Source: an uncultured Lachnospiraceae bacterium (lineage in GTDB: Bacteria; Bacillota; Clostridia; Lachnospirales; Lachnospiraceae). Taken from it: DNA of 50,169 nucleotides. The first letter of the stretch is position 1. The number at the start of each line of letters is the position of its first letter. Made by a program: the position numbers and the translations under genes. Positions 1 through 50,169 of the stretch are shown one piece after another. The stretch covers positions 1-50,169 of the forward strand of contig ONHG01000026.1 of NCBI GenBank assembly GCA_900317585.1, given 5' to 3'. The notes under the pieces are model-generated. The model was not told the origin of the DNA, ran no database searches, and was given only the letters and a program-made list of their open reading frames with translations.

Positions 1-79
1 GAGCATTCCACTATTCTCCCCATGCTCCTCGTAACTTATCCACCATATCAGTTCATTATAAAAATCTTAGATTTTTGTC

Positions 80-844
80 TTGACAACTGAGCCACTATAC
101 TATTTTTATCAAAAAAATAAGGAAAGATTGAGTTTGGATTCATCAGAAAACTTTATGATTCTGCTTGGTGATGTTGGTGCAAATTTTGCTCTCACTGGTC
201 AGAGAAATCATAAATTCAAATCAGAGCTTTCAAAATTGCCATTTACTTTTATATGTCTAAGAGGAAATCATGAAGCCAGAGTAAAAACGGTTATGGACAA
301 AAATCCTGATGGATGGGAAACAATATCAAAATATGATGGTTCCATATTTGTTGAGAAAGAATTCCCTCACATTGAGTATTTAGCAGACGGACCGGCAGTA
401 TATAATTTTAAGTCTTATAAAACTCTATCTCTGCCCGGTGCTTACAGCGTGGACAAGTACTATCGTCAAGCCAGACATTTGACGTGGTATAAGGATGAGC
501 AATTAAACGAAAAAGAGATGGAGCTAGGAAGAAAATTGTGCAGAAATGAGGCACCGTTTGATTTAGTACTTTCGCATACATGCCCATATCTATATGAACC
601 AACCGATTTGTTTCTTGCAGGACTTGATCAGAGTACGGTTGATTCAACCATGGAAAGATATCTCGGCGAGATAGAATTTAATTTGGATTATAAGAGATGG
701 GCCTTTGGACATTTTCATGCCGACCGGCTGTATCCATGGGCTGATGGCAGACAGATGCTGATGTTATTCAACGAAAATGTTGTAAATCTGGATAAATTTA
801 TGAATATGACCGAAAAACAGTCATTTAAAGATATTATTGCATAA
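80..844 (+). CDS. Metallophosphoesterase, 5'-truncated (probable pseudogene)
   Basis: The protein carries most of the calcineurin-like phosphoesterase signature: LLGDVG near residue 30, RGNHE near 60, a central SHTCP and a C-terminal GHFHAD, all metal-binding motifs. The family normally begins with a GDxHG motif about 30 residues before the GDxG block. That motif is absent here and I find no trace of it in any frame of bases 1-80. The only start is a TTG at 80, without a ribosome site, and an in-frame stop lies at 68-70. I infer that the true N-terminus has been lost by a rearrangement near position 80-110, leaving a gene that probably makes no active enzyme. Substrate unknown; no operon partner is visible. 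Confidence 0.7.
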   Translation: MTTEPLYYFYQKNKERLSLDSSENFMILLGDVGANFALTGQRNHKFKSELSKLPFTFICLRGNHEARVKTVMDKNPDGWETISKYDGSIFVEKEFPHIEYLADGPAVYNFKSYKTLSLPGAYSVDKYYRQARHLTWYKDEQLNEKEMELGRKLCRNEAPFDLVLSHTCPYLYEPTDLFLAGLDQSTVDSTMERYLGEIEFNLDYKRWAFGHFHADRLYPWADGRQMLMLFNENVVNLDKFMNMTEKQSFKDIIA

Positions 845-978
845 AAGGGCAAATTTGACACAAAAGCCTAAACCGCATCAATTCTTTGCAGGAGCTTTAT
901 TCGTAAACACCACCCTTCTTCCAGCATTGTTTTATATGGAAGCTCCAAAATTTGCTATTGTCATAAAGTAAATATTGA

Positions 979-1007
979 TTGAGAAATTAGTGTAAAGAGT
1001 TTATAAT
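979..1007 (+). promoter_or_regulatory. Sigma-A promoter of the toxin-antitoxin operon
   Basis: TTGAGA (979-984), 17 bases, then TATAAT (1002-1007). It stands about 50 bases before the antitoxin start. The rest of the gap from 845 to 978 shows nothing else I recognise. Confidence 0.65.
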
Positions 1008-1060
1008 TAAATCAAGAAATGATAATTTTTGTAAGGTAATGAGGAAAGGCGGTGCATCAC

Positions 1061-1330
1061 ATGACTATGTTACAGGAGCAGGCTGTTCGGATGATTCAGA
1101 ATATGTCCGATGATAATGTAGGTTTTTTACTCGAAGTGATTCAACGATTAATATCAAAGAAAACATATACCAGTGTTATTTATCCGTCTCAGAAATCCGA
1201 TGAAAAAATGCAGGCGTTTAAAGAACTGGTAGCGACAAGATATGAGGCAAAAAAATATTTGCCGGATGACTTTGATCCGGATGCAGAGTTGGAAGCCGCA
1301 AGAAAGGAAAGATATGGTAGTATTGATTGA
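1061..1330 (+). CDS. Putative antitoxin of a VapBC-like module
   Basis: A small acidic/basic helical protein of 89 residues directly upstream of a PIN-domain toxin, with which it overlaps by 17 bases. I chose the ATG at 1061 because GAGGAAAGGCGG ends about 8 bases before it; the upstream in-frame GTG at 1052 overlaps that ribosome site. The N-terminal half is predicted helical (a leucine/isoleucine-rich stretch around residues 17-32). The C-terminal part (DPDAELEAARKERYG) looks like the disordered tail by which such antitoxins wrap their toxin. There is no recognisable DNA-binding fold from sequence alone, so the antitoxin call rests mainly on position, size and tail. Confidence 0.6.
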   Translation: MTMLQEQAVRMIQNMSDDNVGFLLEVIQRLISKKTYTSVIYPSQKSDEKMQAFKELVATRYEAKKYLPDDFDPDAELEAARKERYGSID

Positions 1331-1724
1331 TATGAATGTAATTATTGATTTTCTTGTTGCAAGAGAACCGTTTTATGATTCAGCATTGCGTGTAATGGAG
1401 AAATGTGCTTCTGGAGAAGCCGATGGATACATGGCGTTTCACTCTTTGCCTAATCTGTGGTATATTCTTAGAAAAGTACCGGTAGAAACAAGAAGATTAT
1501 GGTTGGAAAATGTTTGCAAGGTTTTAAAAGTAGCATCTGCATCACAGGAAGCGGTCATGGCTGCTATTAAAATGGATAACTTTAAAGATTTTGAGGACTG
1601 CTTGCAGGACAGATGTGCCGAGGAAGTTTCAGCAAATTATATAATTACTCGAAATATAGCAGATTTTGAAGCTTCTGTGGTATCAGCTATAGAACCGGAT
1701 GAGTGGCTGAAAAAAATTAACTAA
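1314..1724 (+). CDS. PIN-domain ribonuclease toxin, VapC-like
   Basis: The 136-residue protein opens with VLIDMNVIIDFL, the first acidic cluster of PIN-domain nucleases. A mid-protein acidic segment (FKDFEDCLQ) and a C-terminal NYIITRNIADF follow, equivalent to the family's 'IVTRNxxDF' block. These Asp/Glu residues would bind Mg2+ for RNA cleavage. The ATG at 1314 is preferred over an upstream start at 1242 because the PIN fold begins directly there and it overlaps the antitoxin end by 17 bases, the usual coupled arrangement. Target RNA cannot be deduced. Length fits the family. Confidence 0.8.
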   Translation: MVVLIDMNVIIDFLVAREPFYDSALRVMEKCASGEADGYMAFHSLPNLWYILRKVPVETRRLWLENVCKVLKVASASQEAVMAAIKMDNFKDFEDCLQDRCAEEVSANYIITRNIADFEASVVSAIEPDEWLKKIN

Positions 1725-1766
1725 AAGAGATTATTGACATGGTTTAAGATATCAAATAAATAACAT

Positions 1767-1802
1767 AATTGAGGCACGGAGTATTAATTCCGTGCCTCAA
1801 TT
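1767..1802. terminator. Palindrome between convergent genes
   Basis: A 14-base perfect stem (AATTGAGGCACGGA and its complement) with an 8-base loop lies between the toxin gene and the convergent PIN-like gene. It lacks a strong T-run, but its position suits a bidirectional terminator. Confidence 0.55.
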
Positions 1803-1842
1803 GTCATATCCGGATTACCTTTCTGTTGTAAAATAAAGGGCG

Positions 1843-3108
1843 TTATTTCAGTGCAGATATAATTTTGAAATATGGCTTGAAAAGGCTGTAATATTTCAGA
1901 CCATCTGTCTCACCGTAGGTCTTTGTGATGGCAGATCTTATGCCATTGAGATTCTTTGTTTTATTCTTATTTTTTTCAAGAAAATCAACAAAATTTCCGG
2001 GATCATTAATATCACTGTGTGCGAAAATTATACCTGTAAAACGCTCTACCTTCTTTTTACGCGTGAGCTTTTCAGGCGTAAAAGAGTAGGATTTGTCTTT
2101 TATGGTTTTATAAATTGTCTGACCCTGTTTCATACCATAAACATGAACCAGCGTCTCGTGAAGCTTGAGAAGATTGTCTTTTCCCATGCAGTTTAGGAAA
2201 GAATCTACCTCAAAATGGTCGAAGTCTTCGGATACTGCCGATACTTCAGAAATATCTGATGTATCAATGCTGTCCGTTGAGGATTTAGCCTCATCTGCTT
2301 CGTTTTTATTTGAGCTGTTACCAGAACCATTATGAGGTGTCTGTTCGTCAGTGAATGGTAAGTCATCATTAGTCATAAGCTTATCACTTGACGGTAAGTC
2401 ATCGTTAGTTGCAAGCTCATCACCTAACGGTTCACTGTTTGTATAGCTGCTATGATTGCCATCGATAAGTTCATTCAGATTGTAAGACTTTGCGGTGATA
2501 GCATCGGTATCAGTATCGGTATTGATATTGTTATTGACGTTATCTTCCTTGGATGGAATATCTGCTACTACCTGATACTTGATGTTTTTTCTTCGCTGAA
2601 CAGCCTGTTTGCAGAAATTTACATTGAATCTGCGTACAGCGAATCCCTTATCTTTCCAGAACCTTACAGCAGGGTCATAGCCTGTGTCATTGCTCATTAT
2701 GATGTACTCATCAGCACATGAGGCTGCTGATACATCTGCTGTGTTTGCAACGATATGAGTAGCTGAAGAATTATCATTATATGGCTTTGTGTTATCTTGT
2801 ATTTCAGTGTTGCCGGATGCATGTTCACATGTGCTTTCACTGAGGGAATCGTTGTGTCCCATCAGATAACCCATATAGGATACCAGCTGAAAATCGAGGG
2901 CATTCGTTCCCTCATAGCATTCCTCAAATCGTACGTTAATACTGTTGTTTTCCATAAGCCTGATGACTGACATGTATGACATGTGAGGTGATTTTTTTGT
3001 GTAAAAAACTACGATTTCGTCGTCCTCATCTGCCATATCAAACAGCATCAGCCAGTTGTCGTTGACATTTTCGCTGTCTACTAAAAAGTGTCTGATAATA
3101 ATCACCAT
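1843..3108 (-). CDS. PIN/NYN-like protein with long disordered middle
   Basis: The N-terminal part contains HFLVDSENV, a run with FYTKKS, then ALDFQLVSYMGYL and later YIIMSNDTGYDPAVRFWKDKG. This order of acidic motifs is seen in PIN-like/NYN-family nucleases. About 50 residues of low-complexity Ser/Asn/Asp-rich sequence interrupt the fold after the third motif. A longer disordered stretch, with a near-repeat NDDLP, separates it from a basic C-terminal domain (roughly the last 120 residues) that I do not recognise. I start it at 3108 rather than 3153 because a promoter reading leftward (TTGCCA at 3153-3148, N17, TACAAT at 3130-3125) would place the transcript start downstream of 3153. Function presumably RNA-related, inferred only from the fold. 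Confidence 0.6.
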   Translation of the reverse strand: MVIIIRHFLVDSENVNDNWLMLFDMADEDDEIVVFYTKKSPHMSYMSVIRLMENNSINVRFEECYEGTNALDFQLVSYMGYLMGHNDSLSESTCEHASGNTEIQDNTKPYNDNSSATHIVANTADVSAASCADEYIIMSNDTGYDPAVRFWKDKGFAVRRFNVNFCKQAVQRRKNIKYQVVADIPSKEDNVNNNINTDTDTDAITAKSYNLNELIDGNHSSYTNSEPLGDELATNDDLPSSDKLMTNDDLPFTDEQTPHNGSGNSSNKNEADEAKSSTDSIDTSDISEVSAVSEDFDHFEVDSFLNCMGKDNLLKLHETLVHVYGMKQGQTIYKTIKDKSYSFTPEKLTRKKKVERFTGIIFAHSDINDPGNFVDFLEKNKNKTKNLNGIRSAITKTYGETDGLKYYSLFKPYFKIISALK

Positions 3109-3124
3109 TAATCCGGACAAAAGT

Positions 3125-3153
3125 ATTGTAACATGAGTTTGAAATAATGGCAA
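3125..3153 (-). promoter_or_regulatory. Promoter of the PIN-like gene
   Basis: On the minus strand, TTGCCA and TACAAT are separated by 17 bases. The predicted transcript starts about 10 bases before the chosen ATG at 3108. Confidence 0.5.
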
Positions 3154-3212
3154 ATAAACATGATTTTTAGAAATCTTAGAAATGTTAACAATACAAAGTG
3201 CGCAACATATGA

Positions 3213-3218
3213 TATAAT
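3213..3218 (+). promoter_or_regulatory. -10 box of cutC
   Basis: TATAAT lies 32 bases before the chosen cutC start. The -35 is weak (ATACAA at 16 bases, or TTAACA too far upstream). Its presence argues against a start at 3160 for cutC. Confidence 0.4.
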
Positions 3219-3249
3219 TTTTATATGCTATGAGGATGAGTGGGATAAA

Positions 3250-4041
3250 ATGAGAGGCAAAGAAATAAATAAACCGATGCTTGAAATCTGCTGTGGCAGC
3301 TTTTCGGATGTGAAAACAGCATATGAAAATGGTGCAGACAGGGTTGAACTGAACAGTGCCCTATATATGGGAGGGCTGACACCTACACTCGCCAATTTAA
3401 TATATGCAAAGGAAAAATGCAATATACCGGTAGTGGCAATGGTTCGGCCGAGGGGCGGCGGATTTTGCTATTCGGATGAAGAATACGACACTATGCTTAT
3501 GGATGCAAAAATTCTTTTAGAGCATGGAGCAGACGGTATTGCGTTTGGATTTCTGACAGAGGAAAAAATGCTTGACAAAAAGCGCACGAAGGAAATGATA
3601 GAGCTCATTCATGAGTATGGCAGGGAAGCTGTGTTTCACCGCGCCTTTGACTGCATAGATAATCAGGAAAGTGCAGCGGAGAAGCTTATTAGGCTTGGCG
3701 CAGATCGTATCCTCACAAGCGGTGGAGCAGTAAATGTATGGGATGGCAGAAAACAGCTTAAGCATCTTCAAAATCAATATGGAAAAGATATTACGATTCT
3801 GGCCGGAAGCGGTGTGAATGATAACAATGTGAGAGCATTTATCGAATATACAGGTATTACGCAGGTGCACAGCTCGTGTGGCTCATGGAAGTGTGATGTG
3901 ACAGCAGCGGGTAATGCAGTAGATTTCTCGTATGATGAAGCGATGAAGAACTGCTATCAGTGTGCGGATGCAGGGAAGGTTAGGAAGCTTGCGGAAGAGG
4001 TAAGTGGAGAGGACAGAATCTGCTCGGCTTTGCACTTATGA
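3250..4041 (+). CDS. cutC: Copper homeostasis protein CutC family
   Basis: 263 residues with the CutC TIM-barrel signature: an N-terminal LEICCGSFSDVKTAYENGADRVELN, split here between GSFSD and RVELN blocks, then MVRPRGGGFCYS, HRAFDCI and LTSGGA. These are the most conserved segments of the family. CutC was first linked to copper tolerance in E. coli, but its biochemical role is still uncertain. Start chosen at 3250, behind a GAGGATGAG ribosome site; a longer in-frame extension to 3160 would include the -10 box. Divergent from the PIN-like gene; no copper-related neighbours. Confidence 0.88.
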   Translation: MRGKEINKPMLEICCGSFSDVKTAYENGADRVELNSALYMGGLTPTLANLIYAKEKCNIPVVAMVRPRGGGFCYSDEEYDTMLMDAKILLEHGADGIAFGFLTEEKMLDKKRTKEMIELIHEYGREAVFHRAFDCIDNQESAAEKLIRLGADRILTSGGAVNVWDGRKQLKHLQNQYGKDITILAGSGVNDNNVRAFIEYTGITQVHSSCGSWKCDVTAAGNAVDFSYDEAMKNCYQCADAGKVRKLAEEVSGEDRICSALHL

Positions 4042-4100
4042 TTGTGAGAGATGCATTATAGATATGAGAAGATATTTTTGTCCCCAACAACCAAATCTAT

Positions 4101-4129
4101 TTGACATTTTTGGTACACAGGAATAAAAT
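4101..4129 (+). promoter_or_regulatory. Upstream promoter of codA
   Basis: TTGACA (4101-4106), 17 bases, TAAAAT (4124-4129). One of two candidate promoters for the codA leader. Confidence 0.5.
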
Positions 4130-4152
4130 AATATCGTTGATTTTGCATTTTG

Positions 4153-4181
4153 TTGACTGTATTCCGACATGATGCTACTAT
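4153..4181 (+). promoter_or_regulatory. Second promoter of codA
   Basis: TTGACT (4153-4158), 17 bases, TACTAT (4176-4181). A transcript from here would begin near 4188 and carry a leader of about 140 bases with the hairpins listed next. The -10 lies in the left arm of a 10-base perfect inverted repeat (TACTATTTGT, 4176-4204), which could be an operator. Confidence 0.5.
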
Positions 4182-4232
4182 TTGTTCGTAAACAACAAAT
4201 AGTAAATAAATAATGACATGAGGTTTTAGCAA

Positions 4233-4265
4233 AGGCGCTAAGGTGTATTCCTTAGTGCCTTTTTT
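4233..4265 (+). terminator. Intrinsic terminator in the codA leader
   Basis: AGGCGCTAAGG pairs with CCTTAGTGCCT (one G-U) around a 6-base loop, followed by T5. It sits between the codA promoters and the codA start. It therefore could act as an attenuator rather than ending the upstream cutC transcript. A second small stem TTAGCC/GGCTAA (4264-4285) follows directly. I do not recognise a known riboswitch in the leader. Confidence 0.7.
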
Positions 4266-4326
4266 AGCCGGATATGCGTGGCTAAAGCTATGAATACTTA
4301 GGTCATATGGAAAAGAGGAATACAGT

Positions 4327-5586
4327 ATGAGCAGCACAAAATTATTTAAAAACGTAAGGCTTAAGGGTCAAAAGGAGCTTACTTCAATTCTTGTGGAGGA
4401 TGGAGTATTTAAGAAGATTTCAGCAGATTTACCGGAGCAGGCAGGCTGCGAGATCATTGATTTGCAGGGACAGCTTGTCATTCCACCGTATGTTGATCCG
4501 CATATGCATCTGGACTATGTATTTACTGCAGGGCTGGGTGAGGAGAATGGCTCAGGAACCTTGTTTGAGGGCATTCAGCGCTGGAGCGAGTCAAAGGGAC
4601 ATATGACAGTGGAGCAGATGAAGGAGCGCATATATAGTGGTATCAGGAAAGAGATGTTGAATGGTGTGCAGGCAATCAGGACTCATATTGATGTCACAGA
4701 CCCGACATTTACAGGGCTTAAGGCAGCTCTTGAGGTGAGAGATGAGGTAAATGATATCCTGGATTTACAGATTGTAGCTTTTCCACAGGAGGGCATGTAT
4801 GCATACAAGGGTGGTGATGAGCTTGTAGAGGAGGCTCTCAAGATGGGAGCTGACTGTGTCGGTGCCATACCACACTTTGAGCTGGCCAGGGAATTTGGCG
4901 AGAAGTCAGTACACAAGGCTATCGGGCTTGCGGTAAAATACGATAAGCTGGTCGACGCACATTGTGATGAGACTGATGATACTCAGAGCCGCTTCCTTGA
5001 GCTTTTGAATGCACTTGCCCTGATGGAGGGGATTGGCACCAGGACTACGGCGAGCCATACATGCTCATTCGGCTCAGCGGACAACAGCTATGCCTTCAGG
5101 ATGATGAAACTCTTCAAGAAGTCAGGTATCAATTTCATTTCATGCCCTACAGAGAATGTATATCTTGAGGGACGTCAGGATACCTATCCAAAGAGAAGGG
5201 GAATTACAAGGGTTAAGGAGCTGTATGACAATGGTATCAATGTCTGCTTTGCACAGGATTCCATGTCAGACCCATGGTATCCGCTTGGAAACGGCAATAT
5301 GATGATGATTCTTGACCATGGCATTCATCTGGCTCAGATGATGTCTCCGGAGGAGATTACAAATGATTTAGACCTTGTTACAACAAATGGAGCCATCACC
5401 ATGAGCATTACCGATCGCTATGGTATCGAGGAGGGCAAGCCAGCCAACTTTATCGTGCTCGATGCAAAATCAGAATTTGAGGCAATATGTGAGAGAGCAG
5501 GAATCACTGCTTCTGTCAGACACGGTGAGTATTTATTCGAAAAAATCCCGGCAAAGGTTACAGGAGCAATCGACCTGCTGAAATAA
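4327..5586 (+). CDS. codA: Cytosine deaminase
   Basis: This amidohydrolase converts cytosine to uracil and ammonia for pyrimidine salvage. It aligns along its whole length (419 residues) with E. coli CodA. Shared blocks are VIPPYVDPHMHLD (metal ligands H59, H61), QIVAFPQEG, GAIPHFE, DAHCDETDD (H212, E215), TASHT (H244) and DTYPKRRGITRVKE. The catalytic Asp is D311 in CFAQDS. The next residue, Asp314 in E. coli, is Ser312 here. Position 314 in E. coli CodA is known to control the preference between cytosine and 5-fluorocytosine, so substrate range may differ. It forms an operon with the PucR regulator 13 bases downstream. Isocytosine or other pyrimidine-like substrates cannot be excluded. Confidence 0.9.
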   Translation: MSSTKLFKNVRLKGQKELTSILVEDGVFKKISADLPEQAGCEIIDLQGQLVIPPYVDPHMHLDYVFTAGLGEENGSGTLFEGIQRWSESKGHMTVEQMKERIYSGIRKEMLNGVQAIRTHIDVTDPTFTGLKAALEVRDEVNDILDLQIVAFPQEGMYAYKGGDELVEEALKMGADCVGAIPHFELAREFGEKSVHKAIGLAVKYDKLVDAHCDETDDTQSRFLELLNALALMEGIGTRTTASHTCSFGSADNSYAFRMMKLFKKSGINFISCPTENVYLEGRQDTYPKRRGITRVKELYDNGINVCFAQDSMSDPWYPLGNGNMMMILDHGIHLAQMMSPEEITNDLDLVTTNGAITMSITDRYGIEEGKPANFIVLDAKSEFEAICERAGITASVRHGEYLFEKIPAKVTGAIDLLK

Positions 5587-5599
5587 GAGGTAATAATTC

Positions 5600-6772
5600 A
5601 TGTTTCAGTGCAAGGATTTACTTTCGCTTACGACTTTGTCGCAGGCGAAGGTTATCGCCGGAAAAGGCGGTATGGAAAAAGGCATCAGGTGGTCTTATAA
5701 GGCAGAGAATATCAATTTTGAGAAATGGGTGCGGGGAAAGGAGCTTCTTATAGTGAGCAGCCCTGTCACACAGAGGAAAAATTTTGATTTGTACAAGACA
5801 ATAAAGAAAGCGATAGAGCTTCAAATGTCATGTGCGCTTCTGCTGGTTGGAGAAAACTATGTGACGCAGATAGATGATAAGGTAATTGATTTAGCGGAAA
5901 AGAATGATTTTCCGCTTTTTACCATGCCCTGGGATGTGCCGCTTTTGGATTTTTTTGAGGAGCTGGGGCATGCGATTTCATATCTGGATGACAGAAAGGA
6001 TATAGAGGATAGTCTGCTTGCCGAGATTATTTTTGGAAACAGTATTAATACGACAAGCATAGAGCAGAAGTGTATACAGATGGGATATGAAAAAAGTGTG
6101 CTTAAGCAGGTGTTTGTACTGCATATAGCAGGCAATATAATAACCAATGATCAGATAAGAAGCTATGCGCAGACCTTAAAGGATTATTTTAAGGCTGCTG
6201 ATTATCAGGCGATTGTGTCATGCTATGGAGACAGAATAATCGGTTTCATGAATGACTGCACGGACAAAAGAGATGTAATTGTGGATATTTTCACGAAATT
6301 TGATACTTTTTTGAAAAATGAGTACAGTGATATACGCTATACACTGAACATAGGTGAAAAATGTGATAATATCTCAAAGCTTCAAAAGAGCTTTCATGAG
6401 ACATCAAAGACCAATGCCGTGCTTGAGCATATAGGCAGGACGAATGAGATTGTCTTTTATGATCAGATGGGATTTTACAGGATGCTCATGGCATATGAGA
6501 ATACCGCACCTATGAAGAGGTTTGCGGACGAGGTGCTTGGTGAGATAATTGCATATGAGAAGAAGGCACACACTCAGCTTATGGAGACTATGTGGACGTA
6601 TTTTGAGTGTGACTGCAATCTGCAGAGGACTGCGGATAAGCTTTTTTCACATAAAAATACTGTGAAGTACAGGCTGCAGAGAGTAGAACAGCTCACAGGC
6701 AGAAGCTTTGCAGACCGCTTTGACAGCCAGGAGCTGTATAATGCGCTGATGATTTATTATTATCTGCAGTGA
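5600..6772 (+). CDS. PucR family transcriptional regulator
   Basis: A 390-residue regulator. Residues 1-130 match the N-terminal purine catabolism regulator domain (CKDLLSLTTLSQAKVIAGKGG, split as a DLLSL start and an AGKGG turn). The middle has a GGDEF-like cryptic fold often found in this family, and residues 325-390 form the PucR C-terminal helix-turn-helix (CNLQRTADKLFSHKNTVKYR, LQRVEQLTG). The family responds to purine or nitrogen status. Placed 13 bases after codA, it most likely controls codA and possibly the antiporter gene that follows, by inference from position. Confidence 0.85.
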   Translation: MFQCKDLLSLTTLSQAKVIAGKGGMEKGIRWSYKAENINFEKWVRGKELLIVSSPVTQRKNFDLYKTIKKAIELQMSCALLLVGENYVTQIDDKVIDLAEKNDFPLFTMPWDVPLLDFFEELGHAISYLDDRKDIEDSLLAEIIFGNSINTTSIEQKCIQMGYEKSVLKQVFVLHIAGNIITNDQIRSYAQTLKDYFKAADYQAIVSCYGDRIIGFMNDCTDKRDVIVDIFTKFDTFLKNEYSDIRYTLNIGEKCDNISKLQKSFHETSKTNAVLEHIGRTNEIVFYDQMGFYRMLMAYENTAPMKRFADEVLGEIIAYEKKAHTQLMETMWTYFECDCNLQRTADKLFSHKNTVKYRLQRVEQLTGRSFADRFDSQELYNALMIYYYLQ

Positions 6773-6953
6773 TAGAGTGATAGGACTTAGGGAGGTTACA
6801 TTAGAAATCCATCGGATAATGACTTGAGCCATGATGCCTTAAGTTTTTGGGTGGATTTGTTACATGGGAACAAAATCGCAAAGCAGGTTTTGTTTACAAG
6901 AGACGAAAATACAGCTAAATTTACATGAGCTATTGATTTGGCAGGCAGATAAA

Positions 6954-7016
6954 TATAATATGTGTTCAACGAAAGGCAACGGGGCCGGAGGATGAGAATC
7001 CTTCGGTCCTTTTTGC
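6954..7016 (+). promoter_or_regulatory. Promoter plus terminator-like hairpin before the antiporter
   Basis: The 281-base gap from 6773 to 7053 holds TATAAT at 6954-6959 with a TTGATT at a tight 15-base spacing (6933-6938). Fifteen to twenty bases later comes a GGGGCCGGAGGA/TCCTTCGGTCCT stem with a 6-base loop and T5 (about 6980-7015). It either ends the codA-pucR transcript or attenuates the antiporter message. Nothing else in the gap is recognisable. Confidence 0.55.
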
Positions 7017-7053
7017 AGTATATGATGCCTGGAAAGAGAGGAATATAAAGATT

Positions 7054-8409
7054 ATGAGCTATGGACTAATTGCAACATTGATTGTAGTGGCGATTGTCGT
7101 CGGTGCAATCACAACAAAAAAATGTGAGGCTTTCCTGATTGCAGGATCTATGGTGGGAGCTGTTGTTCTCTGGAAACAGGATTTCCTGTCAAAATGGGTA
7201 AGTACACTTGAGGGTGTGATGAGTGATGAGGCATATGTCATTTTGATATGCGGACTTTTCGGAAGTCTTGTCGCTTTGCTTACTGCTTCAAAAGGAAGCT
7301 TTGGTTTTACAAAGATTGTGTCAAAGCTTTGTAATTCAGAAAGAAAGACACTTTTTACCACATTTATTTTAGGAATATTGATTTTCGTGGATGATTACCT
7401 GAATGTTTTATCAATAGGAACAGCCATGAAGGGCACATACGATAAAAAGAAGGTGCCAAGAGAGGCTCTTGCATATCTGCTGGACAGCACCGGCGCTCCG
7501 GTCTGTGTATTGATACCGTTCTCTTCTTGGGCAGCGTATTTTGGAGCTATTTTCCTTCAGCAGGATTGTGTGAAGAAGCTTGCAGGTGGAAGCCTGATGA
7601 AGACATATATGATGGCGATTCCATATTGTGTTTATCCGCTTGTGGCTCTTTTAATAGTATTCCTTTTCTGTATGGGATGGTTTCCAAAGCTTGGAGGCAT
7701 GAAGAAAGCATATGAGCGTGTTGCTGCTACAGGAAAAACATACAGCGATATAAGCAGAAAGTACAATATAGGTTCTGAGTACGGCGAGGACGAGGGCAGA
7801 AGTGTATGGTATTTCATCATTCCGCTTGCTATACTGGTAGGTGTGGCAGTTGCAACAGGCGATCTGGTTGTGGCAGCAGTTATTGCAATAATTGTTTCTA
7901 TGGTATTGTATATCGCAGGAAGGATTATGACATTTTCTGAGTTTTGGGATACATTTGTAAAGGGATTTTCAGATATGCTCCCGATTATCATTTTACTTAT
8001 ATCTGCACTTACATTCCAAAAGATTGCAAGTGAGATGAAGATGACAGAGTTCTTTGTAGATTTATGCAAGCCGTTTATGGCAGGAAGTGTATTCCCGATG
8101 ATTACATTTATAATTGTAGGACTTCTGGCTTTCATGATTGCAAATGCATGGGGCGTATGTACACTTGTAGCACCGGTGCTTATACCGCTTGGGGCAAGTG
8201 TCGGAGCAAATATCGTACTTGTTATGGCAGCTATTCTTTCAGGCTGTGCATTCGGAAACCATGCATGCTTCTACTGTGACACAACAGTGCTCGCGTCAAA
8301 CGGAGCAGGAATTGACAATCTTGAGCACGCAGGCTCACAGCTGCCGTATGTGCTTATCGGAGCCGGTATTTCTATAATTGGTTTTCTGATTCTGGGATTT
8401 GTGATGTAG
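7054..8409 (+). CDS. NhaC-type Na+/H+ antiporter family transporter
   Basis: A 451-residue integral membrane protein with about 11-12 hydrophobic segments. The diagnostic NhaC-family core is clear: FVDDYLNVLSIGTAM, then REALAYLLDSTGAPVCVLIPFSSW, and a C-terminal GNHACFYCDTTVLAS. These polar breaks inside membrane helices carry the ion-binding acids and the Asp-Ser-Thr motif. The family exchanges Na+ and H+, although several members transport organic substrates. Because it follows codA-pucR it might instead import a nucleobase-related solute, which is inference only. The ATG is preceded by GAAAGAGAGG. Confidence 0.82.
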   Translation: MSYGLIATLIVVAIVVGAITTKKCEAFLIAGSMVGAVVLWKQDFLSKWVSTLEGVMSDEAYVILICGLFGSLVALLTASKGSFGFTKIVSKLCNSERKTLFTTFILGILIFVDDYLNVLSIGTAMKGTYDKKKVPREALAYLLDSTGAPVCVLIPFSSWAAYFGAIFLQQDCVKKLAGGSLMKTYMMAIPYCVYPLVALLIVFLFCMGWFPKLGGMKKAYERVAATGKTYSDISRKYNIGSEYGEDEGRSVWYFIIPLAILVGVAVATGDLVVAAVIAIIVSMVLYIAGRIMTFSEFWDTFVKGFSDMLPIIILLISALTFQKIASEMKMTEFFVDLCKPFMAGSVFPMITFIIVGLLAFMIANAWGVCTLVAPVLIPLGASVGANIVLVMAAILSGCAFGNHACFYCDTTVLASNGAGIDNLEHAGSQLPYVLIGAGISIIGFLILGFVM

Positions 8410-8480
8410 CAGTTACACTGATGTGTGAACGGTAACTATAATTGTAAGACAATGATCCGTCAAAGGAAAAGGAGTACAGT

Positions 8481-9101
8481 ATGGACGAAAAAAAATACGT
8501 TGTAACGATAGCAAGACAGTTTGGCAGTCTGGGACGTCCGATTGCCATGCGTATGAGCGAAAAACTCGGAGTAGAGTTTTATGACAGGGATATCGTGGAG
8601 GAGGCTGCGAAAAAGCTCAATCTTCCGGTGTCAAAAATCAATGAGATAGAGGAGAGCGCAAAGAAAAAGGTGCATTCAAACAGCTTTAGAAGGATGATGT
8701 ATCCGCTTGGTACACAGGCTGACGAGCTGCAGGATAAGCTCTTTGAGGCACAGCAGAATATCATCAGATTTCTTGTGGAACGAGAGTCATGTATTATAGT
8801 AGGACGCTGCTCTGATTTTATTCTGGCTGATGAGCCGAACCTGCTTAGAATATATATCTACGCACCATATGAGGAGCGTGTGAAGAACTGTGTAAATGAC
8901 CTCAATATGGATGAGAATGAGGCCAGAAAGATGATTAAGGCTGTAGATGAGGCGAGGGATCATTATCATATGCACTATGCGGGCTTTCTGCCAAATGACC
9001 AGAGATTTAAAGAAATCATGATTGACAGCAGTATGCTCGGTACAGAAGGGACAGCCGACTATCTGGTCGATGCCGTAAAGAGAAGATTTGGACTTGAATA
9101 A
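8481..9101 (+). CDS. Cytidylate kinase-like family protein
   Basis: A 206-residue P-loop protein of the cytidylate-kinase-like family. It has IARQFGSLGRPIA near residue 10 in place of a canonical Walker A, FYDRDIVEEAAKKLN around 32-46, IIVGRCSDFIL near 105 and a C-terminal YHMHY/GFLPND region. Members bind nucleotides, but the reaction of this clade is not established. It stands 72 bases after the antiporter behind an AAAGGAAAAGGAG ribosome site and may belong to the same transcript. Its link to the pyrimidine-salvage gene codA upstream is suggestive only. Confidence 0.78.
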   Translation: MDEKKYVVTIARQFGSLGRPIAMRMSEKLGVEFYDRDIVEEAAKKLNLPVSKINEIEESAKKKVHSNSFRRMMYPLGTQADELQDKLFEAQQNIIRFLVERESCIIVGRCSDFILADEPNLLRIYIYAPYEERVKNCVNDLNMDENEARKMIKAVDEARDHYHMHYAGFLPNDQRFKEIMIDSSMLGTEGTADYLVDAVKRRFGLE

Positions 9102-9130
9102 TACATATACAATTAAATACCGGATTGTGT

Positions 9131-9171
9131 TATAATATGTCTGTCGGCGGATTCGTCGGCAGACTTTTTTT
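9131..9171 (+). terminator. TATAAT box and terminator hairpin before pepD
   Basis: GTCTGTCGGCG pairs with CGTCGGCAGAC (two G-U pairs) around a 4-base loop (9139-9164) and runs into T7. A TATAAT at 9131-9136 stands just before it. The hairpin ends 13 bases before pepD, so it ends the upstream transcript or attenuates one starting at that box. Confidence 0.65.
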
Positions 9172-9183
9172 AAGGAGAGTAAA

Positions 9184-10623
9184 ATGAGAGTATTAACAGA
9201 TTTAGAGCCAAAGAACGTTTTTTCATTTTTCGAGGATATATGCAGTATTCCTCATCCATCATACAAGGAAGAGAGAATCAGTAATTATCTGGTGGAGTTT
9301 GCAAAGGCAAGAGGTCTTGAGCATTACCAGGATGAGCTTCACAATGTGATAATCATAAAGGAAGCATCAGAAGGATATGAGGATGTGGAGCCAATCATAC
9401 TGCAGGGGCACATGGATATGGTTTGCGAGAAGGCACCTGACTGTGATAAGGATATGGACGAGGAAGGCCTGGACCTTTTGATAGATGGTGATTTTATCTC
9501 GGCAAAGGGCACTACACTCGGTGGAGATGACGGTATCGCGGTGGCATATGCGCTTGCTATTTTGGACGATGACAGCCTGTCACATCCACGCCTTGAGTTT
9601 GTATGCACTGTATGCGAGGAGGTCGGCATGGAGGGTGCTACAGGCATCGATGTGTCTATGCTTAAGGGAAAGAAGCTTCTTAATATGGACAGCGAGGAGG
9701 AGGGCGTGATGCTCGCAAGCTGCGCCGGTGGATGCAGAGCCGATGTGAAGCTGCCGGTAGAGAGAGAGACTGTGAGCGGAACAAAGCTTACTGTGAGCTT
9801 ATCAGGTCTCACCGGCGGACACTCAGGCTCAGAGATTGATAAGGGAAGGGGCAATGCCAATACTCTTATGTCCAGACTGCTTCGCGACGCATCGGCACCT
9901 GTAGCTATAGCTTCTATAGATGGCGGCAGAAAGGATAATGCCATTCCAAGAGAGTGTACTGCACAGATTATTGTAGCACCTGATGAGGCTGCGGCAGTGA
10001 AGGCTTCGATAGAACAGGCAGCAGCTGAGATTGCGGAGGAGTTTAAGGCATCTGATCCTGACCTTAAGCTTGCTGTGTCAGAGGAGACTGACTGCAGTGA
10101 GTCAGCTATAAGTGCAAAGGATAGCGCAAGGGTTATCGCACTTATCGAGGCACTGCCAAACGGCATCATCAGAATGAGCCGGGAAATAGATAAGCTTGTT
10201 GAGACCTCACTTAATCTGGGAGTTTTAAAATCAGACGATGCTGCTGTCACTTTAAGATACGCAGTCAGAAGCTCTGTCGGTGTGGCTAAAAAGAGCCTTA
10301 AGAACCAGCTTGTATGCATAGCAGGCGCTTTTGCGGCAGAGGTTACATTTGAGGGTGATTATCCTGCATGGGAGTACAAGAAGGATTCAAAGCTCCGCGA
10401 GGATATGGTACGGATTTTTGAGGAGATGTATGGCAAAAAGCCTACAGTTGAGGCTATTCATGCCGGTGTCGAGTGCGGTCTTTTAAGCGGCAAGATTGAA
10501 GGACTCGACTGCATATCAATGGGACCGGACATGTATGATATCCATACGACTGAGGAGAGGCTTTCCATATCCTCTGCAAAGAGGTCATATGAGTATATAC
10601 TCAGAGTGATTGCGTGCAAATAA
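9184..10623 (+). CDS. pepD: Aminoacyl-histidine dipeptidase (M20C)
   Basis: This 479-residue cytosolic dizinc peptidase hydrolyses Xaa-His and related dipeptides. It carries the M20C hallmarks: SIPHPSYKEERISNYL near residue 20, LQGHMDMVCEK near 75 (first zinc His and Asp), TLGGDDGIAVAYALA near 110 (bridging Asp), CTVCEEVGMEGA near 143 (catalytic Glu pair), a GLTGGHSGSEID dimerisation loop, and a C-terminal HAGVECG (last zinc His region). Start at 9184 follows TAAGGAGAG. It appears monocistronic, with a hairpin before it and a terminator overlapping the 3' end of the convergent AraC gene. Confidence 0.92.
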   Translation: MRVLTDLEPKNVFSFFEDICSIPHPSYKEERISNYLVEFAKARGLEHYQDELHNVIIIKEASEGYEDVEPIILQGHMDMVCEKAPDCDKDMDEEGLDLLIDGDFISAKGTTLGGDDGIAVAYALAILDDDSLSHPRLEFVCTVCEEVGMEGATGIDVSMLKGKKLLNMDSEEEGVMLASCAGGCRADVKLPVERETVSGTKLTVSLSGLTGGHSGSEIDKGRGNANTLMSRLLRDASAPVAIASIDGGRKDNAIPRECTAQIIVAPDEAAAVKASIEQAAAEIAEEFKASDPDLKLAVSEETDCSESAISAKDSARVIALIEALPNGIIRMSREIDKLVETSLNLGVLKSDDAAVTLRYAVRSSVGVAKKSLKNQLVCIAGAFAAEVTFEGDYPAWEYKKDSKLREDMVRIFEEMYGKKPTVEAIHAGVECGLLSGKIEGLDCISMGPDMYDIHTTEERLSISSAKRSYEYILRVIACK

Positions 10624-10627
10624 ATAT

Positions 10628-11509
10628 CTATTCAAGGCTTTTGATAAAGGAAAGAGGTGTCATATGATACCTCTTTTTAAATGCCCTGTGAAAATAGCTC
10701 AGATTGTGAAATCCGACAGACAGTGAGACATCTAAAATTGAGGTGTTGCCGCGCTCGAACTGTTCTACGGATTTTTCAAGACGCACATTGTTGATATACT
10801 GCACGCAGGTCATGTTCATGTGTTTTTTGAAGAAACGCATGAAGTGGTATTCACTGAAATAGCAAAGCCCGGCAAGCTCTGCAACCTGGATGCTTTCGGC
10901 ATAGTGCACCTCGATGTAATCGAGCACATTTTTTAGCTTATCGGAGGATGTGTTGACACCGAAATCAGCATTTTTTTCACTGTATTGCAGCAATAGAAAT
11001 ATTGCCTGAAGCAGAAATGCCTTTAGAGCCAGCTCATAGCCGAATTCCTGACCGGAGTATAGATTTGTTATGCGCATGAAGCATTTGCAAAGGGATGAAT
11101 ATGCCGGATGCTTCGGTGCAATCAGGTAAGGCATGGCAAACTCATGGTTGATTAGCGGAGTCAGATATCTTGAAGAGCATATATCGGTATTGTTTCCACC
11201 TAAAAAATTGATATGGAATACATACGTTTCCGAGTAAAATTCGTCGCAGTCCCTTATTGAAATGGAATGCAGCAGCAGTGGCGGGATAAAGATGATATCG
11301 CCTTCCTTTGCTTCATATTCGAGCAAATCAATCTGATAGGTGCATGAGCCCTTTGTAATCAGTGTGAGCTCTGCCTCATCGTGCCAGTGTGTAGTGATGA
11401 CAGGGTAATCTGCTGCAAGTCTTGTTATATATTTCTGAACGGGGAAAAATACTTCTCCGTGCTTTGCGTTTTCTTTCTGCCCGAGGGCAGGCAGATTATT
11501 GTTTTTCAT
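10628..11509 (-). CDS. AraC family transcriptional regulator
   Basis: 293 residues. The N-terminal 150 form a cupin-like sensor (THWHDEAELTLITKGSCTYQ, then AKEGDIIFIPPLLLHS). The last 100 contain two helix-turn-helix motifs of the AraC/XylS type (VAELAGLCYFSEYHFMRFF, then ILDVSLSVGFHNLSYFHRAF). The start is supported by GGAG seven bases upstream on the minus strand. It is divergent from the GH13 glucosidase gene across 190 bases, so it most probably senses a sugar and activates that gene. Confidence 0.88.
   Translation of the reverse strand: MKNNNLPALGQKENAKHGEVFFPVQKYITRLAADYPVITTHWHDEAELTLITKGSCTYQIDLLEYEAKEGDIIFIPPLLLHSISIRDCDEFYSETYVFHINFLGGNNTDICSSRYLTPLINHEFAMPYLIAPKHPAYSSLCKCFMRITNLYSGQEFGYELALKAFLLQAIFLLLQYSEKNADFGVNTSSDKLKNVLDYIEVHYAESIQVAELAGLCYFSEYHFMRFFKKHMNMTCVQYINNVRLEKSVEQFERGNTSILDVSLSVGFHNLSYFHRAFKKRYHMTPLSFIKSLE
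10651..10678 (+). terminator. Terminator of pepD inside the araC-type gene end
   Basis: AAAGAGGTGTC and GATACCTCTTT form an 11-base stem with an ATAT loop, followed by more T on the + strand. It lies within the last codons of the convergent regulator. Confidence 0.65.
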
Positions 11510-11615
11510 ATTGTTGTTTCTCCATAGCTTTTAAAACTATACCCTTTAAAATTATAAGAGCAGTATTGTGTTATAAAATGAAAAAATATTGCAAGAATTT
11601 ATACTAAATACTTTC

Positions 11616-11632
11616 TATAATAGCAGTATAAT
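11616..11632 (+). promoter_or_regulatory. Promoter region of the GH13 gene
   Basis: Two TATAAT boxes (11616-11621 and 11627-11632) stand in the divergent gap, each without a good -35. A promoter with strong -10 and poor -35 is what an AraC-type activator would be expected to control. Confidence 0.45.
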
Positions 11633-11699
11633 ACATCAAGGCGAAGTGCTCAAGCTGTAAATGAGTGCAAAATTTATGATTAGATAAGAGGTACACATT

Positions 11700-13313
11700 A
11701 TGGAGAGAAAATGGTGGCATGACAAGGTGGTATATCAGATTTATCCAAAGAGCTTTCAGGATTCTAACGGAGACGGCTTTGGTGATTTACAGGGTATCAT
11801 CAAAAGACTTGATTATCTTGAGACGCTTGGAATCAATGCAATATGGCTTTCGCCGGTATTCAAATCACCGCAGGCGGACAACGGTTATGACATTTCGGAT
11901 TACAGGGATATTGATCCGACGTTTGGCAGTCTCGATGATATGGAGGAGCTCATAAACGAGGCAAAGAAGCACAATATAAGGATTATGATGGACCTTGTCT
12001 TAAATCATTCTTCAAACGAGCACATGTGGTTCAAGGAGGCTAAAAAGAGCAAGGACAATCCATACCATGACTACTATATTTGGAGAGACGGAGATGAAGG
12101 CGTGCCGCCAAGTGATATGAAGGCTTGTTTCGGTGGAAGCGCATGGGAATATGTGCCGGAAATTGGACAGTATTATTTCCATCAGTTTTTACCGGAGCAG
12201 CCGGATTTAAACTGGGAGAATCCAAAGGTCAGAAGAGCAATCTACGATATGATTCTCTGGTGGATGGACAAGGGAGTCGGCGGCTTCAGACTTGATGTAA
12301 TCGACCAGATAGCAAAAGAGCCGGACAAGAGAATCACCATAAACGGACCAAGGCTTCAGGAATATTTTAAGGAACTGAGCAGGGAGACCTTCCAGAAGGG
12401 CGACCTGATTACTGTAGGTGAGGCATGGGGCGCAGACACAGAGCGCGCAAAGCTTTACAGCAATCCGGATGGCAGCGAGTTTTCTATGGTGTTCCAGTTT
12501 GAGCACATAGGGCTTGACCAGAAGGAGGGCGGCGAGAAATGGGACCTTGCACCGCTTCCGTTTAAAAAGCTCAAAAAGATAATGGCTCACTGGCAGAATG
12601 AGCTCTACAACTGTGGCTGGAACAGTCTGTTCTGGGACAATCATGACCTGCCGCGTATCGTGTCAAGATGGGGCAATGACGGGGAGTACAGAGTGGAATC
12701 TGCAAAGATGCTTGCTATATTGCTGCACGGCTTGCAGGGTACACCATACATATATCAGGGCGAGGAGCTGGGCATGACAAATGTACAGTATGATATCGAG
12801 GATTATAAGGACTGTGAAATCATAAACATGTACCATGAGCGCCTTGAAAAAGGATACTCAAAGGATGAAATCATGAAGTCCATTTACGCAAAGGGCCGTG
12901 ACAATGCGAGGACACCTATGCAGTGGGATGACTCGGCAAATGCCGGCTTCACCACAGGAACACCTTGGATAAAGGTAAATGACAATTACGACAAAATAAA
13001 TGCCAAATCACAGGTGAATGACCCTGATTCAATCTTTAGCTGCTACAAGAAGCTTGTTCAGCTGAGAAAGGATTATCCGGTATTTGTTGATGGTAAATTT
13101 ACACTTTTACTTGAGGATGATGAGAATATTTTTGCATACAGCAGAAAGAATGAAGAAAAAACCATGATTGTTGTGTGCAATTTCTTTGACAAGGAGATAC
13201 CAATGCCGCTTGCAAAGGAGTGTGAGGGCATGGAGGTGCTGATTTCAAATTATAAGGATACCTCTGATATGTCAGTGCTCAGACCTTATGAGGCCAGGAT
13301 GTATATACGATAG
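11700..13313 (+). CDS. GH13_31 alpha-glucosidase (oligo-1,6-glucosidase/dextran glucosidase type)
   Basis: A 537-residue cytosolic retaining glucosidase. Conserved GH13 regions are DLVLNHSSNEH (region I), GFRLDVIDQIA (region II, nucleophile D199), TVGEAWG (acid/base E241) and FWDNHDLPR (D316). FGGSAWEY is typical of DexB/MalL-like members. The residue after the nucleophile is Val200; in this subfamily Val there marks alpha-1,6 specificity while Ala or Thr marks alpha-1,4 enzymes (established knowledge). It therefore probably releases glucose from isomalto-oligosaccharides or panose. It lies alone opposite the AraC regulator, with a terminator after it. Confidence 0.9.
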   Translation: MERKWWHDKVVYQIYPKSFQDSNGDGFGDLQGIIKRLDYLETLGINAIWLSPVFKSPQADNGYDISDYRDIDPTFGSLDDMEELINEAKKHNIRIMMDLVLNHSSNEHMWFKEAKKSKDNPYHDYYIWRDGDEGVPPSDMKACFGGSAWEYVPEIGQYYFHQFLPEQPDLNWENPKVRRAIYDMILWWMDKGVGGFRLDVIDQIAKEPDKRITINGPRLQEYFKELSRETFQKGDLITVGEAWGADTERAKLYSNPDGSEFSMVFQFEHIGLDQKEGGEKWDLAPLPFKKLKKIMAHWQNELYNCGWNSLFWDNHDLPRIVSRWGNDGEYRVESAKMLAILLHGLQGTPYIYQGEELGMTNVQYDIEDYKDCEIINMYHERLEKGYSKDEIMKSIYAKGRDNARTPMQWDDSANAGFTTGTPWIKVNDNYDKINAKSQVNDPDSIFSCYKKLVQLRKDYPVFVDGKFTLLLEDDENIFAYSRKNEEKTMIVVCNFFDKEIPMPLAKECEGMEVLISNYKDTSDMSVLRPYEARMYIR

Positions 13314-13322
13314 ATAAAATTG

Positions 13323-13380
13323 ATACCGCTTGTTTTTATAAAGGTGTTTTATAAAAGCAGGCGGTATTATTGTATTTTTT
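13323..13380 (+). terminator. Terminator after the GH13 gene
   Basis: A long stem (ATACCGCTTG...TATAAA with its imperfect complement TTTTATAAAAGCAGGCGGTAT, loop GGTG) ends near 13367 and leads into a T-rich tract. Confidence 0.7.
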
Positions 13381-13398
13381 AAGGAAAATGTATATAAT
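13370..13398 (+). promoter_or_regulatory. Promoter of trxB
   Basis: TTGTAT (13370-13375), 17 bases, TATAAT (13393-13398). The -35 overlaps the tail of the preceding terminator. Confidence 0.55.
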
Positions 13399-13442
13399 AA
13401 GTTACCGAAAAAATTCAATGGACGATGAAAGGAACCAATTCC

Positions 13443-14420
13443 ATGTTTGATATAATAATAATAGGCAGTGGTCCGGCAGGACTGTCTGCAGCAATATATG
13501 CAAAGAGAGCCAATCTGAATGTGGCAGTAGCAGAAAAAGAATACGAGGGAACAGGCCAGATAGCCGAGAGCGGAAATGTGAACAACTATCTGGGGCTTCC
13601 CAACATAAACGGATACGACCTGGGAGAAAAATTCAGGGAGCATGCAGTGTCTCTTGATGTAGAATTTATCGAAAAAGAAGCAGTGCAGATAGAAGCAGTG
13701 CAAAATTGTGAGAAAGAAGAACCAGCGATATACAGAGTGAAATTCGATGATGACACGATAGCAGAGGCAAGAGCGCTCATCTATACTGCAGGAGCATATC
13801 CGAGAAAGGCAGGAGTGCCGGGAGAGGATGAGTATACCGGTAAGGGAGTATCTTACTGTGCAATCTGTGACGGAGCATTCTATAAAGGAAAGACAGCCGC
13901 AGTGCTGGGCGGCGGAGATACCGCTTTGGATGATGCATTATATCTGTCCGATATATGTGAGAAGGTCTATCTGGTTCACAGAAGAGACAGCTTCCGCGGT
14001 GCACAGAGCACAGTTGAGCTCTTAAAGCAGAAAGAAAATGTAGAGCTTGTCCTAAACGAAGCAGTGACAGAAATATATGGAGAAAAGAAGCCAACAGGCA
14101 TAAAGCTTAAAAGTGGCAGGACATTGGCTGTAGACGGAATATTCGTGGCATATGGCTCAGTACCGCAGTCAGAGCTTATAAAGAATCTGGTGCAGCTTGA
14201 TGAGAGAGGATATGTAGTGGCAGGTGAGGACGGCATCACATATGCTGCAACAAAAAATGGTGACCATGATAGAAACGTCCAGCCGGGACTGTATGTGGCG
14301 GGAGATGTCCGTACCAAGACACTGCGTCAGGTGGTAACCGCAGTATCTGACGGAGCAAATGCTGCAACGACAGCCGCAGAGTATTTAAGGGACATTAATG
14401 GTTATAAACAAAATATATAA
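13443..14420 (+). CDS. trxB: Thioredoxin reductase
   Basis: This 325-residue FAD enzyme reduces thioredoxin. It shows the N-terminal FAD site IIIIGSGPAGLSAAIYAKR, the redox pair C139-A-I-C142 in SYCAICDGAFY, a second Rossmann motif GGGDTALDDALYL with HRRDSFR for the NADPH phosphate, and the C-terminal GLYVAGDVR. I start at 13443 because AAAGGA lies 9 bases upstream; an in-frame ATG at 13425 precedes that site. Next to the sulfur operon, which contains its own thioredoxin, it probably feeds electrons to that protein. Confidence 0.9.
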   Translation: MFDIIIIGSGPAGLSAAIYAKRANLNVAVAEKEYEGTGQIAESGNVNNYLGLPNINGYDLGEKFREHAVSLDVEFIEKEAVQIEAVQNCEKEEPAIYRVKFDDDTIAEARALIYTAGAYPRKAGVPGEDEYTGKGVSYCAICDGAFYKGKTAAVLGGGDTALDDALYLSDICEKVYLVHRRDSFRGAQSTVELLKQKENVELVLNEAVTEIYGEKKPTGIKLKSGRTLAVDGIFVAYGSVPQSELIKNLVQLDERGYVVAGEDGITYAATKNGDHDRNVQPGLYVAGDVRTKTLRQVVTAVSDGANAATTAAEYLRDINGYKQNI

Positions 14421-14452
14421 CCACGCACAAATAATTTGTATAACTGATAGCA

Positions 14453-14481
14453 TTGACTTTCAACCCACACGTTTGTATAAT
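14453..14481 (+). promoter_or_regulatory. Promoter of the metY-sulfur operon
   Basis: TTGACT (14453-14458), 17 bases, TATAAT (14476-14481), giving a leader of about 55 bases before the first metY. The promoter lies inside a possible longer reading frame for metY and thus argues for the start at 14543. Confidence 0.75.
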
Positions 14482-14542
14482 AATCTCATCAATTCCTAGT
14501 AACACAATAGACTATGTAAGAATTAACGAGAAGAAGAAAACA

Positions 14543-15775
14543 ATGAGATTTAATACAAGCTTACTTCATGCCGGCGTGACAAAAGAGACAAATGGCTCTA
14601 CACTGCCACCGGTATATCAGACAAGCGCCTTCGAGCAGGAGAGCGCGGCAGATCTGGAAAAAATATTTGAAAACAAAGCTCCGGGCTACTGTTACACAAG
14701 AGTTGCCAATCCTACGATTACAGCTTTTGAGAACAGAATAACAAAGCTCGAGGGAGGAATAGCATCGGTGGCATGCGCATCAGGCATGGCGGCACTGATG
14801 AATACCTTCTTAAATATACTAAGCAGTGGAGATGAGCTCATCTCAAGCGCCAGCCTCTACGGTGGCACAATAGATTTGTTCCATGATCTTGAGGCCTTCG
14901 GCATCACAACCAGATATGTCGAGAACAACAACTGGCAGCAGATAGAGGACAGCATCAATGAGCATACCAGACTGATTTTTGCAGAGACTATCGGTAATCC
15001 CTGTCTGGATGTCACAGATATTGAGAAGCTTGCAGAGATAGCACACGCACATGATATACCGCTTGTAGTTGACAATACCACATCGACAGCTTACCTGATA
15101 CAGGTTTTAAAGCATGGAGCTGATATCGTGGTCAATTCATCTTCCAAATATATAAATGGAAGCAGCAATGCAATCAGTGGTATTCTGACAGACTCAGGTA
15201 AGTTCAAATGGGACAAGAACAGATATCCGGGTTTTGCAGATTATGTGAAGTATGGACCTATGGCATTTGTCGCAAAGCTGAGAAACAGTCTTTTCAGAAA
15301 TATGGGTGCCTGTTTAGCTCCGGTGAATGCATACTTAAATATTATAGGACTTGAGACACTCGGTCTTAGAATGGAAAGAGAATGCTCTAATGCACTCGAG
15401 CTTGCGTCGTGGATAGAAAACAATTATCCTGACATAAAGGTTAATTATCCGGGGCTTGAGAGCAGCAAATGGCATGAAATAGCAAAAAAACAGCTCACAA
15501 ACGGCTATGGAGCAATCCTTACAATCAGGGTTGGCAGCAAGGAAAAGGCATTTAAATTTATAGACAGCTTGACGATTCCATACACACTCAGCAATATCGG
15601 AGATACGAAGACACTTGTCATTCATCCGGGCTCCACAATCAGTCTTCACAGCACAGATAAGCAGAAGGAGGATGCAGGAGTATTTGAGGATCTTATAAGA
15701 GTCAGCGTGGGTATCGAGGATATAGATGACCTCAAGGAGGATTTTGCACAGGCTTTTGCAAATATAGCTGATTAA
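14543..15775 (+). CDS. O-acetylhomoserine sulfhydrylase-like PLP enzyme (MetY 1)
   Basis: A 410-residue Cys/Met-metabolism PLP enzyme. It shows GYCYTRVANPT near the N-terminus, a cofactor-binding ASGMAALMN, the ETIGNP segment, VVDNTT, and the PLP lysine in VNSSSKYINGSS. The family replaces the acetyl group of O-acetylhomoserine with sulfide. Here it heads a set encoding sulfite reductase, a ThiS-like sulfur carrier, its adenylase and a JAMM protease. It could therefore use the carrier thiocarboxylate as sulfur donor, as MetY does in Wolinella succinogenes. Start at 14543 lies downstream of the promoter. A second MetY is encoded at 23413. Confidence 0.85.
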   Translation: MRFNTSLLHAGVTKETNGSTLPPVYQTSAFEQESAADLEKIFENKAPGYCYTRVANPTITAFENRITKLEGGIASVACASGMAALMNTFLNILSSGDELISSASLYGGTIDLFHDLEAFGITTRYVENNNWQQIEDSINEHTRLIFAETIGNPCLDVTDIEKLAEIAHAHDIPLVVDNTTSTAYLIQVLKHGADIVVNSSSKYINGSSNAISGILTDSGKFKWDKNRYPGFADYVKYGPMAFVAKLRNSLFRNMGACLAPVNAYLNIIGLETLGLRMERECSNALELASWIENNYPDIKVNYPGLESSKWHEIAKKQLTNGYGAILTIRVGSKEKAFKFIDSLTIPYTLSNIGDTKTLVIHPGSTISLHSTDKQKEDAGVFEDLIRVSVGIEDIDDLKEDFAQAFANIAD

Positions 15776-15841
15776 GCCATCATAATAAGGTATCAATGTG
15801 TATGCAAATGAGAGCGTGCATATGCATTTATATATAAAACA

Positions 15842-15856
15842 AAACATTAACATATT
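15842..15856 (+). promoter_or_regulatory. Shared 14-base motif, copy 1 (before sulfite reductase)
   Basis: AAACATTAACATATT stands 22 bases before the sulfite reductase start, just after an AT-rich TATATA stretch that may be its -10. The 14-base core recurs exactly before metY 2 and, inverted, after the JAMM gene. Confidence 0.5.
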
Positions 15857-15877
15857 TACACAGTAAGGAGATTAAAA

Positions 15878-16747
15878 ATGGCGGAGAAAGTTGATTACGC
15901 GGCCCTAAAAAAGGGCGGATTCATGAGACAGAAGCAAAAGGGCTGTTTCTCGCTTAGAATTGCGGTTGTAGGAGGAAATCTTACAGCAGAAAATATCAAA
16001 ACAGTAGCAGAGGTTGCTGAGAAATACGGACACGGATATGTTCATATGACATCGCGTCAGGGTATTGAGATTCCTTTTATCAAGGTTGAGGATATCAATG
16101 TGGTAAAAGAGGAACTGGCAAAGGGTGGTGTAGGAACAGGTGTCTGCGGACCAAGAGTACGTACTGTCACAGCGTGTCAGGGCTCAGAAATCTGTCCTAG
16201 CGGATGTATCGATACATACACTCTGGCTAAGGAACTTGATGAAAGATACTTCGGAAGAGAGCTTCCTCACAAGTTCAAGTTTGGTGTCACAGGATGTCAG
16301 AACAACTGCTTAAAGGCTGAGGAAAACGATGTCGGAATCAAGGGCGGCATGACAGTAGAGTGCAGCCATGACGATTGTATCCAGTGTGGTGTATGTGTGA
16401 AGGCATGCCGCGAGGGTGCGCTTAGCATGGAGGATGGCAGGATTGTCATAGACAGAGACAAATGTAACAACTGTGCGCGCTGCGTAAAGAGCTGTCCTAC
16501 AGATGCATGGAAGGGAACTCCGGGATATATCGTATCGTTTGGAGGACTTTTCGGAAACCACATCTATAAAGGAGAGCAGCTTGTTCCTATTATCCGCGAC
16601 AAGGAAACTCTTTTCAGAGTGACAGATGCAGCAATTAGTTTCTTCGAGAAGCATGCAAACGGTGGTGAGCGTTTCAGACTTACTCTTCAGAGAGTGGGCG
16701 AGGAAGAGTTCAAAAAAGAGATTCAGGCAGCATACGAGGGTAAATAA
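15878..16747 (+). CDS. Siroheme sulfite reductase with ferredoxin domain
   Basis: A compact 289-residue sulfite/nitrite reductase. Residues 15-75 form the ferredoxin-like half-domain (HMTSRQGIEIPFI). C100-x5-C106 and C140-x3-C144 are the ligands for the coupled siroheme-[4Fe-4S] centre. Residues 160-210 hold two further CxxCxxCxxxC clusters. The family reduces sulfite to sulfide with six electrons. Neighbours encode sulfur carriers, and siroheme biosynthesis follows 3 kb downstream, which supports sulfite rather than nitrite as substrate. No sulfate activation genes are in the window, so sulfite (for example from sulfonates) may be the real input. GTAAGGAG precedes the ATG. Confidence 0.85.
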   Translation: MAEKVDYAALKKGGFMRQKQKGCFSLRIAVVGGNLTAENIKTVAEVAEKYGHGYVHMTSRQGIEIPFIKVEDINVVKEELAKGGVGTGVCGPRVRTVTACQGSEICPSGCIDTYTLAKELDERYFGRELPHKFKFGVTGCQNNCLKAEENDVGIKGGMTVECSHDDCIQCGVCVKACREGALSMEDGRIVIDRDKCNNCARCVKSCPTDAWKGTPGYIVSFGGLFGNHIYKGEQLVPIIRDKETLFRVTDAAISFFEKHANGGERFRLTLQRVGEEEFKKEIQAAYEGK

Positions 16748-16840
16748 TCCTCATGTATAGCAGGAAATATCCGGCATGCATAAACAACAACGGTTACGGC
16801 AAAAATATAATAAATATGAGTATAGGAAGGGAGAGGCAAA

Positions 16841-17086
16841 ATGGCAGATATAGCATTCGACGATCAGGTAGATATAACTGACAAGGTTTGCCCTCTTACA
16901 TTTGTAAAGGCAAAGGTAGCAATAGAGGAATTAGATGACGGTGAGGTGCTTGCAATCCGTATGAATGATGGAGAGCCGGTACAGAATGTTCCAAGAAGCA
17001 TGAAGGAAGAGGGACACAAGATACTTAAGCTCGAGGACAACGAGGATGGAACATACACTCTTTACGTCAGAAAGGTTGAGGACTAA
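16841..17086 (+). CDS. TusA/SirA-like sulfur-relay protein
   Basis: An 81-residue TusA-family protein. The essential motif is DKVCPLTFVKAK, with Cys17-Pro18 at the start of helix 1; the Cys carries persulfide sulfur. An acidic C-terminal half is usual. It sits 2 bases before the thioredoxin gene and 93 bases after the sulfite reductase gene. I infer that it takes up sulfide-derived or persulfide sulfur and passes it toward the carrier protein encoded downstream. Confidence 0.85.
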   Translation: MADIAFDDQVDITDKVCPLTFVKAKVAIEELDDGEVLAIRMNDGEPVQNVPRSMKEEGHKILKLEDNEDGTYTLYVRKVED

Positions 17087-17088
17087 TC

Positions 17089-17406
17089 ATGGCAGCAAGA
17101 ATTTCAAAGGCGGATTTCGATAAAAAAGTATTAAAAAGCAAGCTTCCGGTAATTGTTGATTTTTACTCGGATTCATGTGTGGCCTGCAAGAAGCTGGCAC
17201 CGGTTCTCGGAGATATCGAGGATGATTATGAGGATAAGCTTCACGTATACAAGGTCAACACAAACTTTGACGGAGAGCTCGCTGATGAGTATGAGGTGAC
17301 TGCGAATCCGACACTGCTTTTCGTAAAAGACGCAGAGGTCTTAGATAGAAAGGTCGGCGCACAAAAGCCTGCCGATTTGAAGGCGTGGGTTGAAGAATTA
17401 TTATAG
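17089..17406 (+). CDS. Thioredoxin family protein with C-V-A-C active site
   Basis: A 105-residue thioredoxin fold. The active site reads DFYSDSCVACKKLAPVL, so C30-V-A-C33 replaces the standard WCGPC; the cis-proline loop ANPTLLF is present. The lost Trp and Pro indicate an altered redox potential and a dedicated partner. Starting 2 bases after the tusA-like gene, it is probably co-translated with it. It may reduce a persulfide or the carrier protein disulfide, using the thioredoxin reductase encoded 3.6 kb upstream. The partner is inference. Confidence 0.85.
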   Translation: MAARISKADFDKKVLKSKLPVIVDFYSDSCVACKKLAPVLGDIEDDYEDKLHVYKVNTNFDGELADEYEVTANPTLLFVKDAEVLDRKVGAQKPADLKAWVEELL

Positions 17407-17489
17407 TTTTTAGATTATTATATAAAGCAGTCCGATACAGGATAATAACACATACAGATACCACAATCTGTGACACAGGAGGAAATAAA

Positions 17490-17696
17490 ATGACTATCAC
17501 AGTAGCAGGAGAGAAGAAAGAATATAAGGATGGACTTACATTACCGGAGCTTATTGAGCTTGAGAATGTAGATATGCCGGAGTATGTAACAGTTTCAATA
17601 AATGAGGAATTTGTTGCCACAGAGGATAAGCCAAAGACAGTGCTTAAGGATGGCGACAATGTAGAGTTCCTTTACTTCATGGGAGGTGGATGCTAA
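17490..17696 (+). CDS. ThiS-like sulfur carrier ending in Gly-Gly-Gly-Cys (HcyS-type)
   Basis: A 68-residue ubiquitin-like protein with the ThiS/MoaD beta-grasp pattern and the C-terminal GDNVEFLYFMGGGC. Active carriers of this class end in Gly-Gly, which is adenylated and then converted to a thiocarboxylate. Here one Cys follows the glycines. In the HcyS system of Wolinella succinogenes a C-terminal Ala must first be removed by the JAMM protease HcyD. The adenylase and a JAMM protease are the next two genes, so the same maturation is inferred. The stop codon overlaps the next start (TAATG). A thiamine role (ThiS) is less likely, as no thi genes are near. Confidence 0.85.
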   Translation: MTITVAGEKKEYKDGLTLPELIELENVDMPEYVTVSINEEFVATEDKPKTVLKDGDNVEFLYFMGGGC

Positions 17697-18535
17697 TGGC
17701 AATGACTGATGAGCAGATCGAGCGCTATTCACGCCACATTATCCTTAATGAGGTGGGCGTTAAAGGTCAGAAGAAATTATTAAAGGGCAAGGTACTTATT
17801 ATCGGTGCCGGCGGACTTGGAGCTCCGGCAGCCATGTATCTTGCGGCAGCAGGAGTTGGCACAATCGGTATTGTGGATGCGGATGAGGTAGATTTATCCA
17901 ACCTGCAGAGACAGATTATCCACGGAACAGCCGATGTGGGCAAAGCCAAGGTAAAGTCAGCAAAAGAGACAATGAACGCCATGAACCCGGACGTTCAGGT
18001 CAATACATACCGTATGTTTGTAGATGCGTCAAACATCAGAGAGCTTATCAGGGATTATGATTTCATCATCGATGGAACTGACAATTTCCCGGCAAAGTTC
18101 TTAATCAACGATGCATGTGTGCTTGAGAAAAAGCCGTTTTCACATGCAGGAATCATCCGTTTCAAGGGTCAGCTCATGACATATGTGCCGGGAGAGGGAC
18201 CTTGCTACAGATGTGTATTCAAGAATCCGCCACCAAAGGATGCAGTGCCTACATGTAAGCAGGCAGGCGTTATCGGAGCTATGGGCGGAGTCATCGGTTC
18301 GCTTCAGGCTATGGAGGCTATCAAGTATTTAATCGGTGTTGGAGAGCTGCTCACAGGATATCTGCTTACATATGATGCACTCACCATGGAGTTCCACAAG
18401 ATTAAGCTTCCAAAGGATACACACAACTGTGCAGTCTGTGGCGACCATCCGACTATTCTCGAGCCAATCGACTACGAGCAGGAGGTCTGCGAGGAGACAG
18501 CGGGCAGATTTGATGCACCTCGTACACAGGAATAA
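17696..18535 (+). CDS. ThiF/MoeB-type adenylyltransferase (HcyF-type)
   Basis: An E1-like enzyme of 279 residues. GAGGLGAPAAMYLAAAG (residues 37-53) is the ATP site, DADEVDLSNLQRQ follows, DFIIDGTDNFPAKF is the substrate-binding region, PTCKQAGVIG holds the conserved Cys, and CYRC with CAVC bind structural zinc. It would activate the C-terminal glycine of the adjacent carrier with ATP. I choose 17696 over an ATG at 17690: the ribosome site GGGAGGTGG ends one base before 17690 but seven before 17696, and 17696 overlaps the carrier stop. Confidence 0.88.
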   Translation: MAMTDEQIERYSRHIILNEVGVKGQKKLLKGKVLIIGAGGLGAPAAMYLAAAGVGTIGIVDADEVDLSNLQRQIIHGTADVGKAKVKSAKETMNAMNPDVQVNTYRMFVDASNIRELIRDYDFIIDGTDNFPAKFLINDACVLEKKPFSHAGIIRFKGQLMTYVPGEGPCYRCVFKNPPPKDAVPTCKQAGVIGAMGGVIGSLQAMEAIKYLIGVGELLTGYLLTYDALTMEFHKIKLPKDTHNCAVCGDHPTILEPIDYEQEVCEETAGRFDAPRTQE

Positions 18536-18559
18536 AAAGACAGTAAGGAAAGGAACGAT

Positions 18560-18991
18560 ATGAGTATCATAAGAATGAAATATCCGTTTCTGGATGAAAT
18601 AGCAAAATATGCTAAAGAGCATCTGCCGGAGGAGGCGTGCGGTCTGATAGCAGGCAGTGAGGACGAAAACGGTCGTCTCATCACAAAGGTATATTACCTG
18701 ACGAATACAGACCATGCCGAGGACCATTTCACAATGGATCCAAAGGAGCAGCTGGCAGCCATAAAGGACATGAGAGCAAACGGCCTTAAGCCGCTTGGCA
18801 ACTGGCATTCACACCCGTCTAGCCCTTCAAGGCCATCGGATGAGGATATAAAGCTTGCATACGATCCAAGTGCGAGCTACATGATAATGTCGCTTATGGC
18901 AGAAAATCCTGTAATCAACTCGTTTCATATCGAGGGTGGACAGGTCACGAAAGAGGATTTACGAATATATTCTGATGAATATTACTTCTAA
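18560..18991 (+). CDS. JAMM/MPN+ metalloprotease (HcyD/Mec-type)
   Basis: A 143-residue zinc peptidase with the full JAMM motif. PEEACGLIAG supplies the catalytic Glu near residue 25, and NWHSHPSSPSRPSDED supplies H83, H85, S93 and D96. Small JAMM proteases beside ThiS-like carriers trim residues behind Gly-Gly or release the amino acid after sulfur transfer: Mec frees cysteine from CysO, and HcyD frees homocysteine from HcyS. Both jobs are plausible here, as the carrier ends in Gly-Gly-Cys and MetY is in the operon. GGAAAGGAACG precedes the ATG. Confidence 0.88.
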   Translation: MSIIRMKYPFLDEIAKYAKEHLPEEACGLIAGSEDENGRLITKVYYLTNTDHAEDHFTMDPKEQLAAIKDMRANGLKPLGNWHSHPSSPSRPSDEDIKLAYDPSASYMIMSLMAENPVINSFHIEGGQVTKEDLRIYSDEYYF

Positions 18992-18994
18992 ATC

Positions 18995-19009
18995 ATATGT
19001 TAATGTTTT
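18995..19009 (-). promoter_or_regulatory. Shared 14-base motif, copy 3 (inverted)
   Basis: The minus strand reads AAAACATTAACATAT, identical to copy 1 over 15 bases. It lies 4 bases after the JAMM gene and before the bioY terminator-leader. Confidence 0.45.
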
Positions 19010-19028
19010 GAGTCGCAACGAAAGCTGC

Positions 19029-19068
19029 AAAGAAAAGTCAGCTTCATCGAAGATGGCTTTTCTTTTTT
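19029..19068 (+). terminator. Terminator after the sulfur-carrier operon
   Basis: AAAGAAAAGTCA pairs with TGGCTTTTCTTT (one G-U), with an inner CTTC/GAAG stem, and the right arm leads into T6. It separates the JAMM gene from bioY. Confidence 0.75.
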
Positions 19069-19123
19069 AGAGAAAGATGTTATTATAGCATGTATATTTA
19101 ATAAAACGAAAGAGCGTGCGAAA

Positions 19124-19723
19124 ATGAAATTAAAAACGAAGGAACTTACAACATGTGCACTTTTTGCGGCACTTATAGCAGTTGGAGCATTTATCAAGAT
19201 TGATATTCCGCTTCCTATGTACACCATGCATTTTACATTACAGTGGTTCTTTGTGCTGATGGCAGGATTTCTGCTGGGGGCAAAGCTGGCATCGCTTAGC
19301 GTGATAGTATATTTGTGCATCGGACTGGTGGGAGTGCCTGTATTTGCGGCAGGCGGCGGCCCTACATATATTTTAAGACCTGGCTTTGGGTTCCTCTTAG
19401 GCTTTGTGCTTGCCGCATTTTTAATCGGAGCTATCACAGAAAAGCTTAAAAAGACCAATGCGTTTACACTCATTCTTCCGGCAACGGTCGGACTGGTGGC
19501 ATATTATACAGTTGGAGCAATATACTTTTACTGCATGAAGAATTTCTATGCGGCAACACCTGTCAGCTGGGGCATAGTAATAGTAGATTACTGTCTGATA
19601 ACTGTTGCACCGGACTTTATATTATGCGTATCGGCAGCAGTGTTTTCTGCCAAGCTTCGTCCTGTTTTTGAAGGAATGCTCAATGGATACAGTGTGAAGC
19701 ATAAGGCAAAAAATAAAGCGTAG
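19124..19723 (+). CDS. bioY: Biotin transporter substrate-binding subunit BioY
   Basis: A 199-residue membrane protein with six predicted helices. It shows the BioY signature FTLQWFFVLMAGFLLGAKLA, then GLVGVPVFAAGGGPTYILRP and GFGFLLGF, and a conserved Asp in the last helix region (VDYCLITVAPD). As the S-component of an ECF transporter it captures biotin and works with EcfA/A'/T, which are not encoded here. BioB is encoded 14 kb downstream behind a BirA-like operator; I see no such operator before bioY. Confidence 0.88.
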   Translation: MKLKTKELTTCALFAALIAVGAFIKIDIPLPMYTMHFTLQWFFVLMAGFLLGAKLASLSVIVYLCIGLVGVPVFAAGGGPTYILRPGFGFLLGFVLAAFLIGAITEKLKKTNAFTLILPATVGLVAYYTVGAIYFYCMKNFYAATPVSWGIVIVDYCLITVAPDFILCVSAAVFSAKLRPVFEGMLNGYSVKHKAKNKA

Positions 19724-19771
19724 AATAAGGTATGAAATAAGGCAAGGATATGGTATTACAGGGAGATAAAA

Positions 19772-20434
19772 ATGGCGTATTTTCCGATGTTTGTGGATAT
19801 GACGGAAAGAGAGTGTCTGATCGTCGGCGGTGGAAATGTGGCATACCGCAAGGTGATTGTAATGCTGGATTTTGGCGCAAAGGTCACGGTTGTGGCAGAG
19901 GATATATGTGATGAGCTGGGAAAGCTTACAATTGATGATATAGCAAGCGAGGATAAAACGGGCTCATATACGGCAAATAAAGAAAACAATCAGACGGACC
20001 CGGATGCAGCAGATAGAATTACGTTCATAAAAAGAAGGTTTGAACGAAAAGACTGTGACGGCATGGAAATGGTTATCGCTGCCACTGATGACAATGCTTT
20101 AAATCATGAGATTGCAGAGTATTGCAAAACTAATGGCATCATGGTAAATGCGGTCGATCAGAAGGCTGATTGCAGCTTTATTTTTCCGTCATACATAAAG
20201 GAAAAGAATCTTGTTGCGGCATTTTCGAGCGGAGGAAACAGCCCTGCGCTGACTCAGTATCTGAAAGGCAAAGAGCAGGAGATTCTTACTCCGTTTCTTG
20301 GTGAGCTGAACGAATACATGGGACAGATCCGCGAAAAAGTAATAGCGCAATATGACACGGAAGCCGAGAGAAAGCGTGTGTTTAAAGAAATATTGTGTGC
20401 AGCTATTGATAATGGAAGGATTCCGGAAATATAG
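19772..20434 (+). CDS. Precorrin-2 dehydrogenase (SirC/Met8-type)
   Basis: A 220-residue NAD-dependent enzyme that oxidises precorrin-2 to sirohydrochlorin. The N-terminal ECLIVGGGNVAYRKVIVMLD is the Rossmann site, preceded by MFVDMTE. MVIAATDDNALNHEIAEYC and VNAVDQKADCSFIFPS follow, with FSSGGNSPALTQYLK marking the second domain. A low-complexity insertion (around residues 60-85, SYTANKENNQTDPDAA) is unusual. Together with the next two genes it makes siroheme precursors, which fits the sulfite reductase upstream. Ferrochelation could be its own activity or that of an enzyme elsewhere. Confidence 0.87.
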   Translation: MAYFPMFVDMTERECLIVGGGNVAYRKVIVMLDFGAKVTVVAEDICDELGKLTIDDIASEDKTGSYTANKENNQTDPDAADRITFIKRRFERKDCDGMEMVIAATDDNALNHEIAEYCKTNGIMVNAVDQKADCSFIFPSYIKEKNLVAAFSSGGNSPALTQYLKGKEQEILTPFLGELNEYMGQIREKVIAQYDTEAERKRVFKEILCAAIDNGRIPEI

Positions 20435-20518
20435 TTTAAAGTATGGTATTACAGATTTTAAGTTGTTGTTCATTTATAAATTATAAATGGAAAATGGCAT
20501 GATCCGTAGGAGAGTAAA

Positions 20519-21535
20519 ATGAGGTATTTAATAGGAACGAGAGGCTCAAAGCTTGCTCTTGTTCAGACTGATTACGTGATAGATAAGTTAAAAAGAGCAT
20601 ATCCGGATGATGATTTCGAGGCTGTTATCATAAAGACAACAGGCGATTTAGAGCAGAAAAAGGCACTCGATAAGATTGGCTCAAAGGGTATCTTCGTAAA
20701 GGAGATAGAGGACGAGCTTTTATCGGGAAAGATTCATATGGCAGTCCATTCCATGAAGGATATGCCTGATGAACCGGCAGCAGGGCTTACATTTGCAAGG
20801 GCATGGAAGCGTGAAGATCCAAGGGATGTTTTGGTGCTAAAAAATGCCGCTTCACTGGATGAGCTTCCTCATGGTGCCGTGATAGGAACCGGAAGCAAGC
20901 GCAGAAAGTACCAGCTTTTAAAGCTGCGTCCTGACCTTAAGGTGGTTGGCATACGCGGAAATATCGATACGAGGCTTCGTAAGCTATATGATGGGGAAAT
21001 TATATATGAAGAGGTTTCCGATAATACTGTAAATAACGATGAGATAGCTAACGAAAAACAGAATAAGTATAACGAATACAGGCTGGATGGAATCGTACTT
21101 GCAGCGGCGGGAATAAAGCGTATCGGAAGAGATTCTGAGATCACACAGTACTTTTCAGAGGATGATATGATTCCGGCTCCGGCACAGGGCACACTTGCGC
21201 TTGAGCTACGTGCTGACAATGCTAAGCTGATGGCAAAGCTTGATGCTTTGTCAGATGAGAAAACCAATCTGTGCGCAGGTATTGAGAGAGAATTTTTAAA
21301 GCGAATCGGTGGAAACTGTCATCTGCCTGTGGCTGCATACTGTGATATTGTAAGTGAAAAAGACCGAGGTAATGACAGCAACAAAAATAACAGGCTAAAG
21401 CTTCTTGCGATGTTTGGTTCAGAGGATGGAAAACAGCTTGCAAGGACAGAGCAGGTATGTGATATTACATCAGACAGAAACAATATTGTGGAGCGTGCGG
21501 TGCACGATATTCGGTATAAATTAGAAATCGACTAA
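20519..21535 (+). CDS. hemC: Hydroxymethylbilane synthase
   Basis: A 338-residue porphobilinogen deaminase that polymerises four porphobilinogens. IGTRGSKLALVQTDYV, the AVHSMKDMPDE catalytic Asp region, GTGSKRRKYQLL, VGIRGNIDTRL and PAPAQGTLALE are all present. The dipyrromethane cofactor binds the Cys in RIGGNCHLPVAAY. There is an Asn/Glu/Lys-rich insertion of about 20 residues after the RL(R)KL segment. It is preceded by GTAGGAGAG and lies between the SirC-type gene and the CobA-HemD gene. Confidence 0.93.
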   Translation: MRYLIGTRGSKLALVQTDYVIDKLKRAYPDDDFEAVIIKTTGDLEQKKALDKIGSKGIFVKEIEDELLSGKIHMAVHSMKDMPDEPAAGLTFARAWKREDPRDVLVLKNAASLDELPHGAVIGTGSKRRKYQLLKLRPDLKVVGIRGNIDTRLRKLYDGEIIYEEVSDNTVNNDEIANEKQNKYNEYRLDGIVLAAAGIKRIGRDSEITQYFSEDDMIPAPAQGTLALELRADNAKLMAKLDALSDEKTNLCAGIEREFLKRIGGNCHLPVAAYCDIVSEKDRGNDSNKNNRLKLLAMFGSEDGKQLARTEQVCDITSDRNNIVERAVHDIRYKLEID

Positions 21536-21662
21536 AGTTTATTATATTTAACCTGGTTTTAAATTTAAAAACATGCAGCCGATACATCAAGTGGCTCGTT
21601 TAAAAATATCAAGTCATAATTTTTAATCATAATAATTCAGTAGAAAAATAATTAGGAAAATC

Positions 21663-23309
21663 ATGAGAGAAAACACAGGAAAAGTAGTATTAGTTGGAGC
21701 AGGACCGGGAGATACGGGCCTGCTCACTTTAAAAGGAGAAAAATATATAAAACAGGCGGATTGTCTGGTGTATGACAGGCTGTCATCACCAGAGTTTCTT
21801 TCAATGGCAAAGGCAGGCTGTGAGCTTATTTATGTGGGCAAGGAAAATCACAAGCATGTCATGAAGCAGAATGCCATAAACGAGCTTTTGTACGAGAAAT
21901 CAAAATATCATGAGCTTGTAGTCCGTTTAAAGGGCGGAGATCCGTATGTCTTTGGAAGAGGCGGAGAGGAAGCTCTCTACCTGGTAGATAGAAATGTGGA
22001 GGTAGAAGTGGTACCGGGTGTCAGTTCGTCGGTTGCAGCGCTTGCAGCTGCAGGAATACCTATTACGCACAGAGGCATAGCAAAAGGCTTTCAGGTCATC
22101 ACTGCGCACAGCAGAAAGGATGAGGAGGCAGATATAGACTATTCCCTTCTTACAGATGAGACAATCACCTGCGTATTTTTGATGGGACTTGCACATGTAA
22201 AAAGCATTGCAGCAGGGCTTATGAAAGCAGGACGAAGAGCGGATACTCCGGCAGCAGTGATATCGAACGGCACACTTGCCGCGCAGCGCAAATGTATAGG
22301 AACGCTTGCAGATATCGGAGAGAAGATTGAGGAAGCAAAGCTGACATCACCGGCTATAATCGTTGTGGGAGATGTGGTTTCTCTGAATGACAGGCTGGAT
22401 TTCTTTGAAAAAAGACCACTGTTTGGAAGAAAAATCACAGTACCATATATCGAGGCTATGCCTGAGAATATTGAAGCAGGAGCAAAAGATGATGGAAGAA
22501 AATTTGAAAGCTCTAAAGCGTTAAAAAATAGTAATAACAATATCAAAACAAACGAATTGATAGCAAAATTACAGCAGCTTGGAGCAGATGTCACACCGGT
22601 TAAGACAGGCATAATAAATCCGATAATAATTCCTGAATTTGCCGATAAGGTAAGATCGGCAGACTGGATTGTTTTTACAAGCAAAAATGGTGTAAGATCA
22701 TTTTTCTATAATCTGGATCTGGCAGGGGCTGACATCAGGATTATAGCAAATGCAAGGTTTGCAGTGGTGGGAAAAGCTACAGAAAAAGAGCTTGCAAAGC
22801 ATCACATAAATGCAGATATTATTCCGGCAGAACAGACCGGAAAAGGACTTGCAGATGCAATGAAATTATGTATGCCGTATGTCTATGGGAAAAGTGATGA
22901 GGATACATTTGATTTAGGGAAAAATAGTACATTGGATTTAAGCAATGGTAATATATCTGATAAAATGTGCAAAGTCTGCATTTTCTCGGCACAGGAGGCT
23001 TCACCTGACCTTGAGGCAGGGCTTAAAGAAATATGTGAATTAGAAAAAATTGATGCATATGTAAATGAGCAGGCATATGAGAGTATTCCTGAAAGCATTG
23101 GAAACATGGTAAGTGAAGCTGTTTTTACAAGCGCATCAAATGTGGAAAGATTTTTTCATATGCTGCCGGAGAATGCATACGTGGAAACAGCATACTCGAT
23201 AGGTGAAAAAACAACAGCAGCATTAGAGCAGCACAATGTCAGAGAGATACTACAAGCTGATGACAGCAGCTATGAAGCACTGGTAGATACAATATGTTAT
23301 AAAGCTTAA
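21663..23309 (+). CDS. Uroporphyrinogen-III C-methyltransferase/uroporphyrinogen-III synthase fusion
   Basis: A 548-residue bifunctional enzyme. Residues 1-250 are CobA/SUMT (VVLVGAGPGDTGLLTLKG, VRLKGGDPYVFGRGGEE, VPGVSSSVAALAAAGIPITHR, FLMGLAH), which adds two methyls to make precorrin-2. Residues 255-548 are HemD (DWIVFTSKNGVRSFF, AVVGKATEKEL, VFTSASNVERFF), which closes hydroxymethylbilane to uroporphyrinogen III. The linker is Asn/Lys rich. This fusion is common in Clostridia. With hemC and the SirC-type enzyme it completes the route from porphobilinogen to sirohydrochlorin. The 127-base gap before it shows no known riboswitch. Confidence 0.92.
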   Translation: MRENTGKVVLVGAGPGDTGLLTLKGEKYIKQADCLVYDRLSSPEFLSMAKAGCELIYVGKENHKHVMKQNAINELLYEKSKYHELVVRLKGGDPYVFGRGGEEALYLVDRNVEVEVVPGVSSSVAALAAAGIPITHRGIAKGFQVITAHSRKDEEADIDYSLLTDETITCVFLMGLAHVKSIAAGLMKAGRRADTPAAVISNGTLAAQRKCIGTLADIGEKIEEAKLTSPAIIVVGDVVSLNDRLDFFEKRPLFGRKITVPYIEAMPENIEAGAKDDGRKFESSKALKNSNNNIKTNELIAKLQQLGADVTPVKTGIINPIIIPEFADKVRSADWIVFTSKNGVRSFFYNLDLAGADIRIIANARFAVVGKATEKELAKHHINADIIPAEQTGKGLADAMKLCMPYVYGKSDEDTFDLGKNSTLDLSNGNISDKMCKVCIFSAQEASPDLEAGLKEICELEKIDAYVNEQAYESIPESIGNMVSEAVFTSASNVERFFHMLPENAYVETAYSIGEKTTAALEQHNVREILQADDSSYEALVDTICYKA

Positions 23310-23343
23310 GAATTTATGGTGACAAAAGTTATATAATCTGAAT

Positions 23344-23372
23344 TTGTCAAAACGCGCCAAATGTAATATACT
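23344..23372 (+). promoter_or_regulatory. Promoter of metY 2
   Basis: TTGTCA (23344-23349), 17 bases, TATACT (23367-23372). The predicted start lies near 23379, directly before the shared motif. Confidence 0.7.
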
Positions 23373-23383
23373 ATACACAACTG

Positions 23384-23398
23384 AAACATTAACATATT
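23384..23398 (+). promoter_or_regulatory. Shared 14-base motif, copy 2 (before metY 2)
   Basis: AAACATTAACATATT, identical over 15 bases to the copy before sulfite reductase. It covers about +6 to +20 of the predicted transcript, where a bound repressor would block initiation, or an RNA-binding factor could act. Confidence 0.5.
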
Positions 23399-23412
23399 AA
23401 AGGAGAAGCACA

Positions 23413-24699
23413 ATGAAAGAATACAGTATAGGTACAAAGTGTGTACAGGCAGGCTATGAAGCCGGAAACGGAGAGCCGAGACAGATTCCGATTATTCAGT
23501 CAACTACATTCAAATATGACACAAGCGAGGACATGGGAAAGCTTTTTGACCTTGAGGCAGAGGGTTATTTCTACAGCAGACTGCAGAATCCAACCTGTGA
23601 CACGGTAGCAAGAAAAATCGCAGCTATGGAGGGTGGCACTGCTGCCATGCTCACATCATCAGGACAGGCAGCCAATTTCTATGCCATGTTCAACATATGT
23701 GAGTGCGGAGACCATATCGTGGCATCATCATCCATATATGGAGGCACCTTCAACCTCATCGCGGTAACTATGGCAAAGATGGGTATTACAGCTACATTCG
23801 TATCTCCTGATGCTACAGAGGAGGAGCTGAATGCAGCATTCAGACCGAACACAAAGCTTATGTTTGGTGAGACTATTGCCAATCCTGCGCTTACGGTGCT
23901 TGATATAGAGCTTTTTGCAAAGGTGGCACACGAGCACGGAGTACCGCTTATAGTGGACAATACCTTCCCGACACCTGTAAACTGCAGACCAATTGAGTGG
24001 GGCGCAGATATTGTCACACACTCTACCACAAAGTACATGGATGGACACGGAGCCACACTCGGCGGAGCAATCGTAGACAGCGGCAAATTCGACTGGATGG
24101 CACATGCAGATAAATACCCGGGACTGTGCACACCTGACGACAGCTATCATGGCATCACATATGCAGAGAAATTCGGCAAGGAAGGTGCGTTCATCACCAA
24201 ATGTACAGCACAGCTTATGCGCGATTTTGGTTCTATGCAGTCACCACAGAATGCATTTATGCTGAATCTTGGTCTTGAGTCACTTCATGTGCGTATGCCA
24301 AAGCATGTGGAAAATGGACAGGCAGTGGCTGAATTTTTGGAAAATCATCCAAAGGTTGCCTATGTAAACTACTCAGGGCTTCCTTCAAACAAATACTATG
24401 AGAGAGCACAGAAGTATCTTCCAAACGGAGGCTGCGGAGTCGTATCATTTGGCTTAAAGGGCGGCAGAGAGGCAGCGTCTGCATTTATGAAGGCATTAAG
24501 GCTTGGTGCAATCGAGACACATGTGGCAGATGCGAGAACCTGCTGCTTAAATCCGGCAACAAGCACGCATCGTCAGATGAATGATGAGCAGCTTAAGGAA
24601 GCAGGAGTGCCGGCAGAGCTTATCAGAATAAGCTTAGGTCTTGAGGACAAGGTGGATTTGATTGCAGATATCTCAAACGCACTCGACGCCATAAAATAA
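23413..24699 (+). CDS. metY: O-acetylhomoserine aminocarboxypropyltransferase (MetY 2)
   Basis: A 428-residue PLP enzyme of the classical MetY clade. It shows IPIIQSTTFKYDTSEDMG, YFYSRLQNPTCD, MLTSSGQAANFYAMFN, IVDNTFPTPVNCRP, and the PLP lysine in THSTTKYMDGHG. It makes homocysteine from O-acetylhomoserine and sulfide. It differs clearly from MetY 1 and has its own promoter and the shared 14-base motif. The two enzymes may use free sulfide (this one) and carrier-bound sulfur (MetY 1), or serve different conditions; that division is inference. Confidence 0.9.
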   Translation: MKEYSIGTKCVQAGYEAGNGEPRQIPIIQSTTFKYDTSEDMGKLFDLEAEGYFYSRLQNPTCDTVARKIAAMEGGTAAMLTSSGQAANFYAMFNICECGDHIVASSSIYGGTFNLIAVTMAKMGITATFVSPDATEEELNAAFRPNTKLMFGETIANPALTVLDIELFAKVAHEHGVPLIVDNTFPTPVNCRPIEWGADIVTHSTTKYMDGHGATLGGAIVDSGKFDWMAHADKYPGLCTPDDSYHGITYAEKFGKEGAFITKCTAQLMRDFGSMQSPQNAFMLNLGLESLHVRMPKHVENGQAVAEFLENHPKVAYVNYSGLPSNKYYERAQKYLPNGGCGVVSFGLKGGREAASAFMKALRLGAIETHVADARTCCLNPATSTHRQMNDEQLKEAGVPAELIRISLGLEDKVDLIADISNALDAIK

Positions 24700-24737
24700 A
24701 AATACAAAATTTATACATAAATAAATTAAAACAAAAC

Positions 24738-24766
24738 TTTACGGAACAGCATACTAATGATATAGT
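24738..24766 (+). promoter_or_regulatory. Promoter of the GGDEF-EAL gene
   Basis: TTTACG (24738-24743), 17 bases, TATAGT (24761-24766). Confidence 0.5.
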
Positions 24767-24820
24767 AGTGTTATGGAAAAATGATTAATTTATAGGTTGA
24801 ATTATTAGTGGGAAGTATTT

Positions 24821-26848
24821 ATGAATAAAGAAGTTGATGATAAAAAGAGCATAAAATTAGATTTGCAGGCTGCATTTGCATTCTTTGGGAAATATCTTTT
24901 CAGATATTTCCCAAAGGAAGGGTATTTGCAGCTTTCTTCTTATGTTGTTTCTACACATGATACAGCAGGCAAGATTACAGATTTAAAAAATAATCATTTT
25001 ATAGACAATATTGTGGATTCTGAAAAGTTGTTTGAGGCTATGGACCGGATAGCAGACGGTGCCCAAAGTGCCACAGTAGTATTACATGCTAAAGAGGGAA
25101 CGGATGCATACCGCATTTCGCTTAATTCATCTGAGTTTGACGAAGAAGGAAAGACGACGGAAGCTGTTGGGATTATAGAAAAGCTTGACCACTATACAAA
25201 CCGCAGTGAAATGGTCAGTGCGCTCGGCAACAATTTCCACAGCATATATTATGTGGATGTTGATAATGACAAAGTGTACACCTACAGAGTGAAGGATGAA
25301 ATACAGGGGATGTTTGGAGAGCTTCTTAAGACAATTCCGGGCTATACTCAGTTGATTACCGAGTATGTTTCAAATGTTGTTTTAGAGGAAGATAAGCTCC
25401 ATATGCTTTCGGAGCTATCGGTTGAAAACCTGCGCAGACAGTTCATGATTAAGGATACGTACCAGCATGATTTCCGTATTGTAAGAGACGAACAGGTGAG
25501 ATACTGCAGGGCGAAATTTGTTAATGTGTCTGGAGTAGGAGAGCTTCACAAAATGGTAGCCGGTTTTTCTGATATCAGTCCGGAGAAGCAGAGAGAGTAT
25601 GATCGAATAGCGTATTCAGATCCGGTGACAGGTGAGGACAATTACGATAGCTTCAAGAAAAAGATTCGCGATAGAAGAGAGCCTGGGTATCTTTTGTCAA
25701 TGGATATACATTCATTTAAGATAGTAAACTCTATCTGTGGGGTGGCCAAAGGTGATGAGACGCTAAAATGGATATCGGACAATATACTTGGCGTGATTGG
25801 AGAAAAGGATCTGGCGGGGCATATAAATGCGGACAGATTTGCCATATATTGCGCCAATGATGATATTTCAGATGTCATAAGAAAGATAGAGAAAATTAAC
25901 TTACAGCTTCAGAAGGTTTCTAATGCACTTAAGATTCCAAAGATTGTACCGTATTTCGGAGTTACAAGGTGGGATCCGGGGAAAAAGGTTGAGGAAGCTT
26001 ACAGTGAGGCGAATTTTGCAAAGAACCGCATTAAGGATAGAAAGGATGTGCTGTATCAGGTATACAGTCAGGCGGATACTGACAAGATACTCGAGGAAAA
26101 GCGCATGGAGGACGATTTCTATAAGGATTTGAAAGCAAAGCGTTTTGAGATATGGTATCAGCCTAAGTATGATCCGAAAACCAATGAGCTTGTCGGTGCA
26201 GAGGGACTTGTCAGATGGAGAGATTCGTCCGGCAATATTATACCGCCGGGCAGATTTATACCCTTATTTGAGAGGGACGGATTGATAAAGGTGCTTGATG
26301 AGTATGTATTCCGTACTATATGTGAGTATCAGCGGAAGTGGCAGCTGGAGGGGAAAAAAATAGTGCCGGTTTCCATCAATCTGTCAAGAGCAAGTCTGTA
26401 CTTTGAGTCTGTTGTGAAAAGATATCATGACATTGCAGGCAGAATAGGTGTGAAGACGGAGCTTGTGCCGATAGAAATTACAGAGAGTGCGGCGATAGAT
26501 AATGACAACATAAAGGGGCTGGCAGACAGGTTCCACAGTAAAGGCTTTCCTCTTCTTGTTGATGATTTCGGTTCAGGCTATTCATCCCTTGCAACACTTA
26601 ATATGAAGTGCTTTGATACATTAAAAATAGACAAGAGCCTCATCGATTATATCGGTGATTTAAGTGGTGAAAGACTTTTGACCCATACCATTGCTCTGGC
26701 AAAAGAGCTGGGACTTTATGTGACGGCTGAGGGTGTTGAGAAAAAGGAACAGGTTGAATTCCTGAAAAATATAGATTGTGACAGCATACAGGGCTTTTAT
26801 TATTCCAAGCCATTACCGGTTGAAGAATATGAGAAGCTTTTAGGGTAG
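24821..26848 (+). CDS. GGDEF-EAL protein; probable c-di-GMP phosphodiesterase
   Basis: 675 residues without membrane segments. Residues 1-240 are an unassigned sensor-like region. Residues 260-400 form a GGDEF domain whose active motif is replaced by NADRF, so cyclase activity is unlikely. Residues 420-675 form an EAL domain with all key residues: AEGLVRW (EGL in place of EAL, Glu kept), SINLSRASL, PIEITESA, DDFGSGYSSLATLN, LKIDKSLI, TAEGVEKKEQ and SIQGFYYSKPLP. It should hydrolyse c-di-GMP, with the degenerate GGDEF perhaps sensing GTP. Two TPR-GGDEF proteins 10 kb downstream may make the signal. Confidence 0.88.
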   Translation: MNKEVDDKKSIKLDLQAAFAFFGKYLFRYFPKEGYLQLSSYVVSTHDTAGKITDLKNNHFIDNIVDSEKLFEAMDRIADGAQSATVVLHAKEGTDAYRISLNSSEFDEEGKTTEAVGIIEKLDHYTNRSEMVSALGNNFHSIYYVDVDNDKVYTYRVKDEIQGMFGELLKTIPGYTQLITEYVSNVVLEEDKLHMLSELSVENLRRQFMIKDTYQHDFRIVRDEQVRYCRAKFVNVSGVGELHKMVAGFSDISPEKQREYDRIAYSDPVTGEDNYDSFKKKIRDRREPGYLLSMDIHSFKIVNSICGVAKGDETLKWISDNILGVIGEKDLAGHINADRFAIYCANDDISDVIRKIEKINLQLQKVSNALKIPKIVPYFGVTRWDPGKKVEEAYSEANFAKNRIKDRKDVLYQVYSQADTDKILEEKRMEDDFYKDLKAKRFEIWYQPKYDPKTNELVGAEGLVRWRDSSGNIIPPGRFIPLFERDGLIKVLDEYVFRTICEYQRKWQLEGKKIVPVSINLSRASLYFESVVKRYHDIAGRIGVKTELVPIEITESAAIDNDNIKGLADRFHSKGFPLLVDDFGSGYSSLATLNMKCFDTLKIDKSLIDYIGDLSGERLLTHTIALAKELGLYVTAEGVEKKEQVEFLKNIDCDSIQGFYYSKPLPVEEYEKLLG

Positions 26849-26896
26849 CAAAAACAGCAGGTCTCATTGATTTTCAATGAGACCTGCTGTTTTTGC
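26848..26896. terminator. Perfect 23-base-stem terminator
   Basis: The last base of the GGDEF-EAL stop codon begins a perfect palindrome with a TTT loop. Flanking A5 and T5 runs make it usable in both directions. Confidence 0.85.
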
Positions 26897-26917
26897 TTTA
26901 AAGGAAAGCATATAGAT

Positions 26918-26945
26918 AAAAGAGCCGACACGAATCGGCTCTTTT
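26918..26945. terminator. Second terminator hairpin
   Basis: AAAAGAGCCGA and its exact complement form an 11-base stem around CACGAA, ending in T4. From 26946 to 27245 (300 bases) I find only AT-rich sequence with no gene or recognised RNA. Confidence 0.75.
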
Positions 26946-27245
26946 GAGGGGAGTATAAATAATTAATAAGAGGTATAACATTGAAAAGATTTCTCTTTTC
27001 ACGATGTATTATAGATTAATGGAAACTAAAAAGCAATAGAGTATAAGAAAAATTATTAAATCTTAAGAAACTAACACGTTGATGTACTAAAGTTTGCATT
27101 GATATTACTAGACTTAAGGACTATATTGAGGGAAGCTTTGTGTGTCAAACAAAATAGTTGTATGGAAACTCATACATTATTCTCACTTTTTTTGATACAT
27201 AGAATATTCTGATATAAATAGATAAATGCCGGGTGTTGTTATATT

Positions 27246-27563
27246 ATGAAATTTAAAATAGTATACGCAGATGAACTCGATAATGTGATAGAAGCAAAAA
27301 ATGCAATGCTTGTTGATATCAGGACACGCGAGGAATATGAGAAATCCCATTGGAAGGCTGCTGTCAGTCTGCCGATGGATATCACGGATTCGTACGAAGA
27401 GCTGCTTAACAGAACGCAGCCTGTGATTTTTTATTGTACGCATGGCGGCAGCAGCATGAAGCTTGCCAGATATCTGGGAAACAGGGGCTTTGATACTGCA
27501 ACTGTCATAGGAGGCTACAATGCTTTGTGCGGATATCAAAAAAAGTTGCAGAAATATGGCTAA
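27246..27563 (+). CDS. Rhodanese-like domain protein
   Basis: A 105-residue single rhodanese domain. MLVDIRTREEYEKSHW is the conserved N-terminal block and VIFYCTHGGSSMKLARYL carries the active-site Cys in a CTHGGSS loop. It would transfer sulfane sulfur or bind oxyanions. The ribosome site is weak (GGGTG). It is not linked to the sulfur block and is followed by an RNA methyltransferase gene, so a tRNA-thiolation role is possible but unproven. Confidence 0.85.
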   Translation: MKFKIVYADELDNVIEAKNAMLVDIRTREEYEKSHWKAAVSLPMDITDSYEELLNRTQPVIFYCTHGGSSMKLARYLGNRGFDTATVIGGYNALCGYQKKLQKYG

Positions 27564-27645
27564 AACTATTTAAAAAAAAGTGAATTTATGTAACAATAAT
27601 AGATAATGATTTAAGAAAGAATATAGAAAGGCTGTTTTACAATAT

Positions 27646-28797
27646 ATGGATAAATTTGAGCTTGTTGTGCCGTGTCATTTTGGTCTGGAGGCAGTGGTAA
27701 AGAGGGAGATATATGACCTGGGATATGAGATATCACGTGTGGAGGACGGCAGAGTGTCGTTTGAAGGCGATGCTGAGGCAATATGCCGTGCAAACATATT
27801 TTTGCGCGGAGCTGAGAGAGTACTGCTTCAGGTAGGACGTTTTAAGGCAACGACGTTTGATGAGCTTTTTGAGAATGTTAAGGCGCTTCCGTGGGAGAAT
27901 TTTATCCCAAAGGATGGCAAATTCTGGGTGAAAAAGGCTTCTTCCATAAAGAGTAAGCTTTTTTCACCATCGGATATACAGTCTATCGTGAAAAAAGCCA
28001 TGGTTGAGAGAATGAAGAGGTCGTATCATATCGACTGGTTTCCGGAGGATGGGGCTATGTATCCGGTAAGAGTTTTCCTGTACAAGGACGAGGTTATGGT
28101 TACACTTGACACATCCGGAGATTCATTGCACAAGAGAGGCTATCGTCTTGCAACGAGCAAGGCACCGCTGACTGAGACTCTTGCAGCATCACTCATCATG
28201 CTCACACCATGGCATGCAGACAGGATACTTGTTGATCCCTTCTGCGGCAGCGGTACATTTCCGATTGAGGCAGCCATGATGGCGGCGAACATAGCACCGG
28301 GAATGAACAGGGAGTTTACGGCTGAGAGCTGGACCAATATCATACCGAGAAAGCTGTGGTATGAGTCAGTGCAGGAGGCTGAGGACATGATAGAAAAGGA
28401 TGTGCAGGTTGATATCCAGGGCTATGACATCGACCCTGATGTGGTGGCGGCAGCCAGAGAAAATGCAAAGCGCGCCGGTGTGGACCACATGATTCATTTC
28501 CAGCAGAGAGCGGTGGCAGACATGCATCATCCTAAAAAATATGGATTTATCATATCCAATCCGCCTTATGGTGAGCGACTTGAGGAAAAATCAGCGCTGC
28601 CTGCACTTTATTCACAGATTGGCGAGGCGTATAAGGGGCTTGATTCCTGGTCCATGTATCTGATTACAAGCTATGAGGATACGGAGCGTTATATAGGCAG
28701 AAAAGCGGATAAAAACAGAAAAATCTACAATGGCATGATAAAGACATACTTTTATCAGTTTATGGGTCCTAAGCCTCCAAGAAGAAAAAAGGATTAA
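27646..28797 (+). CDS. THUMP-domain class I SAM-dependent RNA methyltransferase
   Basis: A 383-residue protein of the YpsC/RlmL N-terminal type. Residues 1-155 are a ferredoxin-like plus THUMP RNA-binding region (VPCHFGLEAVVKREIYDLGY). The methyltransferase follows with KAPLTETLAAS, LVDPFCGSGTFPIEAA (SAM site), a GYDIDPDVV acidic loop and the catalytic SNPPYGERL. NPPY is typical of N6-adenine or N2-guanine methylation; the 23S rRNA m2G site of RlmL is the closest precedent. GAAAGG precedes the ATG. Confidence 0.88.
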   Translation: MDKFELVVPCHFGLEAVVKREIYDLGYEISRVEDGRVSFEGDAEAICRANIFLRGAERVLLQVGRFKATTFDELFENVKALPWENFIPKDGKFWVKKASSIKSKLFSPSDIQSIVKKAMVERMKRSYHIDWFPEDGAMYPVRVFLYKDEVMVTLDTSGDSLHKRGYRLATSKAPLTETLAASLIMLTPWHADRILVDPFCGSGTFPIEAAMMAANIAPGMNREFTAESWTNIIPRKLWYESVQEAEDMIEKDVQVDIQGYDIDPDVVAAARENAKRAGVDHMIHFQQRAVADMHHPKKYGFIISNPPYGERLEEKSALPALYSQIGEAYKGLDSWSMYLITSYEDTERYIGRKADKNRKIYNGMIKTYFYQFMGPKPPRRKKD

Positions 28798-28806
28798 GAA
28801 TAATAA

Positions 28807-30480
28807 ATGAAATATTCAAAGAGATACATGGTATTTACACTCATACTGGCACTCATTTTTGTGTCGAATTTTTATATATATGCAAAGGATAATTCGACAC
28901 TTGGGGCATTCCGCGGTGCGAAAATACAAAGCGGTGTATGGAGCCCTCTGGTTGCCGATGATGTAAATGGTGGTACTATTAAGCTTAAGATAGAAAATAA
29001 AGAATATACGAGTGAGAATGAGCATGTGTATATGGATGACGAAAGGAATATCATGGTTCCGGTAACGATGCTGCGCGATGCGTTAAACAGCAGTGCACAT
29101 GTCTATAATAAAGAGGAGCTGCTGGTTGAAAAGCATAGTCTGACGGCTGATTTCAAGCTTTCCGATGATAATGGCTTTGTGCAATATAAAGGTGCATTTT
29201 ACGTCAGTCTGGACAAGCTTTCAAAGCTGTTAGATATGACATGCAGCTTTGACACAGCATCGAATACGCTCACCATGACAGACAAGTCTGAGGGTGTTTC
29301 ACCAGTTCCGCCAAAGTATGACTTAAGAGAGAAACAGCGTGTTTCACAGGTCAGGGATCAGGGGACATATGGCACCTGCTGGGCATTTGCCGCTACCAGC
29401 GCACTTGAGTCGGCGCTTATGCCGGAGGAGAATCTGTTGTTTTCTGTTGACCATATGAGCATGAGCAATTCATTCAATGTCAATCAGTATGATGGCGGTG
29501 AGTACACCATGGGAATGGCATATCTTGCAGCCTGGCAGGGACCGGTCTATGATGCCGACGACCCATATGGAGATGGCGTGACCAGGAGTGATCTTACGGC
29601 AGTAAAGCATGTGCAGGAGATTCGTATAATAGACGGAAAGGATTATCAGGGTATAAAGGAGGCTGTATTCAAATATGGAGGTGTGCAGACATCGCTTTAC
29701 AGCACCATAACAAGCTCAAAGACAAAGACTCCTTATTACAACAGACAGACAAATGCCTACTGTTATATGGGGTCTGAAAAGCCGAATCATGATGTTGTCA
29801 TAATAGGATGGGATGATAACTACCCAAAGGAGAATTTTAATGTGGACCTTGAAGGCGATGGAGCTTTCATATGTCAGAATAGCTGGGGCTCACAGTTTGG
29901 TGAGGATGGAGTGTTTTATGTGTCTTACTATGATACTAATGTAGGTACACACAATGTTGTCTACACAGATGTTGAGGATACTGACAATTACGATAATATT
30001 TATCAGAGTGACCTCTGCGGCTGGGTAGGCAAGATGGGCTATGATAAGGAGGATATGTACGGAGCTAATGTTTTCACCGCACAGTCGGCTGAGTCACTTA
30101 AGGCTGCAAGCTTTTATGCAACAGCATCTGATACATCATATAAGCTGTATGTGGTCAAAAATTTTGAGAATGAATATTCCTTCCAGAACAAGACACAGGT
30201 AGCGGAGGGAACTCTTGAAAATTCCGGATATTATACGGTTGATTTTGATGAGCCGATGGAGGTGGAGGCTGGCGAGCGTTATGCTGTGGTGCTGTATATC
30301 AGTACACCGGGCTCAACCCATCCTATGGCTATTGAGTATGATTCCGGTGAAAAATATATGTCAGCCGTGGATTTAAACGATGGTGAGGGCTATATCAGCT
30401 ACGATGGAGTAGCTTTTATCAATGTAAAGGAAAAACAGGATTGCAACCTCTGTATAAAGGCCTTTTCTGATAACAGATGA
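28807..30480 (+). CDS. Secreted C1-family (papain-like) cysteine protease
   Basis: 557 residues starting with a signal peptide (hydrophobic residues 9-25). Residues 55-160 resemble the copper-amine-oxidase N-terminal-like/stalk domain common in clostridial surface proteins. The C1 catalytic domain follows: VRDQGTYGTCWAFAATS (oxyanion Q185, nucleophile C191), NHDVVIIGWDD (His) and CQNSWGSQFGEDG (Asn). The last 120 residues match a lectin-like beta domain seen after such proteases. It probably acts at the cell surface on proteins or cell-wall peptides. One base separates it from the amidase gene, so the two are co-expressed. Confidence 0.87.
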   Translation: MKYSKRYMVFTLILALIFVSNFYIYAKDNSTLGAFRGAKIQSGVWSPLVADDVNGGTIKLKIENKEYTSENEHVYMDDERNIMVPVTMLRDALNSSAHVYNKEELLVEKHSLTADFKLSDDNGFVQYKGAFYVSLDKLSKLLDMTCSFDTASNTLTMTDKSEGVSPVPPKYDLREKQRVSQVRDQGTYGTCWAFAATSALESALMPEENLLFSVDHMSMSNSFNVNQYDGGEYTMGMAYLAAWQGPVYDADDPYGDGVTRSDLTAVKHVQEIRIIDGKDYQGIKEAVFKYGGVQTSLYSTITSSKTKTPYYNRQTNAYCYMGSEKPNHDVVIIGWDDNYPKENFNVDLEGDGAFICQNSWGSQFGEDGVFYVSYYDTNVGTHNVVYTDVEDTDNYDNIYQSDLCGWVGKMGYDKEDMYGANVFTAQSAESLKAASFYATASDTSYKLYVVKNFENEYSFQNKTQVAEGTLENSGYYTVDFDEPMEVEAGERYAVVLYISTPGSTHPMAIEYDSGEKYMSAVDLNDGEGYISYDGVAFINVKEKQDCNLCIKAFSDNR

Positions 30481-30481
30481 T

Positions 30482-31561
30482 ATGTACAGAAAAATTTTAA
30501 AGATAATAACAGTACTCTTTATGGCGCTGGTGATTATTGTTCCGGTAACAGTCAAGAAGCTGCCGGCAATGAATGAAAAATATGCCATGGCAGAGGAGCT
30601 TGAAAATAATGTACTGCAGAATTATGTCAGGGCATCAGCCCTGGCAAAGGAAAAGAAGAATCCGGATGATATATTAAAATCGACAGACAATCAGGATGGA
30701 GACCTGAAAATAGAGCTGCCAGCTTCCGTAGGAAAGTCCAAGCAGGATATTTCTGTGGAGACAGATTATCTGACACAGACAGTATATGTAAAGCTTAAAA
30801 CAGAAGAGGAAAACTATTTCACAAACTATTCAATAACCGGAAATTCAGATTATATTGACTCTATGCAATATTACAAAAATGACGGGGCCGGTGTTATAGC
30901 TATCACTACAGATAAGCTGTATGAGATAAAGTACCTGATAAAAAACGGAAGCCTTTATATTAAATTTGTCGATTTACATGACATATATGACAAGGTTGTT
31001 GTGATAGATGCAGGTCATGGAAGCAGAATGAGCGGCGCTGTGCGAAATGGTGTATATGAAAAAGATATAAACCTTGATATTGTATTGGCATTAAAAAATC
31101 TGCTCGATAATTATTCCGGCGACAAAAAGATAGGTGTTTTTTACACCAGGACCACAGATGTCAATCCAACACTCCAGCAGAGAGCAGCATTGGCAAATAA
31201 GGCAGATGCTGATTTATTTATCAGTGTGCACTGTAATTCATATGAGACTGGTAATTTTACCGCAATCCATGGCACGCAGGTGCTCTACAGTCAGTCTGAT
31301 GACCGTAAGCTTGGCAGTAAAAGACTGGCACAGATATGTATGGACAATGTGACAAAGGAGACCGGAAGCAGCGCATTCGGACTGCTTGAGGCAGACAATA
31401 TATATATAATAAGGACAAGCAATGCACCGGTTGCACTTGTCGAAGCAGGTTATATGACGAACCGTGAAGAGCTTGACAATCTGACCAATCCGGATTATCA
31501 GAAAAAGATGGCACAGGGCATATATAATGCTATTATGCAGGCATTTGATGAGGGGTACTAG
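30482..31561 (+). CDS. N-acetylmuramoyl-L-alanine amidase (Amidase_3)
   Basis: 359 residues with an N-terminal membrane anchor or signal (residues 8-24). A beta-rich middle of about 140 residues resembles an AMIN-like domain, and the catalytic domain begins near residue 175. VVVIDAGHGSRMSGA gives the first zinc His, YEKDINLDIVL the Glu, ISVHCNSY the second His and ALVEAGYMTN the catalytic Glu. It cleaves the bond between muramic acid and the stem peptide. Translated in tandem with the upstream protease, it suggests a cell-wall remodelling pair. Confidence 0.88.
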   Translation: MYRKILKIITVLFMALVIIVPVTVKKLPAMNEKYAMAEELENNVLQNYVRASALAKEKKNPDDILKSTDNQDGDLKIELPASVGKSKQDISVETDYLTQTVYVKLKTEEENYFTNYSITGNSDYIDSMQYYKNDGAGVIAITTDKLYEIKYLIKNGSLYIKFVDLHDIYDKVVVIDAGHGSRMSGAVRNGVYEKDINLDIVLALKNLLDNYSGDKKIGVFYTRTTDVNPTLQQRAALANKADADLFISVHCNSYETGNFTAIHGTQVLYSQSDDRKLGSKRLAQICMDNVTKETGSSAFGLLEADNIYIIRTSNAPVALVEAGYMTNREELDNLTNPDYQKKMAQGIYNAIMQAFDEGY

Positions 31562-31703
31562 TACATCGAATAATAAGTAACCAGCCATATGACTTGCCTG
31601 ATTTTCAAACCGCAGCATCAGAAAAGCATAACGCAGCTGGTTGCGCGGTCCGGCAATAATTGTACCAATACAATAATGAAACACAATAGAGAGGATAGAT
31701 GAT

Positions 31704-32297
31704 ATGACAAAAATAATATTTGCAACAGGAAACAAGGATAAGCTCAGAGAAATCAAAGAAATACTTTCAGACTGCGATGTGGAGATTCAGTCAATGAAGG
31801 AAGCCGGTATCAATGTGGATATCGTGGAGGATGGAAAGACCTTTGAGGACAACGCACTCATTAAGGCGCGTGCAATTGCGGCGCACACAGATGCAATTGT
31901 TCTAGCAGACGACTCAGGGCTTGAGATTGACTATCTTAACAAGGAACCGGGAGTATATTCAGCGCGCTATATGGGCGAGGATACTTCCTATGATATAAAG
32001 AATAATAACCTTATAGAACGCCTTGACGGTGTGCCAAAGGAAAAGCGAACAGCACGCTTCGTGTGCGCTATCGCAGCAGTGCTTGCGGATGGAAGGGAGC
32101 TTGTGACCAGACAGACTATGGAGGGTTATATCGGCTGGGAGATAGCAGGTGCAAACGGATTTGGCTATGATCCTATATTCTATCTTGATGAGTACGGCTG
32201 CTCTTCGGCAGAGCTTACACCACAGCAGAAGAATGCCATAAGCCATCGTGGCAAGGCTCTTCGTGCCATGAAGGAGCTGCTTATGAAAGTGCTGTAA
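31704..32297 (+). CDS. rdgB: XTP/dITP pyrophosphatase (RdgB/HAM1)
   Basis: A 197-residue house-cleaning nucleotidase that removes ITP and XTP from the nucleotide pool. Family motifs: IFATGNKDKLREIKEIL at the N-terminus, EDGKTFEDNALIKA, VLADDSGLEID, PGVYSARYMG, GFGYDPIFY and ISHRGKALRAM. The ATG follows AGAGAGGATAGATG. The preceding 142 bases hold an imperfect AACCAGC/GCTGGTT stem and no gene. Confidence 0.93.
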   Translation: MTKIIFATGNKDKLREIKEILSDCDVEIQSMKEAGINVDIVEDGKTFEDNALIKARAIAAHTDAIVLADDSGLEIDYLNKEPGVYSARYMGEDTSYDIKNNNLIERLDGVPKEKRTARFVCAIAAVLADGRELVTRQTMEGYIGWEIAGANGFGYDPIFYLDEYGCSSAELTPQQKNAISHRGKALRAMKELLMKVL

Positions 32298-32383
32298 CAC
32301 AGCAAAAAAGGCTGCCGGAAAGCGCCTGGGCGCGGCCCGGCAATTGCCTTGTAAAAAAATATTAAAAAAAATAAAAAAAGTTG

Positions 32384-32412
32384 TTGACAGAATGACTTCT
32401 TTGCTATATACT
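32384..32412 (+). promoter_or_regulatory. Strong promoter of the tRNA cluster
   Basis: Consensus TTGACA (32384-32389), 17 bases, TATACT (32407-32412), preceded by A-rich tracts resembling an UP element. It drives the six tRNA genes. Confidence 0.85.
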
Positions 32413-32451
32413 AATTCTTGCGTCACGGAAAGAACGCAAAACAAAAACCTT

Positions 32452-32526
32452 CGGGGTGTGGCTCAGCTTGGCTAGAGCGCCTGGTTTGGGACCAGGAGGT
32501 CGCAGGTTCGAATCCTGTCACCCCGA
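32452..32526 (+). tRNA. tRNA-Pro (TGG)
   Basis: CGGGGTG pairs with CACCCCG; the anticodon loop is TTTGGGA between CCTGG and CCAGG; the T loop TTCGAAT is standard. CCA is not encoded. Confidence 0.96.
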
Positions 32527-32532
32527 TTATAT

Positions 32533-32603
32533 GCGGGTGTAGTTCAATGGTAGAACACCAGCCTTCCAAGCTGGATACGTGGGTTCGATTCCCATCACCC
32601 GCT
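32533..32603 (+). tRNA. tRNA-Gly (TCC)
   Basis: GCGGGTG pairs with CACCCGC; the anticodon loop CTTCCAA sits on a CCAGC/GCTGG stem. Six bases separate it from tRNA-Pro. Confidence 0.96.
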
Positions 32604-32634
32604 TAGATATTGCAGCATTTGCAATATCGCATGT

Positions 32635-32708
32635 GTGTCTGTAGCTCAGTTGGATAGAGCACCGGCCTTCTAAGCCGGGTGTCGGGGGTTCGAATCCCTT
32701 CAGGCACA
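32635..32708 (+). tRNA. tRNA-Arg (TCT)
   Basis: GTGTCTG pairs with CAGGCAC; the anticodon loop CTTCTAA sits on a CCGGC/GCCGG stem. Confidence 0.96.
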
Positions 32709-32754
32709 TTTTTTATTTCATATTAATTCCATATGGACCATATGAAGTAAATAT

Positions 32755-32829
32755 GGTGGGTATAGCGCAGTTGGTTAGCGCGCCAGATTGTGGCTCTGGA
32801 GGCCCAGGGTTCGAATCCCTGTATCCACC
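32755..32829 (+). tRNA. tRNA-His (GTG)
   Basis: GTGGGTA pairs with TATCCAC and the extra G-1 (32755) faces C73 (32829), the identity pair of tRNA-His. Anticodon loop TTGTGGC. Confidence 0.96.
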
Positions 32830-32896
32830 CTTTGCATTAGTGCAAAAGTGTCGTGCGCATTATATGCGTATCCGTGCGGCGCACGAGTATTACTCA

Positions 32897-32968
32897 AGGG
32901 CTATCGCCAAGCGGTAAGGCACAGGATTTTGATTCCTGCATTCGTTGGTTCGAATCCAACTAGCCCTG
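32897..32968 (+). tRNA. tRNA-Gln (TTG)
   Basis: AGGGCTA pairs with TAGCCCT; the anticodon loop TTTTGAT sits on a CAGGA/TCCTG stem. Confidence 0.95.
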
Positions 32969-32986
32969 TTACAATCTGATAGATAT

Positions 32987-33059
32987 GGGATATTAGCTCA
33001 GGTGGTAGAGCACTTGACTTTTAATCAAGTTGTCCGGGGTTCGAATCCCCGATGTCTCA
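32987..33059 (+). tRNA. tRNA-Lys (TTT)
   Basis: GGGATAT pairs with ATGTCTC using G-U pairs; anticodon loop CTTTTAA on CTTGA/TCAAG. Its 3' end is duplicated 218 bases downstream. Confidence 0.96.
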
Positions 33060-33060
33060 T

Positions 33061-33108
33061 TAGAAAAAGAAAACCATCACTCGTAAGAGTGGTGGTTTTC
33101 TTTTTCTA
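33061..33108 (+). terminator. Terminator of the tRNA cluster
   Basis: A 22-base stem (one G-U) around GTAA with A-rich and T-rich outer ends, starting 2 bases after tRNA-Lys. Confidence 0.85.
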
Positions 33109-33158
33109 TTGATATATGGTGAATTGAACTCCGGACAACGTAGTTGGTCGGGGCGCTG

Positions 33159-33262
33159 GACGTCCGGGGGACGTCCGTTAAGCGCGGACCGAAGCGGAGC
33201 GTAGACCGCTAGACGTCCGGGGGACGTCTGTTCAGCGCAGACCGAAGCGGAGCGTAGACCGA
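33159..33262. repeat. GC-rich tandem repeat, 53-base period, two copies
   Basis: Unit 1 begins at 33159 and unit 2 at 33212; they differ at only a few positions. Each starts with the palindrome GACGTCC-GGG-GGACGTC and ends in GACCGAAGCGGAGCGTAGAC. The GC content is far above that of the surrounding DNA, which suggests an inserted repeat element. Confidence 0.8.
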
Positions 33263-33280
33263 ATCCCTGATGTCTCATTA
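33260..33280 (+). repeat. Duplicate of the tRNA-Lys 3' end
   Basis: These 21 bases match 33042-33062 (T-arm, acceptor end and two following bases of tRNA-Lys) with one mismatch. Such a duplication resembles the second attachment site left by an element that integrates at a tRNA 3' end. The 218 bases between carry no integrase. Confidence 0.6.
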
Positions 33281-33324
33281 AGAAATCGAAAAATCTCTTG
33301 ACGTTTTCCATTTTTTATCTTATC

Positions 33325-33358
33325 ATTGTTAACCGAAGATGTGATAAAAGTTGACAAT
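33325..33358 (+). promoter_or_regulatory. BirA-like operator overlapping the bioB -35
   Basis: ATTGTTAACC, 14 bases, AGTTGACAAT: an inverted repeat matching 8 of 10 positions and close to the BirA consensus TTGTAAACC-N14-GGTTTACAA. Its right arm contains the bioB -35. Confidence 0.7.
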
Positions 33359-33378
33359 AATACTATCTTAATTATACT
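33351..33378 (+). promoter_or_regulatory. Promoter of bioB
   Basis: TTGACA (33351-33356), 16 bases, TATACT (33373-33378). BirA-biotinyl-AMP bound to the overlapping operator would block RNA polymerase. Confidence 0.7.
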
Positions 33379-33433
33379 TATTATAATGAGATATTACATG
33401 AGAGAAGAAACACAGGACACAAAGGAGATTAAA

Positions 33434-34411
33434 ATGGATCCAATAACACTGGCACATGAGATAATAGACGGAAGAAGAATCACAAGGGATGATGACCTAT
33501 CATTTTTCCTTACATGTGATTTAGACGAGCTGTGTAAGGGCGCGGATATGATCAGGGAAAAGTTCATTGGGGACAAGGTAGACCTGTGCTCCATCATAAA
33601 CGGACGAAGCGGAAAATGTCCGGAGGACTGCAAGTATTGTGCGCAGTCAGCACATAATCATACAAATTGTGAGGTTTATGATTTTTTACCTGAGGAGAAA
33701 ATACTTGAGGCCTGCAGGATGAATGAGAGAGAAGGTGTAGACCGCTTTTCTATAGTTACAGCGGGAAAAGCACTGACAGGTGAGGAGTTTGACAAGGCAA
33801 TACATGCATATGAGACAATGAACAGAGAGTGTAAGATTGATTTATGTGCGTCAATGGGCTTTCTTTCAGCGGAGCAGCTTCACAGACTGCACGAGGCAGG
33901 TGTCAGCAGCTATCACCACAATATAGAGACCTCAAAGCGTAATTTCCCCAATATATGCACCACACACACCTATGATATGAAGATTGAGACGCTTAAAAAG
34001 GTGAAGGCAGAGGGCATGTATGCATGCTCAGGCGGCATCATCGGAATGGGTGAAACCTGGGAGGACAGGCTTGATATGGCAGTAAGCCTTGCAGAGGTAG
34101 GAGTGGATTCCATTCCGCTTAATGCGCTTATGCCGATTGCTGGTACACCGCTTGAGGGTCTTGAGCATATCAGTGAGCCTGATATACTGCGTACAGTGTC
34201 ATTTTTCAGATATATAAATCCAGAGGCTGACATACGTCTCGGAGCCGGCAGGGCGCTGCTTACAAATGATGGGGAGCTTGCATTCAAGTCTGGAGCATCA
34301 GCTACAATCACAGGAAATATGCTTACGACAGTAGCTTGTGCCACAATCAGGAGTGACAAGGAAATGCTTGAGAGCATGGGCAGGGATGTGACACCTGAAT
34401 ACATGAAATAA
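33434..34411 (+). CDS. bioB: Biotin synthase
   Basis: A 325-residue radical-SAM enzyme that inserts sulfur into dethiobiotin. The SAM-cluster cysteines are C62, C66 and C69 in KCPEDCKYCAQS. SIVTAGK, YHHNIETS and RLGAGRALL also match BioB, with the conserved Arg of the second Fe-S cluster in the last. I start at 33434, behind AAAGGAGA, because the possible upstream start at 33326 lies within the operator. No bioA, bioD or bioF is near, so the cell may import dethiobiotin or encode the rest elsewhere. Confidence 0.93.
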   Translation: MDPITLAHEIIDGRRITRDDDLSFFLTCDLDELCKGADMIREKFIGDKVDLCSIINGRSGKCPEDCKYCAQSAHNHTNCEVYDFLPEEKILEACRMNEREGVDRFSIVTAGKALTGEEFDKAIHAYETMNRECKIDLCASMGFLSAEQLHRLHEAGVSSYHHNIETSKRNFPNICTTHTYDMKIETLKKVKAEGMYACSGGIIGMGETWEDRLDMAVSLAEVGVDSIPLNALMPIAGTPLEGLEHISEPDILRTVSFFRYINPEADIRLGAGRALLTNDGELAFKSGASATITGNMLTTVACATIRSDKEMLESMGRDVTPEYMK

Positions 34412-34440
34412 AGGTAATTATTCAGAATATAAAATATGTC

Positions 34441-34602
34441 AAAGATGCGTAAACTAGTACAGCGAAAATTAAGTTGTTGATACATTGAGCGAGGATGCGG
34501 TTTCGAGAGTGCATGTCAAAAAACGCAGGCGTAGCGGGCTACGTCAAGGAATATATCAATTACTTATTATTCGCTGTACTAGTATTAGTGTTGCGCATCT
34601 TT
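34441..34602. repeat. MITE-like long inverted repeat (about 162 bases)
   Basis: AAAGATGCG at 34441-34449 pairs with CGCATCTTT at 34594-34602, and a perfect 14-base stem ACTAGTACAGCGAA (34453-34466) pairs with 34570-34583. An imperfect extension inward (TTGTTGATAC with ATATATCAAT) follows. The inside is non-coding. The shape suits a miniature transposable element or a long RNA hairpin; I see no target duplication with confidence. Confidence 0.6.
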
Positions 34603-34723
34603 TTTAGTACAAACGACAGGATTGGTTGCGGGGGAAAAATTTTTATTATATAATGAAAACAGGTAATTTAAGGAATTTGTCCGGTACAGCATGGAACATG
34701 AATAGGCAATGCGGGGAAATAAC

Positions 34724-36280
34724 ATGGCTATAAGAACAGAGCAGATGAAAGAAATTCTGGACATCAGATTTGATGATCCGCAAAAAGAAAAGGAATTGTG
34801 TATGCAGATGCTTTCAGAAAGCAAGGACAGGTATACGGAAGCCTTTGGCAGGACATATCTGGGAGATGCATATCATACACTTGGACAGATTGATGAAGCC
34901 CTGTTCGAGCTTGGCAGGGGGCTTAAGCTGGCTGAGGCAGACGGATATGAGGATCTTTTGTTTATTTTGTACAATCTGATAGGAATCATATACATGTACC
35001 GTGATGATGAACAGAGTGCACTGGATTATTTCTTTAACGGTATTGAACTGTCAGAGAAAATGAATGACAAGATGATGCAGGCAACGCTGTTGTCGAATAT
35101 AGCTTATACATACAGGATAGCAGGAGCATACGATAAAGCGGAGAGGATGACAGACAGATTTTATCAGATGATATGTGAGACCGCTGAAAATAAGTCAAAT
35201 GTAGAGCTTGACAGAATAAGCTATGAGACAGATAAGATAGGACTTTATCTGTGCAGGAATGAACCGGATAAGGCGTGGGAGCTGATGCAGCTTAGCGAAA
35301 TACAGGCTGATACAGGCGTAGAAAAATATATTAATTTTGCATTCTATTATGGAATAAAGGGTGATCATAAACAGTGTGCCATGTATATAGATACCGCGAT
35401 GAGCATACTGAGTGAGGGCGTCAACAGATATGAGAGCATATTATATCAGTTTGAGATAATAAGGATAGCCATAGATGCAGGGCTTTATGAAAAGGCATTG
35501 CAGATATCAGAAATCTCTGAGGAGCTGATGGAAGAGAACATAAATATCGGAAAATGGGTAAAGCTCATGGGATACCGCATAGAGATATATGAAGCGCTTG
35601 GCTGTACGGATGAGCTTAGTGAAGCCTACAAAAGGTATTTTGAATATGATACCATATACGAGGAAGAGAAAAAACAGGCGGCAGTGACCAGAATCAGGCG
35701 AAAGATAGAGCTGATTTATGAAATTGACAGGAAAAAGCAGATAGAGCAAAGGCAGGCTGCACTTTCCGATAAGCGCAGCAATGATGAGCTGACAGGTCTG
35801 TACAACAGATGGGGCTTAAAGAACCGGATTAAACAGCTTTATAGCGAAAATGACAGTATGAATACCACACTTATGGTTGCCACTGCAGATGTCGATTTTT
35901 TCAAGGAGTATAATGATACATATGGACACATTGCCGGAGACCGATGCTTAAAATGTGTGGCAGATATTTTGAGACAAAATATAGGCGATGAGGGTATTAT
36001 TTGCAGATATGGCGGGGATGAATTCCTTTGTGTGATGAGCAATATATCGCAGGCACAGGCCGAGCAGCTTTTTTCTAAGATAAGTGCCGGGCTTGCCGAT
36101 AAATATATAGAGAATAGCCAGTCAGGGGTTTCTGACAGGGTGACGATAAGCATTGGTGCGGTCATAGCGAAGCAGTCTGCAGCGATGGATTTTGAGACAC
36201 TTATTCATGAGGCGGATATGGCACTTTATGAGGTAAAAAACAACTCAAAAAATGGATACCGGGTTAAGAGATTAGGTTAG
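34724..36280 (+). CDS. TPR-GGDEF diguanylate cyclase (paralogue 1)
   Basis: 518 residues. The first 340 are helical tetratricopeptide-like repeats (GRTYLGDAYHTLGQIDEALFE and GIIYMYRDDEQSALDYFF, each a typical TPR turn). A short coiled coil follows, then a GGDEF domain with DELTGLYNRWGL, DVDFFKEYNDTYGHIAGD and the intact CRYGGDEF motif. It should make c-di-GMP. The RxxD inhibitory site is not present. There is no membrane segment, so the TPR part probably receives a protein or peptide signal. Start 34724 lies behind GGGGAA. Only 8 bases separate it from its paralogue. Confidence 0.86.
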   Translation: MAIRTEQMKEILDIRFDDPQKEKELCMQMLSESKDRYTEAFGRTYLGDAYHTLGQIDEALFELGRGLKLAEADGYEDLLFILYNLIGIIYMYRDDEQSALDYFFNGIELSEKMNDKMMQATLLSNIAYTYRIAGAYDKAERMTDRFYQMICETAENKSNVELDRISYETDKIGLYLCRNEPDKAWELMQLSEIQADTGVEKYINFAFYYGIKGDHKQCAMYIDTAMSILSEGVNRYESILYQFEIIRIAIDAGLYEKALQISEISEELMEENINIGKWVKLMGYRIEIYEALGCTDELSEAYKRYFEYDTIYEEEKKQAAVTRIRRKIELIYEIDRKKQIEQRQAALSDKRSNDELTGLYNRWGLKNRIKQLYSENDSMNTTLMVATADVDFFKEYNDTYGHIAGDRCLKCVADILRQNIGDEGIICRYGGDEFLCVMSNISQAQAEQLFSKISAGLADKYIENSQSGVSDRVTISIGAVIAKQSAAMDFETLIHEADMALYEVKNNSKNGYRVKRLG

Positions 36281-36288
36281 GATATAGG

Positions 36289-37884
36289 ATGGATAAGCGA
36301 AAAGAGATAATTAAATACAGGTTTGCAGATCCACAGAGGACCTATAATATATGCTGTGAGCTGCTTGAGCAGGGAAAACAGTCAGGAAATGACTATGATA
36401 TTGCATATGCATATCTTTATATGGGAGATGCGGTTTTTGCCATGGGCAATGCAGATGAGGCATTAAAATACCTTATGATGGCGGAAAAGGTACAGAAGCA
36501 AAATGGCTTTGATGAGCAGCGGATGACTACGTACAATATAATAGGGGTTATTTACTCAAATATGGGCGATTTACAGCTTTCACTGGACTACTATCATGCT
36601 GCTATGGAGCTGGCAAGGAAATACAGCAATATTGAGCTTCAAGCCATGATTTACAATAATGTGGGAGTAGTGTTCACATATGCAGGTGATTATGTAAATG
36701 CCTCGGAATACTTTAAAAAGTCATATGAATTCTTAAATCAGGAAAATGATGGGGATAATGAATTATCATGCAGTAGGCTGAGTCTTTATCTGAATATATG
36801 TGAGGGACTGCAGAATACAAAATGTTATGCTGAGGAAAAGGCTTATCTGGATGAAGTGATGAAAACCATAGATAAGGACACTCTCATACCATTGGAGAGG
36901 ATTAGGGTGTCACACGTATATGGCATGCTGTATTATGAAACCGGTGAATATGAAAAAGCATTTGATATGTGTATGAAGGTAGTGGCTCTGTCTGAAAACA
37001 ATATGAATGATATTGATTTATTTGACGATTATTGGGACATAGTAAAGCTGCTTATAAATATGGATAAAATCGAATATACATATGGAATACTTGAAGGCTT
37101 AAGCAATATGGCCGAAAAATCAGATATTGACAGAAAAAGAATTCAGGTCTGCAGGCTTCGCATACAGATATACGAAAAAACCGGTGAAAAGGAAAAATAT
37201 GCGCAACAGCTTCGCAGATACTATCAGCTTAGGGAGCGAATTAATACTGAGAGAAACAACATAATAATCTCAGCCATAGACAATCGCTGCCGTTTAGAGG
37301 ATGAACGCAAGAATAACAGACGACTGAACGAGGACAATCTGAAGCTCATGAGAGAGAGCGAGGTTGATGAGCTGACAGGTGTCTACAACAGGCTGGCATT
37401 CAGGCGTCGCTATGACAGAATGTATAGATATGCTTTGCGAAATGCTCATACGTATTGTATGGGAATATTCGATATAGACTTTTTTAAAGTATATAATGAT
37501 TCATATGGGCATATCAGAGGTGACAAATGTCTAAAGCAGATTGCTGCGATATTAATGCATACATCTGACGGCGATTTCTGTGTGGCCAGATATGGCGGTG
37601 ATGAGTTTGTATTTATGGCATATGATGTATCTGAAGAAAAGGTCAGGGATTTCTTGCACAGACTGATAGAAAATGTAAAAAATGCAGCCATTGAATTTGA
37701 CTCAAAGCCGGATGGTACGGATAAGGTGACGATTTCCGCAGGTGCAGTTATACAGCAGCATGCAACAGAAGGCACCCGGCTTACCGATCTTTTAAAGCAG
37801 GCTGATAAAATGCTCTATGAGGTAAAACAGGCCGGCAAGGATGATTATAAAATAAGCGAATTAGTATATTTCACTGAAAAATAA
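36289..37884 (+). CDS. TPR-GGDEF diguanylate cyclase (paralogue 2)
   Basis: 531 residues, same architecture as the preceding protein. TPR repeats are clearer here (AYLYMGDAVFAMGNADEALKY, split at its turn; YNIIGVIYSNMGDLQLSLDY; YNNVGVVFTYAGDYVNASEYF). The GGDEF domain has DELTGVYNRLAF, DIDFFKVYNDSYGHIRGD and intact ARYGGDEF, and no RxxD site. The adjacent pair clearly arose by tandem duplication followed by divergence. TPR arrays coupled to output domains in Firmicutes often bind short peptides, so a peptide-sensing role is possible but inferred. Confidence 0.86.
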   Translation: MDKRKEIIKYRFADPQRTYNICCELLEQGKQSGNDYDIAYAYLYMGDAVFAMGNADEALKYLMMAEKVQKQNGFDEQRMTTYNIIGVIYSNMGDLQLSLDYYHAAMELARKYSNIELQAMIYNNVGVVFTYAGDYVNASEYFKKSYEFLNQENDGDNELSCSRLSLYLNICEGLQNTKCYAEEKAYLDEVMKTIDKDTLIPLERIRVSHVYGMLYYETGEYEKAFDMCMKVVALSENNMNDIDLFDDYWDIVKLLINMDKIEYTYGILEGLSNMAEKSDIDRKRIQVCRLRIQIYEKTGEKEKYAQQLRRYYQLRERINTERNNIIISAIDNRCRLEDERKNNRRLNEDNLKLMRESEVDELTGVYNRLAFRRRYDRMYRYALRNAHTYCMGIFDIDFFKVYNDSYGHIRGDKCLKQIAAILMHTSDGDFCVARYGGDEFVFMAYDVSEEKVRDFLHRLIENVKNAAIEFDSKPDGTDKVTISAGAVIQQHATEGTRLTDLLKQADKMLYEVKQAGKDDYKISELVYFTEK

Positions 37885-37901
37885 GAGGTTACGGGGGAAA
37901 T

Positions 37902-39755
37902 ATGTACAACGATAAAGGCAATACAAAGTATCTGAAGCTGTTAAAGCAAAACTATTCATCAAGTCAGGATGTAATCAGGGAGATAGTCAATCTTTCTGCG
38001 ATTATAAACCTGCCAAAGGGCACGGAGTTTTTCCTGAGTGATATACATGGCGAGTATGAGGCTTTTTTACATATCATGAACAATTGCTCAGGTGTGATAA
38101 AGGAAAAGGTGGATTTGATTTTCAAGGATACAATTTCTGATTATGACAGACAGGAGCTTTGCACGCTCATATACTATCCAAGAGAGAAAATGGCCCTGCT
38201 TGATGAACAGGGAAAGATAGACAGTGACTGGTATGCTATGACGTTAAATCAGCTTATACTTGTCGCGAAGCTGCTCTCATCAAAGTACACCAGGTCGAAG
38301 GTCAGAAAGGCTCTGCCTGAGGAATATGCGTACATCATCGATGAGCTTTTGCATGCGCAGGAGGATGAGGATGCAAACCAGGTCAGATATCATAAGCAGA
38401 TATTAAAGACTATAATTGATTTGGAGGATGCGGATGAGTTTATAATCGCTTTGTCTGCACTGATTAAGAGGCTTGCTGTTGACCATCTGCACATTGTGGG
38501 AGATGTATTTGACAGAGGAGGAAGCGCGGATAAGATTCTCGATCTGCTTTATGATTATCACTCGCTTGATATCGAGTGGGGCAATCACGACATCCTCTGG
38601 ATGGGTGCGGCATGTGGAAATGATGCATGTATATGTAATGTCATCCGCAACAATCTGAAATACAACAATGTGGAAATTCTTGAGAATGCCTACGGAATAA
38701 GCTTACGACAGCTAATGCTGTTTGGCATGAAAACATATGGTATAGAGGATGGAATTGAGGCTGCAAGGGCGGCCATCACAGTAATGCTTTTTAAGCTTGA
38801 AGGGCAGCTTATACTTGCACATCCCGAGTATGAGATGGGAAACAGGCTGATGCTTGACAGGCTGGACGAGCTGCAGGATGTAGGAGTGGACAGAAAGCGC
38901 TTTCCAACCGTTGATGATGAGAAACCCTACGCACTAAGTGACGAGGAGACTGTCATCATGAGAAAGCTGCACAGACAGTTTGTGACAGGACAGCGCCTGC
39001 ACAAGCATGTCAGATTTTTGTATGATAAGGGCAGCATGTACAATGTATACAATGGCAACCTGCTCTATCATGGCTGTGTTCCGGTTGATAGCAACGGAGC
39101 CTTTGACAAGCTGTATATTGATGGTGAATTTTATCATGGAAGGGCGCTGCTTGACAAATGTGATGAGAAGGCAAGGGCTGCGTATGTGGACAATCCTTAT
39201 AAGGATGATGTGGACTTTATGTGGTTTTTGTGGGGAGGAGAAAAATCACCGCTGTGCGGCAGAAGGCTTAAGACCTTTGAGATGGAATATGTTACAGACA
39301 AGAGCATGTGGGAAGAGCCTTCTAACCCATACTACAGCAGGTATTACGATAAGAGCTTCTGCTGTCAGATACTGCACGAGTTCGGGCTGTATGATGATGA
39401 TGCGCATATCATAAATGGACATACACCGGTTCACGCAATAGAGGGAGAGAACCCTGTCAGGGCCAATGGCAAGCTGTTTGTGATAGATGGAGGCTTCTGC
39501 CGTGCGATGAACAAGAAAACCGGTATCGCCGGCTATACACTGATTTACAATTCACATGGTCTAAGGCTCAAGGCACACACGCCTTTTACATCGGTGGAGG
39601 ATGCTCTGATAAATAATACTGACATAGAGACATCATCAGAGGTCGAGGAGAATGATAAGAGACGTATGCTTGTGAAGGATACCGATATAGGAAAGAGGCT
39701 TATTGGAGAGATTGATGATCTGCACAAGCTTCTTGAGAACTACAGGAGGCTGTAG
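37902..39755 (+). CDS. fbp: Fructose-1,6-bisphosphatase class III
   Basis: 617 residues, the usual length of the Firmicute-type FBPase, which removes the 1-phosphate of fructose-1,6-bisphosphate in gluconeogenesis. The metallophosphatase core motifs are FFLSDIHGEYEAF near residue 42, HIVGDVFDRGGSADKILD, EWGNHDILWMGAA, LYHGCVPVD, INGHTPVHAIEGENP and FVIDGGFCRA. Manganese would be bound by the Asp, His and Asn residues of these motifs. It lies 17 bases after the second TPR-GGDEF gene and may share its transcript; no functional link is obvious. Confidence 0.95.
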   Translation: MYNDKGNTKYLKLLKQNYSSSQDVIREIVNLSAIINLPKGTEFFLSDIHGEYEAFLHIMNNCSGVIKEKVDLIFKDTISDYDRQELCTLIYYPREKMALLDEQGKIDSDWYAMTLNQLILVAKLLSSKYTRSKVRKALPEEYAYIIDELLHAQEDEDANQVRYHKQILKTIIDLEDADEFIIALSALIKRLAVDHLHIVGDVFDRGGSADKILDLLYDYHSLDIEWGNHDILWMGAACGNDACICNVIRNNLKYNNVEILENAYGISLRQLMLFGMKTYGIEDGIEAARAAITVMLFKLEGQLILAHPEYEMGNRLMLDRLDELQDVGVDRKRFPTVDDEKPYALSDEETVIMRKLHRQFVTGQRLHKHVRFLYDKGSMYNVYNGNLLYHGCVPVDSNGAFDKLYIDGEFYHGRALLDKCDEKARAAYVDNPYKDDVDFMWFLWGGEKSPLCGRRLKTFEMEYVTDKSMWEEPSNPYYSRYYDKSFCCQILHEFGLYDDDAHIINGHTPVHAIEGENPVRANGKLFVIDGGFCRAMNKKTGIAGYTLIYNSHGLRLKAHTPFTSVEDALINNTDIETSSEVEENDKRRMLVKDTDIGKRLIGEIDDLHKLLENYRRL

Positions 39756-39802
39756 GGTATTTATGCGACTTTAGGGTATGTATTGGACATGACATTGACA
39801 AA

Positions 39803-39884
39803 TAAGTTATAAAGAGTTATAAAAAGATTACGAAGTTATAAAGAGTTATAAAAATCAGCAAAAGTTATAAAAAGTTATAAAACA
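39803..39884 (+). repeat. Reiterated AGTTATAAA units
   Basis: Six copies of AGTTATAAA, arranged in three close pairs, occupy the short gap before the ATPase gene. The first two pairs share a longer GTTATAAAGAGTTATAAAA. They could be operator iterons or a slippage-prone promoter. Confidence 0.65.
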
Positions 39885-39895
39885 GGAGCGCAAAG

Positions 39896-40927
39896 ATGAA
39901 AAAAAATCCCTTTTCATTATCATTTGGCAAGGAACCGGTCAGTTTAATTAACCGTAATGTCCAGTCATATGAGATAATTGATACCTTTGAAGATGAAAAT
40001 CCTGCTTACCAGGTGTGTATGATTACAGGAGTCAGAGGCTCAGGGAAGACTGTAATGCTCACAGAAATCAATAAAACGTTTGTGGCAGAGGACGACTGGA
40101 TAGTTATCGATCTGAGTCCTGAACGTGATTTATTACAATCATTTGCTGCAAATCTGAGCAATTATCCAAGTTTGTCAGAGGTATTTCGTGAAGCTAAAAT
40201 AAATCTGTCATTTTTAGGGCTGGGCGTTGAAATAGAAGGTGCTTCTCCAATCACCGATTTAAATGTCGCAGTGACGAGGATGCTTGAAAAGATTAAAAAG
40301 AAGCATAAGAGAGTTCTTGTGACGATAGACGAAGCTGTATGTAATGATACAATGAAAGAGTTTGTCAGCCTGTTCCAGATATATATGAGACAGGATTTGC
40401 CGGTATTTTTGCTTATGACAGGTCTTTATGAGAATATTTATGAGCTTCAGAATGAAAAGACTCTCACATTTTTATACAGGGCACCTAAAATTGAGCTTCG
40501 TCCGTTGAATATAGGCATGATAGCTGAAAAATACAAGTCAATTTTTGAATTGTCGGATGAGGAAGCCACAGAGATGGCTAAAGAGACAAGGGGATATCCG
40601 TTTGCCTTCCAGGTACTGGGGTATCTTTGTTTTAAGCATAATACCGGATGGCATAATGTATTACCTGAATTCAGTCAGTATCTGGAGGAATATGTATACG
40701 AAAAGATATGGAGTGAACTGTCAAAAGGTGATAAGGAATTGTTGATTGCTATGGCAAAAACCAATGACACAAAAGTGGAAGCAATAAGAAAGACTATAAA
40801 AAAAGCATCAAACAGTTTCAGTGTATACAGGAACAGGCTTATAAAAAAAGGCTTGATTATTTCACCGGAGTATGGACATTTGGAGTTTACACTCCCAAGG
40901 TTCAAAGAATTTGTGTTGTGTAGATAA
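39896..40927 (+). CDS. AAA/STAND-type ATPase
   Basis: A 343-residue ATPase. TGVRGSGKTVML near residue 48 is Walker A and RVLVTIDEA near 145 is Walker B. FLLMTGLYENIYEL contains a sensor-like segment and TRGYPFAFQVLGYLCF resembles the lid region of archaeal-type and STAND ATPases (GYPxxxQ). The C-terminal 80 residues (TIKKASNSFSVYRNRLIKKG and PRFKEFV) look like a winged helix. The family includes stress and defence regulators, but function here is not determinable. It stands alone behind the AGTTATAAA repeats. Confidence 0.75.
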   Translation: MKKNPFSLSFGKEPVSLINRNVQSYEIIDTFEDENPAYQVCMITGVRGSGKTVMLTEINKTFVAEDDWIVIDLSPERDLLQSFAANLSNYPSLSEVFREAKINLSFLGLGVEIEGASPITDLNVAVTRMLEKIKKKHKRVLVTIDEAVCNDTMKEFVSLFQIYMRQDLPVFLLMTGLYENIYELQNEKTLTFLYRAPKIELRPLNIGMIAEKYKSIFELSDEEATEMAKETRGYPFAFQVLGYLCFKHNTGWHNVLPEFSQYLEEYVYEKIWSELSKGDKELLIAMAKTNDTKVEAIRKTIKKASNSFSVYRNRLIKKGLIISPEYGHLEFTLPRFKEFVLCR

Positions 40928-40939
40928 TTATTGCACTGT

Positions 40940-41024
40940 CGGGATGCTTGAGGCAGCAGGGATAGAGTCTAATAAGGTCAGGGTTGATGTGCAGGATGGA
41001 AGGCTTGTGATATCGCGGATTTAA
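40940..41024 (+). pseudogene. Fragment resembling an AbrB/MazE-type antitoxin tail
   Basis: In the frame ending at TAA 41022-41024 the sequence reads VGMLEAAGIESNKVRVDVQ followed by DGRLVISRI, with no start codon that gives a full protein. The pattern resembles the C-terminal half of an AbrB-like or similar small antitoxin. It is offered with low confidence as a decayed gene. Confidence 0.3.
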
Positions 41025-41031
41025 AGATATA

Positions 41032-41142
41032 TTAATCAGCAACCATAGTCTTGAGATCCTTCTTAAAGTCTGTAATTCTATACTTTATAAAATTGAGTAT
41101 GCCATCCTGATTAAGCTTATCCATAAATGCGTGGAATATCAT
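41032..41142 (-). pseudogene. Small ORF or gene remnant of 36 codons
   Basis: On the minus strand an ATG at 41142 opens 36 codons ending LKTMVAD. It is basic with a hydrophobic start and has no known family. There is no convincing ribosome site. It probably represents the end of a decayed gene. Nothing else is recognisable between 40928 and 41240 apart from short ATTTATG repeats near 41140-41170. Confidence 0.25.
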
Positions 41143-41240
41143 TTATGTTCGAATTTATGTCATTTATGCAGATTTGATTGCAAATGAATTATAGATTGTA
41201 TATTATTTATTATAGAGTAAGTTTAGAAAAGGAATACAGG

Positions 41241-41969
41241 ATGATGTACAGAATTGGAATATGTGATGATGAAGAAGCGTGTAGAATAAAAATATCGGAA
41301 AGTATAAGAAATATAGCTTTAAAAAACGATATAGAAGTTAAAATAATCCAGTATGAGTCAGGAATTCAGGTTATGGATTGTGAGAAACCTGATATATTGA
41401 TACTAGACATAGAGATGGAACACATAGATGGTCTGGAAGTCCGTGATTTGTTGGAACAGACGGACAATGAGGTACTGATTATTTTCTGTACTAGCCATGA
41501 TGAAATAATGAGTAAAGCATATGGGCGAAATGTTACAGATTTTATTAAGAAACCTGTGAGGGAAGAAGAAATTGAAAAGAAATTGCTTCATGCGATAAAT
41601 ATTATTAATAGAAGGGTAAAATGGATTTTTCTAAATACTATAAGTGGACTGACAAAGTTTAAAATTTCAGATATAGTGTATGGTATTGCACAGGGAAGGT
41701 ACTTAAAGATATACATGTTAGATGGGAGCGAATATTTTATTACAGATAAAGGTGTATCACAGCTTTATGAAATGTTGAAGGATATGAATTTTGCCAGAAT
41801 AAGCAGGAGTGTTATAATTAATTTTGAAAATGTTAATACAATTGGAGATGAGATAATTATGACAGATGGGGTGAAGCTAAAGAGTAGTAGAAGAATGAAA
41901 AAACAAATACAAGAAGATTTTTTTAATTATATGTGTAAAGTGGCAAGGGTTGAAAGAACAGATAGATGA
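41241..41969 (+). CDS. LytTR response regulator (AgrA/ComE-type)
   Basis: 242 residues. The receiver domain begins IGICDDEEACRIKI (acidic pocket), with the phosphorylated Asp in DILILDIEME near residue 57 and the conserved Lys in DFIKKPVRE. The LytTR DNA-binding domain (about 135-235) contains IVYGIAQGRYLKIYM, FARISRSVIINFENV and LKSSRRMKKQI. Start is the first of two ATGs (41241 and 41244) behind AAAAGGAA. Its stop overlaps the kinase start (ATGA). LytTR proteins bind paired 9-11-base direct repeats about 21 bases apart, and such repeats stand just after the kinase gene, so it most likely activates the export operon. Confidence 0.9.
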   Translation: MMYRIGICDDEEACRIKISESIRNIALKNDIEVKIIQYESGIQVMDCEKPDILILDIEMEHIDGLEVRDLLEQTDNEVLIIFCTSHDEIMSKAYGRNVTDFIKKPVREEEIEKKLLHAINIINRRVKWIFLNTISGLTKFKISDIVYGIAQGRYLKIYMLDGSEYFITDKGVSQLYEMLKDMNFARISRSVIINFENVNTIGDEIIMTDGVKLKSSRRMKKQIQEDFFNYMCKVARVERTDR

Positions 41970-43201
41970 TTTTAGAATTAATATTATTTGAATGGCTGAT
42001 ATGTAAGCTGAAGATTGGTGATATCAAGTTAAAAAAATATTTTGCGTTTATGCTCATAATGTTAATGCAGTTAGGTGAAATTATTGTTATCTTTATTCGA
42101 CCGACACAAAGCATATGGTATACCATATTAGCGCTTCCGAGTGCTTTAATTGCTACAGGGATACTATTCAAAGAAACGATGTGGCGTAAATTAGCAGTGT
42201 TTTTGTTTGCATATGGATATATCGATGTAATAGAATATCCGATTAAAATTATAGTTGGCAGCAATAATGAGTTAGTGGTATACATAATTACTATTATTAT
42301 AATTTGTCTTATTGGCAAAATAATAAATCAATTCAAAAAAGTATCGTCCATGATAGCGCGTATTGATCCTATATATTTTATGGCTTCGTCCATGATAGAA
42401 ATAATCAATATGGGAATAATTGTAATGACCGATGATATAATTTTACCTGGTCAGGATAGACTTAAAATTGTAATAAATGTATTAACAATGATTTCATTTG
42501 TTATGTTAGGAATATTTGGAATTGTTTTTTTGTTTTTGGGTGCATATAAGAAGCAGCTTGAGATAGATAATAAGATAAAACAAAACTATCTGATTATTCA
42601 AAAAGAACATTATAGTCAATTGTATTCTCATATGCGAGAAATACGGAAAATAAAACATGATATGAATGCTCATATAAATATATTGTATAATCTGTTAGAT
42701 ACAGAACAATACGATGAAGCTGTTAAGTATATATATGACATCAAAATGCATTATGATATAGGTAAAAAATTGGAATCATATTATGATAACGGAATAATTG
42801 ATGCAATTATCTATTACTTTAATCAAAAAAATCCATTAATTAAGTTTATTTGTATGGGAAATTTTAGCGGCAGGAATGAAATTTCTGATTTAACAATTTG
42901 TACAATACTTTCAAATTGTATTTCAAATGCAGTTGAAGCATGTAATAGATTACAGAAAAAAAAGAAAGAAATTATGATTAATATATCAAATGTGAAAAAT
43001 TATATGGTCATTATGATAGAGAACCCTATTGAATGGGAAGTTGATATATCTAAGTTGGGGAGATATACATCAAAGGATGATAGATTATCACATGGATATG
43101 GGGTAAGTAATATAATAGATGAAGTCAGGTTGTGTGAAGGAAATTATAACTTTTGCTCAGATGATGGAAAGTTTAGTGTAAGTATTGCAATAAAAAAATA
43201 A
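41966..43201 (+). CDS. AgrC-like sensor histidine kinase
   Basis: 411 residues. Residues 1-205 contain six or seven membrane helices without a large extracellular domain, as in peptide-sensing AgrC/ComD kinases. The H-box is IRKIKHDMNAHINIL, the N-box SNCISNAVEACNR, and the G-box SHGYGVSNI, marking a HATPase_c_5/GHKL-type kinase domain. It overlaps the regulator gene by 4 bases. No AgrB-like peptide cyclase is encoded nearby, so the ligand is probably a linear peptide exported by the neighbouring transporter. That is inference. Confidence 0.9.
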   Translation: MILELILFEWLICKLKIGDIKLKKYFAFMLIMLMQLGEIIVIFIRPTQSIWYTILALPSALIATGILFKETMWRKLAVFLFAYGYIDVIEYPIKIIVGSNNELVVYIITIIIICLIGKIINQFKKVSSMIARIDPIYFMASSMIEIINMGIIVMTDDIILPGQDRLKIVINVLTMISFVMLGIFGIVFLFLGAYKKQLEIDNKIKQNYLIIQKEHYSQLYSHMREIRKIKHDMNAHINILYNLLDTEQYDEAVKYIYDIKMHYDIGKKLESYYDNGIIDAIIYYFNQKNPLIKFICMGNFSGRNEISDLTICTILSNCISNAVEACNRLQKKKKEIMINISNVKNYMVIMIENPIEWEVDISKLGRYTSKDDRLSHGYGVSNIIDEVRLCEGNYNFCSDDGKFSVSIAIKK

Positions 43202-43202
43202 A

Positions 43203-43234
43203 TACCATTCGTTACAAAAAAAGTACCGTTCATT
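43203..43234 (+). promoter_or_regulatory. LytTR-type direct repeats
   Basis: TACCATTCGTT (43203-43213) and TACCGTTCATT (43224-43234) match at 9 of 11 positions and are spaced exactly 21 bases, two helical turns. This is the geometry of AgrA, ComE and BlpR sites; BlpR sites also contain ACCATTC. A TAGAAT at 43256-43261 is a suitable -10. Confidence 0.8.
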
Positions 43235-43305
43235 CTTAAGGTGTTGAAAACAAGTTAGAATAAGTGGTACTGTTTTTTATATAAACGAAAGAGAGGCACT
43301 AAAGA

Positions 43306-43368
43306 ATGAATAATACATCAATGAACAGTGACGTATGGCTTATAATAAAAAAACTATTAGGATTATAG
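43306..43368 (+). CDS. 20-codon ORF: candidate peptide pheromone
   Basis: A 20-residue peptide opening MNNTSMNSDV and ending in a hydrophobic, basic WLIIKKLLGL. GAGAGG lies 9 bases before the ATG and a stop (TAA) just upstream excludes a longer form. It is the first ORF behind the LytTR repeats and lies 32 bases before the exporter gene. It has no double-glycine leader, so if exported as a signal it would resemble short leaderless peptides. Alternatively it is a leader peptide that controls translation of the exporter. Confidence 0.5.
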   Translation: MNNTSMNSDVWLIIKKLLGL

Positions 43369-43400
43369 TTATTGAAATCTGGTTGATAAGGGAATAAAGA

Positions 43401-45638
43401 ATGAGATACACTTTCATAAAACAACATGATGCAACAGACTGTGCAGCAGCTTGCATGGGCATGGTCTGTCTGCACTATAAAAAAGAGACAACAATAACAA
43501 AATTACGTGATATGATGGGAACAGACCTGAAAGGAACAAACCTTATAGGATTGTCAAAGTGTGCAGAAGAACTTGGATTTAACTGTCAGGCTGTAAAAGT
43601 AGATAAAGAGGGTTTTGTTAGCAGATATACATTACCGGCTATAGCAAATATCGTGACAAAGGAAGGCTTATCGCATTTTGTAGTGATATTCAGGATCACA
43701 AAAAAGTATGTGATAATAGGTGATCCGGCTAAGGATTTAGAGCGACTGACTATAGACGAGTTTTATAAGAAATTTACAGGAGCCATGCTCCTGCTGAAAC
43801 CAAATAGTGAGTTTGAGCGTGAAAAGATAAAGGGAACGAAGTTATTTGACAGATATATAAAGTTGCTGCTTCCACAGAAGAAGCTGTTTATATATGCGCT
43901 TGTAGCCTCACTTCTGGTTACACTTCTGGGAATTTTATCATCACTTTTTAACAATATAATATATGATGAAATACTTCCGTATCAGCAAAAAGATGTATTA
44001 AAGATGATGCTTGCGGTATTTCTTGGAATATCACTGACATCTACATTTGTAAGTTTTGTGAGACAGTGGATTCTCATGCATCTGTCCATCAAAATTGATA
44101 TACCACTTATGCTGGGGTATTTTGAGCATATATACAAATTACCGATGAAATTTTTTGCGAGCCGTAAGACCGGTGATATTACAACCAGGTTTTCGGATGC
44201 ATTTACCATAAAAGACATATTTACCAGTATAGCATTATCACTGATCATGGACATATCAATGGCTTTGATAACCGGAGTAATACTTTTTCAGATGAACCCG
44301 AAGCTTTTTGCAGTGATCATAATGATGACACTCATAAGTATTGTACTCGTATTTATATTCAAGCAGCCATATAAGAAGATAAACGAAGAACAGATGCAGC
44401 AGTCATCTATACTCAACTCGGAAATAATAGAAGGGCTTCGCGCAGTTGAGACAATAAAGGGAAATGCCAATGAGGATATAGAGCTCGAAAGCATAGAGCG
44501 GGAATACATAAAATCTCTTAGGATAAGTTATAAAGAGGGTATGCTTTCAAATGTGCAGTCAACAATATCGAGTGTTATATCGGGAGTTGGGAATCTGGTG
44601 CTTCTGTATGTAGGAATAATGCAGGTCATAAATAACAACATGACGCTTGGAAGCTTCATGGCATTTAACACACTTGCGGGATACTTTATGGATCCTATAG
44701 GCAATCTGGTAAGCCTTCAGTTATCCATTCAGGAAGCAAATATTTCAATGAAGAGGCTTTCTGAAATCATGGATTATGAGAGAGAACAGAAAAGCGAGAG
44801 ACAGTATCAGGAGATATCAAGTATAGATGGTGATATTAAGCTTGATCATGTCACTTTCAGATACGGAAACAGAAAACCGGCTTTGGATGATGTGAGCTTT
44901 ATTATAGAAAAAGGACAGAAAGTGGCACTTGTGGGGGCAAGCGGAAGCGGAAAATCTACAATAGCCAAGCTACTGCTCAAATATTATGAGCCGGAGGCGG
45001 GGGATATAACTATAGATGGGATGGATATATCAGAATATAAGAATGACGATATACGTCATGCGATATCATATGTGCCACAGAATATAGAGCTTTTTTCAAA
45101 AAGTATTTATGACAATATAAGAGTTACGAGACAGAGTGCAACGCTTGACGAGGTAAAAGAGGCTGCCAAAGCCGCTGATGCCCATGAATTCATAAAGAGA
45201 CTGCCGATGCAGTATTATACTTATCTTGAGGAAGCAGGAAATGGTCTGAGTGGAGGCGAGAAACAGCGAATTGCACTTGCAAGAGCATTTCTAAAGGAAA
45301 ATCAGTTTTATATCATGGATGAATCCACAAGTAATCTGGATTTTGCAACGGAAAATATAATCTTCGATATGATATACAATAAATTCAGAAAAAAGACCAT
45401 GCTTATTATTGCGCACAGGCTTGCAACAGTAAAAAACTGTGACAAGATAATAGTCATGGATAAAGGGAAAATTGTAGAACAGGGAACACATCAGCAGTTG
45501 CTTGAGAGGAAAGGACTGTATTACAGATTGTGGGAAATGCAGCAGGGAAATTTTGTTATCAAAGAAGATTCAGATAAGGATGAACAGTTTGCTGAGAACT
45601 TTGAGAATGATGATGAGGGTGTAATGAGCTACACCTAG
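43401..45638 (+). CDS. Peptidase-containing ABC transporter (PCAT, C39 family)
   Basis: 745 residues combining three functions. Residues 1-130 are a C39 peptidase (QHDATDCAAACMG with nucleophile C14; SHFVVI with H92; IGDPAK with D108), which cuts double-glycine leaders. Residues 150-450 form the six-helix ABC membrane domain. Residues 480-720 are the ATPase (GASGSGKST Walker A, SYVPQNIELF Q-loop, LSGGEKQRIALARA signature, YIMDEST Walker B, IIAHR H-loop). It should process and export the two GG-leader precursors encoded downstream, together with the HlyD-type adaptor at 46928. An acidic C-terminal tail of 25 residues is present. Confidence 0.95.
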   Translation: MRYTFIKQHDATDCAAACMGMVCLHYKKETTITKLRDMMGTDLKGTNLIGLSKCAEELGFNCQAVKVDKEGFVSRYTLPAIANIVTKEGLSHFVVIFRITKKYVIIGDPAKDLERLTIDEFYKKFTGAMLLLKPNSEFEREKIKGTKLFDRYIKLLLPQKKLFIYALVASLLVTLLGILSSLFNNIIYDEILPYQQKDVLKMMLAVFLGISLTSTFVSFVRQWILMHLSIKIDIPLMLGYFEHIYKLPMKFFASRKTGDITTRFSDAFTIKDIFTSIALSLIMDISMALITGVILFQMNPKLFAVIIMMTLISIVLVFIFKQPYKKINEEQMQQSSILNSEIIEGLRAVETIKGNANEDIELESIEREYIKSLRISYKEGMLSNVQSTISSVISGVGNLVLLYVGIMQVINNNMTLGSFMAFNTLAGYFMDPIGNLVSLQLSIQEANISMKRLSEIMDYEREQKSERQYQEISSIDGDIKLDHVTFRYGNRKPALDDVSFIIEKGQKVALVGASGSGKSTIAKLLLKYYEPEAGDITIDGMDISEYKNDDIRHAISYVPQNIELFSKSIYDNIRVTRQSATLDEVKEAAKAADAHEFIKRLPMQYYTYLEEAGNGLSGGEKQRIALARAFLKENQFYIMDESTSNLDFATENIIFDMIYNKFRKKTMLIIAHRLATVKNCDKIIVMDKGKIVEQGTHQQLLERKGLYYRLWEMQQGNFVIKEDSDKDEQFAENFENDDEGVMSYT

Positions 45639-45652
45639 ATGATTAATTTTTG

Positions 45653-45671
45653 TATGTAAAAGCTTTACATA
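45653..45671. promoter_or_regulatory. Inverted repeat before precursor 1
   Basis: TATGTAAA-AGC-TTTACATA, 66 bases before the precursor start. A matching TATGTAA/TTACATA repeat precedes precursor 2 at 49377-49397, and the bases that follow are also alike. Operator or RNA element not resolved. Confidence 0.5.
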
Positions 45672-45736
45672 GAGTCAGGACTGTCTGCAGACGGGAATGG
45701 CAAAAATAAAACAAAGAGAAAAGGAGGTACACATAT

Positions 45737-46108
45737 ATGGATATGTGTTACGATGGAGCACTGGTGCTCCCTAGCAGTTATGCTGTTATGGAAGAAGAGG
45801 ACATGATGTATTTAGAGGGAGGAAATTGGAGCGTAAAAACTCTCTGGTATAATATTGTTGGGGCAGCCGGACAATATGGTGTGTTTAAAAGTATTTGTAA
45901 AAGAGTTTCAGTTAAAGGAAAAACGGTATGGGCATGGGCATGCTCTGCAGTTAGCTGGGCAAAAGATAAGGCAATAGGATATCTGGGTGCTTTTTGTGCG
46001 AAAATAGGAGTTGAAATGGCAACTGTTTCGAGATTGATTGGAGTAATTGTTGGCGTATCGACAGCGTTTGCAATAGGATATTTAGGAACACATAAAGTGT
46101 TTTACTAG
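45737..46108 (+). CDS. Double-glycine-leader peptide precursor 1
   Basis: 123 residues. Residues 1-29 form the leader CYDGALVLPSSYAVMEEEDM, ending LEGG, a PCAT cleavage signal; cleavage would release a 94-residue product beginning NWSVKTLW. The product is hydrophobic, Gly/Ala/Val-rich, cationic, with several GxxxG-like helix motifs (VGAAGQYG, IGYLGAF, IGVIVGV), in keeping with a membrane-active bacteriocin. Three cysteines are present. A strong AAAGGAGG ribosome site precedes it. The leader is almost identical to that of precursor 2 at 49467. I know no named family for the core. Confidence 0.85.
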   Translation: MDMCYDGALVLPSSYAVMEEEDMMYLEGGNWSVKTLWYNIVGAAGQYGVFKSICKRVSVKGKTVWAWACSAVSWAKDKAIGYLGAFCAKIGVEMATVSRLIGVIVGVSTAFAIGYLGTHKVFY

Positions 46109-46168
46109 ATGATATGTGTAGCTTTTTATACTCAAATGTATGGAGAGCTACACATTTTGGAGGATAAG

Positions 46169-46438
46169 ATGATTCAATATTTAGGTGAGCATAAACTTTT
46201 TAATGAAAAATACATTATATTTATTTTATTTTGTATATTCATAATTGAATTTAAAAGTTACTTTTCTCATAAAAATAAAGAAAAAGGGTATACATTGGTG
46301 ATTTCGTTAATGTACTTAGGGGAGGCAATATTATTTTTAATGCCTTATGAGAATTATATTGTTGATATTATGTGTACATTATTTGGAATAGTGTTAATTT
46401 TAAGCTTAATCTTGAGATACAAAAGTAGAAAAGGATAG
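46169..46438 (+). CDS. Small membrane protein, possible immunity protein
   Basis: 89 residues with three predicted helices (IIFILFCIFIIEF, LVISLMYLGEAILFLM, IVDIMCTLFGIVLILSLIL) and a basic tail. I start at 46169 because TTTTGGAGGATAAG directly precedes that ATG, whereas 46109 only touches the precursor stop. Such short membrane proteins next to bacteriocin precursors often confer self-immunity. That is inference from size, topology and position; I see no family match. Confidence 0.6.
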   Translation: MIQYLGEHKLFNEKYIIFILFCIFIIEFKSYFSHKNKEKGYTLVISLMYLGEAILFLMPYENYIVDIMCTLFGIVLILSLILRYKSRKG

Positions 46439-46440
46439 AA

Positions 46441-46920
46441 ATGAGTAGTATAAAAATATATGAAAATAAAACGTTTAAATTAAATAATGTATTAAAATAT
46501 GAGTTTCATTCTGCAGATGAGAATAATGAAAAGGATATTGACCTGGAAATACAAAAAATGAATGTATATATACAAACGCATGGTTATAAACAGATTGGAC
46601 CTTTAATTCAATATTCGGATATATGTGTGTATGATGGAGATAAAATTGATGTACATATGATATTTATGCTCCAGGCGAACAGCTTTATCCACAACGTAGA
46701 GCAGCCATATAGGATGGAGTCTCTGTTGCGTGTAAAAAACTGTCTGTATGCCAGATATAACGGACCGGAGGACAAGCTGAAGTTCGCTTACGATAAGCTT
46801 GGGGTGTATGCATTTGAGAATGATATTGAGCTGGATGGCTGCAATTATACGATCTACGTAGACAGAAACGAAGAAGAAGAGACAATGGTTGCAGATGTAT
46901 TCATGCCTGTAAAGGAATAA
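46441..46920 (+). CDS. GyrI-like/effector-binding domain protein
   Basis: 159 residues without a membrane segment. GPLIQYSDI, a second half VKNCLYARYNGPEDKLKFAYDKL (split at GPED) and the end YTIYVDRNEEEETMVADVFMPV follow the pattern of the GyrI-like, AraC-effector-binding fold. No DNA-binding domain is attached. Two bases after the membrane protein gene and seven before the HlyD-type gene, it is part of the operon. It might bind a peptide or other small ligand or protect the producer; unproven. Confidence 0.65.
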   Translation: MSSIKIYENKTFKLNNVLKYEFHSADENNEKDIDLEIQKMNVYIQTHGYKQIGPLIQYSDICVYDGDKIDVHMIFMLQANSFIHNVEQPYRMESLLRVKNCLYARYNGPEDKLKFAYDKLGVYAFENDIELDGCNYTIYVDRNEEEETMVADVFMPVKE

Positions 46921-46927
46921 AAGCGTT

Positions 46928-48058
46928 ATGAGCAGAAGAGTTAAGAGTTTAGATGAAATAAGGGAATCGAGAATACTGTTTGATAAGAATCCACCGGCAT
47001 TCGGCTATATACTTATAACAGTTGTAGCTGTTTTTCTTATTGTGGCAGTAGTATGGAGTATAAAAACACCGAAGGTGTATACCATACAGGCACAGGGTAC
47101 TGTGACGAATGATGAGTCAAATTATGTCATGTGCAGCTATACGGGAGAGATTCTTGACAGCAACATGGAAGAGGGCGCACTTGTGGAAGCCGGGGATGTG
47201 CTTTTTACAATTAAAAGCACTGATTATGATCTGCAGCAGACACAGCTTGAAGACAACAGAAAATCATATGAAGAACAGATATCACAGTATAGTCTTCTTA
47301 TAAAATCAATAAAAGACGATACCAATTATTTTGACGAGACAAAAGCGGATGACGGTCTGTACTGGAGTCTTTTTGAAACCTACAAATCACAGGTGGAACA
47401 GAATAAGGTTGATGTGTCAACGTATCAGGCATATGGATATACTGATGAGCAGATACAGGCACAGCTTGAAACAAATCAGGGGAAAATAGACGAAGTATAT
47501 TATTCTGCAATACAGTCGGCAGAAGCCAAGATCGCAGAGGCGGACCAGCAGATTAAATCAATTGATGCGCAGCTTGCGGCAGTATCGGGAGGACAGGATT
47601 CCTATGAAGTAAAGGCAACAGCATCAGGCGTGCTTCATATGCTGGGCAATTATAAGAGCGGAATGGTTGTACAGACAACGACAACTGTGGCAACGATCAC
47701 ACCGGAAAATTCGCAGAGATATCTCGAAGCATATGTTTCCACATCTGATATGGCGAGAATGCATGAGGGAGACAGAGTGCAGGTGGTTATGGACGGTCTG
47801 TCACAGAATGTCTATGGGACGATAAGCGGAAGCGTATCACGGATAGACAGCAATGTCACTACACAGGAAGGGCAGGATGGAGCGACAAGCCGGGCGTTTA
47901 AAGTGATGATAGTGCTAGACCAGGATTATGTGCTGAGCCGTGAGGGAGACAAGGTAGACGTGACTAACGGTATGACGGCGGCTGCAAGGATACAGTATGA
48001 TAAAGTCACATATTTTAACTATGTGCTTGAGAAACTCGGAATAAAAACCGGAAAATGA
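46928..48058 (+). CDS. HlyD-type periplasmic adaptor (bacteriocin secretion accessory)
   Basis: 376 residues. One N-terminal helix (residues 28-46) anchors it. A lipoyl-like half follows (MCSYTGEILDSNMEEGALVEAGDVLF split by its turn), then a coiled coil of about 110 residues rich in Gln/Glu (around 80-210) and the returning half-motif (VKATASGVLHMLGNYKSG) with a beta-barrel end. It would link the PCAT to the exterior, as MesE/ComB proteins do in class II bacteriocin export. ATGA overlaps the next gene. Confidence 0.88.
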   Translation: MSRRVKSLDEIRESRILFDKNPPAFGYILITVVAVFLIVAVVWSIKTPKVYTIQAQGTVTNDESNYVMCSYTGEILDSNMEEGALVEAGDVLFTIKSTDYDLQQTQLEDNRKSYEEQISQYSLLIKSIKDDTNYFDETKADDGLYWSLFETYKSQVEQNKVDVSTYQAYGYTDEQIQAQLETNQGKIDEVYYSAIQSAEAKIAEADQQIKSIDAQLAAVSGGQDSYEVKATASGVLHMLGNYKSGMVVQTTTTVATITPENSQRYLEAYVSTSDMARMHEGDRVQVVMDGLSQNVYGTISGSVSRIDSNVTTQEGQDGATSRAFKVMIVLDQDYVLSREGDKVDVTNGMTAAARIQYDKVTYFNYVLEKLGIKTGK

Positions 48059-49371
48059 CATGGGATAAGGTTATGGAGTTGAGAAATAGAATCAGAATAT
48101 TTGCTGTTATATTTATACTGGCTTTGGGTATGGAGTACTTACCAATGGCGGTATATGCTGCAGAAGTGACAGCGGAAGAAAGCGATATGGCAAATGATGC
48201 AGAACCGGATATGGATGAGACCCCGGAAACGGACAATGCATCAGAAACGGACAATGCATCAGAAACGGACAATGCATCAGAAACGGACAAGGAAGACAAA
48301 ACAGACGTAAAGGATATGGAACAGAATATACCGGTAACGGATATCGAGATATCAGATCATGAGGAGAAAGTGGAAGTAGGAAAGACAATAAACCTTACAG
48401 CCACGGCACTTCCGGCGAATGCCACGGAAAGCACGATAACCTTCCGTTCATCTGATATAAATATAGCAACTGTGACTTCCGGAGGTGAAGTAAAGGGTAT
48501 CTCAAAAGGATATGTTACCATATATGTATCTGCCGGAAGTATAATAAAAGAGGTAAATCTGACAGTAAAAGTAAAAACCACCGGAATAAATATAAATAAA
48601 GAATATCTCGTAATGAAGCCGGGAACGACATTTAAACTGAGCGTATCTGTGTTTCCGGCAGAGGCAGAGCAGGCGGTTTCATACAAATCAACCAACACAT
48701 CAGTTGCAGCAGTATCGGGCAGTGGTGTGGTAACGGCAAAACAGACAGGTTCAGCTACAATAATAGTTTCAAATGGGGATTTGTCGGGCGCTGTTTCGGT
48801 AATCGTAAACAGAGATATGGAAAGTTCTGTGGCTGAACCTGAGGCAGCAGATAGTACAGAAGCAGAAAATACAAGTGAACAGACATTTGATGAAAATACG
48901 GATGTATCCGAAACACCTGTAATAAGTGAGCAGATGCTATATGAACTGTACAAAGCAGGCAGATCAATGAAAGTGACCGGAGACGGCTACAGCATCATAA
49001 TAGACGGAAAGAAGATAGTAAATTATAAAAATGAACTTAATACGGATATAGAACTCGAAAGGGCAGGAGACTGCATAAAATTCAATCTAAACGATGGAGA
49101 GTATCTGTGCGGAGAAGTGACACTGCACATAGATGATGTAAAAGGGAAATATCTGTATCTATATAATAACGTAAAGCATAAATACGAACTTGTGAGTACA
49201 GAGGACATGAGCGGGCTTAATTTAAGCACACCAGGAAAGTATATGATCACGGCAAAGCCCATCAGAGAGGGAGGCACAGCGGTCAGATATATACTGATTG
49301 CAGGTGGAATCGGCATAATTGCAGGAATAGCTGTGTATGTGGCGGTAAAGAGAAGATACTGGTTCTGGTAA
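48055..49371 (+). CDS. Surface protein with two Ig-like (BIG_2) domains
   Basis: 438 residues. A signal peptide covers about residues 11-35, cleaved near VYAAEV. Residues 50-85 are acidic with a threefold NASETD repeat. Two bacterial Ig-like domains follow (about 95-175, VTDIEIS...KVEVGKTINLTATALP; and 175-255, LVMKPGTTFKLSVSVFP), then an acidic linker and a beta-rich region. A C-terminal helix (YILIAGGIGIIAGIAVYVAV) with a basic end anchors it. An alternative ATG exists at 48073. An Ig-like surface protein inside a peptide export operon is unusual; it may act as a receptor, a scaffold or an immunity factor. Confidence 0.82.
   Translation: MTWDKVMELRNRIRIFAVIFILALGMEYLPMAVYAAEVTAEESDMANDAEPDMDETPETDNASETDNASETDNASETDKEDKTDVKDMEQNIPVTDIEISDHEEKVEVGKTINLTATALPANATESTITFRSSDINIATVTSGGEVKGISKGYVTIYVSAGSIIKEVNLTVKVKTTGININKEYLVMKPGTTFKLSVSVFPAEAEQAVSYKSTNTSVAAVSGSGVVTAKQTGSATIIVSNGDLSGAVSVIVNRDMESSVAEPEAADSTEAENTSEQTFDENTDVSETPVISEQMLYELYKAGRSMKVTGDGYSIIIDGKKIVNYKNELNTDIELERAGDCIKFNLNDGEYLCGEVTLHIDDVKGKYLYLYNNVKHKYELVSTEDMSGLNLSTPGKYMITAKPIREGGTAVRYILIAGGIGIIAGIAVYVAVKRRYWFW
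48226..48289 (+). repeat. 18-base tandem repeat, about 3.5 copies
   Basis: GAAACGGACAATGCATCA repeated at 48226, 48244 and 48262, with a partial fourth. It encodes ETDNAS units in the acidic stalk. Copy number may vary between strains. Confidence 0.85.
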
Positions 49372-49376
49372 AGGTG

Positions 49377-49397
49377 TATGTAATCATGATTTACATA
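49377..49397. promoter_or_regulatory. Inverted repeat before precursor 2
   Basis: TATGTAA-TCATGAT-TTACATA, 70 bases before precursor 2. It and the following ATARAGTCA stretch mirror the segment before precursor 1. Confidence 0.5.
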
Positions 49398-49466
49398 AAG
49401 TCATGCCCGGTTGCAAACAGACATGGCAGAAAAATAATGTTTAGAAGAGAACAGGAGGAAAACAAA

Positions 49467-49679
49467 ATGGAATTATGTTACGATGGAGCATTGGTGCTCC
49501 CAAGCAGTTATGCTGTAATGGATGAAGAGGAAATGTGCTATACGGAAGGAGGGTGGAGTGGACGTCAAGTACTTAAGAATATATGTGGAATTCTTGCAGT
49601 ATTTTCATTAGGTTATGCAGGGGCTGCATTTAGACATTTTGTTGAAAAAATAAGGGATTATCATATGGAAGAATGTTGA
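49467..49679 (+). CDS. Double-glycine-leader precursor 2 (probably frameshifted)
   Basis: 70 residues. The leader CYDGALVLPSSYAVMDEEEM ends TEGG and is nearly identical to that of precursor 1, in DNA as well as protein. The 41-residue remainder begins WSGRQVLKNICG and includes SLGYAGAAFRHFVEKI, comparable to IGYLGAFCAKI in precursor 1. Start at 49467 follows AACAGGAGGAAAAC. After an A6 run at 49645-49650 the reading frame that continues the homology is the -1 frame, so the last residues (RDYHMEEC) may be out of frame. If intact, it is a short second bacteriocin-like peptide. Confidence 0.75.
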   Translation: MELCYDGALVLPSSYAVMDEEEMCYTEGGWSGRQVLKNICGILAVFSLGYAGAAFRHFVEKIRDYHMEEC

Positions 49680-49798
49680 GTAAAGCAGGTGGAACTTTAT
49701 TGAGATTTATCAAAGCGGTTCCATGGCAGGTAAAGGTGACTATAGGAGTATGCACAGCAGCAACTCTGTATGCATTAGGATCATACGATTTATTTTAA
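49673..49798 (+). CDS. 41-codon ORF overlapping precursor 2
   Basis: Starts with an ATG seven bases before the end of precursor 2 (ATGTTGA) and encodes MLSKAGGTLLRF, then a hydrophobic VTIGVCTAATLYALGSYDLF. This tail resembles the end of precursor 1 (VIVGVSTAFAIGYLG). Its frame is open back to the A6 run at 49645, so it can be read either as the shifted C-terminal part of precursor 2 or as a coupled second peptide. No separate ribosome site is visible. Confidence 0.55.
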   Translation: MLSKAGGTLLRFIKAVPWQVKVTIGVCTAATLYALGSYDLF

Positions 49799-49824
49799 AA
49801 TAAAGTGCTATATTTGTGTGTTAA

Positions 49825-50007
49825 CCAGTAGAATAGTTCTTTGTCATTCTGGTGGCGCTTATGCCAAATTGTTAAGTAGTTATTCTCCCCGCAAGGGGAA
49901 CAATATAGAAGCCGGAGTCTCCTCACGTGGGAGGCTCGAACCGAGTGTTTAACTGATTTTATTAAACATTATGATTATTAACAATACTTCGGTGAATTTT
50001 AATGTTT
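49825..50007 (+). ncRNA. Hairpin-rich region, candidate structured RNA
   Basis: No gene is visible from 49799 to the window end. Successive hairpins occur: CCAGTAGAAT/ATTCTGGTGG (49825-49855), TCCCC-GCAA-GGGGA with a GNRA tetraloop (49886-49899), GAGTCTCC/GGAGGCTC (49915-49937), and AAACATTA/TAATGTTT (49964-50007) enclosing AC-UUCG-GU. Stable tetraloops in series point to RNA. The class is not recognised. Further stems lie to 50169 (CCGGGA/TCCCGG; GAGGGC/GCCCTC), so the element may continue beyond the window. Confidence 0.5.
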
Positions 50008-50018
50008 AGGAGCCGCAT

Positions 50019-50168
50019 CTAAACCAAAACAAGAAGTAAACAACCCAAAATAACCGGGACAAGGAGGAACCTCCCGGGAACGCTGAAGCGCATACCGCGG
50101 GCCATCAAAAATGCGAGGGCAGCCCCTATCTTGGAGCCGCCCTCTCTTTCGAGTCTGATCCTCTCATC
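50019..50168 (-). other. Possible partial reading frame entering from the right
   Basis: On the minus strand about 49 codons are open to the window edge, ending in a hydrophobic run (FLLVPVILGCLLLVLV). GC content is well above the neighbouring operon. It may be the C-terminus of a membrane protein on a transferred segment, or simply the complement of a structured RNA; the evidence does not decide. Confidence 0.25.
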
Positions 50169-50169
50169 A

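What the first reader, a model, noticed from the sequence alone, without database searches (positions are those of the whole stretch)
41241..49798. Self-regulated peptide secretion locus with twin precursors and an Ig-like surface protein
AgrA/AgrC-like signalling, LytTR repeats, a 20-codon ORF, a PCAT exporter, an HlyD adaptor and two precursors with almost identical GG leaders form a full quorum-controlled bacteriocin-type system. Unusual parts are long hydrophobic cores unlike known class II bacteriocins, a GyrI-like protein, and a surface-anchored protein with two Ig-like domains in the operon. AgrB is absent. I know no described system with this set.
Basis: partly seen in the sequence, partly recalled or inferred. 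Interest (0 to 1): 0.78.

Follow-up and report, generated by a model that had tools for sequence, protein, structure and literature searches.

The report
Modular bacteriocin-export locus with swappable cargo
A gut bacterium carries a gene set that probably makes, guards and exports small antibacterial proteins, with interchangeable cargo and an unusual soluble helper protein that may keep the cargo from harming its own maker.

Summary
The locus is real. It belongs to a recurrent set: PCAT exporter + soluble GyrI-like protein + HlyD + membrane-anchored Ig (Big_2) protein, complete in 14 of 27 loci holding the GyrI-like family. Its cargo are precursors with about 100-residue cores behind one leader type (33 precursors, 18 core groups). 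DNA shared with a relative ends at or just inside the leader's 3' end, so cargo is exchanged behind a constant leader. GyrI-like and Ig proteins are core parts, not oddities. By profile comparison the GyrI-like family resembles DUF5085, whose studied members are cytosolic antitoxins of glycine-zipper toxins; I propose a shared pre-export guard. Precursor 2 in the window is split by a frame change relative to an intact homologue. It works like pneumococcal blp; killing and signalling are untested. New variant of a known kind.

The parts
41241..41969 (+). LytTR response regulator
   Evidence: Pfam Response_reg 4.3e-16 and LytTR 1e-11
41966..43201 (+). AgrC/ComD-like GHKL histidine kinase, 5 hydropathy segments
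   Evidence: Pfam HATPase_c_5 4.1e-17
43204..43234 (+). paired LytTR-like direct repeats (operator candidate)
   Evidence: pattern made from it matches once in 50 kb, 0.00 expected; repeat pairs also before PCAT in L010, L032, L034, L047, L067, L068
43306..43368 (+). 20-codon ORF, candidate leaderless signal peptide
   Evidence: an ORF with ribosome site and Trp is reached in 3 of 1000 shuffles of the intergenic stretch
43401..45638 (+). PCAT: C39 peptidase-ABC exporter, catalytic Cys/His/Asp motifs and Walker motifs present
45652..45704 (+). two-hairpin element before precursor 1
   Evidence: covariation; model R1 54.0 bits, built with this sequence
45737..46108 (+). precursor 1: 29-aa GG leader (45737-45823) + 94-aa core
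46109..46438 (+). 109-aa membrane protein, candidate cognate immunity protein
   Evidence: three hydropathy segments, position
46441..46920 (+). GyrI-like / DUF5085-like soluble protein, candidate cytosolic guard
46928..48058 (+). HlyD-type adaptor
48055..49371 (+). signal-like N-terminus + 2 Big_2 domains + C-terminal domain shared with L009 + membrane anchor
49376..49430 (+). two-hairpin element before precursor 2
   Evidence: covariation; model R1 71.6 bits, built with this sequence
49467..49679 (+). precursor 2, frame-interrupted copy (leader 49467-49553)
   Evidence: intact homologue L012:8676-9008
49673..49798 (+). remaining coding stretch of precursor 2 in another frame

Best explanation
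It is a class II-like (blp-like, colicin V-like) bacteriocin-export platform. Shown from sequence: a constant 29-residue leader ending in Gly-Gly, a PCAT with intact C39 and ABC motifs, HlyD and Ig accessory proteins, and exchangeable ~100-residue cores, most of them followed by an ORF with a predicted membrane segment. Inferred: the kinase senses a secreted signal, perhaps the 20-codon peptide; the LytTR regulator binds the paired repeats and switches on the operon; the GyrI/DUF5085-like protein holds the hydrophobic precursor harmless in the cytosol and is stripped off as PCAT cuts the leader and exports the core with the help of HlyD and the Ig protein; the core permeabilises rival membranes; the 109-aa membrane protein guards the producer from outside. 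The two-hairpin element sits in front of modules and may control precursor expression or mark exchange boundaries.
For: Exporter and catalytic motifs. One leader type, 33 precursors, 18 core groups, median core 100 aa. The next ORF has a predicted membrane segment after 26 of 33 precursors against 120 of 288 other frames of 200 codons or more under the same rule, Fisher p=4e-5; one is a CAAX/CPBP protein, Pfam Rce1-like 3.9e-18, a family known from bacteriocin immunity (recalled). Leader and GyrI-like family co-occur: 11 of 14 leader genomes against 2 of 383 others, p=3e-17 (same 397-genome sample assumed). DNA shared with L011 ends at the leader-core junction or in the last third of the leader. 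GyrI-like family against DUF5085: hhalign 94.6%, E=6.6e-8 over 138 columns; unrelated control 0.2%. DUF5085 proteins TipE and ExiB bind glycine-zipper toxins in the cytosol (PMC10434224, PMC12744356, passages seen). Small-xxx-small-xxx-small patterns in 24 cores: 119 against 85.2 shuffled, 0/1000.
Against: Strict GxxxG and glycine-zipper motifs are not enriched over composition (194 and 238 of 1000 shuffles reach the observed count). The Pfam DUF5085 model itself finds 2 of 145 relatives, none at a GyrI-like locus: neither the window genome nor G015 matches, and the G468 matches lie on another contig. AlphaFold models of the GyrI-like protein (pLDDT 37.6) and Ig protein (49.8) are too poor for fold support. 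Eight of 33 precursors belong to a less hydrophobic family without small-residue patterns (11 against 10.7), which a zipper guard would not explain. Membrane ORFs also follow 120 of 288 other frames. No activity data.
Confidence: 0.62

Rival explanations
1. The GyrI-like protein is a small-molecule or peptide-sensing regulator of the operon (as GyrI/BmrR-type domains are), not a cargo guard.
For: 5 of 14 family members weakly match Pfam GyrI-like and 4 of 14 an NCBIfam transcription activator (best 8.4e-06).
Against: 159 aa with no DNA-binding domain reported by Pfam; encoded among export genes in most of the 27 loci (exceptions L048 and L072); full-length similarity to DUF5085; against L011 its N half is 38/81 identical and its C half 71/77, i.e. 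part of it changes where the cargo changes.
Confidence: 0.25
2. The exported peptides are signals or host-directed factors, not bacteriocins.
For: Kinase and LytTR regulator are adjacent; GG peptides can be pheromones (PMC7595303, passages).
Against: Cores are long (median 100 aa), hypervariable and more often than other genes followed by membrane ORFs, the pattern of bacteriocin-immunity pairs such as the pneumococcal BIR (PMC7595303, passages).
Confidence: 0.12
3. The 20-codon ORF is chance or an upstream translated leader, and the kinase answers to an outside signal or to a cargo peptide.
For: L034 and L067 have repeats but no such ORF; L036 has an ORF without Trp; L068 has repeats and only a 14-codon Trp ORF; no similarity between the peptides beyond Trp and hydrophobicity. 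The pattern was chosen after seeing the cases.
Against: Same slot, about 60-74 nt behind the repeats, with a ribosome site, in window, L010, L032 and L047; shuffles with such an ORF 3, 3, 31 and 10 of 1000.
Confidence: 0.5
4. The two-hairpin element is a DNA operator or recombination site rather than an RNA structure.
For: The second hairpin's loop is itself palindromic and stays so while changing (TTGCAA, CTGCAG, TCGCGA); elements sit at module boundaries, also before PCAT and the GyrI-like gene in L012.
Against: In the 20 hits the order is hairpin 1, hairpin 2, then the gene on the same strand; 10 of 17 pairs change on both sides, which fits either reading.
Confidence: 0.45

Closest known systems
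Pneumococcal blp bacteriocin-immunity region (BlpRH, BlpAB, BIR)
   Same: kinase and response regulator, C39 ABC exporter, GG peptides with a conserved leader, variable bacteriocin and immunity genes (PMC7595303, passages)
   Different: no BlpC-type GG pheromone recognised; cores about 100 aa; soluble GyrI/DUF5085-like protein and Ig membrane protein in the operon; two-hairpin element
T7SS LXG toxins with DUF5085 antitoxins (TelE-TipE, EsxX-ExiAB/ExiCD)
   Same: for EsxX, two-tier protection: soluble DUF5085 in the cytosol plus membrane proteins outside (PMC12744356, passages); TipE soluble antitoxin (PMC10434224, passages)
   Different: export by PCAT with GG leader instead of T7SS/LXG; one GyrI-like gene beside several cargos; window protein not recognised by the DUF5085 model
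Colicin V / class II microcins
   Same: GG leader, PCAT + HlyD, ~90-residue hydrophobic core (recalled)
   Different: Gram-positive type locus, no outer-membrane part, own regulators
agr quorum-sensing systems
   Same: AgrC-like kinase and LytTR regulator; relative L011 has an AgrB gene (Pfam 4.1e-31) and a 47-aa ORF before it, AgrD-like by position only, between its regulators and PCAT
   Different: no AgrB at the window locus

Membership tests
Class II GG-leader bacteriocin locus | GG leader of conserved pattern on a precursor | tested here: met
Class II GG-leader bacteriocin locus | adjacent PCAT with C39 and ABC motifs | tested here: met
Class II GG-leader bacteriocin locus | match to curated bacteriocin family (Pfam Bacteriocin_IIc) | tested here: not met
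   best 19.7 bits (L013) against cut-off 27.1; window precursor 2 15.9, precursor 1 none
Class II GG-leader bacteriocin locus | cognate immunity protein | tested here: inconclusive
   membrane ORF next to 26 of 33 precursors against 120 of 288 other frames; function not tested
Class II GG-leader bacteriocin locus | antibacterial activity | not testable with these tools
   needs experiment
agr system | AgrB and AgrD at the locus | tested here: not met
   AgrB model matches only contigs C12 and C34 of the genome; AgrD not searched by model
blp system | GG-leader pheromone gene | tested here: inconclusive
   only the two precursors carry this leader in G000; other GG leaders were not searched genome-wide
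DUF5085 (PF16895) | score above curated cut-off | tested here: not met
   G000 and G015 no match at 0.001; 7 of 14 family members weak at 0.1, best 1e-4
DUF5085 (PF16895) | full-length profile similarity | tested here: met
   94.6%, E=6.6e-8, 138 columns; 69.8%, 4.2e-5 with a two-row DUF5085 alignment
Glycine-zipper toxins | GxxxG-type motif beyond composition | tested here: not met
   40 against 35.3, 194/1000 shuffles
Rfam RNA families | two-hairpin element matches a known family | tested here: not met
   window 41000-50169 at E<=5: no match over the elements near a cut-off; L012, L047, L040, L036 at gathering score

The most novel reading that the evidence does not exclude
A polymorphic PCAT toxin platform in which one DUF5085-type soluble guard serves many exchangeable ~100-residue membrane-active cargos, cargo modules are exchanged at or behind a covarying two-hairpin element and the leader, and the operon is switched on by a new class of tiny leaderless Trp-containing peptides read by AgrC-like kinases.
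Probability: 0.3. Interest if true: 0.82.

Novelty: new variant of a known kind. Interest (0 to 1): 0.62.

Why it matters
If right, it extends cytosolic antitoxin guarding, which I saw described for type VII secreted toxins, to GG-leader bacteriocins, and explains how cells safely make long hydrophobic cargo. It also offers a simple leader + exporter + guard kit into which at least 17 unrelated cores have been plugged (18 groups, one of them a 14-aa remnant), and two testable new parts: a structured element before precursors and a candidate leaderless signal.

Tried and rejected
AlphaFold of the GyrI-like protein (2 rows, pLDDT 37.6) and of the Ig protein (3 rows, 49.8) was too poor, so no fold search was run. 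PDB sequence search with the GyrI-like alignment: none at 0.1. Viral contigs gave no relative of the GyrI-like or leader alignments, so no phage link was seen. Plasmid search with PCAT gave only matches under 60% identity. PHROGs gave one weak family of unknown function for precursor 1 (0.038) and none for the GyrI-like protein; PADLOC none for either; the Ig protein's PHROG hits are Ig domains of phage proteins. Strict GxxxG enrichment failed. RNAalifold alone kept only 3 pairs of the element; the hand-drawn structure was counted with controls. Of the 20 strong hits of the RNA model in 31 sources, 18 are the sequences it was built from and two are near-copies; in 397 genomes it hit 6 genomes at 8 places, again training places (stricter filters). 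So these runs show specificity, not sensitivity. Weak extra hits L011:14886 (0.041) and L048:3031 (0.059) were not pursued. Kinase search in 62 genus genomes (44 with matches): of 30 loci examined, only the window and L077 (same gene as in L047) showed kinase, repeats, tiny ORF and PCAT; similar repeats also stand before other genes (L096, L098, L099), so the repeats are not special to this system. GyrI-only genomes (G190, G224) and leader-only genomes (G304, likely chance in a 1015-aa frame; G335; G383) are exceptions to co-occurrence. Papers opened but of little use: PMC6563777 and PMC3482391 (passages). Script faults: one search took the wrong record, redone; one search ignored orientation, redone; one search used a faulty leader pattern, redone.

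Full report
What is there. The window's right end holds a regulator pair (41241-43201), a 20-codon ORF, a PCAT, precursor 1, a 109-aa membrane protein, a GyrI-like protein, HlyD, a Big_2 Ig protein, and precursor 2. Base composition is patchy: regulators 28.8% G+C, the 109-aa gene 24.5%, the first half of the GyrI-like gene 26.3%, its second half 42.5%, HlyD 43.3%, the first 39.9 kb 42.3%.

Relatives. A genome of the same genus (G015) has two such loci, L011 and L012. Window and L011 are 98.4% identical from 43385 to 45824 (PCAT to the leader of precursor 1) and 92% from 46538 to 49557; in L011 the stretch between (core, membrane ORF, start of the GyrI-like gene) and the regulators have no DNA match at E<=1e-3. 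Base 45824 is the first after the 29 leader codons; the aligned bases show mismatches gathering over about the last 30 nt of the leader. Against L012 the match ends at 45805 for precursor 1, but 46417-46940 matches at 81% and precursor 2 at 92.8% through its core. The regulators differ: L011 has its own LytTR regulator, GHKL kinase and AgrB, L012 another LytTR-GHKL pair. Gene order differs in L012, and PCAT pieces stand before extra precursors (L011:12008-12148, L012:7597-7809). So regulators, cores and membrane ORFs are exchanged around a constant exporter.

How widespread. The GyrI-like family was found in 13 of 397 family genomes, 4 of 62 genus genomes and, with a wider profile and a stricter limit, 11 of 392 order genomes; samples overlap in part. 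Of 27 loci with the family, 14 have PCAT, GyrI-like, HlyD and Ig protein together (window, L010, L011, L012, L030, L034-L038, L047, L066-L068); L031, L032, L033, L069, L070 lack parts on short or cut contigs; L039, L040, L048 are partial; L041, L071, L073, L074 are distant, with PCAT and HlyD but no Ig protein found; L072 has ABC matches only. The leader profile hit 14 of 397 genomes; 11 are shared with the GyrI-like hits, Fisher p=3e-17. This assumes that the two calls drew the same 397 genomes.

Cargo. With one pattern, 33 precursors were collected from the larger loci; one further (L035:5665) is only. Their cores fall in 18 groups at E<=1e-3, one being a 14-aa remnant; core length median 100 (32 counted, the remnant dropped, the interrupted window copy of 41 included). 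After 26 of 33 the longest next ORF within 300 nt has a predicted membrane segment; the same rule gives 120 of 288 after other frames of at least 200 codons in these loci, p=4e-5. Precursor 1 of the window is a group of its own. The intact homologue of precursor 2 is followed by a CPBP protein (L012:7936-8628); no such ORF follows in the window before the contig ends at 50169, so precursor 2 looks like a decaying cargo unit.

The GyrI-like protein. It is 159 aa and its Pfam matches are weak: 5 of 14 members GyrI-like, 7 of 14 DUF5085 at E<=0.1. Profile comparison with four DUF5085 proteins fetched from the same genus gives 94.6% and E=6.6e-8 over 138 columns, 69.8% with a two-row set; an unrelated control gives 0.2%. 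The DUF5085 model itself does not find the window protein. Two DUF5085 systems are characterised: TipE neutralises TelE, and ExiAB hold the glycine zipper of EsxX in the cytosol, while ExiCD guard from outside (PMC10434224 and PMC12744356, abstract and passages seen). By analogy I read the window protein as a shared pre-export guard. Its N half is less conserved than its C half (window against L011 38/81 and 71/77; against L012 41/81 and 76/77), as expected if part of it follows the cargo, but a recombination break inside the gene explains this equally.

Control region. Paired repeats ACCATTCGTT and ACCGTTCATT, 21 bp apart, lie behind the kinase gene; a pattern made from them matches once in the window, 0.00 expected. 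Similar pairs stand before PCAT in L010, L032, L034, L047, L067 and L068, and before other genes behind kinases elsewhere. In window, L010, L032 and L047 they are followed at about 60-74 nt by a 17-23 codon ORF with a ribosome site and Trp. Shuffles of the same stretches reach a repeat pair in 1, 4, 8 and 4 of 1000 (window, L010, L047, L032) and such an ORF in 3, 3, 10 and 31. The pattern was chosen after seeing the cases, so these numbers flatter it.

Two-hairpin element. TATGTAA-N-TTACATA occurs exactly twice in the window, 84 and 90 nt before the two precursor start codons; none expected (pattern chosen after seeing them). With a second hairpin it was aligned from 18 places: 83.6% of cells pair, 10 of 17 pairs change on both sides, no shuffle of 500 reaches any of five measures, and slid versions are far lower. 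The structure was drawn from these sequences, and several are close relatives, both of which favour it. A model of it hits 20 places in 31 sources at E<=4.5e-5, 18 of them its own training sequences: 16 before precursors (of 33), four before a truncated precursor, PCAT, the GyrI-like gene and a transposase. Rfam searches named no family for it. RNA or DNA role is open.

Literature. Eight paper searches (titles and starts of abstracts seen) listed no description of this set; the leader strings are in no held paper. PMC13289728 section 10 (read) describes rumen class II bacteriocins without naming these parts.

Verdict. A bacteriocin-export locus of blp type in a new variant. Killing, signalling, guard function and the role of the Ig protein are inferred, not shown.

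Noticed in passing
L010:5371-5835, L013:1-384, L030:4281-4670, L035:11858-12229, L038:13438-13821 and 14404-14796, L047:12257-12637, L066:13014-13427: A second cargo family with less hydrophobic ~100-aa cores (motif like EIYAHA..YY, then H.NPxDIG in several); four members scanned reach no Pfam cut-off; 8 of 33 precursors.
   Followed up: partly
window 40934-41035: Remnant 95% identical to the 3' end of an ABC transporter gene that precedes locus L011, suggesting that both species carry the locus at the same chromosomal site.
   Followed up: partly
G000:C12:23907-24437 and C34:33864-34373: Two AgrB genes elsewhere in the window's genome.
   Followed up: no
L071, L073, L074, L041: Distant GyrI-like relatives also sit near PCAT and HlyD genes in other bacteriocin-like loci, suggesting a wider role of this family in peptide export.
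   Followed up: partly
L116:1026-1932 and L115:1477-2372: Tandem DUF5085-like pairs in the same genus, resembling ExiAB pairs; neighbours look like small T7SS-type proteins but were not tested.
   Followed up: no
window 39896-40927: STAND/AAA-like ATPase of uncertain family upstream of the locus; all matches below Pfam cut-offs.
   Followed up: no
L040:12652-12957: Group II intron near a decayed copy of the locus.
   Followed up: no
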